A stretch of 64,000 bases of DNA from Bacillota bacterium. Lineage in GTDB: Bacteria > Bacillota > Clostridia > Christensenellales > CAG-138. The notes beneath the pieces are model-generated. The model worked only from the letters and a program-made list of their open reading frames with translations, ran no database searches and was not told the origin of the DNA. Shown one piece after another: positions 1 through 64,000 of the stretch. A program made the translations under genes and the position numbers. Positions within the stretch are counted from its first letter, which is position 1. Each line of letters opens with the position of its first letter. The stretch spans positions 1 through 64,000 of the forward strand of contig JAEESS010000006.1 in the NCBI GenBank assembly GCA_016286445.1, read 5' to 3'.

Positions 1-856
1 TTGCGTTGACCGCGTGGTTCGGGATCTTGTCGTTCAGCTCATAGAGCGCGTTCCGTAAAAGCTCGCCGTCAAAGGTCATCGGAAGCGTGACTTCGTCCGC
101 TGTTCCGCGCGCCGCGTTTTTCAGCGCATCGTCAAGATCCGCTTCGCTGTAAGTGAGCCCGATCGTATCGGCGTTCAGCATCAGCGGGTCGTACGATTCG
201 TAGGAGACTGTGATGTCAAAGGCATCGCGCTTTGCTTCGAGCGCGGATTTCACCTGCTCGCGCGCCTCGCGCACGGTCAGATTCCGCACCTGTACGCCGT
301 CGATCACCGCGTCGTGCGAGATGACGGTCTCGTCGGTGATCGGCGCCGGCGTTTCGATCGGCTCCGCGGATGCGTTCGGATCGGGCGTCGGCGATGCGTC
401 GGGCGCGCGCTTGCAGCCCTTGCAGTTTCCGGCAAGCAGGATCGACGTCACAAGAACGATCACGGCAAAGAGCAGGAAGCCCGCTGCGAAAAACAGCAGC
501 CGGCGCGTCTTTTTCCGTTTGCGTCTGCGCTTCTTCGGCGGCTGTTTCGACCCGCCGGAGCCGCTGCGCGTCCCGGAGGACGCGGTCCTTGCAGACGTTG
601 AACGGCTCTGCGTACTGCGCGAAGACGTGCCCGCCGTGCGGCTTTGTGAACCGGATGCGGCGCGGGTCTGCGCCGCCGATGCGCCCGTTCTCCGCTCGCT
701 TGCAAAGCGCAGCGTACCGTTCGCCGCGGCGAAGGGTTCCTCCGCGCTGCGATTCGGCAGGGAAGACGCCGTACGGCGCGCGTTCCAGTCGCGCGCCGGG
801 GTCGCTTTGGTATTCGGTTGCGGGCGGGCGGCGCCCATGGCCACAATTTCACTCAT
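1..856 (-). CDS. VanW/YoaR-like membrane-anchored protein with PG-binding_4-like domain (N-terminal part, runs off window start)
   Basis: Minus-strand frame from ATG at 856 (MSEIVAMGAARPQ...) is open to base 1: low-complexity S/T/R-rich N-terminus, PPKKRRRKRKKTRR then a TM segment, then EAREQVKSALEAKRDAFDITVSYESYDPLMLNADTIGLTYSEADLDDAL, typical of the domain preceding VanW. Absent from the ORF track because it is truncated. Confidence 0.7.
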   Translation of the reverse strand, partial: MSEIVAMGAARPQPNTKATPARDWNARRTASSLPNRSAEEPFAAANGTLRFASERRTGASAAQTRAASGSQSRTAGTSSRSTQSRSTSARTASSGTRSGSGGSKQPPKKRRRKRKKTRRLLFFAAGFLLFAVIVLVTSILLAGNCKGCKRAPDASPTPDPNASAEPIETPAPITDETVISHDAVIDGVQVRNLTVREAREQVKSALEAKRDAFDITVSYESYDPLMLNADTIGLTYSEADLDDALKNAARGTADEVTLPMTFDGELLRNALYELNDKIPNHAVNA

Positions 857-974
857 GATACCGTATTATAGCAAGGTCGATTCCGATTCTCAATAGATTT
901 TCGGTTTGTTTTTGGAAATTTTGCATTTTTGACGCATCTGTGATACAATGTCGGAAACCGAACCGGAGGTCAAA

Positions 975-1436
975 ATGCTGCATATCGTATTGGTAGAACC
1001 GGAGATCCCGAGCAACACGGGCAATATCTCGCGCACCTGCGCGGTGACGGGCGCGGCGCTGCACCTTGTCCGTCCCTTGGGCTTTTCGACTGACGACAAG
1101 AGCTTAAAGCGCGCCGGGCTCGATTACTGGCATTCGCTGACGCTCTTCTACCACGACAGCATCGAGGAGGTCTGGGCGCAGTATCCCGACGCGCGGTTCT
1201 TCTATTGCAGCACGCACGCCGTCCACCGCTACGACGAGGTGACCTTCCGGGACGGCGACTTTCTCGTGTTCGGCAAGGAGACGGCGGGACTCGGGGAGAA
1301 GATCCTCGTTCCGCATGCGGACGAGGCGATCCGCATCCCGATGGGCGTCGGACAGCGCTCCTTAAACCTTTCTAACGCCGTCGCGATCGTGGTCTATGAA
1401 GCGCTGCGGCAGAACGATTTTTTCGGCATGCACTGA
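975..1436 (+). CDS. trmL: tRNA (cytidine(34)-2'-O)-methyltransferase, SPOUT family
   Basis: MLHIVLVEPEIPSNTGNISRTCAVTGAALHLVRPLGF...FGKETAGLGEKIL...RIPM...RSLNLSNAVAIVVYEALRQ; ggagg RBS before ATG 975 (the 948 start is upstream of the RBS). Confidence 0.93.
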   Translation: MLHIVLVEPEIPSNTGNISRTCAVTGAALHLVRPLGFSTDDKSLKRAGLDYWHSLTLFYHDSIEEVWAQYPDARFFYCSTHAVHRYDEVTFRDGDFLVFGKETAGLGEKILVPHADEAIRIPMGVGQRSLNLSNAVAIVVYEALRQNDFFGMH

Positions 1437-1515
1437 TTTCGTGTCCCGGAATTGCCGCAAAGCCCCGAAAAAGCAATATATTCTCTGAAAAAAGTAAGAT
1501 TTCCAAAAATAATGC

Positions 1516-1544
1516 TTGCATTGTGCAAAACCTTGTGGTAGAAT
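1516..1544 (+). promoter_or_regulatory. sigma-70/A-type promoter for rpmB
   Basis: TTGCAT - 17 nt - TAGAAT upstream of rpmB. Confidence 0.6.
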
Positions 1545-1579
1545 CGCAATGTTCGAGTTTTAGCAAGGAGGTGGACTGA

Positions 1580-1771
1580 ATGGGTAAGTTCTGTGAAGTC
1601 TGCAAGAAAGGAACCATGTCCGGCAATCTGGTCAGCCATTCCAATCGCAAGACCAAGCGCAGCTGGGCGCCGAATATCCAGACCGTGCACGTCGTCGTCG
1701 ACGGACGCGTTCAGAAGATGAGCGTCTGCACTCGCTGCCTGCGTTCCGGCAAGGTCGCAAGAAGCAACTGA
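1580..1771 (+). CDS. rpmB: 50S ribosomal protein L28 (zinc-motif type)
   Basis: MGKFCEVCKKGTMSGNLVSHSNRKTKRSWAPNIQTVHVVVDGRVQKMSVCTRCLRSGKVARSN; aggaggtg RBS. Confidence 0.97.
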   Translation: MGKFCEVCKKGTMSGNLVSHSNRKTKRSWAPNIQTVHVVVDGRVQKMSVCTRCLRSGKVARSN

Positions 1772-1789
1772 GCAATCCTTGAGAAAAAC

Positions 1790-1817
1790 AAAAGCCACCG
1801 GTAAAGGTGGCTTTTTG
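1790..1817 (+). terminator. intrinsic terminator after rpmB
   Basis: AAAGCCACC-ggtaaa-GGTGGCTTTTTG. Confidence 0.85.
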
Positions 1818-1832
1818 TCACAACGGAGAAAA

Positions 1833-2576
1833 ATGATCATTACCAGCAGAAGCAACGAACGTGTGAAGCGCACGCGGGCATTACAGGACGCGAAGGAACG
1901 CAAAGAGACCGGCTTGCACCTGATCGAAGGCGACAAGCTCGTTTCCGACGCGATCGCTTCCGGCGCGCGGGTTCTGACCGTGTTCGCAAAGGAAGGCACG
2001 GAACCGTTTGAGGGGATCGAAACGGTGTACGTCAGTGACGGCGTTATGGACGCGATCTGTTCCGCAAAAACGCCGCAAAGCCTCTGCGCGGTCGTAGAAA
2101 CGCCCGAAACCGCGTGTCCCGCGGCGTATCCCGAGGGGCTTCTTGTGGTGCTCGACCGGCTGCAGGATCCGGGCAATCTCGGAACCATCATCCGCACCGC
2201 GGACGCTTTGGGCGCTGCGGGCGTTCTTGTAAGTCCCGATTCCGCCGATCCGTTCTCGCCCAAAGGTCTGCGCGCCGCGATGGGTTCGACCTATCATCTT
2301 CCTATTTATATCGGCGCGCTCAAGGAGGAGCTTTTCAGGCTCAGGGAGCAGGGCTTTTGCTGTGTCTGCGGGCACCTCAAGGGCAGTGAAACGCTCCCTG
2401 CGATCACAAAGCGCACGGCGCTGGTGATCGGAAACGAGGGGCAGGGCGTTTCGGAGGAGACGGCGGCGCTGTGCACGCTGTACCGCATGCCGATGCGCGG
2501 ACGCGCCGAATCGCTGAACGCGGCTGTGTTCGCCGCGCTGATGATGCAGACGGTTATCAGCCGTATGCCGGAGTAA
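1833..2576 (+). CDS. TrmH/SpoU family RNA 2'-O-methyltransferase
   Basis: MIITSRSNERVKRTRALQDAKERKETGLHLIEGDKL...VVLDRLQDPGNLGTIIRTADALGA...AMGSTYHLPIY...VIGNEGQGVSEE...PMRGRAESLNAAVFAALMM. Start placed at 1833 because 1779-1832 is terminator. Confidence 0.92.
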   Translation: MIITSRSNERVKRTRALQDAKERKETGLHLIEGDKLVSDAIASGARVLTVFAKEGTEPFEGIETVYVSDGVMDAICSAKTPQSLCAVVETPETACPAAYPEGLLVVLDRLQDPGNLGTIIRTADALGAAGVLVSPDSADPFSPKGLRAAMGSTYHLPIYIGALKEELFRLREQGFCCVCGHLKGSETLPAITKRTALVIGNEGQGVSEETAALCTLYRMPMRGRAESLNAAVFAALMMQTVISRMPE

Positions 2577-2589
2577 AAAGGAGAGTTTT

Positions 2590-3690
2590 ATGGAACAGGC
2601 GAATCACATCCATACCATCGTCATCACGGGCGGACCGTGCGCGGGCAAAACGACCGCGATGAGCTGGCTGCAGAATGCGCTGACCGACGCGGGCTATGCG
2701 GTCATGTTCATTCCGGAGACCTGCACCGATCTCAACAACAGCGGCGTCACCGCGCGCGCGTCGAAGTCGAACTTCGAGTTTCAGCGCGTGCAGGTTCGTT
2801 ATCAGCTTTTACGCGAGCAGATCTACCGCCAGGCGGCGGAGGCAAGCGCGTCGAAGGAGGTCGTGATCGTCTGCGACCGCGGTTCGATGGACGACAAGCC
2901 CTATATGGAGCCGGAGGAGTTCGCGGCGATCCTCAAAGAACTCGGGCAGAACGAGGTCGCGTTCCGCGACAAGTACGACGCCGTGTTCCATATGGTCACT
3001 GCGGCAAAGGGCGCCGAGGCGTTCTATACGACGGACAACAACACCGCGCGCGTGGAAACGCTCGAGGAAGCGATCGAGCTCGACGCAAAGACGCTCGCCG
3101 CGTGGGCGGGGCATCCGCACCTCAGGATCATCGACAACTCGACCGATTTCAACGGCAAGCTCCTGAAGCTTCTGCGCGAGGTCATGACGGCTTTGGGCAA
3201 GCCCGCGCCGTTTGAGCACGCAAGGCGGTTTCTCGTCGAACGACCGGACCGCGCGTGGCTCGAAGCGCATCCCGCGTGCCGCCGCGTCGAGATCATCCAG
3301 ACGTATCTCACTGATGTGCAGGGCGAAAAGCGCCGCATCTGCATGCGCGGCAGCGACGGCAGCTATATTTATTATATGACGACGCACTGCACCGGCACCG
3401 ACGGACGCCGGATCGAGACCGAAAAGCGGCTCTCGCTTGACGACTATCAGCAGCTGATGATGGAGGCGGACCCGATGTGCATGCCGATCCGCAAGACGCG
3501 CTACTGTCTCGTCAACGATGCGCACGCGTACGAGGTCGATTTCTATCCGGCGTGGCAGGACAAGGCGATGCTGCAGGTCGAGCTGAACGATCCGGACGCC
3601 GGGATCTCGATCCCGAAGCCGTTCCGCGTGATCCGCGAGGTGACCGACGATCCGGACTATCAGAACTACGCCATGGCGCGTATCCGGTAA
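2590..3690 (+). CDS. P-loop NTPase (AAA_28-like) fused to C-terminal CYTH/triphosphate-tunnel-like domain
   Basis: TIVITGGPCAGKTTAMSWL Walker A; VVIVCDRGSMDD Walker B; C-terminal RRVEIIQTYL...RICMRGSDGSYIYYMTTH...ETEKRLSLDDYQQLM...IRKTRYCLVNDAHAYEVDFYPAWQDKAMLQVELNDPD is CYTH-like (ExExK-type tunnel pattern). Confidence 0.8.
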   Translation: MEQANHIHTIVITGGPCAGKTTAMSWLQNALTDAGYAVMFIPETCTDLNNSGVTARASKSNFEFQRVQVRYQLLREQIYRQAAEASASKEVVIVCDRGSMDDKPYMEPEEFAAILKELGQNEVAFRDKYDAVFHMVTAAKGAEAFYTTDNNTARVETLEEAIELDAKTLAAWAGHPHLRIIDNSTDFNGKLLKLLREVMTALGKPAPFEHARRFLVERPDRAWLEAHPACRRVEIIQTYLTDVQGEKRRICMRGSDGSYIYYMTTHCTGTDGRRIETEKRLSLDDYQQLMMEADPMCMPIRKTRYCLVNDAHAYEVDFYPAWQDKAMLQVELNDPDAGISIPKPFRVIREVTDDPDYQNYAMARIR

Positions 3691-3703
3691 AAGGAGAGCA
3701 ACG

Positions 3704-4654
3704 ATGGAATATCAGGCGGCAGAACCGCTGCAGGACGTTAAAGGCGCGCGCCGCGCGGCGTCGCTCTGCGCATTCGCGGCGGTCGCGGAGATCGCGATCT
3801 CGTATGCGCTGATGTTTGCGGCGTCGTTTTTTTTGAACGGCGCTTCGCTTGACGAACGCGCAGGGAGCAATCTGGTCCTCATTCTCAATACGGTTACGGT
3901 CAATCTGATCGCAATGCCGCTCTGTTGGTTTCTGCTGCTGCGCCGGGTCACGAAAGCCGATGTGCCGGAGACCGGATCGCGCACGCCCCTGTCGTTTTCA
4001 AAGCTGCTGTTTTATTTTCCGTGCGCGTTCGCGCTGATGTACACCGGTTCAATGGCGGGGAAGCTGATCGATGCGTTGATCGGCGGCGGGCTTACCGACG
4101 TCGCGCAGAATGCGATTTCCTCCGTCGATCCGTGGGTCACGCTGGTGTGCGCGGTGATCGTCGCGCCGGCGGCGGAGGAGCTGTTCTTCCGCAAGGCGAT
4201 GATCGACCGGCTTTCGGACTATCATCCGTTCGACGCGATCCTGCTTTCCGCGCTGCTCTTTGCGCTGGTCCACGGCAATATCACACAGTTTCTGTACGCG
4301 CTGCCGCTCGGCATCCTGTTTGGGATCATCTATTACCGCACGCAGAACATCGGCTATACGATCCTGCTGCACGCCGCGCTCAATGCGCTCGGGGGATTGG
4401 TCCCGCAGCTTCTGACCGGACCCGCCGAAGGGGAAGCTTCGATCGTGCTCCTGCTTGGCAGCGCAGTCTTCGGGCTGTTCGTCCTTGCGATGTTCATTAC
4501 GGGCGTAGTCCTTCTGATCGTAAAACGCAAGCAGTTTCTGCCGATCCCGTCGGACCATCCGCACTGCGGCAAACCGTTCTTCCTGAACGCGGGGTTCATC
4601 GTCGCCTGCATCGCCTTTATAGCGCTGTTCGTTCTGACCGAGATCCTCGCTTGA
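3704..4654 (+). CDS. CPBP family intramembrane glutamic endopeptidase (Abi family)
   Basis: Multi-TM; APAAEELFFRKAMIDRL (EExxxR motif) and ALLFALVHGN motif. Confidence 0.88.
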   Translation: MEYQAAEPLQDVKGARRAASLCAFAAVAEIAISYALMFAASFFLNGASLDERAGSNLVLILNTVTVNLIAMPLCWFLLLRRVTKADVPETGSRTPLSFSKLLFYFPCAFALMYTGSMAGKLIDALIGGGLTDVAQNAISSVDPWVTLVCAVIVAPAAEELFFRKAMIDRLSDYHPFDAILLSALLFALVHGNITQFLYALPLGILFGIIYYRTQNIGYTILLHAALNALGGLVPQLLTGPAEGEASIVLLLGSAVFGLFVLAMFITGVVLLIVKRKQFLPIPSDHPHCGKPFFLNAGFIVACIAFIALFVLTEILA

Positions 4655-4666
4655 CGCCTGAGATAC

Positions 4667-4696
4667 AAAACCGGGACCCGATCGGGTCCCGGTTTT
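4667..4696. terminator. bidirectional terminator between convergent genes
   Basis: AAAACCGGGACCCGATCGGGTCCCGGTTTT. Confidence 0.9.
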
Positions 4697-4709
4697 ACAT
4701 ATCTTTGTT

Positions 4710-5939
4710 TTATGATTTTCTCTTGCGGAACAGGTATTCGTCCAGCTGCTTTTTGACCGAATCCGGCATTTCGCGTTCGACCGGGCATACGGCGGCGTTT
4801 GCCATGCGGCGGGTGAACTCCGCGATGAACGCAATGTCCTTCTCCAGCTGCTCCATAGACAGCACGTCGGGGCGGTCGAAGCGGCAGTGGATCGGCGCGA
4901 CGTTGCCGCCCGCGATCCGCGCAAACGACAGCGCGGGCACGCCGCTGTCCGCAAACGGCGTGGAATCGCTCGAATAGACGCCGGTCTTGGCGCCGACCGG
5001 GAAGCCGAGCTCCGCGCCCATGTATTCGATGTAGTTCGCAAGCTTTTCCTCGGCGGAAACGCAGGCGATGAACTTGCCCATGATCGTGCCGATCATGTCC
5101 AGGTTGATGTTCAGCGCGATCTTATTCAGCTCCGTCTCGTGGTCGCGCACATACGCCTTCGAGCCCAAAAGCCCGCGCTCCTCGCTGCCGCAGAAGACGA
5201 ACCGCAGTCCGTAATTCAGAGGTTTATTCCGGAGCGCGTCCATAACGCCCAAAAGTCCCGCGCAGCCGGTCATGTTGTCGTAGGAGCCGTGGGAAAGCGC
5301 GGTCGTGTCGTAATGCGCGGACAGCGTGATCCATTCGTCGCGCTTGCCGGGGAGTTCTGCGATCACGTTGTGGGATTCGCCATCGTATTCGCGCTGACGG
5401 ATGACGATCCGCACGCGCTTGACCTTGTTTTTCACCAGCGCGACCGCGTCGGAAACATGCAGCATGGCGCAGAGCACCCTCTTCTGCTCGCCGACGACGT
5501 GCGCGCGCAGATCGCGCTCGTCGATGTCGTGATTGCCGTTGTGCAGATCGCCGTACTGGAACAGGATGCCCTTCGCGCCGGCTTCCATGAGGTCCTGATA
5601 GCCGAAGAAGCCGATGCCCGCCGTGTCCATCAGCACGATCTTGTCCTTCGCGCCCGCGATTGAGACCTTATCCTGCGCGGGCATGTAGTAGAGCTCGCCC
5701 TCGATCTCGCCGCTGCCGCAGCAGAAGAAGCCCTTTGCCGGGATCTCTTTGCCGTCGGCGTAAACGTGCGACTCCTCGATCTCGCCCATCGGCACGGGGA
5801 ACGCTTCGATGCGCGCCGCCGCGCCGAGCGCTTCGCAGTGCGCTCTGAGGTATTCCGCAACGCGCAGCTCCTCCGGCGTGCCGCTGCAGTGGACGAAATC
5901 GGTGTCCTTGAAAATCTGTTTCAATGCTCTTGCGTTCAT
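4710..5939 (-). CDS. M28 family metallopeptidase (Zn aminopeptidase-like)
   Basis: VIAELPGKRDEWITLSAHYDTTALSHGSYDNMTGCAGLLGVMDALR...FVFCGSEERGLLGSKAYV...NLDMIG. Confidence 0.88.
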   Translation of the reverse strand: MNARALKQIFKDTDFVHCSGTPEELRVAEYLRAHCEALGAAARIEAFPVPMGEIEESHVYADGKEIPAKGFFCCGSGEIEGELYYMPAQDKVSIAGAKDKIVLMDTAGIGFFGYQDLMEAGAKGILFQYGDLHNGNHDIDERDLRAHVVGEQKRVLCAMLHVSDAVALVKNKVKRVRIVIRQREYDGESHNVIAELPGKRDEWITLSAHYDTTALSHGSYDNMTGCAGLLGVMDALRNKPLNYGLRFVFCGSEERGLLGSKAYVRDHETELNKIALNINLDMIGTIMGKFIACVSAEEKLANYIEYMGAELGFPVGAKTGVYSSDSTPFADSGVPALSFARIAGGNVAPIHCRFDRPDVLSMEQLEKDIAFIAEFTRRMANAAVCPVEREMPDSVKKQLDEYLFRKRKS

Positions 5940-5942
5940 TTC

Positions 5943-6110
5943 TTATTCTCCTTTATTGTGTTTGTTCTTCTTTTTCATAAATACGATCAGCACGACGGTG
6001 ACTGCGGCGACGACCGCGACGATGCCGAGGACCGGGAGAAGCATATGTGTGGTGACGTAGCGCAATTCTTCCGCCGGCGTCACGGGATCGCACAAAAGCA
6101 GCATGCTCAT
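5943..6110 (-). CDS. 55-aa single-pass membrane protein, tandem paralog 5 (last of the array)
   Basis: MSMLLLCDPVTPAEELRYVTTHMLLPVLGIVAVVAAVTVVLIVFMKKKNKHNKGE; RBS AGGGAGG; ATG overlaps the preceding stop (ATGA). Confidence 0.75.
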   Translation of the reverse strand: MSMLLLCDPVTPAEELRYVTTHMLLPVLGIVAVVAAVTVVLIVFMKKKNKHNKGE

Positions 6111-6268
6111 TTGCCTCCCTTTTTCTTTTTCAAAAGTACGATCAGCACGACGGTGATCGCGGCGACGGCAAGGATGACGCCGCACACCAAAACAATGTGC
6201 TCATGTAAGAATTCAAGCACAGCGAGAGACGGCGGCAGCGCCGCATCCGGCAGAATACGCATATTCAT
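6107..6268 (-). CDS. 53-aa single-pass membrane protein, tandem paralog 4
   Basis: MNMRILPDAALPPSLAVLEFLHEHIVLVCGVILAVAAITVVLIVLLKKKKGGK; overlapping stop/start with both neighbours. Below the 60-aa cutoff in this frame, so absent from the ORF track. Confidence 0.75.
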   Translation of the reverse strand: MNMRILPDAALPPSLAVLEFLHEHIVLVCGVILAVAAITVVLIVLLKKKKGGK

Positions 6269-6420
6269 TTGCCTCCCTTTTTCTTTTTCAGCAGGACGAT
6301 CAGCACGACGGTGACGGCAGCGGCGCCTGCGGCGATCCCGAGGACGATCCAGAGCATCGGCGCGTCCGGCAGGCGTTCAAAGGGATTCGTGATATGATCC
6401 GGAACGATCCACATGCTCAT
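6265..6420 (-). CDS. 51-aa single-pass membrane protein, tandem paralog 3
   Basis: MSMWIVPDHITNPFERLPDAPMLWIVLGIAAGAAAVTVVLIVLLKKKKGGK; the C-terminal GGK codons double as the RBS of the next gene. Confidence 0.75.
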   Translation of the reverse strand: MSMWIVPDHITNPFERLPDAPMLWIVLGIAAGAAAVTVVLIVLLKKKKGGK

Positions 6421-6584
6421 GCACCGTCCTGTTTCTTTTTCTTCACAAGAAGCACGATCACGACCGCGGTGATCGCGGCGACGGCGGCAACGATCCCGAC
6501 GATCCACCAGAGCGGGCTTCCCGCTGTCTGCGGTTCCACCGGCGGATCGAACGGCTCGACGGAAATATCCCCAAAAATACGCAT
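6417..6584 (-). CDS. 55-aa single-pass membrane protein, tandem paralog 2
   Basis: MRIFGDISVEPFDPPVEPQTAGSPLWWIVGIVAAVAAITAVVIVLLVKKKKQDGA; RBS AAGGAGG. Confidence 0.75.
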   Translation of the reverse strand: MRIFGDISVEPFDPPVEPQTAGSPLWWIVGIVAAVAAITAVVIVLLVKKKKQDGA

Positions 6585-6586
6585 GT

Positions 6587-6739
6587 TTATTGTCCTCCTT
6601 TTTTCTTCTTTGCCAGAAGCACGATCACAACCGCTGTGATCGCAGCGCCCGCGGCGACGATCCCGAGCACCCACCAGAGCGTGGGATCGCTCGGCGGGTC
6701 GATCGGTTCGATGATTTCGTCAAACAGGATACGCAGCAT
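6587..6739 (-). CDS. 50-aa single-pass membrane protein, tandem paralog 1 (first of the array)
   Basis: MLRILFDEIIEPIDPPSDPTLWWVLGIVAAGAAITAVVIVLLAKKKKGGQ; RBS AAGGAGG. Confidence 0.75.
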   Translation of the reverse strand: MLRILFDEIIEPIDPPSDPTLWWVLGIVAAGAAITAVVIVLLAKKKKGGQ

Positions 6740-6752
6740 ACAGATCTCCTCC

Positions 6753-7091
6753 TTAAAACAGAAATGTTGTAATCAGCAGACCCGCGCCGAACGACGCGGC
6801 GTTTGCGGTCAGAGAAACGAGGAACGGACGCTTCGCTTCGGTCGCGTATCGGTAGACGAACCACTCGACGAGCACCGCCGCGATCTCCAGCATGGCGATT
6901 GCGAGCACGCGCGGGATCGGTGTATACAGATACGCGAGCGCGTACAGCACGTTCACGACCGGGTTTGTCAGCAGGTTCGCCAGCAGTACGAACACGAGAT
7001 CGCGTCCGCGCATGCCCCAAAGGCGGCACACCGGAAGCTCGATCGCTTCCGTCAGAAGAAGCGCGAGCACGAGCGACAGCGGCCAGCTCAT
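6753..7091 (-). CDS. small multi-TM membrane protein (112 aa), unknown function
   Basis: MSWPLSLVLALLLTEAIELPVCRLWGMRGRDLVFVLLANLLTNPVVNVLYALAYLY...; overlaps the MFS stop (ATGA), so co-directional with MFS and the small-protein array. Confidence 0.65.
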   Translation of the reverse strand: MSWPLSLVLALLLTEAIELPVCRLWGMRGRDLVFVLLANLLTNPVVNVLYALAYLYTPIPRVLAIAMLEIAAVLVEWFVYRYATEAKRPFLVSLTANAASFGAGLLITTFLF

Positions 7092-8134
7092 TTTGCTTCC
7101 CTCAGCCCGAAGACGAGCAGCACGCCGGAGACTGCGGCAAGCGCGCCGAACAGCACGCTTGATTCCGGGACCGAAACGCCGAGAAAGTACGGCACGACGC
7201 CGAGGAACAGCGCGGCGGTCAAAAGCCCGAAGGCGGTCCCCTTCGCGTCTTTCAGAAGCCTTGCCGAGGCGAACAGCGTCAGCGGCATGGACATATTAAA
7301 TAGGAAGAGCGCGCAAAGCGCCAGCACCGGGCTGAGCGGGAAGAACAGGAAGAGCGCGCAGAGCCCGAGCGACAGGATCGCGGTCGGGATCGGCTTCAGC
7401 CGGTCCGCAGCGAACCCGCCCGCGGTTTTTCCGAGCGCCAGACACAGCACGGGGATCAGTCCGGACCATACCGACGGCAGGTCGGAGAGCAGATCGCCGG
7501 TCGAAAACGCCGCGGTCGTGCTCATGAGCGAGCGCAGCACGACGACGAGAAACAGCAGCGCAAGAAGCCGGAGCCCGCCCTTCGGCGTTTCAAACGACAG
7601 CGGCGCGTTGTGCGAGCCTTCCGAAAACTCCGGTTTTCCGAGCAGCAGGATCGCGCCGCCCAGGCCGAGCAGGATCGCGGGCAGCAGCCACGGCAGGGAA
7701 AGCATCTGCGCCGAAAAGACGCGTCCGAAATACAGCCCGATCGCGCCGGGGGAGACGAACACGCCGAGCGGACCGGCTTTCGTTTCCGAGCCGTTCAGCA
7801 CCTCGATCCCGCCGCCGACGTGGAACGCGCCGTTCCCGAGCCCCGCGACGACCATCGCAAGGATCGGCACGGACCGCAGCCCGAACGCGAGCGCGACGAG
7901 CGCGCAGCCGACCGCGGCAAAGAGCATGTTGCGGTTCAGCCGATCCGCAACAACGCCCATCGGCAGCTGAAAGAGAAACGCGCAGGCGTTGTACAGCACC
8001 ATACCGAGCCAGAGCTTTTCGCCCTGCAGCACGGAAAAGAACAGCGCGGCGCAGCAGAGGTCCACCGCGGCGTGCACGACCGAAAGCAGCGCGGTTTTTC
8101 TGAGGAATATTCGGTTATGAACGACAGCATTCAT
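7088..8134 (-). CDS. MFS transporter
   Basis: ~12 hydrophobic segments; PMGVVADRLNRN between TM2 and TM3; GGFAADRLK second-half motif. Confidence 0.8.
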   Translation of the reverse strand: MNAVVHNRIFLRKTALLSVVHAAVDLCCAALFFSVLQGEKLWLGMVLYNACAFLFQLPMGVVADRLNRNMLFAAVGCALVALAFGLRSVPILAMVVAGLGNGAFHVGGGIEVLNGSETKAGPLGVFVSPGAIGLYFGRVFSAQMLSLPWLLPAILLGLGGAILLLGKPEFSEGSHNAPLSFETPKGGLRLLALLFLVVVLRSLMSTTAAFSTGDLLSDLPSVWSGLIPVLCLALGKTAGGFAADRLKPIPTAILSLGLCALFLFFPLSPVLALCALFLFNMSMPLTLFASARLLKDAKGTAFGLLTAALFLGVVPYFLGVSVPESSVLFGALAAVSGVLLVFGLREAK

Positions 8135-8296
8135 ATAAGCTTATACAACGGAAAAGTGTTTCATCATACGCATGCGGCACAAAGGATCCTTGTGCATATC
8201 TACAAATAAAGTATAACAAAACGGGCCGTATTCTGCAAGTGCTCCCGGAAATTGTATCCGGCGAAGCACAGATTCTTCCAAATTAAGGAGAGATAA

Positions 8297-8325
8297 TTGA
8301 AAAGGAGGCAAATTCGTGATATAAT
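8297..8325 (+). promoter_or_regulatory. sigma-70/A-type promoter
   Basis: TTGAAA - 17 nt - TATAAT upstream of the 8358 gene. Confidence 0.6.
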
Positions 8326-8357
8326 CGCTTTATACCATACAGAAAGGGCAGGCAGGC

Positions 8358-8963
8358 ATGGCTTTTTTTGACAATTTGTTTGGAAAAGGAAAGATGTTTT
8401 CGGACCGCATGCGGTATGTCGATGATTTCACGATCGAAGAATATCAAAATGCACGCGGCAAAACACGCAGAAAAGCGGTTTATATCGGTCAGTGGACCGT
8501 GCTTCAGGAGAAAGGCGGCAAGACCCTTGCAAAGCTGATCGGCACTGCGGTCTTTGCGGCGCTTGCCTCGGCAGCGCTTGTCAACGCTGTGCTTCTCACA
8601 CATATGTTAAGCGGGTACCTGCTTGTGATGATCCCGATTTATATCGCCCTTTTCCCGATGCTGTATCTGATGATGGGCGCATTTTCGCTCCCGTACCGTC
8701 AAAACCCGATGCGCAGGGATCAGTATATGCACGGGATCCAGCGCATGCAGCGCTCGTCTGTTGCGATCATGGTATTTGTCGCTGTCGGGATGGTCGCCGG
8801 TTTTATCGTTCGGATTGTTCAGAAAGATTGGTTGTACCTGAAACAGGACATTTGGTTTTTGATCGGATGCTTTATGTCCGTTGCGTTCTGCGCAGGCGTT
8901 CTGTTCCTGCTTGGGAGAATCGATACGCGCGAATGCCCGAACAATGCCTATAAAAATCCATAA
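8358..8963 (+). CDS. hypothetical 4-TM membrane protein
   Basis: MAFFDNLFGKGKMFSDRMRYVDDFTIEEYQNARGKTRRKAVYIGQWTVL... with paired hydrophobic segments. Confidence 0.6.
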   Translation: MAFFDNLFGKGKMFSDRMRYVDDFTIEEYQNARGKTRRKAVYIGQWTVLQEKGGKTLAKLIGTAVFAALASAALVNAVLLTHMLSGYLLVMIPIYIALFPMLYLMMGAFSLPYRQNPMRRDQYMHGIQRMQRSSVAIMVFVAVGMVAGFIVRIVQKDWLYLKQDIWFLIGCFMSVAFCAGVLFLLGRIDTRECPNNAYKNP

Positions 8964-9101
8964 ATGTCGATGCTGTCTGACAAAAACCAATGCGCTAAAA
9001 GAAGAATGTACAACAGGAAAACGGCATGAAAACGGACTATTTTGGCATGTTGTTGTATAGAATGAAGCAATGGAATTCTTTTGATATTTTTTCGTAAAAC
9101 C

Positions 9102-9130
9102 TTGACAATAATGTAAACACTTTGTATAAT
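9102..9130 (+). promoter_or_regulatory. consensus sigma-70/A promoter of the opp operon
   Basis: TTGACA - 17 nt - TATAAT, both hexamers perfect. Confidence 0.85.
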
Positions 9131-9215
9131 GGGTGCGTAATGTAGAGGCACGGGTATTTATACATTCAGTATTAATACATAACCACTGCATCAAAACAAA
9201 TAGGAGGAAAACAAA

Positions 9216-11516
9216 ATGAAGAAACTGACAGCATTGTTGCTCGCACTGCTCATGGTTCTCGCGTTCGCAGCGTGCAAGACGCCGACGACGCCCGAAGAAC
9301 CCGGCACGGAAGCGACGACAGCGCCGGAACCTGTCGATGAGCCGACTCCGGAACCTGTAGTTGAACCTGAGAAGGTTGTGTCCCCCGAGGACATCAAAGA
9401 GCAGGCGGAGTTTGACGTCATGACGCTCGGTAATTTTGAGTACGGCAAAGATTACTCCTCTCTGTACGATCAGTACGGCAAGGGCATCACGCTTGATGAC
9501 GTTACCGAAGATGACGAAGGCAATGCTTATATCACCGTTGACGGTGAGGAGCATCAGCTCGGCCTCGACTTCCTGACGATGGCGATGGTTTACAACACCA
9601 CGCCGACCGCAAAGTATCCGACTGAGGAAGATGCTTATGCGGCATGGTGGAGAATGTACATCACCCGTTGGAACTACCTGCTCCCCGAAGTCCCGCTGTA
9701 CAGCAACGAGTACTACGATCTGTACAATGCACAGATCAAGGGCGTTCAGGAACATCCGACCAACCCGTTCTGGAGCCCCACGAACGCGCTGATCGATTGG
9801 ACCTCCGATAAGGAAGACCACTCCATCATCATCGGCAACTCGACCGAGCTTTCCGGTCAGTTCCGTTATGCAACGTTCGGCAAGTCCAGCCCGGCAGCGT
9901 CCGATAACGACATCGAAGCTCTGACCACCGGTCTCGAGACCGTCGTCAGCAACAAAGAGGGCGGTTATCAGTGGAACGACACCGTTGTTGATTCTCACGA
10001 AGAGAAGATCAACGAGGACGGTACCCTGACCTTCACGATCAAGATCAAGGAAGACCTGCTCTTCTCCGACGGCAGCCCCATCACCGCGAAGGATTACCTC
10101 GCATTCCCGATGGCGTTCGCAACTCCTGTTGCAACCGAAGCGAGCGGCAGACAGGTCAGCTACCGTACCACGGTTGGCTGGCAGGGCGCATATGAGAAGT
10201 ACACCGGTCCGAACAGCGAAGAAGGCACGAAGGAATTCTCCGGTCTCCATCTGATCGACGACTACACCTTTGCAGTCACCGTTCCGGAAGACTATGCGAA
10301 CTACTTCTACAAGATCATCTACGGCGCGTTCAGCCCGTTCTATGCGGCGGCTGTTCTCGGCGAAGGCGTTGAAATCAAGGACGACGGCAATGGCTGCTAC
10401 CTCTCCGATGAGTTCTATGCAAAGGACGCGGAAGGCAAGTATGTCCAGGCAGCTGCAATCAAAAAGCTCTGCACGGATACCTCTGCTGAAAACTATGCTG
10501 CATATCCGTGGTCCGGCCCCTATGTGGTCGAATCCTTCGACAACACCGATGCTTCTGCAGTTCTCGTAAAGAACGAGTACTTCAAGGGCAACTATGAAGG
10601 CGTCAAGCCGGGCATCGAAAAGATCATCTACAAGAGGGTCGTTGCTGCAACCCAGCTCGAAGACTTCAAGGCAGGCGGTCTTGACGTTATCGCGGCAATC
10701 ACCGGCGGTGCACCGACCGACGAAGCTCTGAAGCTCGCTGACGGTTCTGACGGCAAGTATGTTTACACGCACTACAGCCGTGCAGGTTACGGCAAGCTCG
10801 GTTTCCGTGCTGACTACGGTCCTGCTCAGTTCCGTTCCGTCCGTGCGGCGATCGCACTCTGCATGGATCGTGCACAGTTCGCGAAGGACTTCACCGGCGG
10901 CTACGGCGGCGTTGTTGACGGTCCGTACTACACCGGTTCCTGGATGTACAAAGCGGCAGTTGCGCAGGGCATGATCCTCGACAGCTACGCGACCAGCGCA
11001 GATGCGGCGATCGAAGTCCTCGAAGAGGATGGCTGGATCTATGATGCAGAAGGCAAGCCGTACTCCGGCGAAGGTCCGCGCTACAAGGCGATCCCGGCTG
11101 ACAAGATCAACGATAACGATAAGATCTATCAGTCCAAGGACGGCACCTACAAGACCGTTGAAGTCAATGGCGTCTATCTGATGCCGCTCGTCATCAACTG
11201 GTTCGGCACCGCTGACAACGAGTTCACCGATCTGCTCCAGACCGGCTTCCGTGAGAATGACAACGTCAAGGCAGCGGGCATGATCGTTTACAACCAGATC
11301 GGCGACTTCGGTCCGATGCTCGACGAACTCTATCAGGCAGCTGTTTACGGCTTCTATGCGGGCACCCCGATGTACTGCGCATTCAACTTCGCAACCGGCT
11401 TCAACAGCGCGGCTTACGATTTCGCGTTCAACATGACGATCGATCCTTCGATGTATGACGACTATTCTCAGTACTACATCAAGGATGCAGCAGACATCCT
11501 CTGGCTCAATAAGTAA
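9216..11516 (+). CDS. peptide/nickel-type ABC transporter substrate-binding lipoprotein (SBP_bac_5)
   Basis: MKKLTALLLALLMVLAFAACKT lipobox; TPEEPGTEATTAPEPVDEPTPEPV linker; TFTIKIKEDLLFSDGSPITAKDYLAF; RSVRAAIALCMDRAQFAKDFTGGYGG. Confidence 0.9.
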   Translation: MKKLTALLLALLMVLAFAACKTPTTPEEPGTEATTAPEPVDEPTPEPVVEPEKVVSPEDIKEQAEFDVMTLGNFEYGKDYSSLYDQYGKGITLDDVTEDDEGNAYITVDGEEHQLGLDFLTMAMVYNTTPTAKYPTEEDAYAAWWRMYITRWNYLLPEVPLYSNEYYDLYNAQIKGVQEHPTNPFWSPTNALIDWTSDKEDHSIIIGNSTELSGQFRYATFGKSSPAASDNDIEALTTGLETVVSNKEGGYQWNDTVVDSHEEKINEDGTLTFTIKIKEDLLFSDGSPITAKDYLAFPMAFATPVATEASGRQVSYRTTVGWQGAYEKYTGPNSEEGTKEFSGLHLIDDYTFAVTVPEDYANYFYKIIYGAFSPFYAAAVLGEGVEIKDDGNGCYLSDEFYAKDAEGKYVQAAAIKKLCTDTSAENYAAYPWSGPYVVESFDNTDASAVLVKNEYFKGNYEGVKPGIEKIIYKRVVAATQLEDFKAGGLDVIAAITGGAPTDEALKLADGSDGKYVYTHYSRAGYGKLGFRADYGPAQFRSVRAAIALCMDRAQFAKDFTGGYGGVVDGPYYTGSWMYKAAVAQGMILDSYATSADAAIEVLEEDGWIYDAEGKPYSGEGPRYKAIPADKINDNDKIYQSKDGTYKTVEVNGVYLMPLVINWFGTADNEFTDLLQTGFRENDNVKAAGMIVYNQIGDFGPMLDELYQAAVYGFYAGTPMYCAFNFATGFNSAAYDFAFNMTIDPSMYDDYSQYYIKDAADILWLNK

Positions 11517-11550
11517 TTTCGCAGAATTGCGGGAAAACAAATGACTCACC

Positions 11551-11590
11551 GCATCCGGCGGCGGCTACGCCGCCGGATGCAATTTTTTTC
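11551..11590 (+). terminator. strong terminator between the SBP gene and the permease genes
   Basis: GCATCCGGCGGCG-gcta-CGCCGCCGGATGC-AATTTTTTT. Confidence 0.9.
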
Positions 11591-11692
11591 CACTTACGCC
11601 AACAAATTTCGGAAAGCGACAAGAAAGTTGTCGATTCAATCGATAATTACTTGTTTTAATAAATCCAAGCTTCAAGATTAAAGGAGTATCCC

Positions 11693-12733
11693 ATGGGAAG
11701 ATACATTCTAAAGAGATTGGTGTACATGGTCTTCGTATTCTTTCTTCTGACCTTTATTCTGTTTATTCTTTATCAGATGATGCCCGCAAACCGTGCCTAT
11801 ACGGATGCGAGAAACGAAATCCAAACGATGAAGAACCTGACGGAAGAAGAAAAGAAGACAAAATTCGATGAGCTGTATCTGAATTACCAGCGGAAATACG
11901 GAACGGATACCGACAACAAGCTTGTTCTGTATCTGCGTTGGCTCGGTCTTTATCCGTATTACAATGGCGAACTAAAGGGTATTTTTGAGGGGAATTTCGG
12001 TTTTTCATACGACTATAATAAACCGGTCATAGAAGTTGTACCGACGCATATGCGGAACTCGTTTATTATAGGCCTCATAACTGAAATCGCAGTTTTGGGC
12101 GTTACGATCCCGCTGGGCATTAAGTGCGCCGTAAAGAAAGGAAGCCGGTTTGACCGGTTTACACAGTTCTTTACGCTGATCGGTTTCTCAACGCCAAGCT
12201 TCATTATTTACATCGTATTCATCGTATTCTTCTGTTCGATCCTGCATTGGTTCCCGGTCAGCGGCATGCAGACGCCGGGTAATCCATATACGGGATTCCG
12301 GAAGGTTCTGGACGTTCTGCACCATGTCGCGCTGCCGACGATCTGTTTGACGTTCGGTTCTCTGGCGACCATCACTCGTATCTGCCGTGCTTCCATGATC
12401 GACGCGCTGAGCCTTGACTGCATCCGCACCGCGCGTGCGAAGGGCTTGACCGAGAAGACGGTTATCTACAGTCATGCATGGCGCAACGCGCTTGTTCCGA
12501 TGGTTGCTATCATCGTCGGCGGTTTCTTTGGAACGATTGGCGGCGCAATGATCCTTGAGCAGATGTTCGGTTTCAAGGGCATGGGCTTTTTGTTCCTGAA
12601 CGCAACCAGAACAGCGGACTATGATATGATCATGTTCCTGGAGGTTATCTACACCTTCATCGGACTGTTCTCGAACCTCGTCATCGACCTTACATACGGT
12701 CTGGTCGATCCGCGTGTCCGCATCAGCAAGTAA
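11693..12733 (+). CDS. oppB: ABC transporter permease, OppB/DppB type
   Basis: MGRYILKRLVYMVFVFFLLTFILFILYQMMP; EAA-type loop RASMIDALSLDCIRTARAKGLTEKTVIYSHAWRNALVPMV. Confidence 0.9.
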   Translation: MGRYILKRLVYMVFVFFLLTFILFILYQMMPANRAYTDARNEIQTMKNLTEEEKKTKFDELYLNYQRKYGTDTDNKLVLYLRWLGLYPYYNGELKGIFEGNFGFSYDYNKPVIEVVPTHMRNSFIIGLITEIAVLGVTIPLGIKCAVKKGSRFDRFTQFFTLIGFSTPSFIIYIVFIVFFCSILHWFPVSGMQTPGNPYTGFRKVLDVLHHVALPTICLTFGSLATITRICRASMIDALSLDCIRTARAKGLTEKTVIYSHAWRNALVPMVAIIVGGFFGTIGGAMILEQMFGFKGMGFLFLNATRTADYDMIMFLEVIYTFIGLFSNLVIDLTYGLVDPRVRISK

Positions 12734-12745
12734 GGAGGGAGCAAC

Positions 12746-14725
12746 ATGGAAAAGAAAAAGAAAGAAAACATCTTCCGGAAACTCCTTCGTTGGTTCGTAC
12801 GCGGCTTCTTCGGTCTGAAATTCGAGGAAAAGTGGTTCGGCAAGAGGGAAAAGGAACAGAAAGAAATCGTTTATAAGAACGGCGTTCCCGATGATTCGGA
12901 GCTGATCGTCAGCCCCGGCCGTCAGGTTTTCAACCGCTTCATGGAGCGCAAGTTTGCGGTGTTTTCTGTCATCGTGGTTCTGATCATGTTTGCGATCGTG
13001 TTCATCGCGCCTCACTTCATGACGAAGTACTATGATGCGTTCACCGAAACGACGCAGAAGGACCTCCCGCCGACGATGGCGTTCATGAAGGTCCCGAAGG
13101 AGCTGAAGAACAACATCAAGATGATCGACAGCTACGGTCCGTTCTCGGTCGGTCTTTCGAAAGACGGCGAAGTCTTCCTCTGGGGTATCGAAAGAATCGG
13201 CGCTTCCGGTGAAACCATGGCGATCCCGGACGAAGTCAAGAATGCGAAGATCGCATACGTTGCCGCAGGTCAGGACCACGCGATCGCGATCGGCGAAGAC
13301 GGCAAGTTCTACGGCTGGGGCAGCAACCGTTTCGGCCAGTTTGACGTTAACGAGAAGATCCTGAACAATCCGAACCTTGAGCCGGTTCCGGATGTGGTTC
13401 TGAAGGGCGAGGTCGACGTCAGCCACATCAAGAAGGTAGCTTGCGGTTATCAGGCAAGCGCGATCCTGATGGACGACGGTACGCTCTATATCTGGGGCAA
13501 CAAACAGGCGTACTCCAACATGGAGAAGTTCATCGGAAAGGACAATATCCAGGATATCGACTTTACGCTGAACTACGTCGTCGGTCTTACCGACACGCAG
13601 TCGAGTATCTTTACCGGAACGAAGGGTCTGTACGACAAAGTTCGCAGCACGATCACATCCGGCAAAGCGGTCAAGATCAAGGAATTCCTCAACGGAAGAA
13701 AGATCACCGAGATCCGTTCCACGACGACCAATATCTGTCTGCTTCTGGACGACGGCAGCATCGCGCTGACCGGCGACTTCCAGGTCGACAGCGTCGAGAT
13801 CCCGACGCTGCAGGAAGGCGAATACATCATCGATATTGAAGCGGGCACATACCACTACACCGCGCTCAGCAATCTCGGACATGTCTATTCGTTTGGCGGC
13901 GACCATTACCGTCAGGCGGAAGCACCGGTAGTGGACGGCGCAAAGAAGATCTTTGCCGGCGCGTTCCAGAGCTATGCGGTGGACGGAGAAGGCAAGCTGC
14001 TCGAAAAGTGGGGTCTTAAGGGGTATCTGTTCGGTACCGATGACCGTGGCGCGAACATCGCAGAGCGCGTGATCGCCGGCGGACGCATCACGATGACGGT
14101 CGGCGCGGTCGCCGTTATCATCGAAATCGTCATCGGCGTTTCGATCGGTCTGATGGCGGGCTTCCTCGGCGGCTGGGTCGACATCTTCCTCATGCGTGTG
14201 GCGGAGGTCTTCAGTTCGATCCCGCTGTATCCGTTCATGTTGATCCTGAGCTCCCTGCTTGCGCAGGTCTCGATGACGACAGACCAGAGATTGTACATGG
14301 TCATGGTTATCCTCGGCATCCTCGGCTGGCCCTTATTCGCGAACATCACGCGTGCGCAGGTTCTGGTCGCCCGCGAATCCGAGTATGTCACCGCGGCAAA
14401 GGCAATGGGCGTCAAGGGATCGAGAATCGCGTTCAAACACATCCTGCCGAACATCATCTCGGTTATCCTCGTCAACATGACGCTGAGCTTCGCGGCTTCC
14501 ATGCAGACGGAGACGTCGCTGTCCTTCCTCGGTTTCGGCGTCAACTATCCGCAGCCGAGCTGGGGCAACATGCTCTCCCGTGCAAGTAACGCAACCGCGG
14601 CAATCAACTTCTGGTGGCAGTGGGTGTTCACCTCTGCGATCCTCGTTTTCACGACGATCTGTATCAACACCATCGGCGACACGCTGCGCGACGTTATGGA
14701 CCCGAAGTCCACAAATGATAAGTAA
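12746..14725 (+). CDS. oppC: ABC transporter permease, OppC/DppC type, with internal 7-bladed RCC1-like propeller
   Basis: N-terminal TM1 (FAVFSVIVVLIMFAIVFIAPHF); seven ~40-residue repeats each ending G.(V/L)(F/Y).WG-like; then canonical OppC core LFGTDDRGANIAERVIAGGRITMTVGAV...EYVTAAKAMGVKGSRIAFKHILPN...SWGNML. Confidence 0.9.
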   Translation: MEKKKKENIFRKLLRWFVRGFFGLKFEEKWFGKREKEQKEIVYKNGVPDDSELIVSPGRQVFNRFMERKFAVFSVIVVLIMFAIVFIAPHFMTKYYDAFTETTQKDLPPTMAFMKVPKELKNNIKMIDSYGPFSVGLSKDGEVFLWGIERIGASGETMAIPDEVKNAKIAYVAAGQDHAIAIGEDGKFYGWGSNRFGQFDVNEKILNNPNLEPVPDVVLKGEVDVSHIKKVACGYQASAILMDDGTLYIWGNKQAYSNMEKFIGKDNIQDIDFTLNYVVGLTDTQSSIFTGTKGLYDKVRSTITSGKAVKIKEFLNGRKITEIRSTTTNICLLLDDGSIALTGDFQVDSVEIPTLQEGEYIIDIEAGTYHYTALSNLGHVYSFGGDHYRQAEAPVVDGAKKIFAGAFQSYAVDGEGKLLEKWGLKGYLFGTDDRGANIAERVIAGGRITMTVGAVAVIIEIVIGVSIGLMAGFLGGWVDIFLMRVAEVFSSIPLYPFMLILSSLLAQVSMTTDQRLYMVMVILGILGWPLFANITRAQVLVARESEYVTAAKAMGVKGSRIAFKHILPNIISVILVNMTLSFAASMQTETSLSFLGFGVNYPQPSWGNMLSRASNATAAINFWWQWVFTSAILVFTTICINTIGDTLRDVMDPKSTNDK

Positions 14726-14739
14726 AGGAGGAAAAAGCT

Positions 14740-15756
14740 ATGCCTTTGTTGGAAGTTAAACATCTTCACACCTTCTTTACGACAAAGAAAGGTATTGTCA
14801 AGGCGGTCAACGACGTTTCCTACGAACTGGATTCCGGTAAGACCATCGGTATCGTCGGCGAATCCGGTTCCGGCAAGTCCGTTTCCGCTATGAGCATTCT
14901 GCAGCTTCTGGACGGCAATGGTTATATTGAAAGCGGCGAGATCCTTCTGGAGGGCAAAGACCTCACGAAGTTCACGCTGAAGCAGATGTACAACGTCCGC
15001 GGCAACGATATCTCCGTCATCTTCCAGGAGCCGATGACGTCCCTGAACCCTGTCTTTTCGGTCGACAGACAGCTGTCCGAGCCGTTCATGATTCACCAGG
15101 GCATGGACAAAAAGGAAGCGCACCAGCACGCGCTTCAGATGCTGTACGACGTACAGATCCCGAATCCGGAAGTCGTCATTAAGCAGTATCCGCACCAGCT
15201 CTCCGGCGGTATGCGTCAGCGCGTCATGATCGCTATGGCGCTTGCCTGTAAGCCCAAGATCCTGATCGCAGACGAGCCGACGACGGCTCTGGACGTTACG
15301 ATCCAGGCGCAGATCCTGAAGCTGATGAACGATCTGAAGCAGTCGACCGGTACGGCGATCATATTCATCACGCATGACCTTGGCGTTATCAATGAAATGG
15401 CGGACGATGTTGCGGTCATGTACTGCGGACAGGTCGTTGAGCATGCGCCCGTCGACGTCATCTTCCAAGGCAACGGCGAATACAGCCATCCGTATACGGA
15501 AGGTTTGATGATGTCCATTCCGCGTCTTGAAAATGACAGCGACCATCTTGACCCGATCCCCGGTGTCGTTCCGCATCCGCTGGCACTGCCGAAGGGATGC
15601 AAATTCGGACCGCGCTGCAAGTACTGCACACAGAAATGCATCGAAGAAGAACCGGAGCTTATGGATGTAAGCGACAATCAGAAGATCAGATGCTTCTATC
15701 CTAATAAGGAGGAACGGACCAGTGTCGAACACCAAAAAATTACTGTCAATCACTAA
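14740..15756 (+). CDS. oppD: peptide ABC transporter ATP-binding protein, OppD/DppD type
   Basis: GIVGESGSGKSVSAMSI Walker A, QYPHQLSGGMRQRVMIAMALACKPKILIADEPTTALDVT, C-terminal GCKFGPRCKYC Cys motif. Confidence 0.93.
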   Translation: MPLLEVKHLHTFFTTKKGIVKAVNDVSYELDSGKTIGIVGESGSGKSVSAMSILQLLDGNGYIESGEILLEGKDLTKFTLKQMYNVRGNDISVIFQEPMTSLNPVFSVDRQLSEPFMIHQGMDKKEAHQHALQMLYDVQIPNPEVVIKQYPHQLSGGMRQRVMIAMALACKPKILIADEPTTALDVTIQAQILKLMNDLKQSTGTAIIFITHDLGVINEMADDVAVMYCGQVVEHAPVDVIFQGNGEYSHPYTEGLMMSIPRLENDSDHLDPIPGVVPHPLALPKGCKFGPRCKYCTQKCIEEEPELMDVSDNQKIRCFYPNKEERTSVEHQKITVNH

Positions 15757-17326
15757 TCTGAAGAAGTACTTTCCGGTAGCAAAGTCTTCTATTTTCCAGA
15801 GAAAGCGTCTTTATGTCCGCGCAAACGAGGACATCACGATCGACATATATGAAGGTGAGACCCTCGGTATCGTCGGTGAATCCGGTTGCGGCAAGTCAAC
15901 GCTCGGTCGTGTTCTTCTGCAGCTGTATCCGCAGACTGCGGGATGTACGCTCTATTACGGAACGACGATCGATGAGATGACTCCGAAGTATGTGATCGAT
16001 ACGCTCAATAACGAAGGGAAGTATCGGAAAGCGCTGCACAAGGCGACCGAAAAGGCAGAAGAGCTGCAGAAGAAGGTCGAAGCGGCTGGCGGCGAAGACG
16101 GGGCGGATTTCTATCTGCTTCAGGAAGCCAATATCGCAAAGTGTGAGGAGCAGACACATCTCAACAACATCGTCAAGATTTTCGGTGGATTCTTTGCGAA
16201 GGACGATCCGGAAGGACGTCGGTTGATGAAGGAGATCTTCGGTGAAAACAAAAAGCGTAAAGCGCTCATGGAGCGCCGCAAGACGCAGCAGGTCAATTTT
16301 GAGCACTTTGACCATGCATTGACCGAAGCCAAAGACAACAAAAAAGCGTCGATTGAAAGCAAGAGAAATCGCGCGGAAGAAGCGCTCAAAAACACGGATG
16401 CGCAGATCGCTGAGATTGATGCCAAGATCGCAGGCATTCAGGCAAAACTCGATCAGGTGAAGGCAAAATACGCCGGTGATCCCGAATTTGAGAAATATGA
16501 AGCGATGCGTGACAACGGCATTGACCTTGCGCGTTTGAACTATGCGGAAATGCGTACACTCAGAAAGGATATGCAGATCATCTTCCAGGATCCGTATTCC
16601 AGTCTGAATCCGCGTTTCACGGTCGGACAGATCATTGAAGAAGGTCTTGTTACACACAAATTCTTCAAGCACGGTTCTTCGAAACTGCGTGAATACATCG
16701 TTGACACAATGGAGAAATGCGGTCTGCAGGAATACATGCTGCACAGATATCCGCACCAGTTCTCCGGCGGTCAGCGTCAGCGTATTTGCATCGCGCGTGC
16801 GCTTGCTGTTCAACCGAAGTTCGTTGTTTGTGACGAGTGCGTTTCCGCATTGGACGTTTCCATTCAGTCGCAGATCATCAACCTTCTGCAGGAGCTGAAG
16901 GAAAAGCAGCGCTTGACGTACATGTTCATCTCGCATGACCTGTCGGTCGTCAAGTTTATTTCCGACCGTATTGCGGTTATGTACCTCGGCAATATCGTTG
17001 AATTATCCGACAAGAAGACGATCTTCGATGATCCGCGTCACCCGTACACGGTTGCGCTGCTGTCTTCTATTCCTACCACGGAAGCAGGTTCTGCCGACAA
17101 AGAACGTATTATTCTCGAAGGCAACATTCCGAGCCCCGTGAACCCGCCTGCAGGCTGCAAGTTCTGCACACGCTGCTACATGGCGCAGGAAAAGTGCCGC
17201 AGGGTGTCTCCGCCGCTCGTTGAGATCGAGCCGGGTCACTTCTGTGCCTGCCACTTCCCGGAGCGGAAGATCGACGAGAACAAGAACTTCCTGTTTAAGG
17301 TCAAGACTACGAAGACCGAGGCTTAA
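15722..17326 (+). CDS. oppF: peptide ABC transporter ATP-binding protein, OppF/DppF type, with ~190-aa coiled-coil insertion
   Basis: GTG start; [21 protein letters not shown] Walker [27 protein letters not shown]-loop; [38 protein letters not shown]. ~190 charged residues lie between Walker A and Q-loop. Confidence 0.9.
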
Positions 17327-17328
17327 GC

Positions 17329-17505
17329 ATGCGGACGTCGGAGGAGAACAGGAAGGAAGCGTTGGGCGAGGAAGAAGTACAGCTTGAAAAGCACGACATG
17401 TTGGCGCTGTGGATTTCAGGGCTGCTGACCATCGGGCTTCCGTGTCTGCTGATCGTTCTTCTGATAGTCGGCGTCACATTCCTCTTCTTCGGAGGATGCC
17501 GATAA
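17329..17505 (+). CDS. 58-aa single-TM protein at the end of the opp operon
   Basis: MRTSEENRKEALGEEEVQLEKHDMLALWISGLLTIGLPCLLIVLLIVGVTFLFFGGCR; starts 3 nt after the oppF stop. Confidence 0.5.
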   Translation: MRTSEENRKEALGEEEVQLEKHDMLALWISGLLTIGLPCLLIVLLIVGVTFLFFGGCR

Positions 17506-17518
17506 GACACAAAAACAC

Positions 17519-17549
17519 GGAACCGGTTTTTTGACCGGTTCCGTCTTTT
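17519..17549 (+). terminator. terminator after opp operon
   Basis: GGAACCGG-ttttttga-CCGGTTCC-gtctttt. Confidence 0.8.
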
Positions 17550-17625
17550 GTGGGACAAAAAGCGGACAAGCGCAGACAACAACTGTCATTTCCCAAAAAT
17601 CTTTTGCGGAAATCAAACTTTTTCG

Positions 17626-17690
17626 TTGACAAACCGCGACCGTTGTGGTAACGTATCAAAGGTGCCCCCGTTGGGGGCTCGTTTTTGATG
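17626..17690 (+). promoter_or_regulatory. promoter plus leader hairpin of the rpmG-secE-nusG-rplKA cluster
   Basis: TTGACA - 17 nt - TAACGT, then GCCCCC-GTT-GGGGGC-tcgttttt at 17664-17686 in the leader. Confidence 0.55.
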
Positions 17691-17714
17691 GAAAACATTT
17701 AGGAGGAGCACACA

Positions 17715-17864
17715 ATGCGCGTTAAGATCACTTTGGCCTGCACCGAATGCAAGCAGAGAAATTACAATACGTTCAAGAACAAAAAGAACGATCCCGATCG
17801 TCTTGAGTTCAACAAGTACTGCCGTTTCTGCCGCAAGCACACCCTGCACAGAGAGTCCAAGTAA
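17715..17864 (+). CDS. rpmG: 50S ribosomal protein L33 (Cys4 type)
   Basis: [49 protein letters not shown]; 49 aa so missing from the ORF track; aggagg RBS. Confidence 0.97.
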
Positions 17865-17876
17865 CGGGAGAATACC

Positions 17877-18614
17877 ATGGCAAATATAATGGAAAAGAAA
17901 GCAGACAATCTGCAAAAGACGCTCCGTCTTTTTGTGATTCTGCTGTTGGTTGTCGGCGTCGTTACCCTTGCGGTCACGGTGTATGACATGGCAACCGGAT
18001 CCTCTCTTCTGAAGCTGTTCGACGCAAAGGCAGCGGCGGAAGTGACGGAGGAAGCCGCCGACGCAGCCGCAGAGACGACAGAGATTGATCCGAACTGGGG
18101 CGGTCAGATCGTAGCCTACATCATGCTGACGGTTGCGAGCCTGCTTCTCGTCATCGGTGCGGTCATGTACCTTGTCAAGCGCAGCTATCAGTCGTTCCAG
18201 GGCACCTGCATTGCAGCGATCATTTTCTCGCTGTATCCGCTGATCTTCTTCGCGGTCAACATCGGCGCGCATCTGTTTGCGCTGATCTACACGGTCCTGA
18301 TCCTCGCGATCATCGTGCTTGCGATCTTTGCGATGAAGTCCCGCTGGCAGGTCTACATCAAGGAAATGACCGGCGAGGTCAAGAAGCTCACCTGGCTCAA
18401 TATGAAGGAGCTTGTGAAGGCGACTGCGGTCGTTCTGGTGTTCGTTCTTGCGTTCGCGCTGCTGATCTACGTTCTTGACCTGATCTTCTACGCACCGGTC
18501 AAGGCACTGCTCTCCGGCACCACTGAGCCTGCCGCAACGGTTGAGCCGGCGGAGAACGAGACGCCTGCAGAAGAGACCGAGGATGCGGGAGAAGGCACGA
18601 CCGAAAACGAGTAA
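17877..18614 (+). CDS. secE: SecE translocase subunit with long N-terminal multi-TM extension and acidic C-tail
   Basis: C-terminal third KSRWQVYIKEMTGEVKKLTWLNMKELVKATAVVLVFVLAFALLIYVLDLIF is SecE (E(V)KKxxWxxxxEL + TM); position between rpmG and nusG; N-terminal ~160 aa carry additional TMs. Confidence 0.88.
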   Translation: MANIMEKKADNLQKTLRLFVILLLVVGVVTLAVTVYDMATGSSLLKLFDAKAAAEVTEEAADAAAETTEIDPNWGGQIVAYIMLTVASLLLVIGAVMYLVKRSYQSFQGTCIAAIIFSLYPLIFFAVNIGAHLFALIYTVLILAIIVLAIFAMKSRWQVYIKEMTGEVKKLTWLNMKELVKATAVVLVFVLAFALLIYVLDLIFYAPVKALLSGTTEPAATVEPAENETPAEETEDAGEGTTENE

Positions 18615-18619
18615 CGCCC

Positions 18620-19204
18620 ATGAGTCAGGAAACGAAATGGTACGTCGTTCATACCTATTCCGGGTATGAGAACAAGGTCAAGGAAGACCTCATCAAGGCC
18701 GTCGACAATGCAGGACTGTCCGATATCATTCTGGACGTCATGTACCCGACGGAAGAAACCATTGAGATCCTGCCGAACGGAAAGCGCAAATCTGTCACCC
18801 GAAAGGTCTATCCCGGCTACGTCATGGTCAAGATGGTCGTCGACGTCGTTGAGAAGGAACGTCCCGCCGAGCAAGGCGGCGGCGTATCGCGCGATCTCGT
18901 CATGAATCCGCGCGCATGGTACGTCATCCGCAACACCCGCGGCGTCACGGGCTTTGTCGGTCCGGGAAGCAAGCCGGTCCCGCTGAAGGACGAGGAGGTC
19001 GTGGCGATGGGCGTTGAGCGCATCCCGATCGTACTCAACATCGAAGTCGGCGAAACGGTGCGCGTCGTATCCGGTCCGCTCGAAAACTTCCTCGGGCGCG
19101 TCGATAAGATCGATCCCGAACGGCAGAAGGTCAAGCTGTCCGTGTCCATGTTCGGCAGGGAAACGCCTGTCGAGCTGGATTTCATCCAGGTCCAGAAGAT
19201 TTAA
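18620..19204 (+). CDS. nusG: transcription termination/antitermination factor NusG
   Basis: KWYVVHTYSGYENKVKEDL...VYPGYVMVKMV...WYVIRNTRGVTGFVG...GETVRVVSGPLENFLGRVDKID KOW. Confidence 0.97.
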   Translation: MSQETKWYVVHTYSGYENKVKEDLIKAVDNAGLSDIILDVMYPTEETIEILPNGKRKSVTRKVYPGYVMVKMVVDVVEKERPAEQGGGVSRDLVMNPRAWYVIRNTRGVTGFVGPGSKPVPLKDEEVVAMGVERIPIVLNIEVGETVRVVSGPLENFLGRVDKIDPERQKVKLSVSMFGRETPVELDFIQVQKI

Positions 19205-19250
19205 AGCGCATAGCGCTTTAGATAGTGGAAGGGGAGGCACCCCGCACCAC
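19202..19250 (+). promoter_or_regulatory. candidate structured leader upstream of rplK (possible L1-binding site)
   Basis: TAAAGCGC-ata-GCGCTTTA over the nusG stop, then GTGG-aa-GGGG-aggca-CCCC-gca-CCAC at 19225-19250. Confidence 0.4.
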
Positions 19251-19282
19251 AACTATACTAAATATATATAGGAGAAACAGCA

Positions 19283-19708
19283 ATGGCAAAGAAAATCACA
19301 GGTTATGTGAAGCTGCAGATCCCCGCCGGTAAGGCAACGCCGGCGCCGCCGGTCGGTCCCGCACTGGGCCAGCACGGTGTCAACATCATGGGCTTCTGCA
19401 AAGAGTTCAACGAGCGCACGAACAAGCAGGCTGGGCTGATCATCCCGGTCGTGATCACGGTTTACGCGGATCACAGCTTCTCGTTCATCACCAAGACCCC
19501 TCCGGCGGCGGTCCTCATCAAGAAGGCTTGCGGTCTCGAGAAGGCGTCCGGCGTTCCGAACAAGACCAAGGTCGCAAAGATCACCAAGGCGCAGGTCCGC
19601 GAGATCGCGGAGCTGAAGATGCCCGACCTCAACGCAGCTTCCGTGGAAGCGGCGATGAGCATGGTCGCAGGCACTGCCCGTTCGATGGGCATTGTCGTCG
19701 AGGACTGA
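19283..19708 (+). CDS. rplK: 50S ribosomal protein L11
   Basis: [46 protein letters not shown]. Confidence 0.98.
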
Positions 19709-19721
19709 GGAGGAACGAACG

Positions 19722-20411
19722 ATGAAGCACGGTAAGAATTATATCGAGAGCAAGAAGCTGATCGACAGCACCAAGCAGTACGAAGTCCGTGAGGGCCTCG
19801 AAACGGTGCTGAACAGCGCAAAGGCAAAGTTCGACGAAACGATCGAAGTCTCCGTCCGTCTGGGCGTTGACTCCCGTCACGCAGACCAGCAGGTCCGCGG
19901 CGCGATCGTTCTGCCGCACGGTACGGGCAAGACCGTCCGTGTCCTCGTTTTCGCAAAGGCCGATAAGGCGCGCGAAGCACAGGAAGCAGGCGCAGATTTC
20001 GTCGGTGATGAAGACATGGTCAAGAAGATCCAGACCGAGAACTGGTTTGGATTCGACGTCTGCGTCGCGACCCCGGACATGATGGGTCTCGTCGGCCGCA
20101 TCGGCCGCGTGCTCGGTCCGAAGGGCTTGATGCCGAACCCGAAGAGCGGTACGGTCACCATGGACGTCACCAAGGCGGTCCACGACATCAAAGCCGGTAA
20201 GGTCGAGTATCGTGTAGACAAGACCAACATCATCCACTGCCCGATCGGCAAGAAGTCCTTCGGCATCGACAAGCTCGAAGAGAACCTCAACACGCTGATG
20301 GACGCGATCGTCAAGGCGAAGCCGGCAGCGGCGAAGGGCACCTACCTGAAGAGCGTCGTGGTTTCCTCCACGATGGGCCCGGGCGTCAAGTTCAACACCC
20401 TCAAGTTCTGA
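19722..20411 (+). CDS. rplA: 50S ribosomal protein L1
   Basis: [50 protein letters not shown]...[12 protein letters not shown]. Confidence 0.98.
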
Positions 20412-20421
20412 GCGTAACCAA

Positions 20422-20458
20422 GGAAAGAGACGGTTCAAAGCCGTCTCTTTTTTGTTGC
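20422..20458 (+). terminator. terminator after rplA (copy 1 of a duplicated unit)
   Basis: GGAAAGAGACGG-ttcaaag-CCGTCTCTTTTTTGTTGC. Confidence 0.9.
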
Positions 20459-20523
20459 ACGCATGGATCCACTCATGGTATACTAAATAAAATACTTTCG
20501 GAAACCGGGAGCGGAGGTCAGAT

Positions 20524-20946
20524 ATGAGAGCGATTGTATGCGAGCTTTGCGGCGGAAACGAACTGAAGAAAGAGAACGGGTTTTTTGTTTGCAGGCATTG
20601 CGGGACACAGTATTCGTTGGAGGAAGCAAAGAAGCTTTTCGTTGAGATTGACGGACCGGTCGAAGTAAAAGGTACGGTCAAGATCGATCGGTCTAACTCG
20701 AGGAGAGCAAGCATTGAGAGCAATCTGATAAAATTCGATCTGATCATTGACGGTGTAAACCAAGGAGACTACGGTTGGACGGAGTCGTTTATCCTTGATG
20801 ACGGACCGCATAATATCTATTGTGCCGTAGGAGAGGAGCAATCAAACATCGTTTCCATCGAGCCGGGTAATACACAGGTCTCACTGAAACTGGTTGATAA
20901 GGGATTTATTTTTTCAAAGCTTGTTTTGTCTGTTCAATATGAATGA
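20524..20946 (+). CDS. zinc-ribbon small protein, unknown function
   Basis: MRAIVCELCGGNELKKENGFFVCRHCGTQYSLEEAKKLF (CxxC...CxxC), then a beta-rich region; RBS gcggagg. Confidence 0.65.
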   Translation: MRAIVCELCGGNELKKENGFFVCRHCGTQYSLEEAKKLFVEIDGPVEVKGTVKIDRSNSRRASIESNLIKFDLIIDGVNQGDYGWTESFILDDGPHNIYCAVGEEQSNIVSIEPGNTQVSLKLVDKGFIFSKLVLSVQYE

Positions 20947-21106
20947 ACGTATTAGAATAGCGGATAGGCATAACAGAAAAAGAGGATGCGTATTTTTCTC
21001 AAATTCACAGATGCGTCATTTTGAGACGCACAATGACAATGAATCTTTACGATGCTTCGCTTTGCTGAGAATTGACATCGGGCAATGTGAAAGAAGCGTG
21101 ATACAT

Positions 21107-21144
21107 GGAAAGAGACGGTTCAAAGCCGTCTCTTTTTTTGTTGC
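21107..21144 (+). terminator. terminator, copy 2 of the duplicated unit
   Basis: GGAAAGAGACGGTTCAAAGCCGTCTCTTTTTTTGTTGC, identical to 20422-20458 apart from one extra T. Confidence 0.9.
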
Positions 21145-21199
21145 GTCTGCGGGGGCTTCTATGGTATACTGGTTCCAACGAAAACAGGAGGTCAAACAC

Positions 21200-22876
21200 A
21201 TGTGGAAATTCTCGGAACTGCCCTATGAGCGCGTGGACGTCGACAAATTCATCGCAGACGGGCTGAAGCTCGTTGAGACGTTTGAAAACGCAAAGACGGC
21301 GGAGAAAGCGATCGCGGCGTACTACGCGATGGACGAGGCGATGCAGAAGGTCGCGACGATGTTCACGGTCTCGCACATCCGTCACGACGTCAACACCAAG
21401 GACGAGTTTTACGACGCGGAGCAGACCTATTACGACCAGAACCTAAGTAAGACCATGGTGCTGAACGAACGGCAGCTGAAGGCGATGGTGAATCATCCTT
21501 TCCGCAAGGAGCTCGAAACCGCGCTCGGAAAGATCATCTTTACGCAGGCGGACGCGCAGGTCAAGCTTGCCGACGAGCGGCTGATCCCCGGCATGACGCA
21601 GGAGCAGATGCTGAAAAGCAAGTACAGTAAGATCACCGCGGGCTGCACGACCGAGTATATGGGCGAGACCTGCAATTTCTACGGGCTTCTGAAGTTTATG
21701 CAGAATCCGGACAGAAGCATCCGCGAAGGCGCGTTCCGCAAGTGGGCGGAGATGTACGCCGGGATCGCGGATCAGCTTGACGACATCTACGACGAGATGG
21801 TCAAGGTCCGCACCGAGCAGGCGAAGCTGATCGGCTATGAGAACTATATCCCGTTCGCATATCTTTCCCGCGGACGCTACGACTACACCAAGGACGACGT
21901 CGAACGCTTCCGTGAGGGCGTCAAAAAGTACGTCGTGCCCGCCGTCTCCCGCATCCACGAGCGCCAGGCAAAGCGCATCGGCGTGGAGAAGCTGCACTAC
22001 TACGACGAGTCCTTCTGCTATCCCGAGGGCAACCCCATGCCGCACGGCACCGAAGCCGAAATGGTCAAGGCGGCGCAGGAGATGTACCGCGAGCTGAGCC
22101 CCGAGACCGGCGAGTTCTTCGACTTCATGGTCGAGCATCAGCTGTTCGATCTCACGTCGCGCCCCGGCAAACACATGGGCGGCTACTGCACAACGCTGTC
22201 CGCGTTCAAAGCGCCGTTCATCTTCTCGAACTTCAACGGCACCTCCGCCGATGTCGACGTGCTGACACACGAGGCGGGACATGCGTTCCAGGCGTACGTC
22301 GCGGCGCATTCGATCAAGCTGTCCGAGACGTGGCAGGCGCCGATCGAGATCTGCGAGGTCCACTCGATGTCCATGGAGCACTTCACCTATCCGTGGATGG
22401 ACAAGTTCTTCGGCGACGACGCGCCCAGATACCGCGAAGCGCATCTAAGTGCCGCGCTCGAGGTCATTCCGTACCTCACGATGGTCGACGAGTTCCAGCA
22501 CCGCGTCTATGCTAAGCCGGAAATGACCCGCGAAGAACGCTACGGCGTCTGGCATGAGCTCGAACAGGTCTATCTCCCGTGGCGCGACTACGACGGCGAT
22601 GAGTTCCTCGAAAAAGGCGGTTTCTGGATGCAGAAGCAGCACATCTTCCTGTATCCGTTCTACTACATCGATTACGCGCTGGCGCAGATGGGCGCGTTCG
22701 ATTTCTTCCTCCGCATGCGCGAAAACCGCGAGCAGGCGTGGAACGACTACCTCAATCTGTGCAAGGCGGGCGGTACGGTCGGCTACTTCGACCTTCTGAA
22801 GATCGGCAACCTTCGCAATCCGTTCGCCGAAAACACCGTAAAAGACATCACCGAAGCGATCGAAGCGCTGCTGTAA
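21200..22876 (+). CDS. M3 family oligoendopeptidase
   Basis: MWKFSELPYERVDVDKFIADGLKLVETF...; DVDVLTHEAGHAFQAYVA (HExGH). Confidence 0.93.
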   Translation: MWKFSELPYERVDVDKFIADGLKLVETFENAKTAEKAIAAYYAMDEAMQKVATMFTVSHIRHDVNTKDEFYDAEQTYYDQNLSKTMVLNERQLKAMVNHPFRKELETALGKIIFTQADAQVKLADERLIPGMTQEQMLKSKYSKITAGCTTEYMGETCNFYGLLKFMQNPDRSIREGAFRKWAEMYAGIADQLDDIYDEMVKVRTEQAKLIGYENYIPFAYLSRGRYDYTKDDVERFREGVKKYVVPAVSRIHERQAKRIGVEKLHYYDESFCYPEGNPMPHGTEAEMVKAAQEMYRELSPETGEFFDFMVEHQLFDLTSRPGKHMGGYCTTLSAFKAPFIFSNFNGTSADVDVLTHEAGHAFQAYVAAHSIKLSETWQAPIEICEVHSMSMEHFTYPWMDKFFGDDAPRYREAHLSAALEVIPYLTMVDEFQHRVYAKPEMTREERYGVWHELEQVYLPWRDYDGDEFLEKGGFWMQKQHIFLYPFYYIDYALAQMGAFDFFLRMRENREQAWNDYLNLCKAGGTVGYFDLLKIGNLRNPFAENTVKDITEAIEALL

Positions 22877-22889
22877 GCATGATCGGATC

Positions 22890-22917
22890 AAAGGGACGGG
22901 CAGCCGTCCCTTTCTTT
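22890..22917 (+). terminator. intrinsic terminator
   Basis: AAGGGACGG-gcag-CCGTCCCTTTCTTT. Confidence 0.75.
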
Positions 22918-22961
22918 ATGCATATAATTATAATGATATACATATAACAATTATAAATAAA

Positions 22962-22990
22962 TTGACATAGGAATGCGCCTGTGCTACAAT
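22962..22990 (+). promoter_or_regulatory. sigma-70/A-type promoter for the ECF S-component gene
   Basis: TTGACA - 17 nt - TACAAT. Confidence 0.7.
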
Positions 22991-23019
22991 CTGCGTATCA
23001 CGCAAAGGAAGGTACTGCT

Positions 23020-23673
23020 ATGAAATCACATGACGCGATCCGCCGCATGGTGCAGGCGTCGCTTTTGACCGCACTTGCGGTGATCCTCTCGGTCTGGCCC
23101 AAATTCCCGATTCTCCCGGCGGTCAGCTGGATGAAGTTCGAGTTTTCCGACATCCCCGTGCTGCTCGGCGGGTTTTCGCTCGGTCCCGTCTTCGGACTGG
23201 GGATCGCTGTGCTGAAGGCGCTGCTGAACGCTGTTTTTACCGGCGACTGGAACTATATCGGGCTGATCATGAACATCGTCTCCACGGGCATTCCGACGGT
23301 AGCGGCGTCGCTTCTGTACAAACAGAAAAAGACGCGCGCGCGCGCCTATTTTTCGCTCGGTGTATTCCTGCTCACGCAGATCGTCGTGATGATCCCGATG
23401 AACTATTTCTTCGGCAGCCTCAATTTCATGCTGTTCTTCGGTGTTCCGACCTATGGGGAAGCGCGGGCGGCAATGGCGCCGCTTTTGGGCTGGGTCGCGC
23501 TGTTCAACCTCATCAAAGGCGCGGCGACGACGGTTGTGACCGCGATCGTCTATAAGCCTTTGTCGCGCACGGTTTTGAGCAAGGACCTTCTGGCGCCGAA
23601 GGAACGGCAGAACGCGGAACAGCCTGCGGAGGAAACCGCAAATTCTGCGGAATCTCTTGATAAACCTATGTAA
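23020..23673 (+). CDS. ECF transporter S component (RibU-like)
   Basis: RRMVQASLLTALAVILSVWPKFPILPAVSWMKFEFSDIPVLLGGFSLGPVFGLGIAVLKALLNAVF...PMNYFFG. Confidence 0.85.
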   Translation: MKSHDAIRRMVQASLLTALAVILSVWPKFPILPAVSWMKFEFSDIPVLLGGFSLGPVFGLGIAVLKALLNAVFTGDWNYIGLIMNIVSTGIPTVAASLLYKQKKTRARAYFSLGVFLLTQIVVMIPMNYFFGSLNFMLFFGVPTYGEARAAMAPLLGWVALFNLIKGAATTVVTAIVYKPLSRTVLSKDLLAPKERQNAEQPAEETANSAESLDKPM

Positions 23674-23715
23674 ATTTGTTATACTGTTACTTACCGTGAA
23701 CGAAAGGGAAGCGGC

Positions 23716-24654
23716 ATGAACCTTGCATACTACGCAAACTATGTGACCATCGCGGAGGAGGGCAGCCTGACGGCGGCGTCCAGAAAGCTGCGGATCGCCC
23801 AGCCTGCGCTGAGCAATCAGATCAAAGCGCTCGAAACGGCGTACGGCGCGCGGCTGTTTCACCGCGGCGCGCGAAGGCTGGAGCTGACCGACGCGGGACG
23901 GATCCTATATGAAAAGGCGAAGCGGATCCTGGCGGTCGAAACGGAGGCGCGCAGTGAGATCGCGTCCGGCTTCGGCGGCACGAAGGGCACGCTGCGGATC
24001 GGGATCACATCGTCGTTTGAAAATGAAAGGCTCATGGACGCGCTGACGGCGTTTGCGGACCGTTTTCCGGACGCGGAGATCAAGGTGTACGAAGCGGAGC
24101 TTCCCGAGCTTCTCAAAAAGCTGCAGAACGGCAAGGTCGAGGCAATCTTCGTGCGGCCGATCCACAGTGACGTCGAAAACCTTGCGGTCCTGTACACACG
24201 GCCGGACATGCTGGTCGCGACGTACAGACCCGGCGCGTTCTTTGCGGAGGAGCCGGGGGACGAAACGACGTTTGAGCGGCTTTCCGCGCTGCCGCTTTCG
24301 TTGCTGGAGCGCAGCCTGCCCGCGTTTCAAAACGCGTTCCGGGAAAAGGGGCTGACGCTTTCGCCGAAGTTCGTCAGCACGCGCATGCAGGTCGCGCTGC
24401 ACTGGGCAAGGGCGGGCAAAGCGGTCGCGCTCGTGCCGAAAAGCGCAACGGAGGAGCTGGGCTTTTGCGATCTTGCGGAAAAGACTGTGCGGGACAACGA
24501 CCTGCTCGTTCCCGCAATGACGGTGATTGCGCAGAAGCGCAGGTACCGTTCGCAAATCGTCAACAATTTCCTGCTGCTGCTTTCGGAGCGGTACGGATTT
24601 GAATATCGGGAGCCGATCGAAGGATCGGACGATCAAGAAGGAGAAATCATATGA
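23716..24654 (+). CDS. LysR family transcriptional regulator
   Basis: MNLAYYANYVTIAEEGSLTAASRKLRIAQPALSNQIKALETAYGARLFHRGARRLELTDAG. Confidence 0.93.
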   Translation: MNLAYYANYVTIAEEGSLTAASRKLRIAQPALSNQIKALETAYGARLFHRGARRLELTDAGRILYEKAKRILAVETEARSEIASGFGGTKGTLRIGITSSFENERLMDALTAFADRFPDAEIKVYEAELPELLKKLQNGKVEAIFVRPIHSDVENLAVLYTRPDMLVATYRPGAFFAEEPGDETTFERLSALPLSLLERSLPAFQNAFREKGLTLSPKFVSTRMQVALHWARAGKAVALVPKSATEELGFCDLAEKTVRDNDLLVPAMTVIAQKRRYRSQIVNNFLLLLSERYGFEYREPIEGSDDQEGEII

Positions 24655-25382
24655 AACGTTTTGTTACCATTCTCACGGCGCTGCTGCTTCTCATTGCGGC
24701 GATCGGCTGCGGCAAGACCTATGCAAATTCCAATACGACCTCGGGCAAGACCGGCGAAGAACCCGCCGCAGCGGGCAGCGAATCGACGGAAGGCGAGCCC
24801 GCGAAGGAGAACGCGCCTGTGACCGAAGAACCCAAAAATCCAGAGGAGGAACCGACTGTGAACAACTACCCCATCGCTACGATCACCATGAAGGACGGCG
24901 GCGTCATGAAGCTGGAGCTTTATCCCGACGTCGCGCCGAACACCGTGAAGAACTTCATTTCGCTTGCCAATTCCGGCTTCTATGACGGGCTGACCTTCCA
25001 CCGCATCATCGCGGGCTTCATGATCCAGGGCGGCGACCCGGACGGCATGGGCAGCGGCGGTCCCGGCTATTCGATCAAGGGCGAGTTTGCAAGCAACGGT
25101 TTCAAAAACGATCTCAAGCATACGCGCGGCGTGATCTCGATGGCGCGCACGATGGTTCCGGATTCCGCGGGATCGCAGTTCTTCATCATGCATGCGGACG
25201 CGCCGCATCTGGACGGCGAATATGCCGCATTCGGCATGCTGACGGAAGGCTTCGACGTGCTGGACAAGATCGCCTCGGTCAAGACGGGCATGTATGACAT
25301 GCCGCTCGATCCCGTCGTGATCGACACCATTCGCGTTGACACCCTCGGCGTGGACTACGGCGAGCCCGAGAAGATCCAATAA
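24651..25382 (+). CDS. cyclophilin-type peptidyl-prolyl isomerase lipoprotein
   Basis: MKRFVTILTALLLLIAAIGCGK lipobox; GLTFHRIIAGFMIQGGDPDGMGSGGPGYSIKGEF; SQFFIMHADAPHLDGEYAAFGML. Confidence 0.95.
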   Translation: MKRFVTILTALLLLIAAIGCGKTYANSNTTSGKTGEEPAAAGSESTEGEPAKENAPVTEEPKNPEEEPTVNNYPIATITMKDGGVMKLELYPDVAPNTVKNFISLANSGFYDGLTFHRIIAGFMIQGGDPDGMGSGGPGYSIKGEFASNGFKNDLKHTRGVISMARTMVPDSAGSQFFIMHADAPHLDGEYAAFGMLTEGFDVLDKIASVKTGMYDMPLDPVVIDTIRVDTLGVDYGEPEKIQ

Positions 25383-25395
25383 TTTCGGAGGGATC

Positions 25396-26496
25396 ATGCT
25401 GGTACTGGACGAATACAAAATGCAGCTCGGCGCGCTGAACGAGACGCTCGCGCTGGCACATAAGCAGATGAACGCCGAAGCGCTTTCGGAGGAGCTCAAG
25501 ACCCTTGAAGCGCAGATGGCGGAGACCGATTTCTGGAACGACGTCGAAAACGCCAACAAGGTCACGACGCGTGTGAAGGCGATCAAGAGCAAGCTCGAAC
25601 GGCTTGCAAAGTTAGACGCGCAGAGCGAGGACATCGAGACGCTGATCGAGATGGCGGAGGAAGAGGACGACGAGAGCCTCGTTGAGGAGCTCAAAACCGA
25701 GCTCAAGACCTTCGACGGGAAGATGACCGCCCTGCGGCTTGAAATGCTCTTAAAAGGTCCCTACGACAGCTCAAACGCCATCCTGTCGCTGCACGCGGGC
25801 GCAGGCGGCACGGAGGCGCAGGACTGGACCGAAATGCTCTACCGCATGTACACGCGCTACTGCGAAAAGCGCGGCTGGACCGTTAAGGAGCTCGATCTTT
25901 TGGACGGCGACGAAGCGGGCATCAAGTCCGTCACGTTCGAGGTCGAGGGCGAAAACGCCTACGGCTATCTGAAAGCCGAAAAGGGCGTGCATCGCCTTGT
26001 GCGCATCTCGCCGTTCGATGCGAGCGCGCGGCGGCACACCTCGTTCTCGTCGCTCGACGTCACGCCAATCTTCGAGGACGACGACACGAGCATCAAGATC
26101 GAGCCGGACGAGATCCGCGTGGATACCTACCGCTCCGGCGGCGCGGGCGGACAGAACGTCAACAAAGTCAGCTCCGCGATCCGCATCACGCACCTTGCGA
26201 CCGGCATCGTCGTGCAGTGCCAGAACGAACGCTCTCAGCTTCAGAACAAGGAAATGGCGATGCGCATCCTGAAAGGTAAACTTTTGGAGCTGCAGGAGCG
26301 CGAGCGTGAACAGCAGATGCAGGAGATCAAGGGTGAAATGAAGAAGATCGAGTGGGGCAGTCAGATCCGTTCGTACGTCTTCCAGCCGTACACGCTCGTC
26401 AAGGACCACCGCACCGGCGCCGAAAACGGCAACATCCAGGCGGTCATGGACGGCGACCTCGACCTGTTCATCTCGGCATATCTGACCATGTCTTAA
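25396..26496 (+). CDS. prfB: peptide chain release factor 2
   Basis: SPF motif (RISPFDASARRHTSFSS), GGQ motif (TYRSGGAGGQNVNKVSSAIRITHLATGIVVQCQNERSQ); single uninterrupted frame. Confidence 0.95.
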   Translation: MLVLDEYKMQLGALNETLALAHKQMNAEALSEELKTLEAQMAETDFWNDVENANKVTTRVKAIKSKLERLAKLDAQSEDIETLIEMAEEEDDESLVEELKTELKTFDGKMTALRLEMLLKGPYDSSNAILSLHAGAGGTEAQDWTEMLYRMYTRYCEKRGWTVKELDLLDGDEAGIKSVTFEVEGENAYGYLKAEKGVHRLVRISPFDASARRHTSFSSLDVTPIFEDDDTSIKIEPDEIRVDTYRSGGAGGQNVNKVSSAIRITHLATGIVVQCQNERSQLQNKEMAMRILKGKLLELQEREREQQMQEIKGEMKKIEWGSQIRSYVFQPYTLVKDHRTGAENGNIQAVMDGDLDLFISAYLTMS

Positions 26497-26502
26497 CCAT
26501 CG

Positions 26503-26528
26503 GGCGTCTCGAAAGGGACGCCTTTTTA
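26503..26528 (+). terminator. intrinsic terminator after prfB
   Basis: GGGCGTC-tcgaaag-GGACGCCTTTTT. Confidence 0.75.
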
Positions 26529-27265
26529 TGACCGTTAGGGAGTTCCAATCAGCATTGAGAGGAAAGCATATGATTCGACCGATGGTTTTTGTCAGCTTTG
26601 AGCAGGGAAAGATCGAGGAGAGAACGAACGATTTTCGCGGATGCTTCTCGATTTTGAAACACTATCCGCTGCTTTACGCGGCGTATCGCAAGGAACACAA
26701 GAACATTCGCCCGTTCTACGGGCATCCGTATACGGAGCGCTCGGAAAAGGTTTATAACGGAACGCAGAGAGAGGGACCGGACGTCCTTCACGGCGATTTC
26801 AGGGAAGCGACCTCCTTTCGGGAAAAACGGCTGATCAGGCGGATCATGCACGAAAGCAGACGGCATGCTGCGCTTCAGACCGAGGCGGACGCAAAGACGG
26901 CTTTTGACATGCTGCAGCATCCGGAGCAATATGAAATCATTCATACCAGAGTTGCGGGGTCGAACGACGCATTTCCGCAGGATTGGGCGTTTCTCGGATA
27001 TGACGTCGGCTACGAGGTCGGCTTCGACGGCGCGTATTCGATCGTCTGCGATTGTCTGTTTCTTCCGCAATGGCACGGCTGCGACGCTGAGGGGACGCTG
27101 TTTTCGGAGGATTTCCGAAAGCTGAATGAGAACGGGCTGTTCTCAAGCCGGGACGACGCGTATGCCTATCTTGTAAAATACCGAAACGAGGCATGGTCGG
27201 AAATCGGCTTGTTTTATATCTGTGAGGTGCGGCGCAAAGAGTCTGCCGGTTCCGGCAGGGAATGA
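26528..27265 (+). CDS. DUF3841-like hypothetical protein
   Basis: Long ORF; HGDFREATSFREKRLIRRIMHESRRHA...; start may be 26570 (MIRPMVFVSFEQGK). Confidence 0.5.
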   Translation: MTVREFQSALRGKHMIRPMVFVSFEQGKIEERTNDFRGCFSILKHYPLLYAAYRKEHKNIRPFYGHPYTERSEKVYNGTQREGPDVLHGDFREATSFREKRLIRRIMHESRRHAALQTEADAKTAFDMLQHPEQYEIIHTRVAGSNDAFPQDWAFLGYDVGYEVGFDGAYSIVCDCLFLPQWHGCDAEGTLFSEDFRKLNENGLFSSRDDAYAYLVKYRNEAWSEIGLFYICEVRRKESAGSGRE

Positions 27266-27391
27266 TGATTCGGGGGGTATAACAATCCCCCTTTACACAA
27301 GGGGATCTTTGTTCGGCGGGAGCCGCCTATGTGCAAAGGAACGCTCGGTTCTGCGTTCAATGATGAGGAGAAACCTCGGCTTGCGCGAATC

Positions 27392-27492
27392 CAAAAGCCT
27401 TCCCCCTGATGTGGGGAAGGTGTCACGACGAAGGAGTGACGGATGAGGAGTATACGCAGAAAAGCGTTAGCTTTTCGCGGATCAATGAATTG
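27392..27492. repeat. intergenic repeat unit (module A)
   Basis: AAAAGCCTTCCCCCTGATGTGGGGAAGGTGTCACGACGAAGGAGTGACGGATGAGGAGTATACGCAGAAAAGCGTTAGCTTTTCGCGGAT; near-identical units at ~56400 and ~56630. Confidence 0.8.
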
Positions 27493-27515
27493 CGGCTGAG
27501 CCGCGTGGAGGGAGT

Positions 27516-28229
27516 ATGCAAAAACCGGTGATCGGCGTAACGCCGCTGTTCGATCGGGCGCGGGATTCCTACTGGATGCTGCCCGGATATTTTCTTGCGC
27601 TGGAGCAAGCGGGCGCAGCGCCCGTCATGCTGCCGCTTTCGGACGATGAAACGACGCTCCGTCGCCTTGTCGAAACCCTCGACGGCTTTCTGATCGCGGG
27701 CGGGCAGGACGTTTCGCCCGCCGTGTACGGCGAGGAACAGAAACCGACCTGTGCGGAGATCTGTCCCGAGCGCGACGCGATGGAGACCGTGCTCTTGCGG
27801 CTCCTGTGGGACGCGGATAAGCCGGTATTCGGTATCTGCCGCGGGCTGCAGATCATCAATGCACACCTTGGGGGCACGCTCTTTCAGGACCTTAAAACCG
27901 AGCATCCGTCAGACACGAACCACCGCATGGCAGCGCCTTATGACCGCGCAGAACACACTGTTTCGCTTTGCAAGGATGCGCCGCTGCATCCGCTTTTGGC
28001 GGCGGAAACGATCGGCGTCAACAGCTGTCACCATCAGGCGATCAAAACGCTTGCGCAGTGCTTACGCCCCATGGCAATCGCGCCGGACGGGCTTGTTGAG
28101 GCGGTCTATGCGCCCGAAAAGCGCTTCGTCTGGGCGGTGCAGTGGCATCCGGAGTTCTTTTTCAGAAAAGATGAGAACAGCCGGAAGCTTTTTGCGGCGT
28201 TTGTGAACGCGGCAAAACCAAAAGAATAG
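27516..28229 (+). CDS. gamma-glutamyl-gamma-aminobutyrate hydrolase family (peptidase C26)
   Basis: PVIGVTPLFDRARDSYWMLPGYFLALEQAGA...PVFGICRGLQIINAHLGGTLFQDL...WAVQWHPEF. Confidence 0.92.
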   Translation: MQKPVIGVTPLFDRARDSYWMLPGYFLALEQAGAAPVMLPLSDDETTLRRLVETLDGFLIAGGQDVSPAVYGEEQKPTCAEICPERDAMETVLLRLLWDADKPVFGICRGLQIINAHLGGTLFQDLKTEHPSDTNHRMAAPYDRAEHTVSLCKDAPLHPLLAAETIGVNSCHHQAIKTLAQCLRPMAIAPDGLVEAVYAPEKRFVWAVQWHPEFFFRKDENSRKLFAAFVNAAKPKE

Positions 28230-28238
28230 GAGTTATCT

Positions 28239-28568
28239 ATGGACGACAAAACAAAGCGCGCAGAGCGCATCTCCCTCGCATCGCTGCTGATCGGCGTCTG
28301 CACCGCGCCGGTGTGGATCGCGCTGCTGTGTCTGAACAGCGTACAGGAGATCCCGTATATCCTTGCGATCATGATGCTCCTGCCGCTTGTCGCTTCGCTT
28401 GCGGGAATCGTGCTTGGGATCATCGGGCTTGTCAAGAGCCTTCGGGTACAGCCGCACACCCGGAAGGGGATCATCTTTTCCGTGATCGGCATGGTGCTGA
28501 GCGCGTTGATGCTCTGCGCGACGGCGTATTTCTGGCTGATCGTTTGGGCGGCGTCGGCGTTTGCCTAA
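28239..28568 (+). CDS. DUF4190-like small membrane protein
   Basis: ISLASLLIGVCTAPVWIALLC...SLAGIVLGIIGLVKSLRVQPHTRKGIIFSVIGMVLSALML. Confidence 0.6.
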   Translation: MDDKTKRAERISLASLLIGVCTAPVWIALLCLNSVQEIPYILAIMMLLPLVASLAGIVLGIIGLVKSLRVQPHTRKGIIFSVIGMVLSALMLCATAYFWLIVWAASAFA

Positions 28569-28578
28569 GGAGGGATCT

Positions 28579-29004
28579 ATGCGAAACTTCGGTATGTCGA
28601 TGCTCTGGTTCTGGGTCGCGTACATCGTTGTCACGCTGATCGGGATCGGGCATACGATCTTCAATATCACCGTGCTGCACATGAAATCCATGAAGGACGG
28701 TCCCGGCATGGGCGAGGGCTACGAAAAGACCAAGCCATGGCATCCGCTCTATAACATCGTGATCTTTTCGTTGTTCGGCTGGCTCTATATGCGCGGGCTC
28801 GAAAACCCGACGCTTGCCGACGCGCTGACGACCGGCGCGATCTGGGCGGGCATCTGCATCGTGTTCGACCTAATAGGCTGGGTGCTCATCAAGCATCCGT
28901 GGAGCCTCAGCTTTCGGGGATTCTATGTCGACTATCAGCCGTGGATCTCGCTGATCTATCTTGCGATCTTCCTCGGACCGCTCGTCGGGTTCCTGCTCTG
29001 CTGA
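28579..29004 (+). CDS. hypothetical membrane protein
   Basis: MRNFGMSMLWFWVAYIVVTLIGIGHTIFNITVLHM...; 4 TM segments; RBS aaggaggg. Confidence 0.6.
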   Translation: MRNFGMSMLWFWVAYIVVTLIGIGHTIFNITVLHMKSMKDGPGMGEGYEKTKPWHPLYNIVIFSLFGWLYMRGLENPTLADALTTGAIWAGICIVFDLIGWVLIKHPWSLSFRGFYVDYQPWISLIYLAIFLGPLVGFLLC

Positions 29005-29116
29005 AAGCCTTTGCGGGCAGTTTCAACAATAACGATATCGCCGCTTTTCATGCCGCAGCGGATATGATATACTGATAACGAAGAACCGCAAAACGATGAT
29101 GAAAGGGGAAGGGGAC

Positions 29117-30397
29117 ATGGAGAAGCAAGTCAAAAAACGCAAAGGAATGTCGCTTTCGACCGCCATCCTGATCGGGTCGTCTGCGATCGTACTGACGCTG
29201 GTCGGCGGCTTTGTGCTGCTTTGGTTTACGGTGATCAAGCCGGATCGCGACGTGCGAAAGACTACGGAAAACACCGCCGCACCCGCAGCGGTCGTTCAGC
29301 CGACGCCCGCATCCGCGGAGGCCGAGACTTCCGACAGCCCTTCGACCGTCACGACCGAAGCGCCTGCTTCGTCGATCGAAACGCCTGCTTCGTCGGTAGA
29401 AACGTTTGCCGCGGCGGTCGAAACGCCCGCTTCGACGGCGGAACCGCCGGCAATTGCAACACCGGAGCCCACCGAAGCGCCGACGCCGACGGCAATCCCG
29501 ACGCCGGAGCCCACCGAAGCGCCGACGCCGACGGCAATCCCGACGCCGAAGCCCACGCCGACGCCGAAGCCCACGCCGGTCCCCGATTCGTTCACGTTCG
29601 GCGGAAAAAAGATCAAGCGCGGCACAAAGAAGATCGACGGCGGCAAGCTCGGCGTCAACGGAAAGAGCAGCAAGCTTCGCCATATCACGGCGGAGGAGGT
29701 CGAGAACCTCGTTGCGCTCTGTCCGGATCTGGAGGAGCTGTCGCTGGAATACTGCTATATGGACGATTACGAGCCGCTCGGCGCGCTTACGAAGCTCAAA
29801 ACGCTGAAGCTTCGCCGCTGCAACGAAAACGGCAAGGGGAACGCGGTCTCGGACATCGACTGGGTCGAGAATCTGAAATCGCTGACCTATCTGCATCTCG
29901 GACACAACGCGGTCAGCGACCTGAGCCCCATCGAGGGTCTGAAAAATCTGACGAAGCTGAATCTTTCCTATAACGATATCGACAACGACGATCTGGAATC
30001 GATCGGAGCGCTCACGAAGCTTACGGAGCTTTCCCTGTACGGACTCAAGATCACCGACGTAGCGCCGCTCACGTCGCTCGTAAAGCTGACGTATCTGCAT
30101 CTCGGCTACAACAAGAAGCTGAAAAACATCAAGGTGCTGACCTCGCTTCCGAAGCTCAAGTCGCTGCGCGTCAAACAGACGAACATCAGCGACGTCTCGT
30201 ATTTCAAGAATTTCAAGGCGCTGCAGAAGCTGGATATTTCGGGCTGTCCGATCCTGTTCCACGATTATTACAAGCTCGAAGACTGCAAGAAGCTGAAGCT
30301 GATCGTGCTGGATCAGAAGGACACGGACGCGTCGCTTGCGATCGACGACATGATCAACAACGGTTTCGGCGTTGAGATCCTGTACGACTGGCCGTAA
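29117..30397 (+). CDS. membrane-anchored leucine-rich repeat protein with T/P/E-rich stalk
   Basis: MEKQVKKRKGMSLSTAILIGSSAIVLTLVGGFVLLWF signal-anchor; PEPTEAPTPTAIPTPEPTEAPTPTAIPTPKPTPTPKPTPVP; LKSLTYLHLGHNAVSDLSPIEGLKNLTKLNLSYNDI LRRs. Confidence 0.85.
   Translation: MEKQVKKRKGMSLSTAILIGSSAIVLTLVGGFVLLWFTVIKPDRDVRKTTENTAAPAAVVQPTPASAEAETSDSPSTVTTEAPASSIETPASSVETFAAAVETPASTAEPPAIATPEPTEAPTPTAIPTPEPTEAPTPTAIPTPKPTPTPKPTPVPDSFTFGGKKIKRGTKKIDGGKLGVNGKSSKLRHITAEEVENLVALCPDLEELSLEYCYMDDYEPLGALTKLKTLKLRRCNENGKGNAVSDIDWVENLKSLTYLHLGHNAVSDLSPIEGLKNLTKLNLSYNDIDNDDLESIGALTKLTELSLYGLKITDVAPLTSLVKLTYLHLGYNKKLKNIKVLTSLPKLKSLRVKQTNISDVSYFKNFKALQKLDISGCPILFHDYYKLEDCKKLKLIVLDQKDTDASLAIDDMINNGFGVEILYDWP
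29462..29580 (+). repeat. tandem repeat encoding PEPTEAPTPTAIPT
   Basis: 42-bp unit ccggagcccaccgaagcgccgacgccgacggcaatcccgacg x2 followed by degenerate ccgaagcccacgccgacg units. Confidence 0.8.
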
Positions 30398-30412
30398 GCC
30401 GCAAATGTACAT

Positions 30413-30452
30413 CAAAAAGGAGCTTTCCGCGCGGGAAGCTCCTGTTTTTTCT
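30413..30452. terminator. bidirectional terminator (copy 1 flanking the acyltransferase)
   Basis: AAAAAGGAGCTTTCCCGCGCGGGAAGCTCC-type hairpin: aaaaaggagctttccgcgcgggaagctcctgttttttc. Confidence 0.85.
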
Positions 30453-30458
30453 CTCCTG

Positions 30459-31525
30459 TTATGCGGTTTTCTTTTTGAACGGGAGCTCGACAAGCGCCCA
30501 GAAGCCGCGGTTCACCCAGTACAGCGCAATCGCGATCAAAAGGGTGATCAGAAACAGCGTCAGGTTTCTCAGAATGATGATGCTTCCCCACGGAAGATCC
30601 GCTGCCCATTTGATTTCCGTGATGCGCTGCGCCGCGTACAGCTCCAGCGAGATGATGCCGAGCAGTTCAAAGATCTTTCGGATCCACCGTCCGACGCGCA
30701 CCCGGTTCAGCAGATCGAAGATCCCTGCAAGAAGGAAAACCAGCGAGACTGCAAGCAGAAGCGCCGGGAAGCCGCAGTTTGCGCTCGGGACCAGCAGAGA
30801 CATCCACTTAAAGGTCGTCAGATACTCCAGATACAGACCGAGCACCGCAAGCAGCACGAGCAGGATCCAGCCGAGCACAGTCGCTTTGATCTTTCGCGTC
30901 CGCCCGATCTCGTCGAGCAGCACGCCGATCAGGAAGACCGGGATCCGGTTTGTAAACCCGTAGATGTCCCGGCGTCCGATCGCCTTGGTCAGATCGGCAA
31001 ACAGCAGAGAGATGATCAGCCAAACGCAGATCACGATCCCGGTAAACACAATCAGAGATTTTGATAGCCGCAGCACCTTGTGGTACAGCGGAAACAGCAG
31101 ATACAGTGTTGCGATCGCCGGAAAGAACCACAAAAGCTATAGATGTTTTTTGCGTAAAAGTTATAGCCGGAAAGATTTCCGATCAAGGTTGCCGCATCCC
31201 AATGCTCTATGACGGCAACGACCGCGCCGGTCAGAAGAAACGGCAGCACAATGCGCTTCAGCCGCCGCAGCCAGAACGGGAAAAGCTTATGCTTCCGGAT
31301 CGCGTACGTCAGTCCGAGACCCGAAATCAGCATAAAGATGTCGACGCCCAAAAACAGGATCTTCTTGCCGCAAAGCTCAAGCGTCGCCAGGAAGCCGCCG
31401 GGAAAGATCTGTGAATGCTTATGAAAGATGTAGATCAAAACGGCGGCGACGCCCATGATGCTGCGTCGATGCGCCGACACCATAGACAGAAGATCCGAGC
31501 CGTGCTTTTCGGGAATCTGTTCCAT
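30459..31525 (-). pseudogene. acyltransferase family 3 (OafA-like) membrane protein disrupted by a -1 nt frameshift near 31133
   Basis: 5' part MEQIPEKHGSDLLSMVSAHRRSIMGVAAVLIYIFHKHSQIF...LIGNLSGYNFYAKNIYSF in one frame; 3' part WFFPAIATLYLLFPLYHKVLRLSK...ELPFKKKTA in another. Adding one T to the T4 run restores YSFLWFFPAIATLYLLFPLY. Confidence 0.8.
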
Positions 31526-31671
31526 ATGCGCTCCAAATGATGATGATTCCGTTTGCCGCGGCGAAACCGCGTTTGAAAGAACGGATATATTCATTTTACC
31601 GACCGGCGCGGATTCTGTCAAGTACGGTCGAATCGGCGAAACTGCGAGGCAGGAGGGCAAGTCGGACATAA

Positions 31672-31708
31672 AAAGGAGCTTCCCGCGCGGGAAGCTCCTT
31701 TTTGGGTG
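31672..31708. terminator. bidirectional terminator-like hairpin (copy 2 flanking the acyltransferase)
   Basis: aaaaaggagcttcccgcgcgggaagctcctttttgg, nearly identical to 30413-30452. Confidence 0.85.
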
Positions 31709-31719
31709 AAAGGTGAAAC

Positions 31720-32241
31720 TTACAACGGCTCTATGAGACCGAAATTGCCGTCTTTACGCTTATAAAGGACGTTGATTTCGTTCGTGTCCACGTTGCGGAA
31801 AACGTAGAAGGCATGCCCCAAGAGCTCAATCTGCAGCATTGCCTCCTCCTCGCTCATCGGCTTGACGGAGAACTGCTTCACGCGGACGATGCGCGGACCT
31901 TCCTCTTCGTCCTCTTCGTCCTCGAACGGAAGATCGCGGAATGCATCCTGGCGAAGTCCCTTGGCGAGACGCGTGCGGTTGTGCACGATCTGCTTTTCGA
32001 GTTTTTCGACGATGTTGTCGAGTGACGCATACATGTCGCCCGAGACCTCCTCGCCGCGGATGATGCGACCCTCATGCGGGATCGTCACCTCGACGATGTG
32101 GCGGTTCTTTTCGACGGAGAGAGTGACCTGTGCTTCTGTGTCCTGCGGGAAGTACCGATCCAGCTTGGAGAGCTTCTTTTCAGCGACTTCTCGCATGTAG
32201 TCGGAAACCTCCAGATTCTTGCCGGAAATAGAAATACGCAT
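31720..32241 (-). CDS. hpf: long-form ribosome hibernation promoting factor
   Basis: MRISISGKNLEVSDYMREVAEKKLSKLDRYFPQDTEAQVTLSVEKNRHIVEVTI...; C-terminal domain VRVKQFSVKPMSEEEAMLQIELLGHAFYVFRNVDTNEINVLYKRKDGNFGLIEP. Confidence 0.96.
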   Translation of the reverse strand: MRISISGKNLEVSDYMREVAEKKLSKLDRYFPQDTEAQVTLSVEKNRHIVEVTIPHEGRIIRGEEVSGDMYASLDNIVEKLEKQIVHNRTRLAKGLRQDAFRDLPFEDEEDEEEGPRIVRVKQFSVKPMSEEEAMLQIELLGHAFYVFRNVDTNEINVLYKRKDGNFGLIEPL

Positions 32242-32457
32242 ATGTTCCACTCCTTCTGACACGGGTATTGTGTTCGTGTCATCTATATATTAACATACTT
32301 TTCCGGAAATATCTTCCCTTTTTTCAAAAAAACACAAAAATTTTGATATTCATCCTCTTTTCGCGCAGGATTCAGCCCTTTTCGCGTATCGCGCGCTCTT
32401 TTTTGAAGAATTGTTTCAGATCATTCACAAAGATAACGCGATTCTGACACAACTTCG

Positions 32458-32735
32458 TGGTATACTCTGCTTGCAGAGACCGGAAAAGTCTCTGCATCAA
32501 GAACTGTCTTGATCAACTCTCCCCCCTTGAGATCACGTGCCGCCCCCTCGGCGCGTGATTTCCGTTCAACGGAAGCAAAACGTCCGTCGAAAGGACGATC
32601 CCGCATCGCCGGATCGTTTCTTCGCCCTCTGCCTGTCGTCCGCGGACGATGCGGGCGGCAGAGCGCAAGGGGCATAACGGGTTCGACAGCGAAACTGCGG
32701 ACCTGAACGCCGAAGGAGAACCGGTCTGCGTGTGC
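32458..32735 (+). ncRNA. candidate structured non-coding RNA with own promoter, adjacent to hpf/raiA (possible raiA-motif RNA)
   Basis: Extended -10 TG-G-TATACT (32458-32466); RNA would start ~32472 at hairpin GCAGAGAC-cggaaaa-GTCTCTGC; then ATCAAGA-actg-TCTTGAT, ATCACGTGCCG-ccccct-CGGCGCGTGAT (11 bp), TTCCG-ttcaa-CGGAA, CGTCC-gtcgaaa-GGACG, long-range CCGCATCG/CGATGCGG, CTCTGCC/GGCAGAG and GCGGACC/GGTCTGC; no convincing ORF. Confidence 0.6.
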
Positions 32736-32770
32736 AAAATATCAAAAATTGAGCATGCGGATGCGCATGT

Positions 32771-32799
32771 TGACAAACAATGCCCGCCATGCTACAATC
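32771..32799 (+). promoter_or_regulatory. sigma-70/A-type promoter for the 32839 lipoprotein gene
   Basis: TTGACA - 17 nt - TACAAT. Confidence 0.7.
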
Positions 32800-32838
32800 T
32801 TGATCGGAAGAGTCCGAAAGCGGAAGGAGAAACGTCGC

Positions 32839-33276
32839 ATGAAACGGACCGTTTTTATCATTTGTATCCTGCTTGCACTGCTGTGCGCTGCGTGTTCAAA
32901 GAAACCGGACGACCTGTTTTTCTCAAACAGTACCGGGACGACGCTCGACAGCATTTATGTCGGCAATGTCGAAAGTCTCGGTCCGCCGCTGAATATTTAC
33001 CCGCTCGCCGACGGAACTTCACTCGGGCTGAATCTGGAAAAGCTCGGCGGTCCCGGCGTATATACGATCGGCGCGATCAACCCGGATCGGTTCTGCTTCA
33101 TCGCATATGACGTGGAACTGACGTCCGGAGATACGATGGAACTGGGAGAGGCGTTTATCAGAAACGGATACAGCTGCTTCATGCTGACCGTGACGCATGC
33201 GGACTGGTCGGAGACGAGCTATATCGGCTATGCTTTCGACGAGGTGGATCTTATCACCGCGATCGAAAATCAGTAA
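32839..33276 (+). CDS. small lipoprotein, unknown function
   Basis: MKRTVFIICILLALLCAACSKKPDDLFFSNSTGTTLDSIYVG...; lipobox; RBS ggaaggag. Confidence 0.7.
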   Translation: MKRTVFIICILLALLCAACSKKPDDLFFSNSTGTTLDSIYVGNVESLGPPLNIYPLADGTSLGLNLEKLGGPGVYTIGAINPDRFCFIAYDVELTSGDTMELGEAFIRNGYSCFMLTVTHADWSETSYIGYAFDEVDLITAIENQ

Positions 33277-33320
33277 ACGCAGAAAGATCGGGGCGGCGTG
33301 CGACAGCCGTCCTTTTTCAG

Positions 33321-33629
33321 TTATCCGCCTTTCGGACGGAGCTGTTCCATGAGACGCATCATCTGAAGGAGCTTCTCCATATCCGGCATCTGCATGGGCG
33401 GCTTTTGCGGCGGAGGCGGAAGCGGCGGCGGGGGAGGCGGCGCCGGCGCGGGGACCGGGACGTTCAGCCGGTAGGCAAGCTGATCGATGAGCTCGCGCGG
33501 CAAAAGCGGCGCAAGCGCTTTGACGTATGTTTCGACGCCCGCGCGCCCGTGCTCGTCGCGGACGGCTTCGCCCAAAACGACGGCGCAGGAAAGCGGGGAC
33601 GGACCGTTTCGTTGCGGTTGTACGTTCAT
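33321..33629 (-). CDS. small proline-rich protein, unknown function
   Basis: MNVQPQRNGPSPLSCAVVLGEAVRDEHGRAGVETYVKALAPLLPRELIDQLAYRLNVPVPAPAPPPPPPLPPPPQKPPMQMPDMEKLLQMMRLMEQLRPKGG; RBS AAGGAGG. Confidence 0.6.
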   Translation of the reverse strand: MNVQPQRNGPSPLSCAVVLGEAVRDEHGRAGVETYVKALAPLLPRELIDQLAYRLNVPVPAPAPPPPPPLPPPPQKPPMQMPDMEKLLQMMRLMEQLRPKGG

Positions 33630-33709
33630 TTGCATTCCTCCTTGCCACATCGTATGCTTTGTGCACGGATTCGGTGCGCCGCGCATAGAATATCGGGAGG
33701 TGAGAACAC

Positions 33710-33922
33710 ATGAATATCAATGAGCAGTATGAAACCTATCGGAACAAATCGAACGACGAGCTGATGGAAACGCTTCTCCGTCTCACCGCCGAACAAAAGC
33801 AGACCGGCGAGATGAGCGAAGGAAAGATGGAGGAGATCTACCGCATGCTTTCCCCGATGCTTTCCGAAAGCCAGAAGGCAAAGATGCGCGAGATCATCGA
33901 CCGGCTGAATACGCCGAACTGA
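33710..33922 (+). CDS. small helical protein, unknown function, divergent from 33321-33629
   Basis: MNINEQYETYRNKSNDELMETLLRLTAEQKQTGEMSEGKMEEIYRMLSPMLSESQKAKMREIIDRLNTPN; RBS gggaggtg. Confidence 0.6.
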   Translation: MNINEQYETYRNKSNDELMETLLRLTAEQKQTGEMSEGKMEEIYRMLSPMLSESQKAKMREIIDRLNTPN

Positions 33923-33954
33923 CGGAACTGCTCCTTCTGCGGCTTGCGGCATCA

Positions 33955-34240
33955 CAACCCCTCAGTCTCGGTAAGCCTCGCAGCTCCCCTTACACAGGGG
34001 AGCCAGGATTGCGCTGATTGCCCTTGAAATAAATCGGAAGCACGGGATGACGGACGAGCTGAGCGCTTATAAGCGTCAGTGCTTTTGCGGAGAAGGTGAC
34101 GAAGGCAGGACGCAGGAGATTCATGCTCCGCTCCATAGGCAAATTGCGATATCGTTGTCCCCTATGGACCGTTGGAGCGACGCTTGCCTCCCCTGTGCAA
34201 GGGGAGGTGGGTAAGCGCAGCGAACCCGGAAGGGTTGTCA
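33955..34240. repeat. intergenic repeat region upstream of secA
   Basis: Contains CAGCTCCCCTTACACAGGGGAGCC and CGCTTGCCTCCCCTGTGCAAGGGGAGGTGGG modules related to those at 54.3/56.2/56.8 kb, and a CTCCATAGG...CCTATGG inverted repeat. Confidence 0.65.
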
Positions 34241-34453
34241 GATTACCACGGTTTACGGATTGATGTGATAGATGTTCCCCGAACTTACATGCCGAACGGC
34301 GACGCCGTTCGCTTTCCGGCGAGAGCGAGGAACGTGTTTTCGGAAATTTGCGTCATAAATCCGCAAAATCGTTGCACAGCGTTCACAATCGCCCCCTTTG
34401 CAAGAGGGGCGATTTGTGATATAATACCAAAGATATCGTTCAAGGAGATTCTT

Positions 34454-37198
<2,745 letters not shown>

Positions 37199-37291
37199 CG
37201 AACGGCTGTCGTTCGGTTCGTGACGGGACCGGCGGCATGGATCTGAACATTGTACAAAATACAGCCCGATGGGGCGGAAAGAGGAATCAAT

Positions 37292-39103
37292 ATGGCACTT
37301 TGCGCGCGCAAGGACGTTCCTGTGCAGGAGACATGGGATCTTTCGCTGATCTTTGCGGAAGAATCACAGATGTGGGAGGCGCTCGAAAAACTCAAGGCGG
37401 ATGTGAAGGCGTTCGTTGAAACGTATGCTGGAAAGCTCACCACGGCGGAGAAGATCGTCGCCTGTCTCGACGAGCAGGAAGCGTTTCTTCCGACGATGGG
37501 CAATATCTGGTCGTATACGGGGCTTGCGGTGGAAGCGGACTATACCGACAATGCGCTCCGCGAACGCAACGAAAAGATCGGCGACGAAATGACGCGCCTT
37601 TATAAGGAACTGGCGTTCGTCGACAGCGAGATCCTGCTGGCGCCGGCGGAAGAACTGGAAGCAGCGGTAAAGCTTGCGAAGGGCTGCCGCGTATACCTTG
37701 AGAACCTGCTCGCAAAGAAAGCGCACATGCTCTCCCCCGAGACGGAAAAGGTACTCGCCGCGCTCGGCAGATCGTTTGAGGTGCCGTATGAGGTCTACAA
37801 CACGCTGAAACTTGCGGATATCGCGTTCGATCCCATCACGGTCGACGGCAAGGAATATCCGATGGGCTATTCGCTGTACGAGGACGATTACGAGCTTGAA
37901 GCGGATCCCGCCGTGCGCCGCGCCGCGTTCCGCGCATTCTACGATACGCTGAAAAAGTATGAAAACACCACCGCGGCGGCGTACAACGCCTGCGTCACGC
38001 AGGAAAAAGTCATGTCCGAGCTGCGCGGGCACAAGGACGTATTCGACTATCTTCTGTTCGAGCAGAAGGTGACGCGGGAGATGTACGACCGTCAGATCGA
38101 CGTGATTACCGAGCGTCTCGCGCCGCATATGCGCCGCTATGCAAAGCTGCTGCAGAAAAAGCACGGACTTGCAAAAATGACGTTCGCCGATCTCAAGATC
38201 GCGGTGGATCCGGAATACGATCCGCGCGTCACGATCAAGGAATCGCAGCGCTATGTGCACGACGCGCTTTCGATCCTCGGCGCCGATTACACCGATATGG
38301 TGGATCGCGCATACCGCGAGCGCTGGATCGACTTTGCAAAGAACATCGGCAAGTCCACCGGCGGCTTCTGCTCGGGCATCTACCGGCAGAATTCGTTCAT
38401 CCTGCTCAACTGGAACGACCGCATGTCGGACGTGTTCACCGTTGCGCACGAGCTCGGACACGCCGGACAGAGCATGTACGGCGACGCGGCGCAGTCCTAT
38501 TATGACTGCGACCCGACCATGTACCTCGTGGAAGCGCCGTCGACGATGAACGAGCTGCTGCTTGCGAATTACCTGCTTGAGACGAACGAGGACAAACGCT
38601 TCCGCCGCTGGGTGCTGTCCAGCCTGATCTCGAACACATATTACCACAATTTCGTCACGCACCTTCGGGAAGCGTGGTATCAGCGCGAGGTCTACAAGAT
38701 CATCGACGCGGGCGGCAGCGTGAACGCGGACATCCTTTCGGACATCTTCCGCAAGAACCTCGAGCTGTTCTGGGGCGACGCCGCGGAGATCCCCGAAGGC
38801 GCCGAGCTGACCTGGATGCGGCAGCCGCATTACTACATGGGACTGTATCCGTACACCTACAGCGCGGGGCTCACGGTCGCGACGCAGGCGATGCTGCGCA
38901 TCCGGAAGGAGGGCGCACCCGCCGTTGCAGACTGGAAGAGCTTCCTTGCCGCGGGCGGCTCGAAGACGCCTTTGGAGCTGGCGAAGCTTGCAGGCGTCGA
39001 TATCGGCACCGACGGACCGCTGAACGCCACGATCGATTACATCGGCTCGCTGATCGACGAGATCATCAGGCTCACCGAGGAAATCGACGGCATCCGTCTT
39101 TGA
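37292..39103 (+). CDS. pepF: oligoendopeptidase F
   Basis: MALCARKDVPVQETWDLSLIFAEESQMWEALEKLKADVKAF...FTVAHELGHAGQSM (HExGH). Confidence 0.95.
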   Translation: MALCARKDVPVQETWDLSLIFAEESQMWEALEKLKADVKAFVETYAGKLTTAEKIVACLDEQEAFLPTMGNIWSYTGLAVEADYTDNALRERNEKIGDEMTRLYKELAFVDSEILLAPAEELEAAVKLAKGCRVYLENLLAKKAHMLSPETEKVLAALGRSFEVPYEVYNTLKLADIAFDPITVDGKEYPMGYSLYEDDYELEADPAVRRAAFRAFYDTLKKYENTTAAAYNACVTQEKVMSELRGHKDVFDYLLFEQKVTREMYDRQIDVITERLAPHMRRYAKLLQKKHGLAKMTFADLKIAVDPEYDPRVTIKESQRYVHDALSILGADYTDMVDRAYRERWIDFAKNIGKSTGGFCSGIYRQNSFILLNWNDRMSDVFTVAHELGHAGQSMYGDAAQSYYDCDPTMYLVEAPSTMNELLLANYLLETNEDKRFRRWVLSSLISNTYYHNFVTHLREAWYQREVYKIIDAGGSVNADILSDIFRKNLELFWGDAAEIPEGAELTWMRQPHYYMGLYPYTYSAGLTVATQAMLRIRKEGAPAVADWKSFLAAGGSKTPLELAKLAGVDIGTDGPLNATIDYIGSLIDEIIRLTEEIDGIRL

Positions 39104-39106
39104 TCA

Positions 39107-39143
39107 CAGAAACGGGCAGCCAAGCGGCTGTCCGTTTCGATTT
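39107..39143 (+). terminator. intrinsic terminator after pepF
   Basis: AAACGGGCAGCC-aagc-GGCTGTCCGTTT-cgatttgtttt. Confidence 0.75.
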
Positions 39144-39157
39144 GTTTTCCGCAAGTC

Positions 39158-39186
39158 TTGCAAAACGGCGGCGTCGCCGCTATAAT
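39158..39186 (+). promoter_or_regulatory. promoter with palindromic spacer upstream of ktrB
   Basis: TTGCAA - 17 nt - TATAAT; spacer contains GCGGCG-T-CGCCGC (39168-39180). Confidence 0.6.
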
Positions 39187-39232
39187 ACAAATGATATACA
39201 GTCCGGGCGTACGGACGGAAAGGACGTTTGCG

Positions 39233-40597
39233 ATGAAACGGAGATGGCTGTCCTCCGCGCAGATTATCCCGATCGGGTTTCTGCTGGTGATCGCGGTCGG
39301 AACGGGGCTTTTGCTGCTTCCGTTTGCGACGGCGAGCGGACAGAGCGCGCCGTTTCTCACCGCGCTGTTCACCTCGACGACCTCGGTCTGCGTGACCGGG
39401 CTCGTCGTCGTCGATACCTTTTCCTACTGGTCGCTGTTCGGCAAGCTCGTGATCCTGGCGCTGATCCAGATCGGCGGGCTCGGCATCGTCGCCGTGTCCT
39501 CCACGCTGTTCATGCTGCTGCGCAAATCCTTCACGATCCGCGACCGCGCGATGCTGCGCGATTCGTTCGATCTGGATTCGCTGTACGAAGTGCTGCCGTT
39601 TCTGCGGAAGGTGGTCCTCGGGGTTCTGGCGATCGAAGGAATCGGCGCCGTTCTGTACGCGTTCGCGTTCGTGCCGCGTTTCGGCTTCGGCCGCGGGCTC
39701 TGGTATGCGGTCTTTCATTCGATCTCGGCGTTCTGCAACGCCGGGCTCGATCTGATCGGTCCGGAGAGCTTTATCCCGTTCCGAAACGATCCCTATGTGC
39801 TGACCGTTACGATGCTGCTGATCATCATAGGCGGGCTCGGTTATGTCGTTTGGTTCGATACGTTCACGACCGCGAAGGAATCGGCGCGGCGCCGCTTCGG
39901 GTTCCGCTGGTTCCTTAGGCATCTCGGCGAGCACACGAAGCTCGTGCTGCTTGCAAGCGCGGTGCTGATCGTGACCGGCGCCGCCGCGACGCTGCTTTTG
40001 GAGCTGCGCAATCCCGCAACGCTCGGCGCGATGCCGTGGGGCGAAAAGATTCTGAACGCGTTTTTCCAGTCGGTGACCTATCGCACCGCCGGGTTCGCTT
40101 CGATCCCGCAGGGCGCGCTGACCGACGGATCCGTACTGACGGGCTGCGTCTGGATGTTCATCGGCGGTTCTCCGATGGGCACGGCGGGCGGCGTCAAGAC
40201 CGTTACGCTCGGCGTTCTGCTGCTGAGCGCGCTTTCCTATGTGCGCGGGCGTGCGGACACCGTTGTGTTCCGCCGCAGCATCACGCAGGAGCTGGTCAAA
40301 AAAGCCGCGGCGATCCTGTTCTTCAGCCTGCTGCTGTCGCTGCTCTCCTCGATCCTGCTGATTGCGGTCGACGGCGTGCCGCTGCCGGACGCGATCTACG
40401 AGGTGTTCAGCGCGACGGGGACGGTCGGGCTTTCCCGCGGGCTGACGCCGCAGCTGTCCGCTTTCGGGCGGATCCTGATCATACTTTGCATGTACCTCGG
40501 AAGGATCGGTCCGATCTCGCTCGCTCTGTTCTTCCATACGGACCTGTCCGGCGGAAAGAACATCCGCTATGCGCAGGGACGCTATTTCGTCGGATAA
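39233..40597 (+). CDS. ktrB: TrkH/KtrB family potassium uptake protein
   Basis: TALFTSTTSVCVTGLVVVDT; FHSISAFCNAGLDL; QSVTYRTAGFASI; GGSPMGTAGGVKTVTLGV selectivity-filter repeats. Confidence 0.92.
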   Translation: MKRRWLSSAQIIPIGFLLVIAVGTGLLLLPFATASGQSAPFLTALFTSTTSVCVTGLVVVDTFSYWSLFGKLVILALIQIGGLGIVAVSSTLFMLLRKSFTIRDRAMLRDSFDLDSLYEVLPFLRKVVLGVLAIEGIGAVLYAFAFVPRFGFGRGLWYAVFHSISAFCNAGLDLIGPESFIPFRNDPYVLTVTMLLIIIGGLGYVVWFDTFTTAKESARRRFGFRWFLRHLGEHTKLVLLASAVLIVTGAAATLLLELRNPATLGAMPWGEKILNAFFQSVTYRTAGFASIPQGALTDGSVLTGCVWMFIGGSPMGTAGGVKTVTLGVLLLSALSYVRGRADTVVFRRSITQELVKKAAAILFFSLLLSLLSSILLIAVDGVPLPDAIYEVFSATGTVGLSRGLTPQLSAFGRILIILCMYLGRIGPISLALFFHTDLSGGKNIRYAQGRYFVG

Positions 40598-40610
40598 TCA
40601 AGGAGGCATT

Positions 40611-41258
40611 ATGAAAAAATCGATTGCGGTTCTCGGCTTGGGCCGATTCGGACAGTTTTTGACCTACGAGCTCAGCAGAAACGGCGCGGACGTCCTGATC
40701 GCCGACAGCGACGAGGAGACCGTCCGCAAGTTTGCCAACAGCGTCAGCTGCGCCATGAAAGCGGACCTGAACGATCCGGAGGTCATTCGCGGGCTCGGTC
40801 TTTCGGGCGTGGACACGGTCGTCGTTTCAATGGGCAGCAGCCTGGATTCCAGCATCATGTGCGTCATGGTTGCAAAGGAGCTCGGCGTGCCGCATGTGAT
40901 CGCAAAGGCGGCTTCTCTGCGCATGGGGGAGATCCTGCGGCGCGTCGGCGCGGATGAGATCATCTATCCCGAAAAGGAGAGCGCCGAGATGACCGCAAGG
41001 CGGCTGCTGTCCTCCGACTTTCTGGAGTTTTTCGACCTCGGCTCGGAGCTGTGCGCGTTCAGCATGAAGCCGAAAAAGGACTGGATCGGCAAATCCCTGC
41101 GCGAGCTCCGGCTGCGCGACCGCTATCAGCTCAACGTCATGGCGATCCGCCAAGACGGCGTGACCAGCGCGACGATGGATCCCGACCAGCCGCTGGTTGC
41201 GGACTGCGAGCTGTTTGCCGTGGCGAAGCGCGGCGCGCTTGATCATATCCTGCATTGA
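40611..41258 (+). CDS. ktrA: KtrA-type regulatory RCK protein (TrkA-N/TrkA-C)
   Basis: MKKSIAVLGLGRFGQFLTYELSRNGADVLIADSDEETVRKFAN...; RBS aaggagg. Confidence 0.93.
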   Translation: MKKSIAVLGLGRFGQFLTYELSRNGADVLIADSDEETVRKFANSVSCAMKADLNDPEVIRGLGLSGVDTVVVSMGSSLDSSIMCVMVAKELGVPHVIAKAASLRMGEILRRVGADEIIYPEKESAEMTARRLLSSDFLEFFDLGSELCAFSMKPKKDWIGKSLRELRLRDRYQLNVMAIRQDGVTSATMDPDQPLVADCELFAVAKRGALDHILH

Positions 41259-41265
41259 ACGGAAT

Positions 41266-41300
41266 AAAGCAAAACGGACCGCTTCGGCGGTCCGTTTTTT
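41266..41300. terminator. bidirectional terminator between the ktrBA and trkAH operons
   Basis: AAAACGGACCGC-ttcg-GCGGTCCGTTTTTT. Confidence 0.9.
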
Positions 41301-41309
41301 CGTTGTTCG

Positions 41310-42755
41310 TTATTTGGATCTGTGGCGGTAGGTCAGCGGGCTGAACAGAAGGATGATCGGGAACAGTTCCAGGCGTCCGGCAAGCATTTCGAGCGAAAGC
41401 AGGACTTTCGACGCGCTGCTGTAAAAGCCGTAGTTCTCGGTCGGTCCGACCAGCGCGAGACCCGGTCCGATGTTCGATAGACACGCGAGCGTCGCGGTGA
41501 AGTTCGTCAGAAAATCCTGTTCGCCGAGCGAAAGCAGAAATACGCCCGTCGCAAGGCACACGACATACAGCAGGAAAAACGTCAGCGTCGCGCGGATCAG
41601 ATCCGATCCGACCGGCTTGCCCTCCATGCGCACGACCGTGACCGCGCGCGGGTGCAGCAGCCTTCGCACCTCCTCCCGCGCCGCCTTGAACAGGATCACG
41701 ACGCGGCTGATCTTCAGACCGCCGCCGGTCGAGCCCGCGCACGCGCCGAAGACCATCAGAAGCAGAAGCGTCATCTTGGAAAAGCCCGGCCATTGATCGA
41801 AATTGACCGTTGCGTAGCCGGTGGTCGTGATGATCGACGAGACCTGAAAATAGGCGTCCCGCAGCGTCAGCCCGAAGCCTTTTATCGCCGAAAACGTATT
41901 GATCGTGATCAGCACGACGGCTGTCAGCACGATCCCGCCGTAGACGCGCAGCTCTTCGGAACGGACGGCGTTCTTCCATTTGCCGATCAGGATCAGGTGA
42001 TATAAGCTGAAATTGACGCCGAACAGCAGCATGAACGTGGACAGCACGACGTGGATATAGGTGCTGTCGTACGCTTTGATGCCTGCGTTCTTTACAGAGA
42101 ATCCGCCGGTTCCCGCCGCGCCGAACGCATGGCAGACCGATTCAAACAGCGGCATGCCGCCAACCCGCAGAAGAATGATGAGGATCACCGTCAGAACGGA
42201 ATAGACGGCATACAGGATCTTTGCGGTGTCGCGCATACGCGGAACGAGCTTGCCCTTGACGGGACCCGGAACCTCGGCGCGCATCAGGTGCATGGATCGC
42301 TCCTCGCCCATCGGCATGACCGCAAGGACGAACACGAGCACGCCCATGCCGCCGACCCAATGGGAGAAGCTTCTCCAGAACAGGATGCAGTGCGGAAGCT
42401 GTTCGACCGTCTCGAGGATCGATGCGCCGGTCGTGGTGAAGCCGGAGACGATCTCGAAGAGGCAGTCCCAGAAGGTACGGAACTCGCCCGAAAGCCACAG
42501 CGGCACCGCGCCGAACAGACTCATCAGCACCCACGCCGCCGCAACGACCAAAAAGCCCTCGCGCGCATAGATTGCCGTATCCTTCGGTTTTTTCAAGCCG
42601 AGCAGACCCAAGAGCCCCAGCGCGCCTATTGCGGGCAGGAAGCACCAGGTGATCGCCTCGTGGTAGTAAAGCCCGACGAACACGGAAGGAAGCATGAGCA
42701 CCGCCTCGATCAGCATAATGCGGCTCAGCAGGAAGACGACCATCCGGCGGTTCAT
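41310..42755 (-). CDS. trkH: TrkH family potassium uptake protein
   Basis: LFEIVSGFTTTGASILETVEQLP; ESVCHAFGAAGTGGFSVKNAGI; VSSIITTTGYATVNFDQWP; GACAGSTGGGLKISRVV. Confidence 0.93.
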   Translation of the reverse strand: MNRRMVVFLLSRIMLIEAVLMLPSVFVGLYYHEAITWCFLPAIGALGLLGLLGLKKPKDTAIYAREGFLVVAAAWVLMSLFGAVPLWLSGEFRTFWDCLFEIVSGFTTTGASILETVEQLPHCILFWRSFSHWVGGMGVLVFVLAVMPMGEERSMHLMRAEVPGPVKGKLVPRMRDTAKILYAVYSVLTVILIILLRVGGMPLFESVCHAFGAAGTGGFSVKNAGIKAYDSTYIHVVLSTFMLLFGVNFSLYHLILIGKWKNAVRSEELRVYGGIVLTAVVLITINTFSAIKGFGLTLRDAYFQVSSIITTTGYATVNFDQWPGFSKMTLLLLMVFGACAGSTGGGLKISRVVILFKAAREEVRRLLHPRAVTVVRMEGKPVGSDLIRATLTFFLLYVVCLATGVFLLSLGEQDFLTNFTATLACLSNIGPGLALVGPTENYGFYSSASKVLLSLEMLAGRLELFPIILLFSPLTYRHRSK

Positions 42756-44122
42756 TTCGCTTCCTCCATAATATCGGAAAGATCGTTCAGGCGGCGCTGC
42801 TCGGTCACGACCAGCACGACGTCGCCCGCCCGGATGACGTCTGCGCCGCCCGGGATGATCGCCTTGCCGTTGCGCACGAGACAGGCGATCAGCAGATGCT
42901 TCTTCGTTTTCAGATCCTTGAGCGGGATGTTCAGAAGATTTCTGTTTTCTTCGCTCGCGTTAAACTCCAGCACCTCGATCGAGCCGTCCGCGATCTTATA
43001 GAGCCCGCGGATCCGTCCATGGTTCGCGCTCGCCTCACGGGCGCGCACATAGCGCAGGATCACGTTGGTCGCGACGCGCTTCGGGGAGATGACGGAATCG
43101 AGCGCCGTTTCCTTCACAAGGCTTTCGAGCCCGTCGTTATTGACCTTGGCGATGACCTTGCCGACGCCGTGGCGCTTCGCGTACAGCGCGGAAAGCACAT
43201 TGCCCTCGTCCAGTCCGGTCAGGGCGACGAACGCGTCCGCGCGCTCGATGCCTTCCTCCTGCATCAGATCGTGATCGGTGACGTCGCCGTTGATGACGAC
43301 CGCGTCCGGCAGAAGCTCTGCGATATTGCGCGCGGCGTCGCGGCTGCGCTCGATGATCTTGACCGAAAGATTGCTTCTCAAAAGCTCCTGCGCAAGGTAG
43401 TAGCTGATGCGCCCGCCGCCGCCGAGGATGACCGAACGGATCGGGTTTGCGATCACGCCCGCCTTGCGGAGCGCTTTTGCGACCTCACGCGGGGCGCCGG
43501 TGACGTAGAGAACGTCCCCGCCCGAAAGCGTGAATCCGCCGGACGGGATCGTAAATTCGCCGCCGCGCTCGACCGCGCAGATCAGGACCTTGACCCCGAG
43601 CTTCTGCGGCAGCTCATACAGCGGAATGCCGGACAGCACGCTCTTTTCCGGCAGTCTGCAGGTGACCAGCTCGACGTGCCCGCGGGCGAACAGCTCCACA
43701 TGCGTCGCCGCCGGGAACCGTAAAACACGCGCGATCTCTTCCGCCGCCTGCCGGTCCGGATTGACCGTCATCGAAAGCCCGAGATCCTCGGAGATGCGGT
43801 ACATATTGTTTGCGTATTCGGGGTCGCGGACCCGCGCGATCGTATGCTTTGCGCCGATCTTATGCGCGATCAGACACGAAAGCAGGTTGATCTCGTCGCT
43901 GGTCGTCACCGCCAGAAGCAGATCGGCGTCCTTTGCGCCGGCTTCCTCCAGCACGGAAAAGACCGCGCCGTTTCCGACGTAGCCGATCACGTCCTGTGTG
44001 TTGCTGATCTGCTCGATGACCGATTCGCTCCGGTCGATAACGGTCACGCGGTGACCCTCCGCAACGAGCTGCACCGCAAGCGTCGATCCCATCTTTCCGC
44101 ATCCGACGATCATGATCTGCAT
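42752..44122 (-). CDS. trkA: Trk system K+ transporter peripheral component TrkA (two RCK domains)
   Basis: MQIMIVGCGKMGSTLAVQLVAEGHRVTVIDRSESVIEQ...RSVILGGGGRISYYLAQELLRSNLSVKIIERS. Confidence 0.95.
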   Translation of the reverse strand: MQIMIVGCGKMGSTLAVQLVAEGHRVTVIDRSESVIEQISNTQDVIGYVGNGAVFSVLEEAGAKDADLLLAVTTSDEINLLSCLIAHKIGAKHTIARVRDPEYANNMYRISEDLGLSMTVNPDRQAAEEIARVLRFPAATHVELFARGHVELVTCRLPEKSVLSGIPLYELPQKLGVKVLICAVERGGEFTIPSGGFTLSGGDVLYVTGAPREVAKALRKAGVIANPIRSVILGGGGRISYYLAQELLRSNLSVKIIERSRDAARNIAELLPDAVVINGDVTDHDLMQEEGIERADAFVALTGLDEGNVLSALYAKRHGVGKVIAKVNNDGLESLVKETALDSVISPKRVATNVILRYVRAREASANHGRIRGLYKIADGSIEVLEFNASEENRNLLNIPLKDLKTKKHLLIACLVRNGKAIIPGGADVIRAGDVVLVVTEQRRLNDLSDIMEEAK

Positions 44123-44360
44123 GAGGATTCCTCCGAAAAACAGTTACATAATACATTATTATATCATTATATGCCGGAAAAAACAAGGTTTTCGGGCAAA
44201 TCCTTCCGACCGCCCCGCAAAGGCGCGGACCCGCCGCCGATCCCGCCGCGGGACGATTTACCGGACATTCCGACGTTATTTTACATCTTATGTCTTGAAT
44301 GCTGCGAAAAAAAGAGGTATGATATACAATACGATTTTATCGGATCATGGGGGAACGGGA

Positions 44361-45203
44361 ATGTCTGCGATCGGCTGGTACAACGGCACGCTCGGCGCGC
44401 TTGACGGCATGACGGTGCCGATGAACGACCGCGCCGTGTATTTCGGCGACGGCTGCTATGAGGCGTGCCTTGCATACGGGACGCGCGCGTTTGCGCTGGA
44501 TGCGCATATCGACCGGTTTATGAGAAGCCTTTCGGGGCTTGCGATCCCGTTTCATATGGACCGCGGCGCGCTGAAGGCGGTACTGACGGAATGTCTTCGC
44601 GCGGCAGAAGAGCCCTGCGCCGTGCTCTACTGGCAGGCGTCCCGTGCAACGGCGCGGCGGACGCACGCATTCCCGGAGGGCGGGCAGGAGCCGAACCTTC
44701 TCATCACTGTGACGCCGAAGATCCTTCTGCCGCCGGAGCGAACCCTGAAGCTGATCACAACGGACGACGTTCGCGGCACGATGTGCCACCTGAAGACGCT
44801 GAATCTGATCCCGAACGTGCTCGCAAACGAGCGCGCAAAGGAAGCCGGCGCGGACGAGGCGGTTTTCGTTCGCGACGGGCTGGTGACCGAGGGCTCGCAT
44901 ACGAACATTTTCATCCTCCGGGACGGCGAGCTGTTGACGCATCCGACCGACGAGCGCATCCTTGCGGGCGTGACGCGCGCGATCCTTCTGAACCTTTGCG
45001 AAAAAGTTGGCGTACCGGTTTTGGAGCAGGCGTTTTCAAAGGCAGATCTGTTCGCCGCAGACGAGGTGTTTGTAAGCTCCAGCACGCTCGGCGTGCGGCG
45101 CGCGGCGTCGGTCGACGGCGCGGCGGTCGGCGGCAAAGCCGCGGCGCTGTTTGAACGTCTGCAGCGGGCGTATCAAACGTATTTTGACGGAGAGATGGCA
45201 TGA
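44361..45203 (+). CDS. aminotransferase class IV (D-amino-acid transaminase/BCAT-like)
   Basis: WYNGTLGALDGMTVPMNDRAVYFGDGCYEACLAYGTRAFALDAHIDRFMRS...CHLKTLNLIPNVLANERAKEAGADEAVFVRDGLVTEGSHTNIFIL. Confidence 0.92.
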   Translation: MSAIGWYNGTLGALDGMTVPMNDRAVYFGDGCYEACLAYGTRAFALDAHIDRFMRSLSGLAIPFHMDRGALKAVLTECLRAAEEPCAVLYWQASRATARRTHAFPEGGQEPNLLITVTPKILLPPERTLKLITTDDVRGTMCHLKTLNLIPNVLANERAKEAGADEAVFVRDGLVTEGSHTNIFILRDGELLTHPTDERILAGVTRAILLNLCEKVGVPVLEQAFSKADLFAADEVFVSSSTLGVRRAASVDGAAVGGKAAALFERLQRAYQTYFDGEMA

Positions 45204-47257
45204 GCGGGAAAAAGAAGATCCCAAAACAGCAAAAGCGGGAGCATCGGCTGCGGAACATGATCCTTGCGATCGCGCTGCCGGTCCTTGCGCTGCTGATCGC
45301 CGTCTCCTTCGTGCTGCTGAGCGTGTTTTACGGCGCGGTGAGAAGAAGCCTTACGATCGAGCTCGGCAGCGAATCGCCGGAGGCGGCGGCGTTCTTGCGG
45401 CGGGACGGGGGCGAAGCGGCGTATGAGACCGCGCCCGAGCCGGTTTACCGGAAGCCCGACAGCTATCGGCTGAGCATCCGGCATGCGGGACGCACGGTCC
45501 CGGTCGTTTTGCGCGTGCGCGACACGAAAGCGCCGACGGCAGACGCGCAGGAACAGACCGTTGCGCTGGGGACCTCTCTCTCGCCGGACAGTCTGATCGA
45601 AAATCTGAAGGACGCGGGTCTCGTCCGGATCACGTTTGAACAGGCGCCGGACTGCTCCGCGATCGGCGATTACGAGGCGGTCGTGCTGTTGGAGGACGAA
45701 AGCGGAAACCGGTCCCGCGTGACCGTTCCGGTGCATGTGCGCATGGCTTTGGACGAGCTTGTTCTGGAAGCGGGTTCGCCTGCGCCGACCGAGGACGAGC
45801 TGCTGCTTTCGGCATACGGCGACGTGCGGATCACGCCGATCACCGAGGAGATGATGCGGACGCCGGGGACCTACACGCTTGAGATCACGGCGGACGGAAC
45901 GAGATCCGAAACGCGGCTTGTCGTACGGGACACGGTCCCGCCGACGGGCAGGGGGATCACGCAGATCCTCGCGCCGGGCGATGCGGTCCGACCGGATATG
46001 TTCGTGACCGATGTGTATGACGAAACGGCGGTTGCGGTGACGTTTGCCGCGCCTCCGGATTTGGACAGTCTGGAGCCGCAGACGGTCGCGCTGGAGCTTC
46101 GGGACCGCGGCGGCAACGTCGCGACGGTGTATGCGACGCTGCTGTTTACAAACGCGGCGCCGAAGGTGATCGAAGCGCGGCATATGGGCGTTTCCGTGAG
46201 GGAGCTTTTGGAGGAGGGGACCTATACGGAGGCGTCGCTCGACATGCAGTTTATCCCGGACGACGTCGGACAGCATGTGATCGCGGTTACGGTCGACGGT
46301 GTGCGGAACATCGCGCTGATCGAGGTGCGGGACACGACGCCGCCCCTGATCACGGTCAAGCGGTCGCAGTGGTATCTTGGCACGCCGATCGCCGCGGACG
46401 GGCTTGCGGATACGGAGGACGTAACCGAGGCGTCACTCGAATACCTCCGGGAACCGGACTGGAACCGGGAAACGCAGCAGGTCACGTTCGTTTCGGTCGA
46501 TACGAGCGGCAACCGCGCCGAAGAGACGATCACGCTGACACTGACGCAGGACGTCGAGCCGCCGGAGCTGTACGGCGTGCGCGATCTTTACGGCTATGTG
46601 GATGAACCGGTGGCGTACCTTTCGGACGTCTTTGCGTGGGACGATTGTGACGGCGACGTCGAGGTCACGGTCGACGCGTCGGCGGTGGACGGCTCGCGCA
46701 TCGGCAGCTATCCCGTGGTGTATTACGCAAAAGACAAGCGCGGCAACACGGCAAGCAGGCAGGCGACGATCCGCATCGTCACGTCCAAGGTCGAGGTGGA
46801 CCGCGCGCAGGAGGTTGCGGATGGGATCATCGCAAAGATCCTGACCGACGACATGACGCTTGCCGAACAGATCGAAGCGATCTACGATTATGTTTTTACA
46901 AAAGTGCATTACGTTGCGACCTCGAACAAGCAGGACTGGCGCAGCGAGGCGGTGCGCGGGCTGACGACCGGCAGGGGCGACTGCTTCACGTCCTATGCGG
47001 CGGCAAGGCTGCTGCTCGAACAGACGGACGCTGAAATCAAAAGCGTACAGCGTTCCGGTGACAATACGCATCACTACTGGCTGCTGGTCAACATCGGCAC
47101 GGGCTGGTATCACTTTGACGCCTGCAGCGCATGGACCGGCAAATACCGCTGCTTCATGTGGACCGACGCCGAGACGCGCAGCCACAGCAGGAGCTACTGG
47201 AACTATGACCCGTCGCTGTACCCGCCGGTCGCGACGAAGCCCTACAAGGGAAAATGA
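45200..47257 (+). CDS. membrane-anchored multi-Ig-like protein with C-terminal transglutaminase-like domain
   Basis: N-terminal TM; repeated V.DTxxPxI/...VEVRDTTPPLITV...DVEPPELYGVRDLYGYV (Ig/DUF5011-like); C-term GRGDCFTSYAAARLLLEQ...HHYWLLVNIGTGWYHFDAC Cys-His-Asp pattern. Confidence 0.85.
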   Translation: MSGKKKIPKQQKREHRLRNMILAIALPVLALLIAVSFVLLSVFYGAVRRSLTIELGSESPEAAAFLRRDGGEAAYETAPEPVYRKPDSYRLSIRHAGRTVPVVLRVRDTKAPTADAQEQTVALGTSLSPDSLIENLKDAGLVRITFEQAPDCSAIGDYEAVVLLEDESGNRSRVTVPVHVRMALDELVLEAGSPAPTEDELLLSAYGDVRITPITEEMMRTPGTYTLEITADGTRSETRLVVRDTVPPTGRGITQILAPGDAVRPDMFVTDVYDETAVAVTFAAPPDLDSLEPQTVALELRDRGGNVATVYATLLFTNAAPKVIEARHMGVSVRELLEEGTYTEASLDMQFIPDDVGQHVIAVTVDGVRNIALIEVRDTTPPLITVKRSQWYLGTPIAADGLADTEDVTEASLEYLREPDWNRETQQVTFVSVDTSGNRAEETITLTLTQDVEPPELYGVRDLYGYVDEPVAYLSDVFAWDDCDGDVEVTVDASAVDGSRIGSYPVVYYAKDKRGNTASRQATIRIVTSKVEVDRAQEVADGIIAKILTDDMTLAEQIEAIYDYVFTKVHYVATSNKQDWRSEAVRGLTTGRGDCFTSYAAARLLLEQTDAEIKSVQRSGDNTHHYWLLVNIGTGWYHFDACSAWTGKYRCFMWTDAETRSHSRSYWNYDPSLYPPVATKPYKGK

Positions 47258-47277
47258 AGAAATGAAGGAATGAAGGA

Positions 47278-48768
47278 ATGAAGTCGGCGACAGAGCTTTT
47301 GCGCATACAGGCAGAAACACGCCCGGACCGGGCGATGTTCACGGACGAAACGGAAACGCTGACGTTTGCGGACGTTGAAGCGCGCTCCGACCGCATCGGT
47401 TCGGCGCTATTGCGCCGCGGCGCGGACGCTGAACCGGTCCTTGTGTTTATGAAACGGAGCGGGGCGATGATCGCGGCGTTTTTCGGCGTGTGGAAGGCGA
47501 ACTGCTTCTATGTGCCGGTCGACGCCGAAATGGGCGAAAGCCGTATCCGCTCGATCCTCGACCGCGTCCGGCCGCGCTTTGCGATTCGGGACGAAAGCGC
47601 TGAGGAACTGCTTTCCGCCTGCGGCTTTTCGGGCGAAGCGCTCGACGCAGGCGCGATCCTTTCGGAGCCTGCCGAGCCCGAAGCGCTCGAAGCCGCGGCA
47701 AAGCGGCAGCTCGATTCCGATCCCGCGTATCTCGTGTTCACAAGCGGGTCTACCGGCGCGCCGAAGGGCGTCGTGGGCGTACACCGCGCGGTGCTCGATT
47801 ATGCCGAACAGATCACAAAGACGCTGCGTGCCGATGAGACCGACGTGTTCGGCATGCAGGCGCCGCTGTATGTGGACGCCTGTCTTAAGGAGATCCTGTC
47901 CGCGCTGAAATGCGGATCGGGCGTCGTGCTCGTGCCGAAACGGCTGTTTATGACCCCGGTCCCGCTGGTGGAATACCTGAACGCGCATCGTGTCACGGCG
48001 CTCTGCTGGGTCGTGCCCGCGCTGACGCTGATCTCGGCGCTGCATACGTTCGACGCAATCGTGCCGCAATACCTTAAAACCGTCGCGTTCGGCAGCGAGG
48101 TCATGCCGCCGAAGCAGCTTCAGATCTGGCGGGAGCATGTTAAGGCGCGCTATCTCAATCTGTACGGACCGACCGAATGCACCGGCATGTCGTGCTTCTA
48201 TGAGGTCGACCGCGACTTTAAACCCGGCGAGCGCATCCCGATCGGACGCGCGTTCGACAACACCGAGATCTTTCTCCTCGACGAGACCGGACGCCGGGCG
48301 GACGAGGGTGAAATGTACATTCGCGGCACGGCGGTATGCCATGGCTACTACCGCGATCCGGAGCGCACGGCAAAGGCGTTCGTGCCAAATCCGTTGAATC
48401 CGGATTATCCCGAAACGGTTTACAGAACCGGCGATCTCGGACGGATCAACGATCGCGGCGAGCTGGAGTTTTTGGGCAGGAAGGACGATCAGATCAAGCA
48501 CATGGGGCACCGCATCGAGCTCGGCGAGCTCGAAGCCGCGGCAAAAACGGTCGACGGCGTGGACGCCGCATGCGCGGTGTTCGACCGCGAAAAAAGCCTT
48601 TTGGGGCTTGTCTATACCGGAACGATCGAAAAAGCGACGCTGCTTTCGGCGCTTAAAGCAAAGCTTCCCGAATACCTGCTGCCGAAGCGCACGGCAAAGG
48701 TTTTGAGCCTGCCGCTGACCGAAAACGGCAAGACCGACCGCAGGGCGGCGGCGACGCTGATCAAATGA
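47278..48768 (+). CDS. AMP-binding adenylation enzyme, DltA/NRPS-A-like
   Basis: YLVFTSGSTGAPKGVVGVHRAVLDYAEQI; LNLYGPTECTGMSCFYEV; YRTGDLGRINDRGELEFLGRKDDQIKHMGHRIELGELE; ENGKTDRRA. Confidence 0.9.
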   Translation: MKSATELLRIQAETRPDRAMFTDETETLTFADVEARSDRIGSALLRRGADAEPVLVFMKRSGAMIAAFFGVWKANCFYVPVDAEMGESRIRSILDRVRPRFAIRDESAEELLSACGFSGEALDAGAILSEPAEPEALEAAAKRQLDSDPAYLVFTSGSTGAPKGVVGVHRAVLDYAEQITKTLRADETDVFGMQAPLYVDACLKEILSALKCGSGVVLVPKRLFMTPVPLVEYLNAHRVTALCWVVPALTLISALHTFDAIVPQYLKTVAFGSEVMPPKQLQIWREHVKARYLNLYGPTECTGMSCFYEVDRDFKPGERIPIGRAFDNTEIFLLDETGRRADEGEMYIRGTAVCHGYYRDPERTAKAFVPNPLNPDYPETVYRTGDLGRINDRGELEFLGRKDDQIKHMGHRIELGELEAAAKTVDGVDAACAVFDREKSLLGLVYTGTIEKATLLSALKAKLPEYLLPKRTAKVLSLPLTENGKTDRRAAATLIK

Positions 48769-48844
48769 AGGGATGAAGAATGAAGGAATGAGGGAGGAAG
48801 ATCCTCCGGAACGTCCGGATCCACTTGACACAACAGGAGAGAAT

Positions 48845-49078
48845 ATGGAACGACTTTTGGACATTTTGCGGGAGCTGCATCCCGAAACGGACTTTGAGAA
48901 CGAAACGCGGCTCGTCGACGGCGGGATCCTCGCCTCGTTCGACATCGTCATGCTGATCACGCGGATCGAGGAGGAGTTTGACGTCGTGATCCCGGCAAAG
49001 GACATCGTGCCGGAGCACTTCAATTCCGCAAAGGCGCTCTTCGCGCTGATCACAAGGATCGCGGAGCAGGACGACTGA
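48845..49078 (+). CDS. acyl/peptidyl carrier protein (DltC-like)
   Basis: MERLLDILRELHPETDFENETRLVDGGILASFDIVMLITRIEEEFDVVIPAKDIVPEHFNSAKALFALITRIAEQDD; candidate Ppant Ser in LASFDIV. Confidence 0.8.
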   Translation: MERLLDILRELHPETDFENETRLVDGGILASFDIVMLITRIEEEFDVVIPAKDIVPEHFNSAKALFALITRIAEQDD

Positions 49079-50655
49079 TGCTGTTCCCGTCGTGGGCATT
49101 TCTTCTGTTTCTGGCGGTACTCGTGCCCGTGTACTATCTGGTGCCGAAACGGATCCAATGGATCGTGCTGCTGCTCGCAAACGCAGTCTTTATCTGCTTT
49201 GCGGGGCTTTTGGGCGCGGTCTTTCTGGTCGTGACGGTGATTACGGTGTACGCGGCGACGCGGGCGTTCGACGCGCTGTTTGCCCGTCAGCGCGAGACGC
49301 TTGCCGCCATGAAGGGGACGCACACGAAGGAGGAGCGAAAGGCGGTACGGCTGCGGTTTGAAAAGAAGCGGCGGCTTGTGTTGATCGCGTGTCTGATCGT
49401 CAATTTCGGGATCTTGTTCGCGCTCAAATACGGCGCGATGCTCGGCAGACTCTCCGCGGGGCTGTTCGGCACGAGGGCGTTCGGGCAGGACCTTGCGCTC
49501 ACGATGGGCATTTCGTTCTACACGTTCTCGACGGTCGGATACCTGCTCGACGTGTACCGCGAATCGATCCTGGCGGAAAAGAATCCGCTGAAGCTTGCGC
49601 TGTTCACCTCGTTCTTCCCGCTTCTCGTACAAGGACCGATCACGCGGTTCGAGACGGTGGGATGGCAGCTTACAAAGCCGCACGCGTTCGACGGAAAGCG
49701 CTTTTTATCCGCATCCTTGCGCATCGCGTGGGGGTACTGGAAAAAGCTGATCGTTGCCGACCGGCTGCTCGTTGCGGTCAAGGCGCTCTGCGCCAGACCC
49801 GACGTGTATCGCGGGGATTTCATCTTCGTCGAGATGCTCCTCTATGCCGCGTGCCTCTATGCGGACTTCACCGGCGGCATCGACATCACGATCGGCGTGG
49901 GCGAGATGCTGGGGATCACGATCGAGGAAAACTTCCGCCGTCCGTACTTTTCCAAGAGCATTTCGGAATACTGGCGGCGCTGGCACATCACGCTCGGCGA
50001 ATGGTTCAAGCGTTACGTCTACTACCCGCTGTCGGTATCGAAGCCGATGCGTGATCTTTCCAAAGCCACGCGGCGCCTCGGCACAGGCATTTCGCGGCGT
50101 GTGCCGGTCTACCTTGCGACGCTGCTCGTGTGGGCACTGACCGGCGCATGGCACGGAAGCAATCTGACGTTCCTCGTCTGGGGGCTTTTGAACGGCGCCG
50201 TGATCCTGCTTTCCGAAGAACTGAAGCCGCTGTACGCGCGGTTCCGCAAGCGCTTCCCGCGGCTCACCGAAAGCGCGTTCTACCGCGGGTTTACCGTGGT
50301 CCGCACGGTGCTGCTGCTGTCGTCGCTGCGCATTCTCGACTGTTACGGCACGGTCAAAGAGGCGTTTTCGTCGTTCTTCTCCATGTTCACGACGTGGAAC
50401 TGGGGCGCGGTGTTCCGGGGCGGCGTACAGTCGCTGGGACTTTCGTATTTCGATTACGCGATCGCGTTCTGCGGCGTGGTCCTGATGTTTGCGCTTTCGA
50501 CGGTGCAGCGGAAGGGCGCGATCCGACCGCGGATTTTGAAACGCGGCGCGGTGTTTTCCGTCTGCGTGCTGCTCGTGCTGATCGGCACGATCCTGCTCTT
50601 CGGACGGTACGGCTTCGGCTTCGACGCCTCGCAGTTCATCTATAACCGGTTCTGA
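49078..50655 (+). CDS. MBOAT family O-acyltransferase (DltB/AlgI-like)
   Basis: ALTMGISFYTFSTVGYLLDVYRESILAEKN...FTGGIDITIGVGEMLGITIEENFRRPYFSKSISEYWRRWHITLGEWFKRYVYYPL; LTGAWHGSNLTFLVWGLLNG. ATG overlaps the ACP stop. Confidence 0.92.
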   Translation: MLFPSWAFLLFLAVLVPVYYLVPKRIQWIVLLLANAVFICFAGLLGAVFLVVTVITVYAATRAFDALFARQRETLAAMKGTHTKEERKAVRLRFEKKRRLVLIACLIVNFGILFALKYGAMLGRLSAGLFGTRAFGQDLALTMGISFYTFSTVGYLLDVYRESILAEKNPLKLALFTSFFPLLVQGPITRFETVGWQLTKPHAFDGKRFLSASLRIAWGYWKKLIVADRLLVAVKALCARPDVYRGDFIFVEMLLYAACLYADFTGGIDITIGVGEMLGITIEENFRRPYFSKSISEYWRRWHITLGEWFKRYVYYPLSVSKPMRDLSKATRRLGTGISRRVPVYLATLLVWALTGAWHGSNLTFLVWGLLNGAVILLSEELKPLYARFRKRFPRLTESAFYRGFTVVRTVLLLSSLRILDCYGTVKEAFSSFFSMFTTWNWGAVFRGGVQSLGLSYFDYAIAFCGVVLMFALSTVQRKGAIRPRILKRGAVFSVCVLLVLIGTILLFGRYGFGFDASQFIYNRF

Positions 50656-50657
50656 GT

Positions 50658-51692
50658 ATGAAACGAAAAAGTTTGACCTTCATCGGCATCCTGCTTGCCT
50701 GCATCGTGTTTTTCGGAGCGCTGTACGCGGTCTCGCGCCTCGTCGCGCCGAAATACCGCACTTCGCCGCTCGAAGGGCATCTGACAGGCGAGTATTACGA
50801 TGAGAAGACGACGCACGACGTGCTGTTCATCGGCGACTGCGAGGTGTTCTCGAACTTCTCGCCGGTCACGCTGTACAACGAATACGGGATCACGTCGTTC
50901 ATCCGCGGCAGCGCGCAGCAGCTCGTCTGGCAGTCCTATTCTCTTTTGGAGGACGCGCTTTTGACCGAAACGCCAAAGGTCGTCGTTTTCAACGTGCTGG
51001 CGCTGAAATACGGCGAGCCGCAGTCCGAGGCGTACAACCGCATGACGCTCGACGGCATGCGCTGGGGCGGCGCAAAGGTCCGTGCGATCCGGGCGAGCAT
51101 GACGGAGGGCGAGGACTTTATGAGCTATCTCTTCCCGCTCTTGCGCTATCACGATCGGATCGGAACGCTTTCGCGCGAGGATTTTGCGTACTGGTTCACG
51201 GACGGCGAGCCGGTCTCGTTCAAGGGGTATCTTTTGCGCACGGAAGTCCGTCCCGCGACCGACCTGCCGACGGAGAGCTACGATCCGAAGCTGCCCGAAA
51301 GCAGCATGCAATGGCTCGGGAAGATGGCGGATCTGTGCGAGGAGAAGGGGATCGCGCTCGTGCTTGTGAAGTCGCCGTCGATCTATCCCAAGTGGTATCC
51401 CGAATGGGACGAAACGGTCGCGGCGTTTGCAAAGGCGCGCGGATTGCGTTACGACAACATGATCGCGGAAAACGACGCGATCGGCATCGACATGCAGACC
51501 GACACCTGCGACATGGGACAGCACCTCAATGTATACGGCGCGGAAAAGCTCTCCCGCTTCTACGGCGCGGTGCTGCAAAAGACTTACGATTTGCCGGATC
51601 ATCGCGGCGAAGCGGCGTACGACGCGGATTATGCGGCGCTTACAAACCGGTATGTAACCGAAAAGAATCTGAGAAGATCGGAGGATAACTGA
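50658..51692 (+). CDS. SGNH-hydrolase-fold protein (DltD/AlgX-like) with GDC in place of GDS
   Basis: THDVLFIGDCEVFSNFSPVTLYNEYGITSFIRGSAQQLVWQSYSLLEDALL; C-terminal DMGQHLNVYGAEKLSRFYGAVL. Confidence 0.75.
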   Translation: MKRKSLTFIGILLACIVFFGALYAVSRLVAPKYRTSPLEGHLTGEYYDEKTTHDVLFIGDCEVFSNFSPVTLYNEYGITSFIRGSAQQLVWQSYSLLEDALLTETPKVVVFNVLALKYGEPQSEAYNRMTLDGMRWGGAKVRAIRASMTEGEDFMSYLFPLLRYHDRIGTLSREDFAYWFTDGEPVSFKGYLLRTEVRPATDLPTESYDPKLPESSMQWLGKMADLCEEKGIALVLVKSPSIYPKWYPEWDETVAAFAKARGLRYDNMIAENDAIGIDMQTDTCDMGQHLNVYGAEKLSRFYGAVLQKTYDLPDHRGEAAYDADYAALTNRYVTEKNLRRSEDN

Positions 51693-51693
51693 T

Positions 51694-52212
51694 ATGAAAC
51701 GAACGGCGATCCTGCTTCTTGCGGCATTGCTTCTGTGCGCGATCGGCTGCGGCGGACAGGCGGACGACCCGAACGCGGTGTTCATCGACCCGAACGCGGT
51801 GCGCGGCGGCGAGTACGGCGAACTGTACTTTGAGGCGAACGGCGTGCGCTTCGGGATCTTCGACGAAGCGGCGCCGGTCCTTTCGGCGCTTTCCGAGGAA
51901 AAGAGCAGCTTCACGCGCGAAAGCTGCGCGTTCGACCGACCGGACGTGTTCCACCTCTTCGATTCGTTCGAGATCATGACGAACGAAATCGACGGTGTCG
52001 ACCGCATCACGGCGATCACGATCAAGGACGACCGGGTCAAGATCCCGCAGGGGCTTTATATCGGCATGTCCGAAGCGGACGCCGCGGCGGCGTTTCCCGC
52101 GCTTTCGGACGCCGGCTGGAATCTTGCCGACGGCACGGCGCTGCTGTCCGTTACGATCGCCGACGGCACGGTAAAGGGCATTGTCTACACCCCCTCGATC
52201 ACGGACGACTGA
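51694..52212 (+). CDS. small lipoprotein at the end of the dlt-like operon
   Basis: MKRTAILLLAALLLCAIGCGGQADDPNAVFIDPNAVRGGEYGELYFEANGVRFGIFDEAAPVLSAL.... Confidence 0.7.
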   Translation: MKRTAILLLAALLLCAIGCGGQADDPNAVFIDPNAVRGGEYGELYFEANGVRFGIFDEAAPVLSALSEEKSSFTRESCAFDRPDVFHLFDSFEIMTNEIDGVDRITAITIKDDRVKIPQGLYIGMSEADAAAAFPALSDAGWNLADGTALLSVTIADGTVKGIVYTPSITDD

Positions 52213-52294
52213 GATGCGAAGAGCGCGGATGCCGGTCTTGTTTGCGCTGCCGACGCCCGCGCCTTTGGGAACGGACGCGCCGTAAAAGCCAAAG

Positions 52295-52331
52295 AAAAAG
52301 GAGTTGTCCGATGCGGACAGCTCCTTTTGCA
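52295..52331. terminator. bidirectional terminator
   Basis: AAAAAGGAGTTGTCCG-atg-CGGACAGCTCCTTTT. Confidence 0.85.
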
Positions 52332-52339
52332 TGTTTCGC

Positions 52340-52537
52340 TTACTTGATGAAGCCGAGCTGCTTTGCCTGCTCGATGTACTTCGGCATGTCGGTCAGGGAA
52401 ACCTGAACGTCATGCTTTTTTGCAAAGGTGAGGAACTCCTGGATCGAGACCTTGCCGTCGGCAAGGATCGCCGCGACCTCGTCCTGAAGCGCTTTGTCGG
52501 TCTGATACTGCTGGACCAATTCTTCTACGGTTGCCAT
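52340..52537 (-). CDS. 65-aa protein, Nif11-leader-like/unknown
   Basis: MATVEELVQQYQTDKALQDEVAAILADGKVSIQEFLTFAKKHDVQVSLTDMPKYIEQAKQLGFIK; RBS aaggaggaaac; followed by a terminator. Confidence 0.65.
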   Translation of the reverse strand: MATVEELVQQYQTDKALQDEVAAILADGKVSIQEFLTFAKKHDVQVSLTDMPKYIEQAKQLGFIK

Positions 52538-52648
52538 AATGTTTCCTCCTTGTTTTTATATATAATTATTATAACACACCTTTCCGCAAATTGCAAATGC
52601 AATTCAAACGTGCTATACTGAACAAAGAAACCGAAGGAGGGAACGACC

Positions 52649-52864
52649 GTGCGCCTGTTTCATAAAGACAAGGGACCGGGGTATGACGCCGAAGCGCTTA
52701 CGCCCGCGATCAAAAAGAGCATCTGCACCGGCGAGGCAGTCGCCGGGTTTGTCGATCGTCGGACCGGCAGATTCATCGACGTCGTGCTGATCCGCAGCCA
52801 AAAGGACCTCGACGCCTTCCGCGCCGAATACAACATCACCGACCCGATCAAAACGATCTGGTGA
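52649..52864 (+). CDS. small hypothetical protein (71 aa)
   Basis: MRLFHKDKGPGYDAEALTPAIKKSICTGEAVAGFVDRRTGRFIDVVLIRSQKDLDAFRAEYNITDPIKTIW; RBS ggaggg. Confidence 0.65.
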   Translation: MRLFHKDKGPGYDAEALTPAIKKSICTGEAVAGFVDRRTGRFIDVVLIRSQKDLDAFRAEYNITDPIKTIW

Positions 52865-52892
52865 ACAGCAGAAACAATACGGAGGAACGGGC

Positions 52893-54242
52893 ATGCATAT
52901 TCTGGTTCTGAACGGTTCGCCGAAGGGCGAAAACAGCATCACGCTGCAAACGGTGCGCTATCTTGAAAAGCGATTCAAGGATGAGACCTTCGAGGTTCTG
53001 CACGTCGGACAGCGCATCAAAGCGCTTGAAAAGGATTTTACAAAGGCGGCGGAAGCGCTGAAAAACGTCGATCTTCTGCTGTTCTGCTATCCGGTCTATA
53101 CCTTTCTTGTGCCGAGCCAGCTCCACCGGTTCATCGAGCTTATCAAGGAGCACGGCGTCGACCTGAAAGGCAAGTGCGCCGCGCAAATCACAACCTCGCT
53201 GCATTTCTATGACATCACCGCGCACCGCTTCATCCGCGACAACTGCGACGATCTCGAACTCTCCTATCTCGGCGGGCTGTCTGCGGACATGGAGGACCTT
53301 TTGAAGCCGCAGGGAAGAAAGGACGCGGAGGACTTCTTCCGCTTTCTTCTGTGGCGCAAGGCGCACGGGTACGCCGAGCCGAAACGCTGCGAACCGAAGC
53401 CGTTCACACCGGTCCCGCTTTCGGAATCCGCCGCGCCCGCGATGCTTTCGGGCGGCAGGGTCGCCGTAGTTGCGGACTTCGACCCGGAGGAGGAGAGCCC
53501 GATCCGCGCCATGGTCTCGCGGTTTCTGCGCGTCGCGCCGTTTGAAACGACGCTTGTGAACCTTCGCGAATTTCCGTTTGCGGGCGGGTGCCTTGGGTGC
53601 TTTCAGTGCGCCGCAAAGGGCGCGTGCGTCTATAAGGACGGCTTCGACTCGTATTTGCGTGAAAAGATCCAGACCGCGGACGCGATCGTCTACGCGTTTG
53701 CGATCAAGGACCATTCGATGGGCTATCGCATGAAGCTCTACGACGACCGGCAGTTCTGCAACGGACACCGCACGGTCACGATGGGCAAGCCTGTAGGCTA
53801 CCTCGTTTCCGGTCCGCTTTCGAAGGAGGAGAACCTCCGCACCGTGATCGAGGCGCGCGCCGAGGTCGGCGGGAACTTCCTCGCGGGCGTCGCATGCGAC
53901 GAATCCGATCCGGACGCGGGCATCGAAGCGCTCAGCGACACGCTGCGTTACGCGGTCGATCACGCCTATCAGCCGCCGAAGACGTTCTGGGGCGTCGGCG
54001 GGATGAAGATCTTCCGCGACCTGATCTATCAGATGCGCGGGCTGATGAAGGAGGACCACCGCTTTTATAAGAAGCACGGATTCTACGACTTCCCGCAGAA
54101 GCGCAAGGGACGCATCCTCGGCATGTACCTGGTCGGCGGCATGATGCGCAACAAGAAGCTCCAAAAGAAGCTCTCCGGCAAAATGACCGAGGGTATGCTG
54201 ATGCCGTACAAAAAGGCGCTCGAACAGGCGGAGAAGGAGTGA
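52893..54242 (+). CDS. tandem flavodoxin-like NAD(P)H-dependent oxidoreductase / iron-sulfur flavoprotein-like
   Basis: MHILVLNGSPKGENSITLQTVRYLEKRFKDETFEVLHVGQ...LLFCYPVYTFLVPSQLHRFIELI; second module VAVVADFDPEEESPIRAMVSRFL...CLGCFQCAAKGACVYKDGF. Confidence 0.85.
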   Translation: MHILVLNGSPKGENSITLQTVRYLEKRFKDETFEVLHVGQRIKALEKDFTKAAEALKNVDLLLFCYPVYTFLVPSQLHRFIELIKEHGVDLKGKCAAQITTSLHFYDITAHRFIRDNCDDLELSYLGGLSADMEDLLKPQGRKDAEDFFRFLLWRKAHGYAEPKRCEPKPFTPVPLSESAAPAMLSGGRVAVVADFDPEEESPIRAMVSRFLRVAPFETTLVNLREFPFAGGCLGCFQCAAKGACVYKDGFDSYLREKIQTADAIVYAFAIKDHSMGYRMKLYDDRQFCNGHRTVTMGKPVGYLVSGPLSKEENLRTVIEARAEVGGNFLAGVACDESDPDAGIEALSDTLRYAVDHAYQPPKTFWGVGGMKIFRDLIYQMRGLMKEDHRFYKKHGFYDFPQKRKGRILGMYLVGGMMRNKKLQKKLSGKMTEGMLMPYKKALEQAEKE

Positions 54243-54261
54243 CGCTCTCCTACGAGACAGC

Positions 54262-54730
54262 GCGCGTCCAAAAGCCTCCCTTGTGCAAAGGGAGGTGGAT
54301 CGGCGAAGCCGAGACGGAGGGATTGTCGATGAATTGCGCCTTGCGGCGCACGATATGCGGTGCATGACACCCCCTCATCACCGCTTCGCGGAGCTTCTCC
54401 ACCCTGAAGGGGGCGAAGCCTCTGCGTGTGCCATCCCAAAGGCCTTCCCCTTGAGGGGAAGGTGCCATAGCGAAACGCAGTTGAGTGAAGGCGGATGAGG
54501 TGGACACGCGCAGAAAAGCGGAAAGCTTTTCACGGATGAATCGGACGAACGCAAAGCGTTCGTTGCCCCAAACACCTCATCAGTCACCTGACGGTGACAG
54601 CTTCCCCTCAAAGGGGAAGCCCCTGCATGTGCGCTAAAAGCCTGTGCTCGCCACCTGCCCTCGCAAGGACGGGTGGATTCGCGGCAAACAGTAGGGGACG
54701 CCGACCCCGGCGTCCCGTCAAAGAACGGTT
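54262..54730. repeat. mosaic intergenic repeat cluster
   Basis: Contains CAAAAGCCTCCCTTGTGCAAAGGGAGGTGGATCGGCGAAGCCGAGACGGAGGGATTGTCGATGAATTGCGCCTTGCGGCGCACGATATGCGGTGCATGACACCCCCTCATCACCGCTTCGCGGAGCTTCTCCACCCTGAAGGGGGCGAAGCCTCTGCGTGTGCCATCCC, repeated nearly verbatim at 56230-56400. Confidence 0.9.
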
Positions 54731-54824
54731 CTCCTGTTTCGGGAGGATCGTTTTATTCTTTACATGCATGACGCAATTCTGTTGCATCTCTTTGGTATGA
54801 TGTGGAAAAAGAGGAGGGCAAAGC

Positions 54825-56210
54825 ATGAAAAAAACACTTTGCGCGCTGCTTGCGCTGATTTTGATATGCAGCGCCGTCGGCTGCGGAGCGGTGGAACAAC
54901 CGTCCGGACAGCAGGCGGAGCCCGGTTCGATCGCCGAGACCGAACCGACCGAAACGGAGACCGGGGAACCGTTCGAGGGACAGCCGTTCATGCTTTCGGA
55001 TCACCTCAATACGAGCTGGAACAGCCGTTATGTCGGCATTGACGAGGAGCCGTATTTCTTTCAGGAGTCGCTTTCCGTGTACGGAGACGGGGACGCGACG
55101 CTGACGCACGACCGCGTCGATTACCGCCTGAAGGACAACGGCGGGACGTACCTTCTCGAAAAGGATCTGTACGCCTCTCCGTTTGAAACGGAACCGTGCC
55201 TGACGCTTGCGACGGGCGAGATCCGTCTGCTCACGGACGGCGAAACGGTGCGCTTTGAGGTCGTTTCCGATCCGCTCGGCGTTTTCGACGGATTTGATTC
55301 GCAAAACGCCGTCCTGAAGCAGCACATGTATTTCGGGGAGCCGTGGAAGCCCTATAAAGGGCAGTACACGCCGCGCATATCCGGCACGGATCTGCAATTT
55401 CAGCCGCGAACGGAGTGGATCGCGGGCGGTCCGCATGCAGAGGAAAACGGCGGGCTGTGCTATTACGGAAACTGCGTCCTGAAAACGGAAGCGGACGGCA
55501 CGGTGAAAGGGTACATCCGGCGGACCTCAGAAGCGGAGCGCGAGGACTGCTTGCTTTTATGGGCGCCGGACGCTGCGGCGCTGGTGCGTCCGGACGACGC
55601 GGAGCTGCTTTATTACGGCGGCGTCACCGGCGACCGGGAATGGGACGAAACCGAAAACTGCCGAACGTATGGAATCAAAGCATGTTATGACCCGTATGCG
55701 CTGAAAGTCGGCAATAAACTGCTGCTGGAAAAGAAGGGAATGTCGGAAAACCCCGAACCGGAATACGTGCTCGGGTACGGGCGCTACGAGATCGAAGCAA
55801 GGTTCACCGAAAACGGCTGGACAAGCGAGCCGCTTTCGATGAAGTGGGACGAGGACGATGAAGACGACTACGGCGAGGATTTTTTGAAGCTCACCAAGGA
55901 CGGCAGGATGCTGCTGATCTATCTGGACGGGCTGTACACCTATTCGCAGGGGGCGTTTGCCTATGTGCTGCTCGACGCTGACGGCAAGCTCGAAAGCTGG
56001 GGCGGGCAGATGCCGGTCGACCATACAGTTGCGGACGCCTGCGCACAGACAAAGGAATTTCCGGACGAGTTCAGCGAGATCGGGCTTTGGGGTCTATGGG
56101 AGGACGATCGTGTGCTGCTGCTGGACGACGGACGCATCCTTGTGACCTACTCGGGACATGAAAGCGGCGAACTGCTTGCTTCCGTCATCTTCGACCCGCG
56201 GAATCCGTAA
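54825..56210 (+). CDS. lipoprotein, unknown function (461 aa)
   Basis: MKKTLCALLALILICSAVGCGAVEQPSGQQAEPGS lipobox; RBS gaggag. Confidence 0.8.
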   Translation: MKKTLCALLALILICSAVGCGAVEQPSGQQAEPGSIAETEPTETETGEPFEGQPFMLSDHLNTSWNSRYVGIDEEPYFFQESLSVYGDGDATLTHDRVDYRLKDNGGTYLLEKDLYASPFETEPCLTLATGEIRLLTDGETVRFEVVSDPLGVFDGFDSQNAVLKQHMYFGEPWKPYKGQYTPRISGTDLQFQPRTEWIAGGPHAEENGGLCYYGNCVLKTEADGTVKGYIRRTSEAEREDCLLLWAPDAAALVRPDDAELLYYGGVTGDREWDETENCRTYGIKACYDPYALKVGNKLLLEKKGMSENPEPEYVLGYGRYEIEARFTENGWTSEPLSMKWDEDDEDDYGEDFLKLTKDGRMLLIYLDGLYTYSQGAFAYVLLDADGKLESWGGQMPVDHTVADACAQTKEFPDEFSEIGLWGLWEDDRVLLLDDGRILVTYSGHESGELLASVIFDPRNP

Positions 56211-56221
56211 GAAACCGCGCG

Positions 56222-57092
56222 CGGCGCAACCAAAAGCCTCCCTTGTGCAAAGGGAGGTGGATCGGCGAAGCCGAGACGGAGGGATTGTCGATGAATTGCG
56301 CCTTGCGGCGCACGATATACGGTGCATGACACCCCCTCATCACCGCTTCGCGGAGCTTCTCCACCCTGAAGGGGGTGAAGCCTCTGCGTGTGCCATCCCA
56401 AAAGCCTTCCCCCTGTTATGGGGAAGGTGTCACGACGAAGGAGTGACGGATGAGGAGTAAACGCGGAAAAGCGTCTGCTTTTCGCGGATCCGTAAATTGC
56501 CTTGCGGCGAGATATGCACTTTGCAGCGTATGATATGCCTTGCAGCACATAACACCCCCTCATCACCGCTTCGCGGAGCTTCTCCACCCTGAAGGGGGCG
56601 AAGCCTCTGCGTGTGCCATCCCAAAAGCTTTCCCCCTGTTATGGGGAAGGTGTCACGACGAAGGAGTGACGGATGAGGAGCGCATGCGGAAAAGCGTCAG
56701 CTTTTCGCGGAGGAATCGTGCAGCTGCACATGAATTGTGTCAGAGCCGCATGAATCGTGCTTGGCACATATTCTGACTACCCCTCAGTCAGCAAAGCTGA
56801 CAGCTCCCCTGACAAGGGGAGCTCGAGAATCACGCCAACGCTGACCTTCCTCTGATGAGGAAGGTGTCACCAAAGGTGACGAAAGGAGAGAAGAATTGCG
56901 CCTTGCGGCGCACGATATACGGTGCATGACACCCCCTCATCATCGCTTCGCGGAGCTTCTCCACCCTGAAGGGGGCGAAGCCTCTGCGTGCACCATCCCA
57001 AAGGCCTTCCCCTTGGGTGGGGAAGGCGGTGAGAAACGAGCGGGATGAGGTAAAGCTGTGTATGGGACGCCGACCCCGGCGTCCCGTTCACG
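56222..57092. repeat. large mosaic intergenic repeat cluster (~870 bp)
   Basis: Three copies of the ACCCCCTCATCAcCGCTTCGCGGAGCTTCTCCACCCTGAAGGGGG module and two of the CTTCCCCCTGTTATGGGGAAGGTGTCACGACGAAGGAGTGACGGATGAGGAG module, plus GGGACGCCGACCCCGGCGTCCCGT shared with ~54.7 kb. Confidence 0.9.
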
Positions 57093-57099
57093 AATGAAT

Positions 57100-57993
57100 T
57101 TACCGGATCAGCTTCGATGCGAGCGCGTTCGCAAGCTGCAGATAGTAGCCGAAGCGTTCGTCGTCGCGGGCGTCGTAGCGGTTGCCGAGCATGATCCACT
57201 CGCAGTATTCGTAAAACAGAAAATGATCAAGCGCACGGCGATAGTCCGAATAGGCTATGCCGTGCTTTTTCGGCAGGTGCTCGTAGTAGTATTCGATCGC
57301 AAACTCGCGGTCCTCATGCGAGAGATAAAAATACGCGTTCCGGTCCTCGCGCCCATGCGCGATCAGCCGCGCAAACGCGGACAGGTATGGCAGCACGCCG
57401 CCGTATTCCCAGTCGATCAGCACTGCGCGTTCGTCATTCGCAAGCACATTGATCGGCAGCAGATCGTCGTGGCAGAGCGCCCGCGGCGTTTCCGAAAAGA
57501 CGCGCCGAAACGCCGCATACGCGCGTTCGAGCAAGTCCGATCCGAGGTATTTTCCGCGGTTTTCAATGCCCTTTATCGCCATGTCCATCGTGACGCAGAC
57601 GTCATATAGGTCCTCACGCTGCCAGTATTCCTCCTGCGAGGCTGTAAGCGCGTCGAGCGCACAAACGAGACGCTTCCGGTCGCAGATGCGCAGATCGTGC
57701 AGGGGAACGTATTCGGTGAGAAAATAATCGTCGCCGTTGTACCGGCATGCGCCCAAAGCTGCGGGGACGTACGGCTTTTTCTCCGCAAAGAAGCTGCGGT
57801 AGACCGGAAGCTCGTATGCCTTCGCGCGCTTCAGCACGCAAGGCGGCTCGGCGTCGATCTTCCACACGGCGTATTCGGCGCCGTCCTCGTCCGAGGTGAA
57901 CGCGGAGATCGCGCCGTCCGCGACGGCTTCGATGCCGAGCAATGAAAGGATTTCCCGTAATTCCCCGATCGACGGCTTTATCTTCTCCTCCAT
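57100..57993 (-). CDS. aminoglycoside phosphotransferase / choline kinase-like family protein
   Basis: MEEKIKPSIGELREILSLLGIEAVADGAIS...; ALCHDDLLPINVLANDERAVLIDWEYGGVLPYLSAFARLI (HxDxxxxN...DxE). Confidence 0.85.
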   Translation of the reverse strand: MEEKIKPSIGELREILSLLGIEAVADGAISAFTSDEDGAEYAVWKIDAEPPCVLKRAKAYELPVYRSFFAEKKPYVPAALGACRYNGDDYFLTEYVPLHDLRICDRKRLVCALDALTASQEEYWQREDLYDVCVTMDMAIKGIENRGKYLGSDLLERAYAAFRRVFSETPRALCHDDLLPINVLANDERAVLIDWEYGGVLPYLSAFARLIAHGREDRNAYFYLSHEDREFAIEYYYEHLPKKHGIAYSDYRRALDHFLFYEYCEWIMLGNRYDARDDERFGYYLQLANALASKLIR

Positions 57994-58151
57994 AGCGTCC
58001 TCCCGATGTGTTTTCCGATGTACCGCCATTCTATCACAAAACCCGCGCCGTACGCAACGCGAATATATTTTTTGAACGGCGCAAAACGGGGTGACAGGAC
58101 GATCGCGGCATGATACAATGAACACAGAATCATAGGAAAGGCGGACACGGC

Positions 58152-60113
58152 ATGGAACAGCTGACGGACATGAAGTATCTGAAACTTCTCGCGCACGAGT
58201 ACCCGACGATCGCGGAGGTCTCCACGGAGATCATCAACCTGAAGGCGATCCTGAACCTTCCGAAGGGCACGGAGCATTTCATTTCGGACATTCACGGCGA
58301 ATATGAAGCGTTCATCCATATGCTGAAGAACGCGTCCGGCGTGATCCGCAAAAAGATCGACATCCTCTTTGAAAACTCTGTGACCGAGTCGGAGCGCAAC
58401 ACGCTTGCGACGCTGATTTACTATCCGCGCCAGAAGCTGGATCTTCTGAAGCGCGCGGGCGTCGTCAATGCGGAATGGTACAAGATCACGCTTCGGCGCA
58501 TGGTCGAGGTCTGCCGTTTCTCCGCGGCAAAGTACACGCGCAGCAAGGTCCGCAAAGCGCTGCCTGAGGATTACGCCTACATCATCGACGAGCTTCTGCA
58601 CGCGATCGAGACCGAGGACAAGGTCCGCTACAACAACGAGATCATCCGCTCGATCATCGAGACCGAGCAGGCGGACGCGCTGATCGTGGCGCTAAGTAAC
58701 CTCATCCAGCGGCTCGTCATCGACCGGCTGCACATCGTCGGCGACGTGTTCGACCGCGGCCCCGGCGCGCACATCATCATGGACCGGCTGCTTTCCTATC
58801 ATAATGTGGATATCCAGTGGGGCAATCACGACATCCTGTGGATGGGCGCCTCCGCGGGCAACCGCGCGCTCATCGCGACCGCAATCATCAATTCGCTGAA
58901 ATACGGCAACGTCGACACGATCGAGGACGGCTACGGCATTTCGCTCTCACCGCTTCTGAAGTTCGCGCTCGAAACATACGGCGACGATCCCTGCACGAAG
59001 TTCCTCCCGCGCGAGGTCGGCGACGCGCACCACGACAATCCCGAGATGATCGCCAAGATGCACAAGGCGATGGCGATCATCCTGTTCAAGCTGGAGGGGC
59101 AGATCATCGAAAAGAACCCCGACTATCACATGGAGCATCGCCGCATGCTGCACCGTGTGGACTATGAGCGCGGAACGATGGTCATCGACGGCGTCGAGTA
59201 CGAGCTTGCCGACAAGCGGTTCCCGACCGTGCTGCCCTCCGATCCGTATGTGCTGACCGAGGAGGAGGAGGACCTCATGGACAAGCTGCGCACGGCGTTC
59301 TATCACTCCGGCAAGATCCGCGAGCATACGAAGTTCCTGTTCTCGCACGGCAGCATGTATCTCGTGTGCAACGGCAACCTCCTGTTCCACGGCTGCGTGC
59401 CCGCAAACCCGGACGGCACATTCGCGTCCGTCACGATCGACGGCAAAGAATACGCGGGCAAAGCGCTGTTCGACAAGGCGGACGCGCTGGTGCGCCAGGG
59501 CTTTTTCACCAAGTGGGGCACGCCCGAACGCGAGCAGGGGCTCGACTTCTTCTGGTACATGTGGTGCGGCACCAATTCGCCGCTCTTCGGCAAGGACAAG
59601 ATGACGACGTTCGAGCGCTACTTCATCGACGACAAGGCGACGCACGAGGAGCACAAGAACCCGTACTTCAAGCTCGCCGAGCATGAGGACTTTGCGATCA
59701 AGATCCTCGAAGAGTTCGGGCTTTCCGGCGATCCCGATTCGCACATCATCAACGGACATGTGCCGGTCAAGATCAAGAAGGGCGAATCCCCGATCAAGGC
59801 GAACGGCAGGATCTTCGTCATCGACGGCGGCATGTCCAAGGCGTACCAGTCGCAGACGGGCATTGCGGGCTACACGCTGATCTACAACTCGCAGCACATG
59901 ATCCTTTCGTGCCACGACCCGTTCGTCACGGTCAACGAGGCGATCCGCGCCGAGGTGGATATCCATTCCACGCAGCAGATCGTCTATACGCCGCACACCA
60001 GAAAGCGCGTTGCGGACACCGACGTCGGCAAGACGCTCACCGAGCGCATCGACGACCTTACGCGCCTGCTCGCCGCGTACCGCTCCGGCGCGATCAAGGA
60101 GCATTCGAGATAA
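58152..60113 (+). CDS. fbp: fructose-1,6-bisphosphatase class III
   Basis: EHFISDIHGEYEAFIHMLKNASGVIRKKIDILF...DRLHIVGDVFDRGPGAHIIMDRLLSYHNVDIQWGNHDILWMGASAG...INGHVPVKIKKGESPIKANGRIFVIDGGMSKAYQ. Confidence 0.96.
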   Translation: MEQLTDMKYLKLLAHEYPTIAEVSTEIINLKAILNLPKGTEHFISDIHGEYEAFIHMLKNASGVIRKKIDILFENSVTESERNTLATLIYYPRQKLDLLKRAGVVNAEWYKITLRRMVEVCRFSAAKYTRSKVRKALPEDYAYIIDELLHAIETEDKVRYNNEIIRSIIETEQADALIVALSNLIQRLVIDRLHIVGDVFDRGPGAHIIMDRLLSYHNVDIQWGNHDILWMGASAGNRALIATAIINSLKYGNVDTIEDGYGISLSPLLKFALETYGDDPCTKFLPREVGDAHHDNPEMIAKMHKAMAIILFKLEGQIIEKNPDYHMEHRRMLHRVDYERGTMVIDGVEYELADKRFPTVLPSDPYVLTEEEEDLMDKLRTAFYHSGKIREHTKFLFSHGSMYLVCNGNLLFHGCVPANPDGTFASVTIDGKEYAGKALFDKADALVRQGFFTKWGTPEREQGLDFFWYMWCGTNSPLFGKDKMTTFERYFIDDKATHEEHKNPYFKLAEHEDFAIKILEEFGLSGDPDSHIINGHVPVKIKKGESPIKANGRIFVIDGGMSKAYQSQTGIAGYTLIYNSQHMILSCHDPFVTVNEAIRAEVDIHSTQQIVYTPHTRKRVADTDVGKTLTERIDDLTRLLAAYRSGAIKEHSR

Positions 60114-60197
60114 CCGCCGGTCTGCTGCGTTCCATTACAGAGGAGCCGTCGCGCGCATTCCAAAGCTTTGATCCGACAACAGACCGCGCGTCGCCGG

Positions 60198-60347
60198 CAT
60201 TCCACGCAGCAGACCGTCTATACGCCGCACACCAGAAAGCGTGTTGCAGATACGGACGTCGGCAAAACGCTCACCGAGCGCATCGACGACCTTACGCGCC
60301 TGCTCGGCGCGTACCGCTCCGGCGCGATCAAGGAGCATTCGAGATAG
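60198..60347 (+). pseudogene. 150-bp partial second copy of the fbp 3' end
   Basis: HSTQQTVYTPHTRKRVADTDVGKTLTERIDDLTRLLGAYRSGAIKEHSR*; matches 59964-60113 at constant 234-nt offset, same frame, differences mostly at third codon positions. Confidence 0.9.
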
Positions 60348-60552
60348 GGAATCGCATACACCGCACGCATATTTATTTGCATATTCATCGAATACGGCGC
60401 GCTTCTATGCGACAAAAATGGGACGATATACCACAATTTACAAAAATGAATGCGTTTCCGAGCGACTTTATGCACTTTTGCGTTTGCCTTTTCGGGAACG
60501 CATTGGTATAATAATATACGGAGTTATACTCATTTTGAGGAGGACTGTAGTC

Positions 60553-63282
60553 ATGAAGAAATGGATATCCCTTTTGCTTTGCATCCTGATGATGCTGACG
60601 CTTCTGCCCGCGGCGATCGCGGAGGAGCAGGCGGACGGCGCCGAAGTGACCGAACCGGCGGCTGAGCCGGAAGAGACGCTGGAGGCGGAAGAGCCGGAAG
60701 AAGCGCCCGAAGCGGAAGAGCCGGAAGAGGCGCCCGAAGCGGAAGAACCGGAAGAGACGCCGGAAGAGCCGGTCATGCCGGAAGAACCGGAAGAGACGCC
60801 GGAAGAGCCGGTCATGCCGGAAGAACCGGAAGAGACGCCGGAAGAGCCGGTCGCGCCCGAACAGCCCGCAGCGCCGGGAGAGCCGATCGTGCCCGGAGAG
60901 ACCGACGAAAATCCGGATGCGATTCTGGTCCCGATTGATGAGGACATCGAAGCGGTCGTCAGCATCAATGTGAAGAACTTCCCGGACGAGAACTTCCGCA
61001 ACTGGGTCATTCAGAACCTTGCCACGGGCAAGACCACGATGACGCAGTCGCAGGCAGACGCGGTCGACAAGATCGACTGCAGTGGCAAGAGCATCGGCTC
61101 GCTGAAGGGCATTGCGCAGTTCAAGAATCTGAAGATCCTGTGCTGCAACAACAACAACATCACCGCGCTGGACCTCCAGGGCAACAAGAAACTGGAACAG
61201 CTGGAGTGCAAGAACAACAAGCTGACCACGCTGAACGTTTCCGGCTGTGCGGATCTCGTCAAGCTGGACTGCACAGGCAACAGCATCGGCACGCTTTCGC
61301 TGATCTCCAACAAAAAGCTCAAGGAGCTGTATGCGAGCAATAACAGGCTCACGAAGCTGATCACTGACAACGTCACGACGCTGGAGGTCGTTTATGCCAG
61401 CAACAACTCGCTGTCCACGATCGGCAACATCAAGAACAACGCGAACCTTCGCATGCTGTCCGTCAACAGCAACAAGCTCTCCACGCTGGAGCTTGAAAAG
61501 CTCACCAAGCTGGAAACGCTCTATGCGGCGGGCAACAAGCTTTCAAAGCTGGATCTCTCGAAGAACCCGCTCCTTACGGACGTCAATCTGAAGGACAACA
61601 GCCTGAGCACGCTGGACCTTACGAAGAACGGCAATATCACGTCGCTGGACCTGACATCGAACGGACTGAAGAAGGTGGACCTCACCCCGTGCACGCTTCT
61701 TCAAAAAGCGATGCTCAGCGACAACGGGCTCACGTCGCTCGACCTGACGAAGTGCGGCAATCTCATTGAGCTCCAGTGCGAGAACAACTCTCTCGTCACG
61801 CTGGACCTCTCCGCGAATAAATATATTGAAACGCTGAATCTTAAGTCGAACAAGCTCGGCGCTCTTGATCTGTCACTCAATACGGAGCTCATCAGCCTGT
61901 ATGTGAGCAACAACAAGCTCTGCAGCCTGGACGTCGGCGGACTGGGAAAAATGCGCAATCTGAACTGCGCCAACAACCGCATCTACGAGCTGGACGTCAG
62001 CAGCTGCTCGGCGCTCGAAAACCTTGACTGCAGAAACAACCAGATCAACACGATAAATCTGACCTCTGCGGCGAAGTTGCGCAAGCTGTACTGCCAGAAC
62101 AACCGTCTCGAGAAGCTCGATCCGAGCGCATGTACGGATCTGGAGACCTTAAACTGCGGCAACAACTTCCTGAGAGCGCTGCATCTGACCGCCAACACGA
62201 AGCTGGCAGATGTTTCGATCGCTCCGCAGACCACGACCGACCGTCTGTACTACAACATCGTCGGCGGCAAGTATGTGTTTGACATGGCGACCTCGTCGAC
62301 GTCGTTCCTCCCGGATACGGAGAAGGCGAACATCAAGGCGTACAGCAGTGCGTACACCTATGATTCCGGCACGGGCAAGATGACCATGCCGAGCCTCGTA
62401 TCGGAGTTCCCGTACTACTTCAACACCGGCAAGGGCGACATGATGGTCACCGTCAAGCGCAGCTTCAACGCCAACTTCACGCTGCAGTTTGCGAGCGGCG
62501 CCGTTGAAGTCAAGAACGGCGAGAAGTACGTCGTTTACACCGGCGGCGAAGTGCGTCCGGACTTCATCGTGAAGACGGACGGCGGCAACACGGTCGACAG
62601 CTACTACTACGATTATAAGTACGTCAACAACGTCGACCCCGGCACGGCAACGCTGCAGGTTTGGATGAAAGGACACGCCACCGTTAAGAAGCTGACCTTC
62701 ATGATCTATCTCCGCGGTACGGAAGCCATGACGATCGAGAACGTCACGGGCGGCATTAAGCTCAAGTGGGAGCCTGTCGACGGCGCAGTGGGCTATGTCA
62801 TCTATCGCCGCGCGTGGGGCAGCACGACCGGCGGCTGGACGATCTTTGACCGCTGGAACAATACCACCAGTACGACCTATACGGACACGAAGGTCTATGC
62901 CGGCACGCGGTACCAGTACGGCGTCAAGGCGTACTATATCGACGCGTACCACGGACTCGGTCTGGTCGGCGTTCTGAAGACGACCGTCCGCATCACCACC
63001 CGTACGCTTCTCAGCGCCACGGCGGGTGCGAACCAGGTCACCGGCAAGTGGGGCGCAAGCTACGTCTTCACGGGCTATCAGCTGGAGGTTGCGACCGACT
63101 CGGCGTTCACCAAGAATCTCAAAGCCGTTAAGTTTGCCGACTGGGAGATCACCAAGGGCACGATCAAGGGCCTGAAGGCGGACACCACCTACTATGTACG
63201 CGTACGTTCGTATCACGAGTTTGAAGGCATGACCTACTTCGGCGAATGGTCGAATTACAAGTACTGCAAGACCCCGAAATAA
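60553..63282 (+). CDS. secreted leucine-rich-repeat surface protein with E/P-rich repeats and C-terminal Fn3-like region
   Basis: MKKWISLLLCILMMLTLLPAAIAEEQ signal peptide; EEPEETPEEPVMP repeats; LKILCCNNNNITALDLQGNKKLEQLECKNNKLTTLNVSGCADLVKLDCTGN LRRs; C-term IENVTGGIKLKWEPVDGAVGYVIYRRAW... Fn3-like. Confidence 0.9.
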   Translation: MKKWISLLLCILMMLTLLPAAIAEEQADGAEVTEPAAEPEETLEAEEPEEAPEAEEPEEAPEAEEPEETPEEPVMPEEPEETPEEPVMPEEPEETPEEPVAPEQPAAPGEPIVPGETDENPDAILVPIDEDIEAVVSINVKNFPDENFRNWVIQNLATGKTTMTQSQADAVDKIDCSGKSIGSLKGIAQFKNLKILCCNNNNITALDLQGNKKLEQLECKNNKLTTLNVSGCADLVKLDCTGNSIGTLSLISNKKLKELYASNNRLTKLITDNVTTLEVVYASNNSLSTIGNIKNNANLRMLSVNSNKLSTLELEKLTKLETLYAAGNKLSKLDLSKNPLLTDVNLKDNSLSTLDLTKNGNITSLDLTSNGLKKVDLTPCTLLQKAMLSDNGLTSLDLTKCGNLIELQCENNSLVTLDLSANKYIETLNLKSNKLGALDLSLNTELISLYVSNNKLCSLDVGGLGKMRNLNCANNRIYELDVSSCSALENLDCRNNQINTINLTSAAKLRKLYCQNNRLEKLDPSACTDLETLNCGNNFLRALHLTANTKLADVSIAPQTTTDRLYYNIVGGKYVFDMATSSTSFLPDTEKANIKAYSSAYTYDSGTGKMTMPSLVSEFPYYFNTGKGDMMVTVKRSFNANFTLQFASGAVEVKNGEKYVVYTGGEVRPDFIVKTDGGNTVDSYYYDYKYVNNVDPGTATLQVWMKGHATVKKLTFMIYLRGTEAMTIENVTGGIKLKWEPVDGAVGYVIYRRAWGSTTGGWTIFDRWNNTTSTTYTDTKVYAGTRYQYGVKAYYIDAYHGLGLVGVLKTTVRITTRTLLSATAGANQVTGKWGASYVFTGYQLEVATDSAFTKNLKAVKFADWEITKGTIKGLKADTTYYVRVRSYHEFEGMTYFGEWSNYKYCKTPK

Positions 63283-63518
63283 ATAAAAACGCAATGCGCG
63301 CCGCTCCGGATTCCGGGGCGGCGCCGTTTTTCTCCGCCGCAAAGGAAAGAAATGCCGCACCGCGCCGCCGGACGAAAGTTCCGGCAGAAAAAACTGTTCC
63401 GAAACCGTCGAAAAACAGCAAATGCCGATTGACTTTTCGAAGGCATTTTGGTACAATAACATTGATGTTGGACATCCTTGAATGGTTGTCCGACAACTAA
63501 AGAGAGGTACGACCGCGT

Positions 63519-64000
63519 ATGAAGGATTATTGGGTTTTGCTCGGTGCGTTCGGCAGCGGAAAAAGCGAGCTTGCGCTGAACATGGCGATCGCCGCCGCGA
63601 AGCAGGGACCCTGTACGCTGGTCGACCTCGACGTCATCAACCCGTATTTCCGCACCAGCGAGCGCGGCGACGTTCTTACGCCTGCCGGCGTCGAGCTGAT
63701 CATGCCCCCGTATGCTCTGGAAAAAATCGAAATCATGTCGCTTTCCGCCCGTGTGTACTCTGCGTTTGCACCGGGAGAGGGAAGCGTTTTTTTCGACATC
63801 GGCGGCGACCATGTCGGTTCGATCGCGCTGGGGCAGTACAAGCAGCACTTTGCGAAGATCCCGAAGGAAAACCTGCACGTCCTGTTCATTCTGAACCCGA
63901 TGCGCCCGACGGCGGCGGATCTTGAAAGCGCGTACACAACGCTCGAAAAGATCCAGTTCGTGTCGCGGCTCAACGTCACGGGTCTGGTCAACAACGCGAA
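63519..64000 (+). CDS. P-loop ATPase (CobQ/ParA/MinD-like), runs off window end
   Basis: MKDYWVLLGAFGSGKSELALNMAIAAAKQGPCTLVDLDVINPYFRTSERGDVLTPAGVELIMPPYALEKIEIMSLSARVYSAFAPGEGSVFFDIGGDHVGSIALGQY...; truncated at window end. Confidence 0.75.
   Translation, partial: MKDYWVLLGAFGSGKSELALNMAIAAAKQGPCTLVDLDVINPYFRTSERGDVLTPAGVELIMPPYALEKIEIMSLSARVYSAFAPGEGSVFFDIGGDHVGSIALGQYKQHFAKIPKENLHVLFILNPMRPTAADLESAYTTLEKIQFVSRLNVTGLVNNA

Follow-up and report, generated by a model that had tools for sequence, protein, structure and literature searches.

A tandem array of ~50-residue membrane proteins as a candidate surface component of an MFS-like transporter module in Clostridia

Five paralogous genes packed in tandem on the minus strand (6739-5943) of a 64,000-nt stretch of DNA from a Bacillota bacterium (hereafter the window) encode proteins of ~50 aa, each with a short head, one transmembrane (TM) segment and a Lys-rich tail, and sequence comparisons suggest that they form the final part of a conserved module consisting of an MFS-like transporter, a small membrane protein (M112) and one or more surface proteins. 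We consider the chances about even that the five proteins (P1-P5) are a multiplied, stripped-down form of the third component of this MFS-M112 module, serving as accessory or gating subunits. An initial annotation of the window had described five tandem minus-strand one-TM paralogs of this size, which the open reading frames, the mutual homology of P1-P5 (alignment A1) and the arrays of congeners all bear out. It also placed the five genes correctly, at 5943-6739, but the operon proved to be larger and takes in, closely packed on the same strand, the genes for the MFS protein, for M112 and for an M28 peptidase (Table 1). The draft assembly of the source genome comprises 2.65 Mb in 109 contigs, and its named close relatives are uncultured Clostridia, sampled for the most part from ruminant guts.

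Table 1. Features of the operon in the window (SD, Shine-Dalgarno).
Feature	Position	Strand	Basis or remarks
MFS-like transporter, 348 aa, first operon gene	7088..8134	-	Pfam MFS_1 match and position upstream of M112
M112, 112 aa, four TM	6753..7091	-	Alignment A4, AlphaFold2 model
SD AGGAGG of P1, 8 nt before ATG	6748..6753	-	Sequence and spacing
P1, 50 aa, MLRILFDEIIEPIDPP head, TM, KKKKGGQ tail	6587..6739	-	Orthologs G021_1, G022_1, G006_2
GGAGG of P2, within Lys-Gly-Gly codons of P1, spacing 9 nt	6594..6598	-	Sequence
P2, 55 aa, MRIFGDISVEPFDPPVEP head, TM, Lys tail	6417..6584	-	Orthologs G021_2, G022_2, G006_1
AGGA, sole SD-like site of P3	6430-6427	-	6 or 12 nt from candidate ATGs
P3, 49 aa (inner ATG; 51 aa from ATG 6420), MWIVPDHITNPF head	6265..6414	-	Ortholog G021_3
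GGAGG of P4, within Lys-Gly-Gly codons of P3; 3 nt to outer, 9 nt to inner ATG	6272..6276	-	
P4, 51 aa (inner ATG; 53 aa from 6268), MRILPDAALPPSLAVLEFLHEH head	6107..6262	-	Orthologs G021_4, G022_4, G011_5
GGAGG of P5, within Lys-Gly-Gly codons of P4; 3 nt to outer, 9 nt to inner ATG	6114..6118	-	
P5, 53 aa (inner ATG; 55 aa from 6110), MLLLCDPVTPAEELRYVTTHM head, no GG in tail	5943..6104	-	Orthologs G021_5, G022_5, G016_5
M28-family peptidase, 409 aa	4710..5939	-	Pfam PF04389, E = 1.5e-32

The stop codon of the MFS gene overlaps the start of M112, and the stop codon of M112 overlaps the SD sequence of P1. The product of the first gene matched Pfam MFS_1 with E = 5.5e-8, slightly under the cut-off. 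The M28 gene begins 3 nt past P5 and is probably co-transcribed with the array, which it adjoins in 8 of 11 array genomes; its absence from beside the array in the other three (G009, G010 and G016) rules it out as an obligate partner, and it is probably dispensable to the module. A strong terminator-like hairpin directly downstream of the M28 gene (4667-4696) is a plausible operon end. Elsewhere in the window, two plus-strand genes, read by eye, appear to carry insertions: an oligopeptide-type ABC permease of 659 aa (12746-14725) with what look like RCC1-type repeats (DGKFYGWGSNRFGQ-like motifs) past its first TM segment, which is unusual for a permease, and an OppF-like ATPase of 534 aa (15722-17326) with an apparent long, charged, coiled-coil-like insertion separating Walker A from the remainder of the domain.

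The array is not a chance arrangement, since a P1-P5 profile recovered it at the corresponding position in ten further congeneric genomes (2-6 copies each, E down to 1e-27) and dN/dS is well below 1; conservation in related genomes, on which the initial annotation had made its reading depend, was thus confirmed. In related genomes, low-scoring matches of the same profile to the C-terminal ends of frames of 250-3000 aa were set aside as generic TM-Lys tails. Linkage to the transporter was assessed by searching named genomes with the M112 profile (A2) alone, so that the MFS gene had no part in the query. This search returned 63 named loci in Christensenellales, Lachnospiraceae (including Hungatella and Blautia), Oscillospiraceae and one Bacilli MAG, and a homolog of the window's MFS gene lay directly upstream on the same strand in 60 of them (within 60 nt in 41). 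A 61st locus (L154) had a partial MFS match, downstream, and none was found at M112 loci L161, L173 and L134 (of G281). At order level the MFS gene was present in 13 of the 14 neighbourhoods checked, and within the genus the array was never found without it. Pfam and NCBIfam held no specific family for the module (the transporter being weakly MFS_1), PHROGs and PADLOC held nothing for it, and no description of it was found in the open-access papers searched, although one may exist elsewhere.

M112 itself matched nothing in Pfam or NCBIfam above the cut-off. Its AlphaFold2 model is a four-helix bundle (pLDDT 94), with which a fold search of the PDB gave no match at E <= 0.001; sequence searches of the PDB with the MFS, M112 and SH3b-partner profiles likewise gave nothing useful. 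Across 46 aligned sequences (A4), the invariant polar residues E18, N39, T42, N43, E69, E76, N97 and S100 fall within the predicted, intramembrane helices. In some genomes, including that of the window, the M112 domain also forms the C-terminal part of longer proteins with a signal peptide and an ectodomain, whose mature end reads A-D-M-G-P-K-P or A-N-A-P-x-P; none of the five such loci checked had an MFS gene nearby. M112 can therefore act without the transporter, since both these fused forms and some of the M112 loci have no MFS gene that was found, and it is probably oriented with its N-terminus outside and, even where it stands by itself, tied to a peptide exposed at the surface. Examples of the fused form with the mature end ANAPxP and no MFS nearby are G000:C48:42383-42703 and G006:C4:85555-85884, and the form is seen in many other Clostridia as frames of 250-330 aa.

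Beside or between the MFS and M112 genes lie genes for membrane proteins with two features in common: a D-[VIAM]-x-x-(x)-P motif at the N-terminus and, at the C-terminus, a TM segment with a K/R tail. One of the two main forms (alignment A6), frequent in relatives, has 240-300 aa, a signal peptide, the mature end A-D-V-I-W-E-P, an ectodomain and the TM segment; in A6, D24 is invariant, next to the A-D junction, and the best matches in a fold search with a model of this type were mostly SH3b-bearing proteins (endolysin, lysostaphin, InlB). The other main form is small (about 40-70 aa), has no signal peptide and occurs singly, in pairs or in triplets, for example in Oscillospiraceae at L172 (MVNTLPLDIAPDPEP and MLSLLPLDVAPVP) and as three proteins in a row in G066 (L132). 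Proteins of 250-400 aa with different ectodomains are seen as well. Of the small one-TM open reading frames, 25 of 40 near M112 have the D-x-P motif but none of 11 distant ones does (Fisher p = 3e-4, the frames not all being independent). A second small one-TM kind (43-46 aa, KEIKK-like tail, no D-x-P head) was seen at L183:3057-3188, L188:4775-4915, L181:3693-3833 and L186:3693-3833, where the surface protein of the M112 locus is of the ADMGAPEIEPY or ADMGMDF type.

The array proteins occupy the operon position of this third component and, with the exception of G015_2, which has no clear D-x-P head, they have both the D-x(3-4)-P motif and the TM-K/R tail; the head Asp is invariant across 30 aligned paralogs. 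They share these features with the TM-anchored SH3b proteins of A6 but differ from them in occurring in several copies, and they were not filed as SH3b-type because, as one-TM proteins of 49-55 aa, they have neither SH3b domains nor a signal peptide. Over the TM segment and tail, the array and SH3b-type profiles aligned with an hhalign probability of 96.9 (E = 1.4e-10), and in the array genomes of the genus the A6 profile matched nothing but array members at E <= 1e-3. Genomes of the genus had either the array (11) or an SH3b protein (4) and never both (0.056 by chance alone). At locus L122 of G063, a 75-aa SP-ADVVIGP-TM gene adjoins a 266-aa SP-ADPIIVP-long-ectodomain-TM gene, with matching signal peptides and near-identical N- and C-termini. 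TM-Lys tails converge easily, and heads of such small length cannot by themselves prove homology statistically; the same place, the same motif and complementary occurrence are stronger arguments for descent than the similarity of the TM tails. Shared descent of the array and SH3b-type TM-tail forms is likely on these comparisons. Triplets of small one-TM genes, mostly with D-x-P heads, also lie beside M112 at L130 and L132 and, because these belong to two other genera, tandem multiplication of the small genes may have occurred more than once.

If P1-P5 are indeed a multiplied third component, the loss would have been of the SH3b part and the signal peptide, leaving in this genus the D-x-P N-terminus and the TM-Lys tail in 2-6 distinct copies. 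The tails of array copies have a charge of +3 to +6 and the heads are, with few exceptions, negative, so by the positive-inside rule each protein would span the membrane once with the N-terminus outside and the C-terminus inside. The small proteins would then sit beside the MFS-M112 complex, presenting an acidic D-x-P peptide at its outer face with the TM segment packed against it, and could tune or gate transport; the several paralogs may assemble together or be interchangeable. Because the Asp...Pro peptide and the TM segment are the sole feature common to the small and the SH3b-type partners, we propose them as the part that would bind MFS-M112, the ectodomains being optional additions. A different possibility is that the small proteins are independent sensors at the interface of membrane and wall, placed in the operon with MFS-M112 for regulation only and making no contact with the pair. 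The SH3b parts of the relatives are of wall-binding types and the fused signal peptide-ectodomain-M112 proteins have no MFS gene nearby, both in keeping with such a role, but the near-universal adjacency and the recurrence of the D-x-P or A-N-x-P N-terminus on the M112-fused proteins speak for a physical connection with, at the least, M112. We regard independent sensing as unlikely, though far from negligible.

A gating role for P1-P5 would resemble that of AcrZ, MgtS and similar small membrane proteins, which are about 30-55 aa long and control transporters to which they bind directly, AcrZ being a single membrane helix (PMC10710835). The array proteins are likewise single-span, in this size range and encoded with a transporter, a likeness that would be one of functional kind, not of sequence family. 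The array differs in consisting of 2-6 conserved tandem paralogs that lie in the operon of the transporter and would expose acidic D-x-P heads to the outside. Like LPXTG and CTERM sorting tails (Gram_pos_anchor, PF00746; GG_III-CTERM, NF041738), the array proteins end in a TM segment followed by positive residues, but they lack a sorting motif and a signal peptide and carry no large secreted domain. P2 scored 23.3 bits against NF041738 (cut-off 22 bits), P3 and P5 scored 11.7 and 10.7, and P1 and P4 gave no match; no LPXTG motif was found in P1-P5, and scores for PF00746 and TIGR01167 were under the cut-off. Apart from such weak or borderline matches to the TM tail, Pfam, NCBIfam, PHROGs and PADLOC contained no family for the small proteins. 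Small transporter subunits are thus already known; what is new, as far as tested, is a multi-paralog array in a transporter module that includes a helper with no fold match.

The C-terminal Gly-Gly of several array proteins appears to owe its presence to translation. Counted from the outer ATG where there are two, the frames run 6739-6587, 6584-6417, 6420-6265, 6268-6107 and 6110-5943. In two-ATG copies the outer ATG is mostly 2-4 nt from the SD sequence and the inner one (Met3) 7-10 nt, and most single-ATG copies have a spacing of 7-9 nt; because its spacing matches that of the single-ATG copies, the inner ATG is probably the translated start, while P3 could use either. With the inner starts P1-P5 have 50, 55, 49, 51 and 53 aa and all gaps within the array are 2 nt, so the ATGA-type gene overlaps of the initial annotation are probably not real. 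Its statement that each gene has its own GGAGG holds except for P3, which has AGGA only, and the proposed double use of the Lys-Gly-Gly codons, which also supply the following gene with its ribosome-binding site, was seen at three of the four junctions (P1-P2, P3-P4 and P4-P5). Across species, 18 of 30 copies closely trailed by another had a GG tail, as against none of the 16 remaining copies (Fisher p = 6e-5). Since GG is confined to copies tightly trailed by another, it is probably a by-product of the next gene's ribosome-binding site, and the C-terminal Lys-Gly-Gly would chiefly serve to provide that site. A constraint on ribosome binding can in this way write itself into the C-terminus of a protein.

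Tandem small peptides with cationic tails beside transporter and peptidase genes could also be membrane-active peptides, such as multi-peptide bacteriocins or pheromones, exported by the MFS protein and trimmed by, for instance, the M28 peptidase. Leaderless multi-peptide bacteriocins (aureocin A70, garvicin KS) are indeed several short peptides encoded in tandem without a leader, whereas the array proteins have an acidic head, a full TM span and a Lys tail, and the module usually comes with a large surface protein. Compared with class II and leaderless bacteriocins, there is no leader and no double glycine before a cleavage site, GG being C-terminal only and tracking the ribosome-binding site, and the acidic heads are conserved between species. 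In 3 of 11 genomes no M28 gene adjoins the array, and the MFS gene is kept in the absence of small peptides: because MFS and M112 remain paired also at loci whose third gene encodes a large TM-anchored SH3b protein, the transporter is not a dedicated peptide exporter. An exported-peptide role is accordingly very improbable. Even less can be said for toxic one-TM peptides of the type I toxin-antitoxin kind (Ldr- or Fst-like), which the size, hydrophobicity and tandem repetition of the proteins and a weak PHROG match between P5 and a family resembling TciB (E = 0.0045) would fit, but not the single compact operon behind MFS and M112, the conserved, class-specific heads, the absence of a PADLOC match or the absence of a promoter-like (sigma-70-like) site on either strand of the array in a consensus scan.

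Paralogs of the array within one genome are about 33% identical in the head and about 60% in the anchor, so the variable head on a constant anchor described by the initial annotation stands between the copies of a genome but not between orthologs, whose heads and anchors are about equally constrained. Orthologs of different species gave dN/dS values of 0.23 for heads, 0.33 for TM segments and 0.14 for tails, the head classes having been assigned partly by head likeness; repeated on array position alone, the comparison of the window genome with G021 gave 86 of 94 identical residues in heads and 103 of 120 in TM segments. In a tree of the copies, weakly resolved for such short proteins, copies grouped by class across genomes, not by genome, and the single clear recent duplication was that of copies 2 and 3 in G010. 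Ongoing diversification of exposed heads, which the greater difference of paralog heads within a genome had suggested, is hardly credible against orthologous heads that evolve no faster than TM segments, are kept at the same positions and fall into the same classes across genomes; the initial annotation had itself taken similar rates in heads and anchors as evidence against diversification. Nor does a self-propagating repeat unit agree with this tree. From these sequences, duplication and divergence of the array are old, and selection today preserves each head.

Beyond the reading of P1-P5 as accessory or gating subunits, we suggest, more tentatively and as a possibility that is doubtful at present, a three-part machine found across Clostridia in which the Asp...Pro N-terminus would be the common docking or gating element, and in which the mini-proteins, having replaced a wall-binding SH3b sensor, would be exchangeable gating peptides and adapt a single transporter to different cues. 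The surface component of this module, widespread in gut Clostridia, forms a series with an SH3b wall-binding protein at one end and arrays of ~50-aa peptides at the other, which lets one ask what its minimal functional part is, and the series raises the question of why up to six paralogous mini-subunits should be kept for one transporter.

Follow-up and report, generated by a model that had tools for sequence, protein, structure and literature searches.

A conserved C-rich small RNA gene beside hpf in Christensenellales, predicted to block Shine-Dalgarno sequences together with a co-regulated paralogue

Judging from comparison with related genomes, positions 32471-32562 of the DNA analysed here (the window: the first 64,000 nucleotides of contig JAEESS010000006.1, assembly GCA_016286445.1, Bacillota, Christensenellales) are a real, conserved gene for an RNA, preceded by a promoter region of its own. 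The gene probably encodes a trans-acting small RNA (sRNA) that is driven by an activator, blocks Shine-Dalgarno (SD) sequences with its runs of C and is co-regulated with a paralogue. Its sequence is conserved, its helices covary, its operator is shared with a second locus and the gene has been relocated away from hpf in some genomes. We infer its transcription, the identity of the activator, and the pairing and repression proposed below.

The gap between hpf and a lipoprotein gene starting at 32839 contains a series of hairpins, which the preliminary description had combined into one RNA, ~280 nt in length and with pseudoknotted pairing. The 276-nt region has a folding energy of −126.7 kcal/mol, against −94.7±5.4 kcal/mol for dinucleotide shuffles (z −5.93, 0/200). 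Comparison with related genomes divided the interval into two parts: conservation stops at the third hairpin (~32562) and the remainder appears to be a repeat copy. The single long RNA is not supported. That a structured RNA is encoded separately beside hpf, under a promoter of its own, is backed, at the level of sequence, by covariation in homologues. The hairpins GCAGAGAC/GTCTCTGC and ATCAAGA/TCTTGAT and the long hairpin that follows are exactly as described (Table 1). As the lipoprotein gene has a promoter of its own, the sRNA is not its leader.

Table 1. Features of the hpf-lipoprotein interval in window coordinates.
Feature	Position	Strand	Remarks
hpf (long-form ribosome hibernation factor)	31720-32241	−	divergent neighbour of sRNA gene; start at 32241
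sRNA operator and −10	32413-32466	+	aligned in the genus and other genera
sRNA gene	32471-32562	+	covariance-model match, 88.3 bits
Hairpin 1, GCAGAGAC/GTCTCTGC	32473-32495	+	covarying
Hairpin 2, ATCAAGA/TCTTGAT	32496-32513	+	swapped in divergent members
Linker CAACTCTCCCCCCTT, single-stranded, predicted anti-SD pairing region	32514-32528	+	C-run kept
Hairpin 3, terminator-like, 14 bp, loop CCCCCT (32543-32548)	32529-32562	+	covarying; short U tail
Probable decayed intergenic-repeat copy, outside sRNA	32575-32735	+	core match 32582-32672
Sigma-70 promoter of lipoprotein gene, TTGACA-17-TACAAT, 11/12	32770-32798	+	

From its 5' end, the ~92-nt RNA comprises hairpins 1 and 2, then CUCUCCCCCC as a single strand, and lastly a terminator-like hairpin whose loop is CCCCCU. 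A covariance model (R1) built from 11 sequences detected one strong copy in 16 of the 23 genomes of the genus, 13 of them divergent from hpf and three elsewhere (G018, G019 and G020), where ORF reading gave radical-SAM-like, lysA-like and lexA-like neighbours, respectively. Its presence away from hpf in these three genomes indicates that the sRNA is an independent gene. Three genomes (L053, L054 and L057) had an intact hpf locus from which the sRNA gene was missing, and in G011 the copy no longer has the 5' arm of its third hairpin. The g15 members, on which R1 was not trained, matched at E values of 2e-4 to 6e-3. Outside the genus, L071-L073 carried CCUCC and CCCCCC motifs, and two of these matched R1 despite not having trained it. 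At hpf in L165, L169 and L076, inspection by eye showed comparable C-rich units whose promoters are laid out in the same way. Overall, C-rich RNAs were recognisable at hpf in several genera other than the host's.

Helices 1 and 3 contained 19 double-sided compensatory cells, compared with 5.8 expected from shuffles, and 99% of their cells were paired, compared with 34-53% in slid-partner controls. Double-sided changes were found in four of the six pairs of hairpin 1. The constant element is the C-runs, located in the linker, the terminator loop and sometimes the hairpin-2 loop, with neighbouring positions that vary; the linker C-run was present in all intact members. Hairpin 2 and the 5' half are fully different between subgroups, divergent members having other hairpins or C-rich linkers (for example, GACAG..CTGTC with a loop containing CCCTTCCC, or CAACCUCCAUUAUACUUCCUAAUAAUACUCCCCCC as the linker), and types could be distinguished as ACUCUCCCCCC versus CAACCUCCAUUAUACUUCC. 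Element lengths range from 83 to 98 nt with gaps that are not multiples of three, and this variation without a reading frame indicates that the element is not coding sequence. Points against the sRNA reading are the short U tail that follows hairpin 3 (TTTC), the defective copy in G011 and the three hpf loci that lack the gene. Unpaired C-rich motifs, conserved within a compact RNA with a terminator-like 3' hairpin and encoded by a relocatable gene with its own promoter, correspond in anatomy and independence to the C-rich, SD-targeting class.

Concerning the promoter, the operator elements are GTTTCAG..TTCACA (32424-32429), ATAACG (32433-32438) and CTGACA (32444-32449), the last followed after an 11-nt gap by the −10 TATACT (32461-32466). 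The spacing of TTCACA, ATAACG, CTGACA and TATACT is fixed across genera. No sigma-70 −35 element was found at the usual distance from the TATACT at 32461. A sigma-70 promoter running from TGACA to TATACT was ruled out by its spacing of only 11 nt, and a sigma-B/F-like reading (GTTT..GGGTAT) was dropped because neither hexamer is conserved across members. The genus genomes were searched with the pattern TTCAC-N6-AACG-N2-TTT-N-TGACA-N11-TATANT, allowing up to three mismatches. This gave mostly one to four sites per genome, with 0 in every genome for the reversed control, and the matches were the sRNA promoter plus, in most genus genomes, a second locus. An operator common to two sRNA loci is present in most of these genomes and might be a response-regulator site, as would be expected under two-component control of the csRNA/LhrC type. 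Direct repeats without a −35 element are typical of OmpR/PhoB-family activators, and the shared activator is probably a response regulator of the OmpR/PhoB type. The CiaR sites, TTTAAG-N5-TTTAAG, are a case of such direct repeats (PMC3091779). A phosphate Pho regulon was unsupported: pstS (PF12849) was found in 3 of the 23 genus genomes and is missing from most.

The −10 TGGTATACT noted in the preliminary description does recur, with three occurrences in the window against 0.03 expected; the copies at 20476 and 21162, however, precede ordinary genes and lack the operator. Near-identical AGAGACGGTTCAAAGCCGTCTCTTTTTT terminator hairpins lie within 20425-20484 and 21110-21170, each with the TGGTATACT −10 within the following ~50 bp, and the pair looks like a local duplication. 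On the hpf side, g13/g10 loci (L159-L164, L074 and L077 among them) have a TTCGTTCAC-like (or GTGAACGAA) box upstream of hpf. The box is retained also at loci without a visible C-rich RNA and may be a shared hpf regulatory site.

The second locus bears a C-rich RNA of ~120 nt (in the host genome G000, contig C57, box 33077-33119 on the minus strand, L288). Its operator is longer, GTTTGCATTTTCTTCACATTCTTGTGACGCTTCTTTCACATGGATAACGCATTTTTGACGCATTT, with five NTNACR-like units spaced 11, 11, 9 and 11 bp. The RNA has a GCGGG..CCCGC hairpin with the loop TTACCCCT and, in most copies, a second hairpin. These are followed by ACTCCTCCTTATCATTACCCCCCTCTATCCT, ~31 nt in which only the count of Cs varies, and by a terminator-like hairpin whose loop is C-rich. 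The ACUCCUCCUUAUCAUUACCCCCCUCUAUCCU stretch is nearly invariant, the paralogue as a whole being more conserved than the first sRNA, and its CCUCCUU resembles the 16S rRNA anti-SD. R1 detected the paralogue at E values of 0.0015-0.007, and it was also found at L269, L270, L274, L275, L277, L279, L281, L283-L285, L292 and L296. In G003, the first RNA is missing at hpf and two paralogue copies are present 1.9 kb apart. Part of the paralogue operator is duplicated in tandem in G011. Against Rfam, on its own strand, the paralogue gave sub-threshold matches to ar14, NsiR4 and BjrC1505 (19-21 bits; gathering scores 40-58.8). These are C-rich loop RNAs, and their families are proteobacterial or cyanobacterial, unlike the host, so that the likeness is an analogy only.

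Positions 32575-32735 are, on sequence grounds, a decayed copy of an intergenic repeat and not part of the sRNA. The repeat occurs throughout the genus, is ~150 nt long and structured, and comprises a hairpin, a GCCT..CGGGCGGC hairpin and GCAAGGnGTnAAATCCGCCGCGCATGTCGCCGGATTTnACGG. Its tail pattern (up to two mismatches) was found at 14 sites in G000 and recurred in most genomes of the genus, with as many as 23 matches, whereas the reversed control had none. The window copy escaped a fixed-spacing pattern of the core and was recovered by a profile model built without the window (leave-out nhmmer), which gave a single, weak window match at 32582-32672 (E=0.0032). The orthologous site in G006 and other relatives holds a clear repeat copy. 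The TTCCG/CGGAA and CGTCC/GGACG hairpins, together with the long-range pairs and the string likened to tmRNA, all fall within the decayed copy or its flank. As to that string, neither ARAGORN nor Rfam found a tmRNA, and the tmRNA resemblance suggested earlier is not supported. Among the repeat sites of G000, which include L206-L218, the copies L213, L215 and L216 have an extra hairpin insert of ~50 nt, and G007 (L059) has copies in tandem.

The mechanism that we propose would begin with an activator, likely of the OmpR/PhoB type, binding direct repeats about one helical turn apart and bringing in RNA polymerase at a promoter with a −10 and no −35. The resulting ~92-nt RNA would form two 5' hairpins and the terminator hairpin, leaving the C-rich stretches of the linker and terminator loop unpaired. 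These could then pair with G-rich SD sequences of target mRNAs, which would block translation, and the second locus would supply a paralogous sRNA through the same operator, giving a small co-regulated set. We favour trans-acting SD blocking because C-rich motifs repeated over the loop, linker and terminator typify compact sRNAs of this kind in Bacillota. A scan of G000 for GGGGGAG SD sequences gave 25 plausible start sites, compared with 6 in a reversed control, which is suggestive only. The best target candidate was dapA, whose AAGGGGGAG is retained widely across the genus, including in genomes without the sRNA at hpf. As conservation of this site does not track presence of the sRNA, no target is claimed.

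The repeated loop motifs can also be read differently. Several redundant motifs are typical of sponge RNAs as well, and the conserved C-runs might bind a protein instead of mRNA SD sequences. We regard this as unlikely, since the motif is CCUCC/UCCCCCC, the complement of the SD, and not GGA, the paralogue has CCUCCUU, and motifs of the same class have been shown to pair with SDs in LhrC, IsrR, RsaE and FsrA. A somewhat more doubtful extension of SD pairing is that the sRNA and its paralogue mimic the 16S anti-SD tail and act as a global translation brake under stresses that also require HPF; the conserved CCUCCUU/CCUCC and CCCCCC would, on this speculative proposal, compete for many SD sequences at once. 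If true, ribosome hibernation in Christensenellales would be connected with a two-component system.

Three further explanations concern the locus itself. That the hairpins form a cis-acting leader or a bidirectional regulatory cluster for hpf or the lipoprotein gene is suggested by the divergent placement beside hpf, seen in 13 genomes of the genus and also in other genera. It is improbable, however, because the sRNA lies upstream of hpf at a distance of about 230 bp and on the opposite strand. Moreover, the lipoprotein gene is served by a separate 11/12 promoter and was not present at the other genus loci tested, and the element is found elsewhere in G018, G019 and G020. A still less probable view takes the whole of 32458-32735 as a cluster of repeats or mobile palindromes without RNA function. 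The preliminary description had itself named an intergenic-repeat copy as what would overturn its reading, and this does hold for 32575-32735, the 3' two thirds; 32471-32562 is exempt, being single-copy per genome and covarying, with a promoter spacing fixed across genera. Finally, a divergent, oppositely oriented raiA motif (ModT) RNA had been considered on account of the adjacency to hpf/raiA, and raiA genes do flank 66% of modT loci (PMC11706538). We give this identity virtually no weight, as the raiA motif model (RF03072) produced no match in the sRNA region even at E≤10, size and structure differ, and the genome carries its true, intact raiA RNA separately on another contig (G000:C41:6208-6415, 194.8 bits). 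That copy adjoins a small CxxC zinc-ribbon-like ORF, not hpf; in other genera of the family (G028, G029 and G050), the raiA RNA is about 4 kb from hpf.

The reading as a trans-acting, SD-blocking sRNA was also compared with known RNA families. An Rfam search of the window gave no family at gathering scores and nothing relevant at E≤10, and searches with lax filters on short segments, and over 15 loci, gave no known family for the sRNA. The models of RsaE/RoxS, LhrC, csRNA and other C-rich sRNAs in Rfam did not recover it either. Elsewhere, L071:2837-2909 and L061:1071-1145, both on the minus strand, matched the Gut-1 RNA with 49.6 and 35.4 bits (cut-off 50). Literature searching that combined sRNA, hpf and C-rich found no paper, nor did a full-text search on regulatory RNAs of uncultured rumen Christensenellales, to which the host belongs judging by the names of its closest relatives; as far as these searches show, no such sRNA family has been described in the host lineage. 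Supported by covariation and sharing its operator with a paralogue, the sRNA family would amount to a two-gene regulon in little-known RNA territory, and would extend to a new order the csRNA/LhrC logic of several C-rich sRNAs under one switch. That the gene recurs next to hpf suggests a connection with the control of translation in stationary phase.

Among known systems, LhrC1-5 of Listeria monocytogenes have CU-rich motifs in stem-loop, single strand and terminator, and are expressed only with LisRK (PMC4132741). They share with the RNAs described here redundant C/CU-rich motifs, multiple copies, a common regulated promoter and, by inference for our sRNA, SD targeting, whereas sequence, neighbours and operator differ and no Rfam match was seen at any reported score. 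The streptococcal csRNAs of the CiaRH regulon likewise combine stem-loops with unpaired SD-complementary stretches, have several paralogues per genome and, like our sRNA, direct repeats of 11-bp period upstream (PMC3091779). Their TTTAAG-N5-TTTAAG sites contrast with the TTCAC/AACG/TGAC-like operator found here, and their AUG-complement motif was not identified in our RNAs. The raiA motif/ModT RNA (RF03072) is also a non-coding RNA often neighbouring raiA/hpf, and is otherwise a different RNA. RsaE/RoxS and IsrR of Bacillota, the latter with three C-rich regions, block SD sequences by C-rich regions as proposed here (PMC9217828, PMC9410917), while our sRNA has no covariance-model match to any Rfam family. 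The sRNA is a new family, probably of the LhrC/csRNA-like kind, outside those Rfam families.
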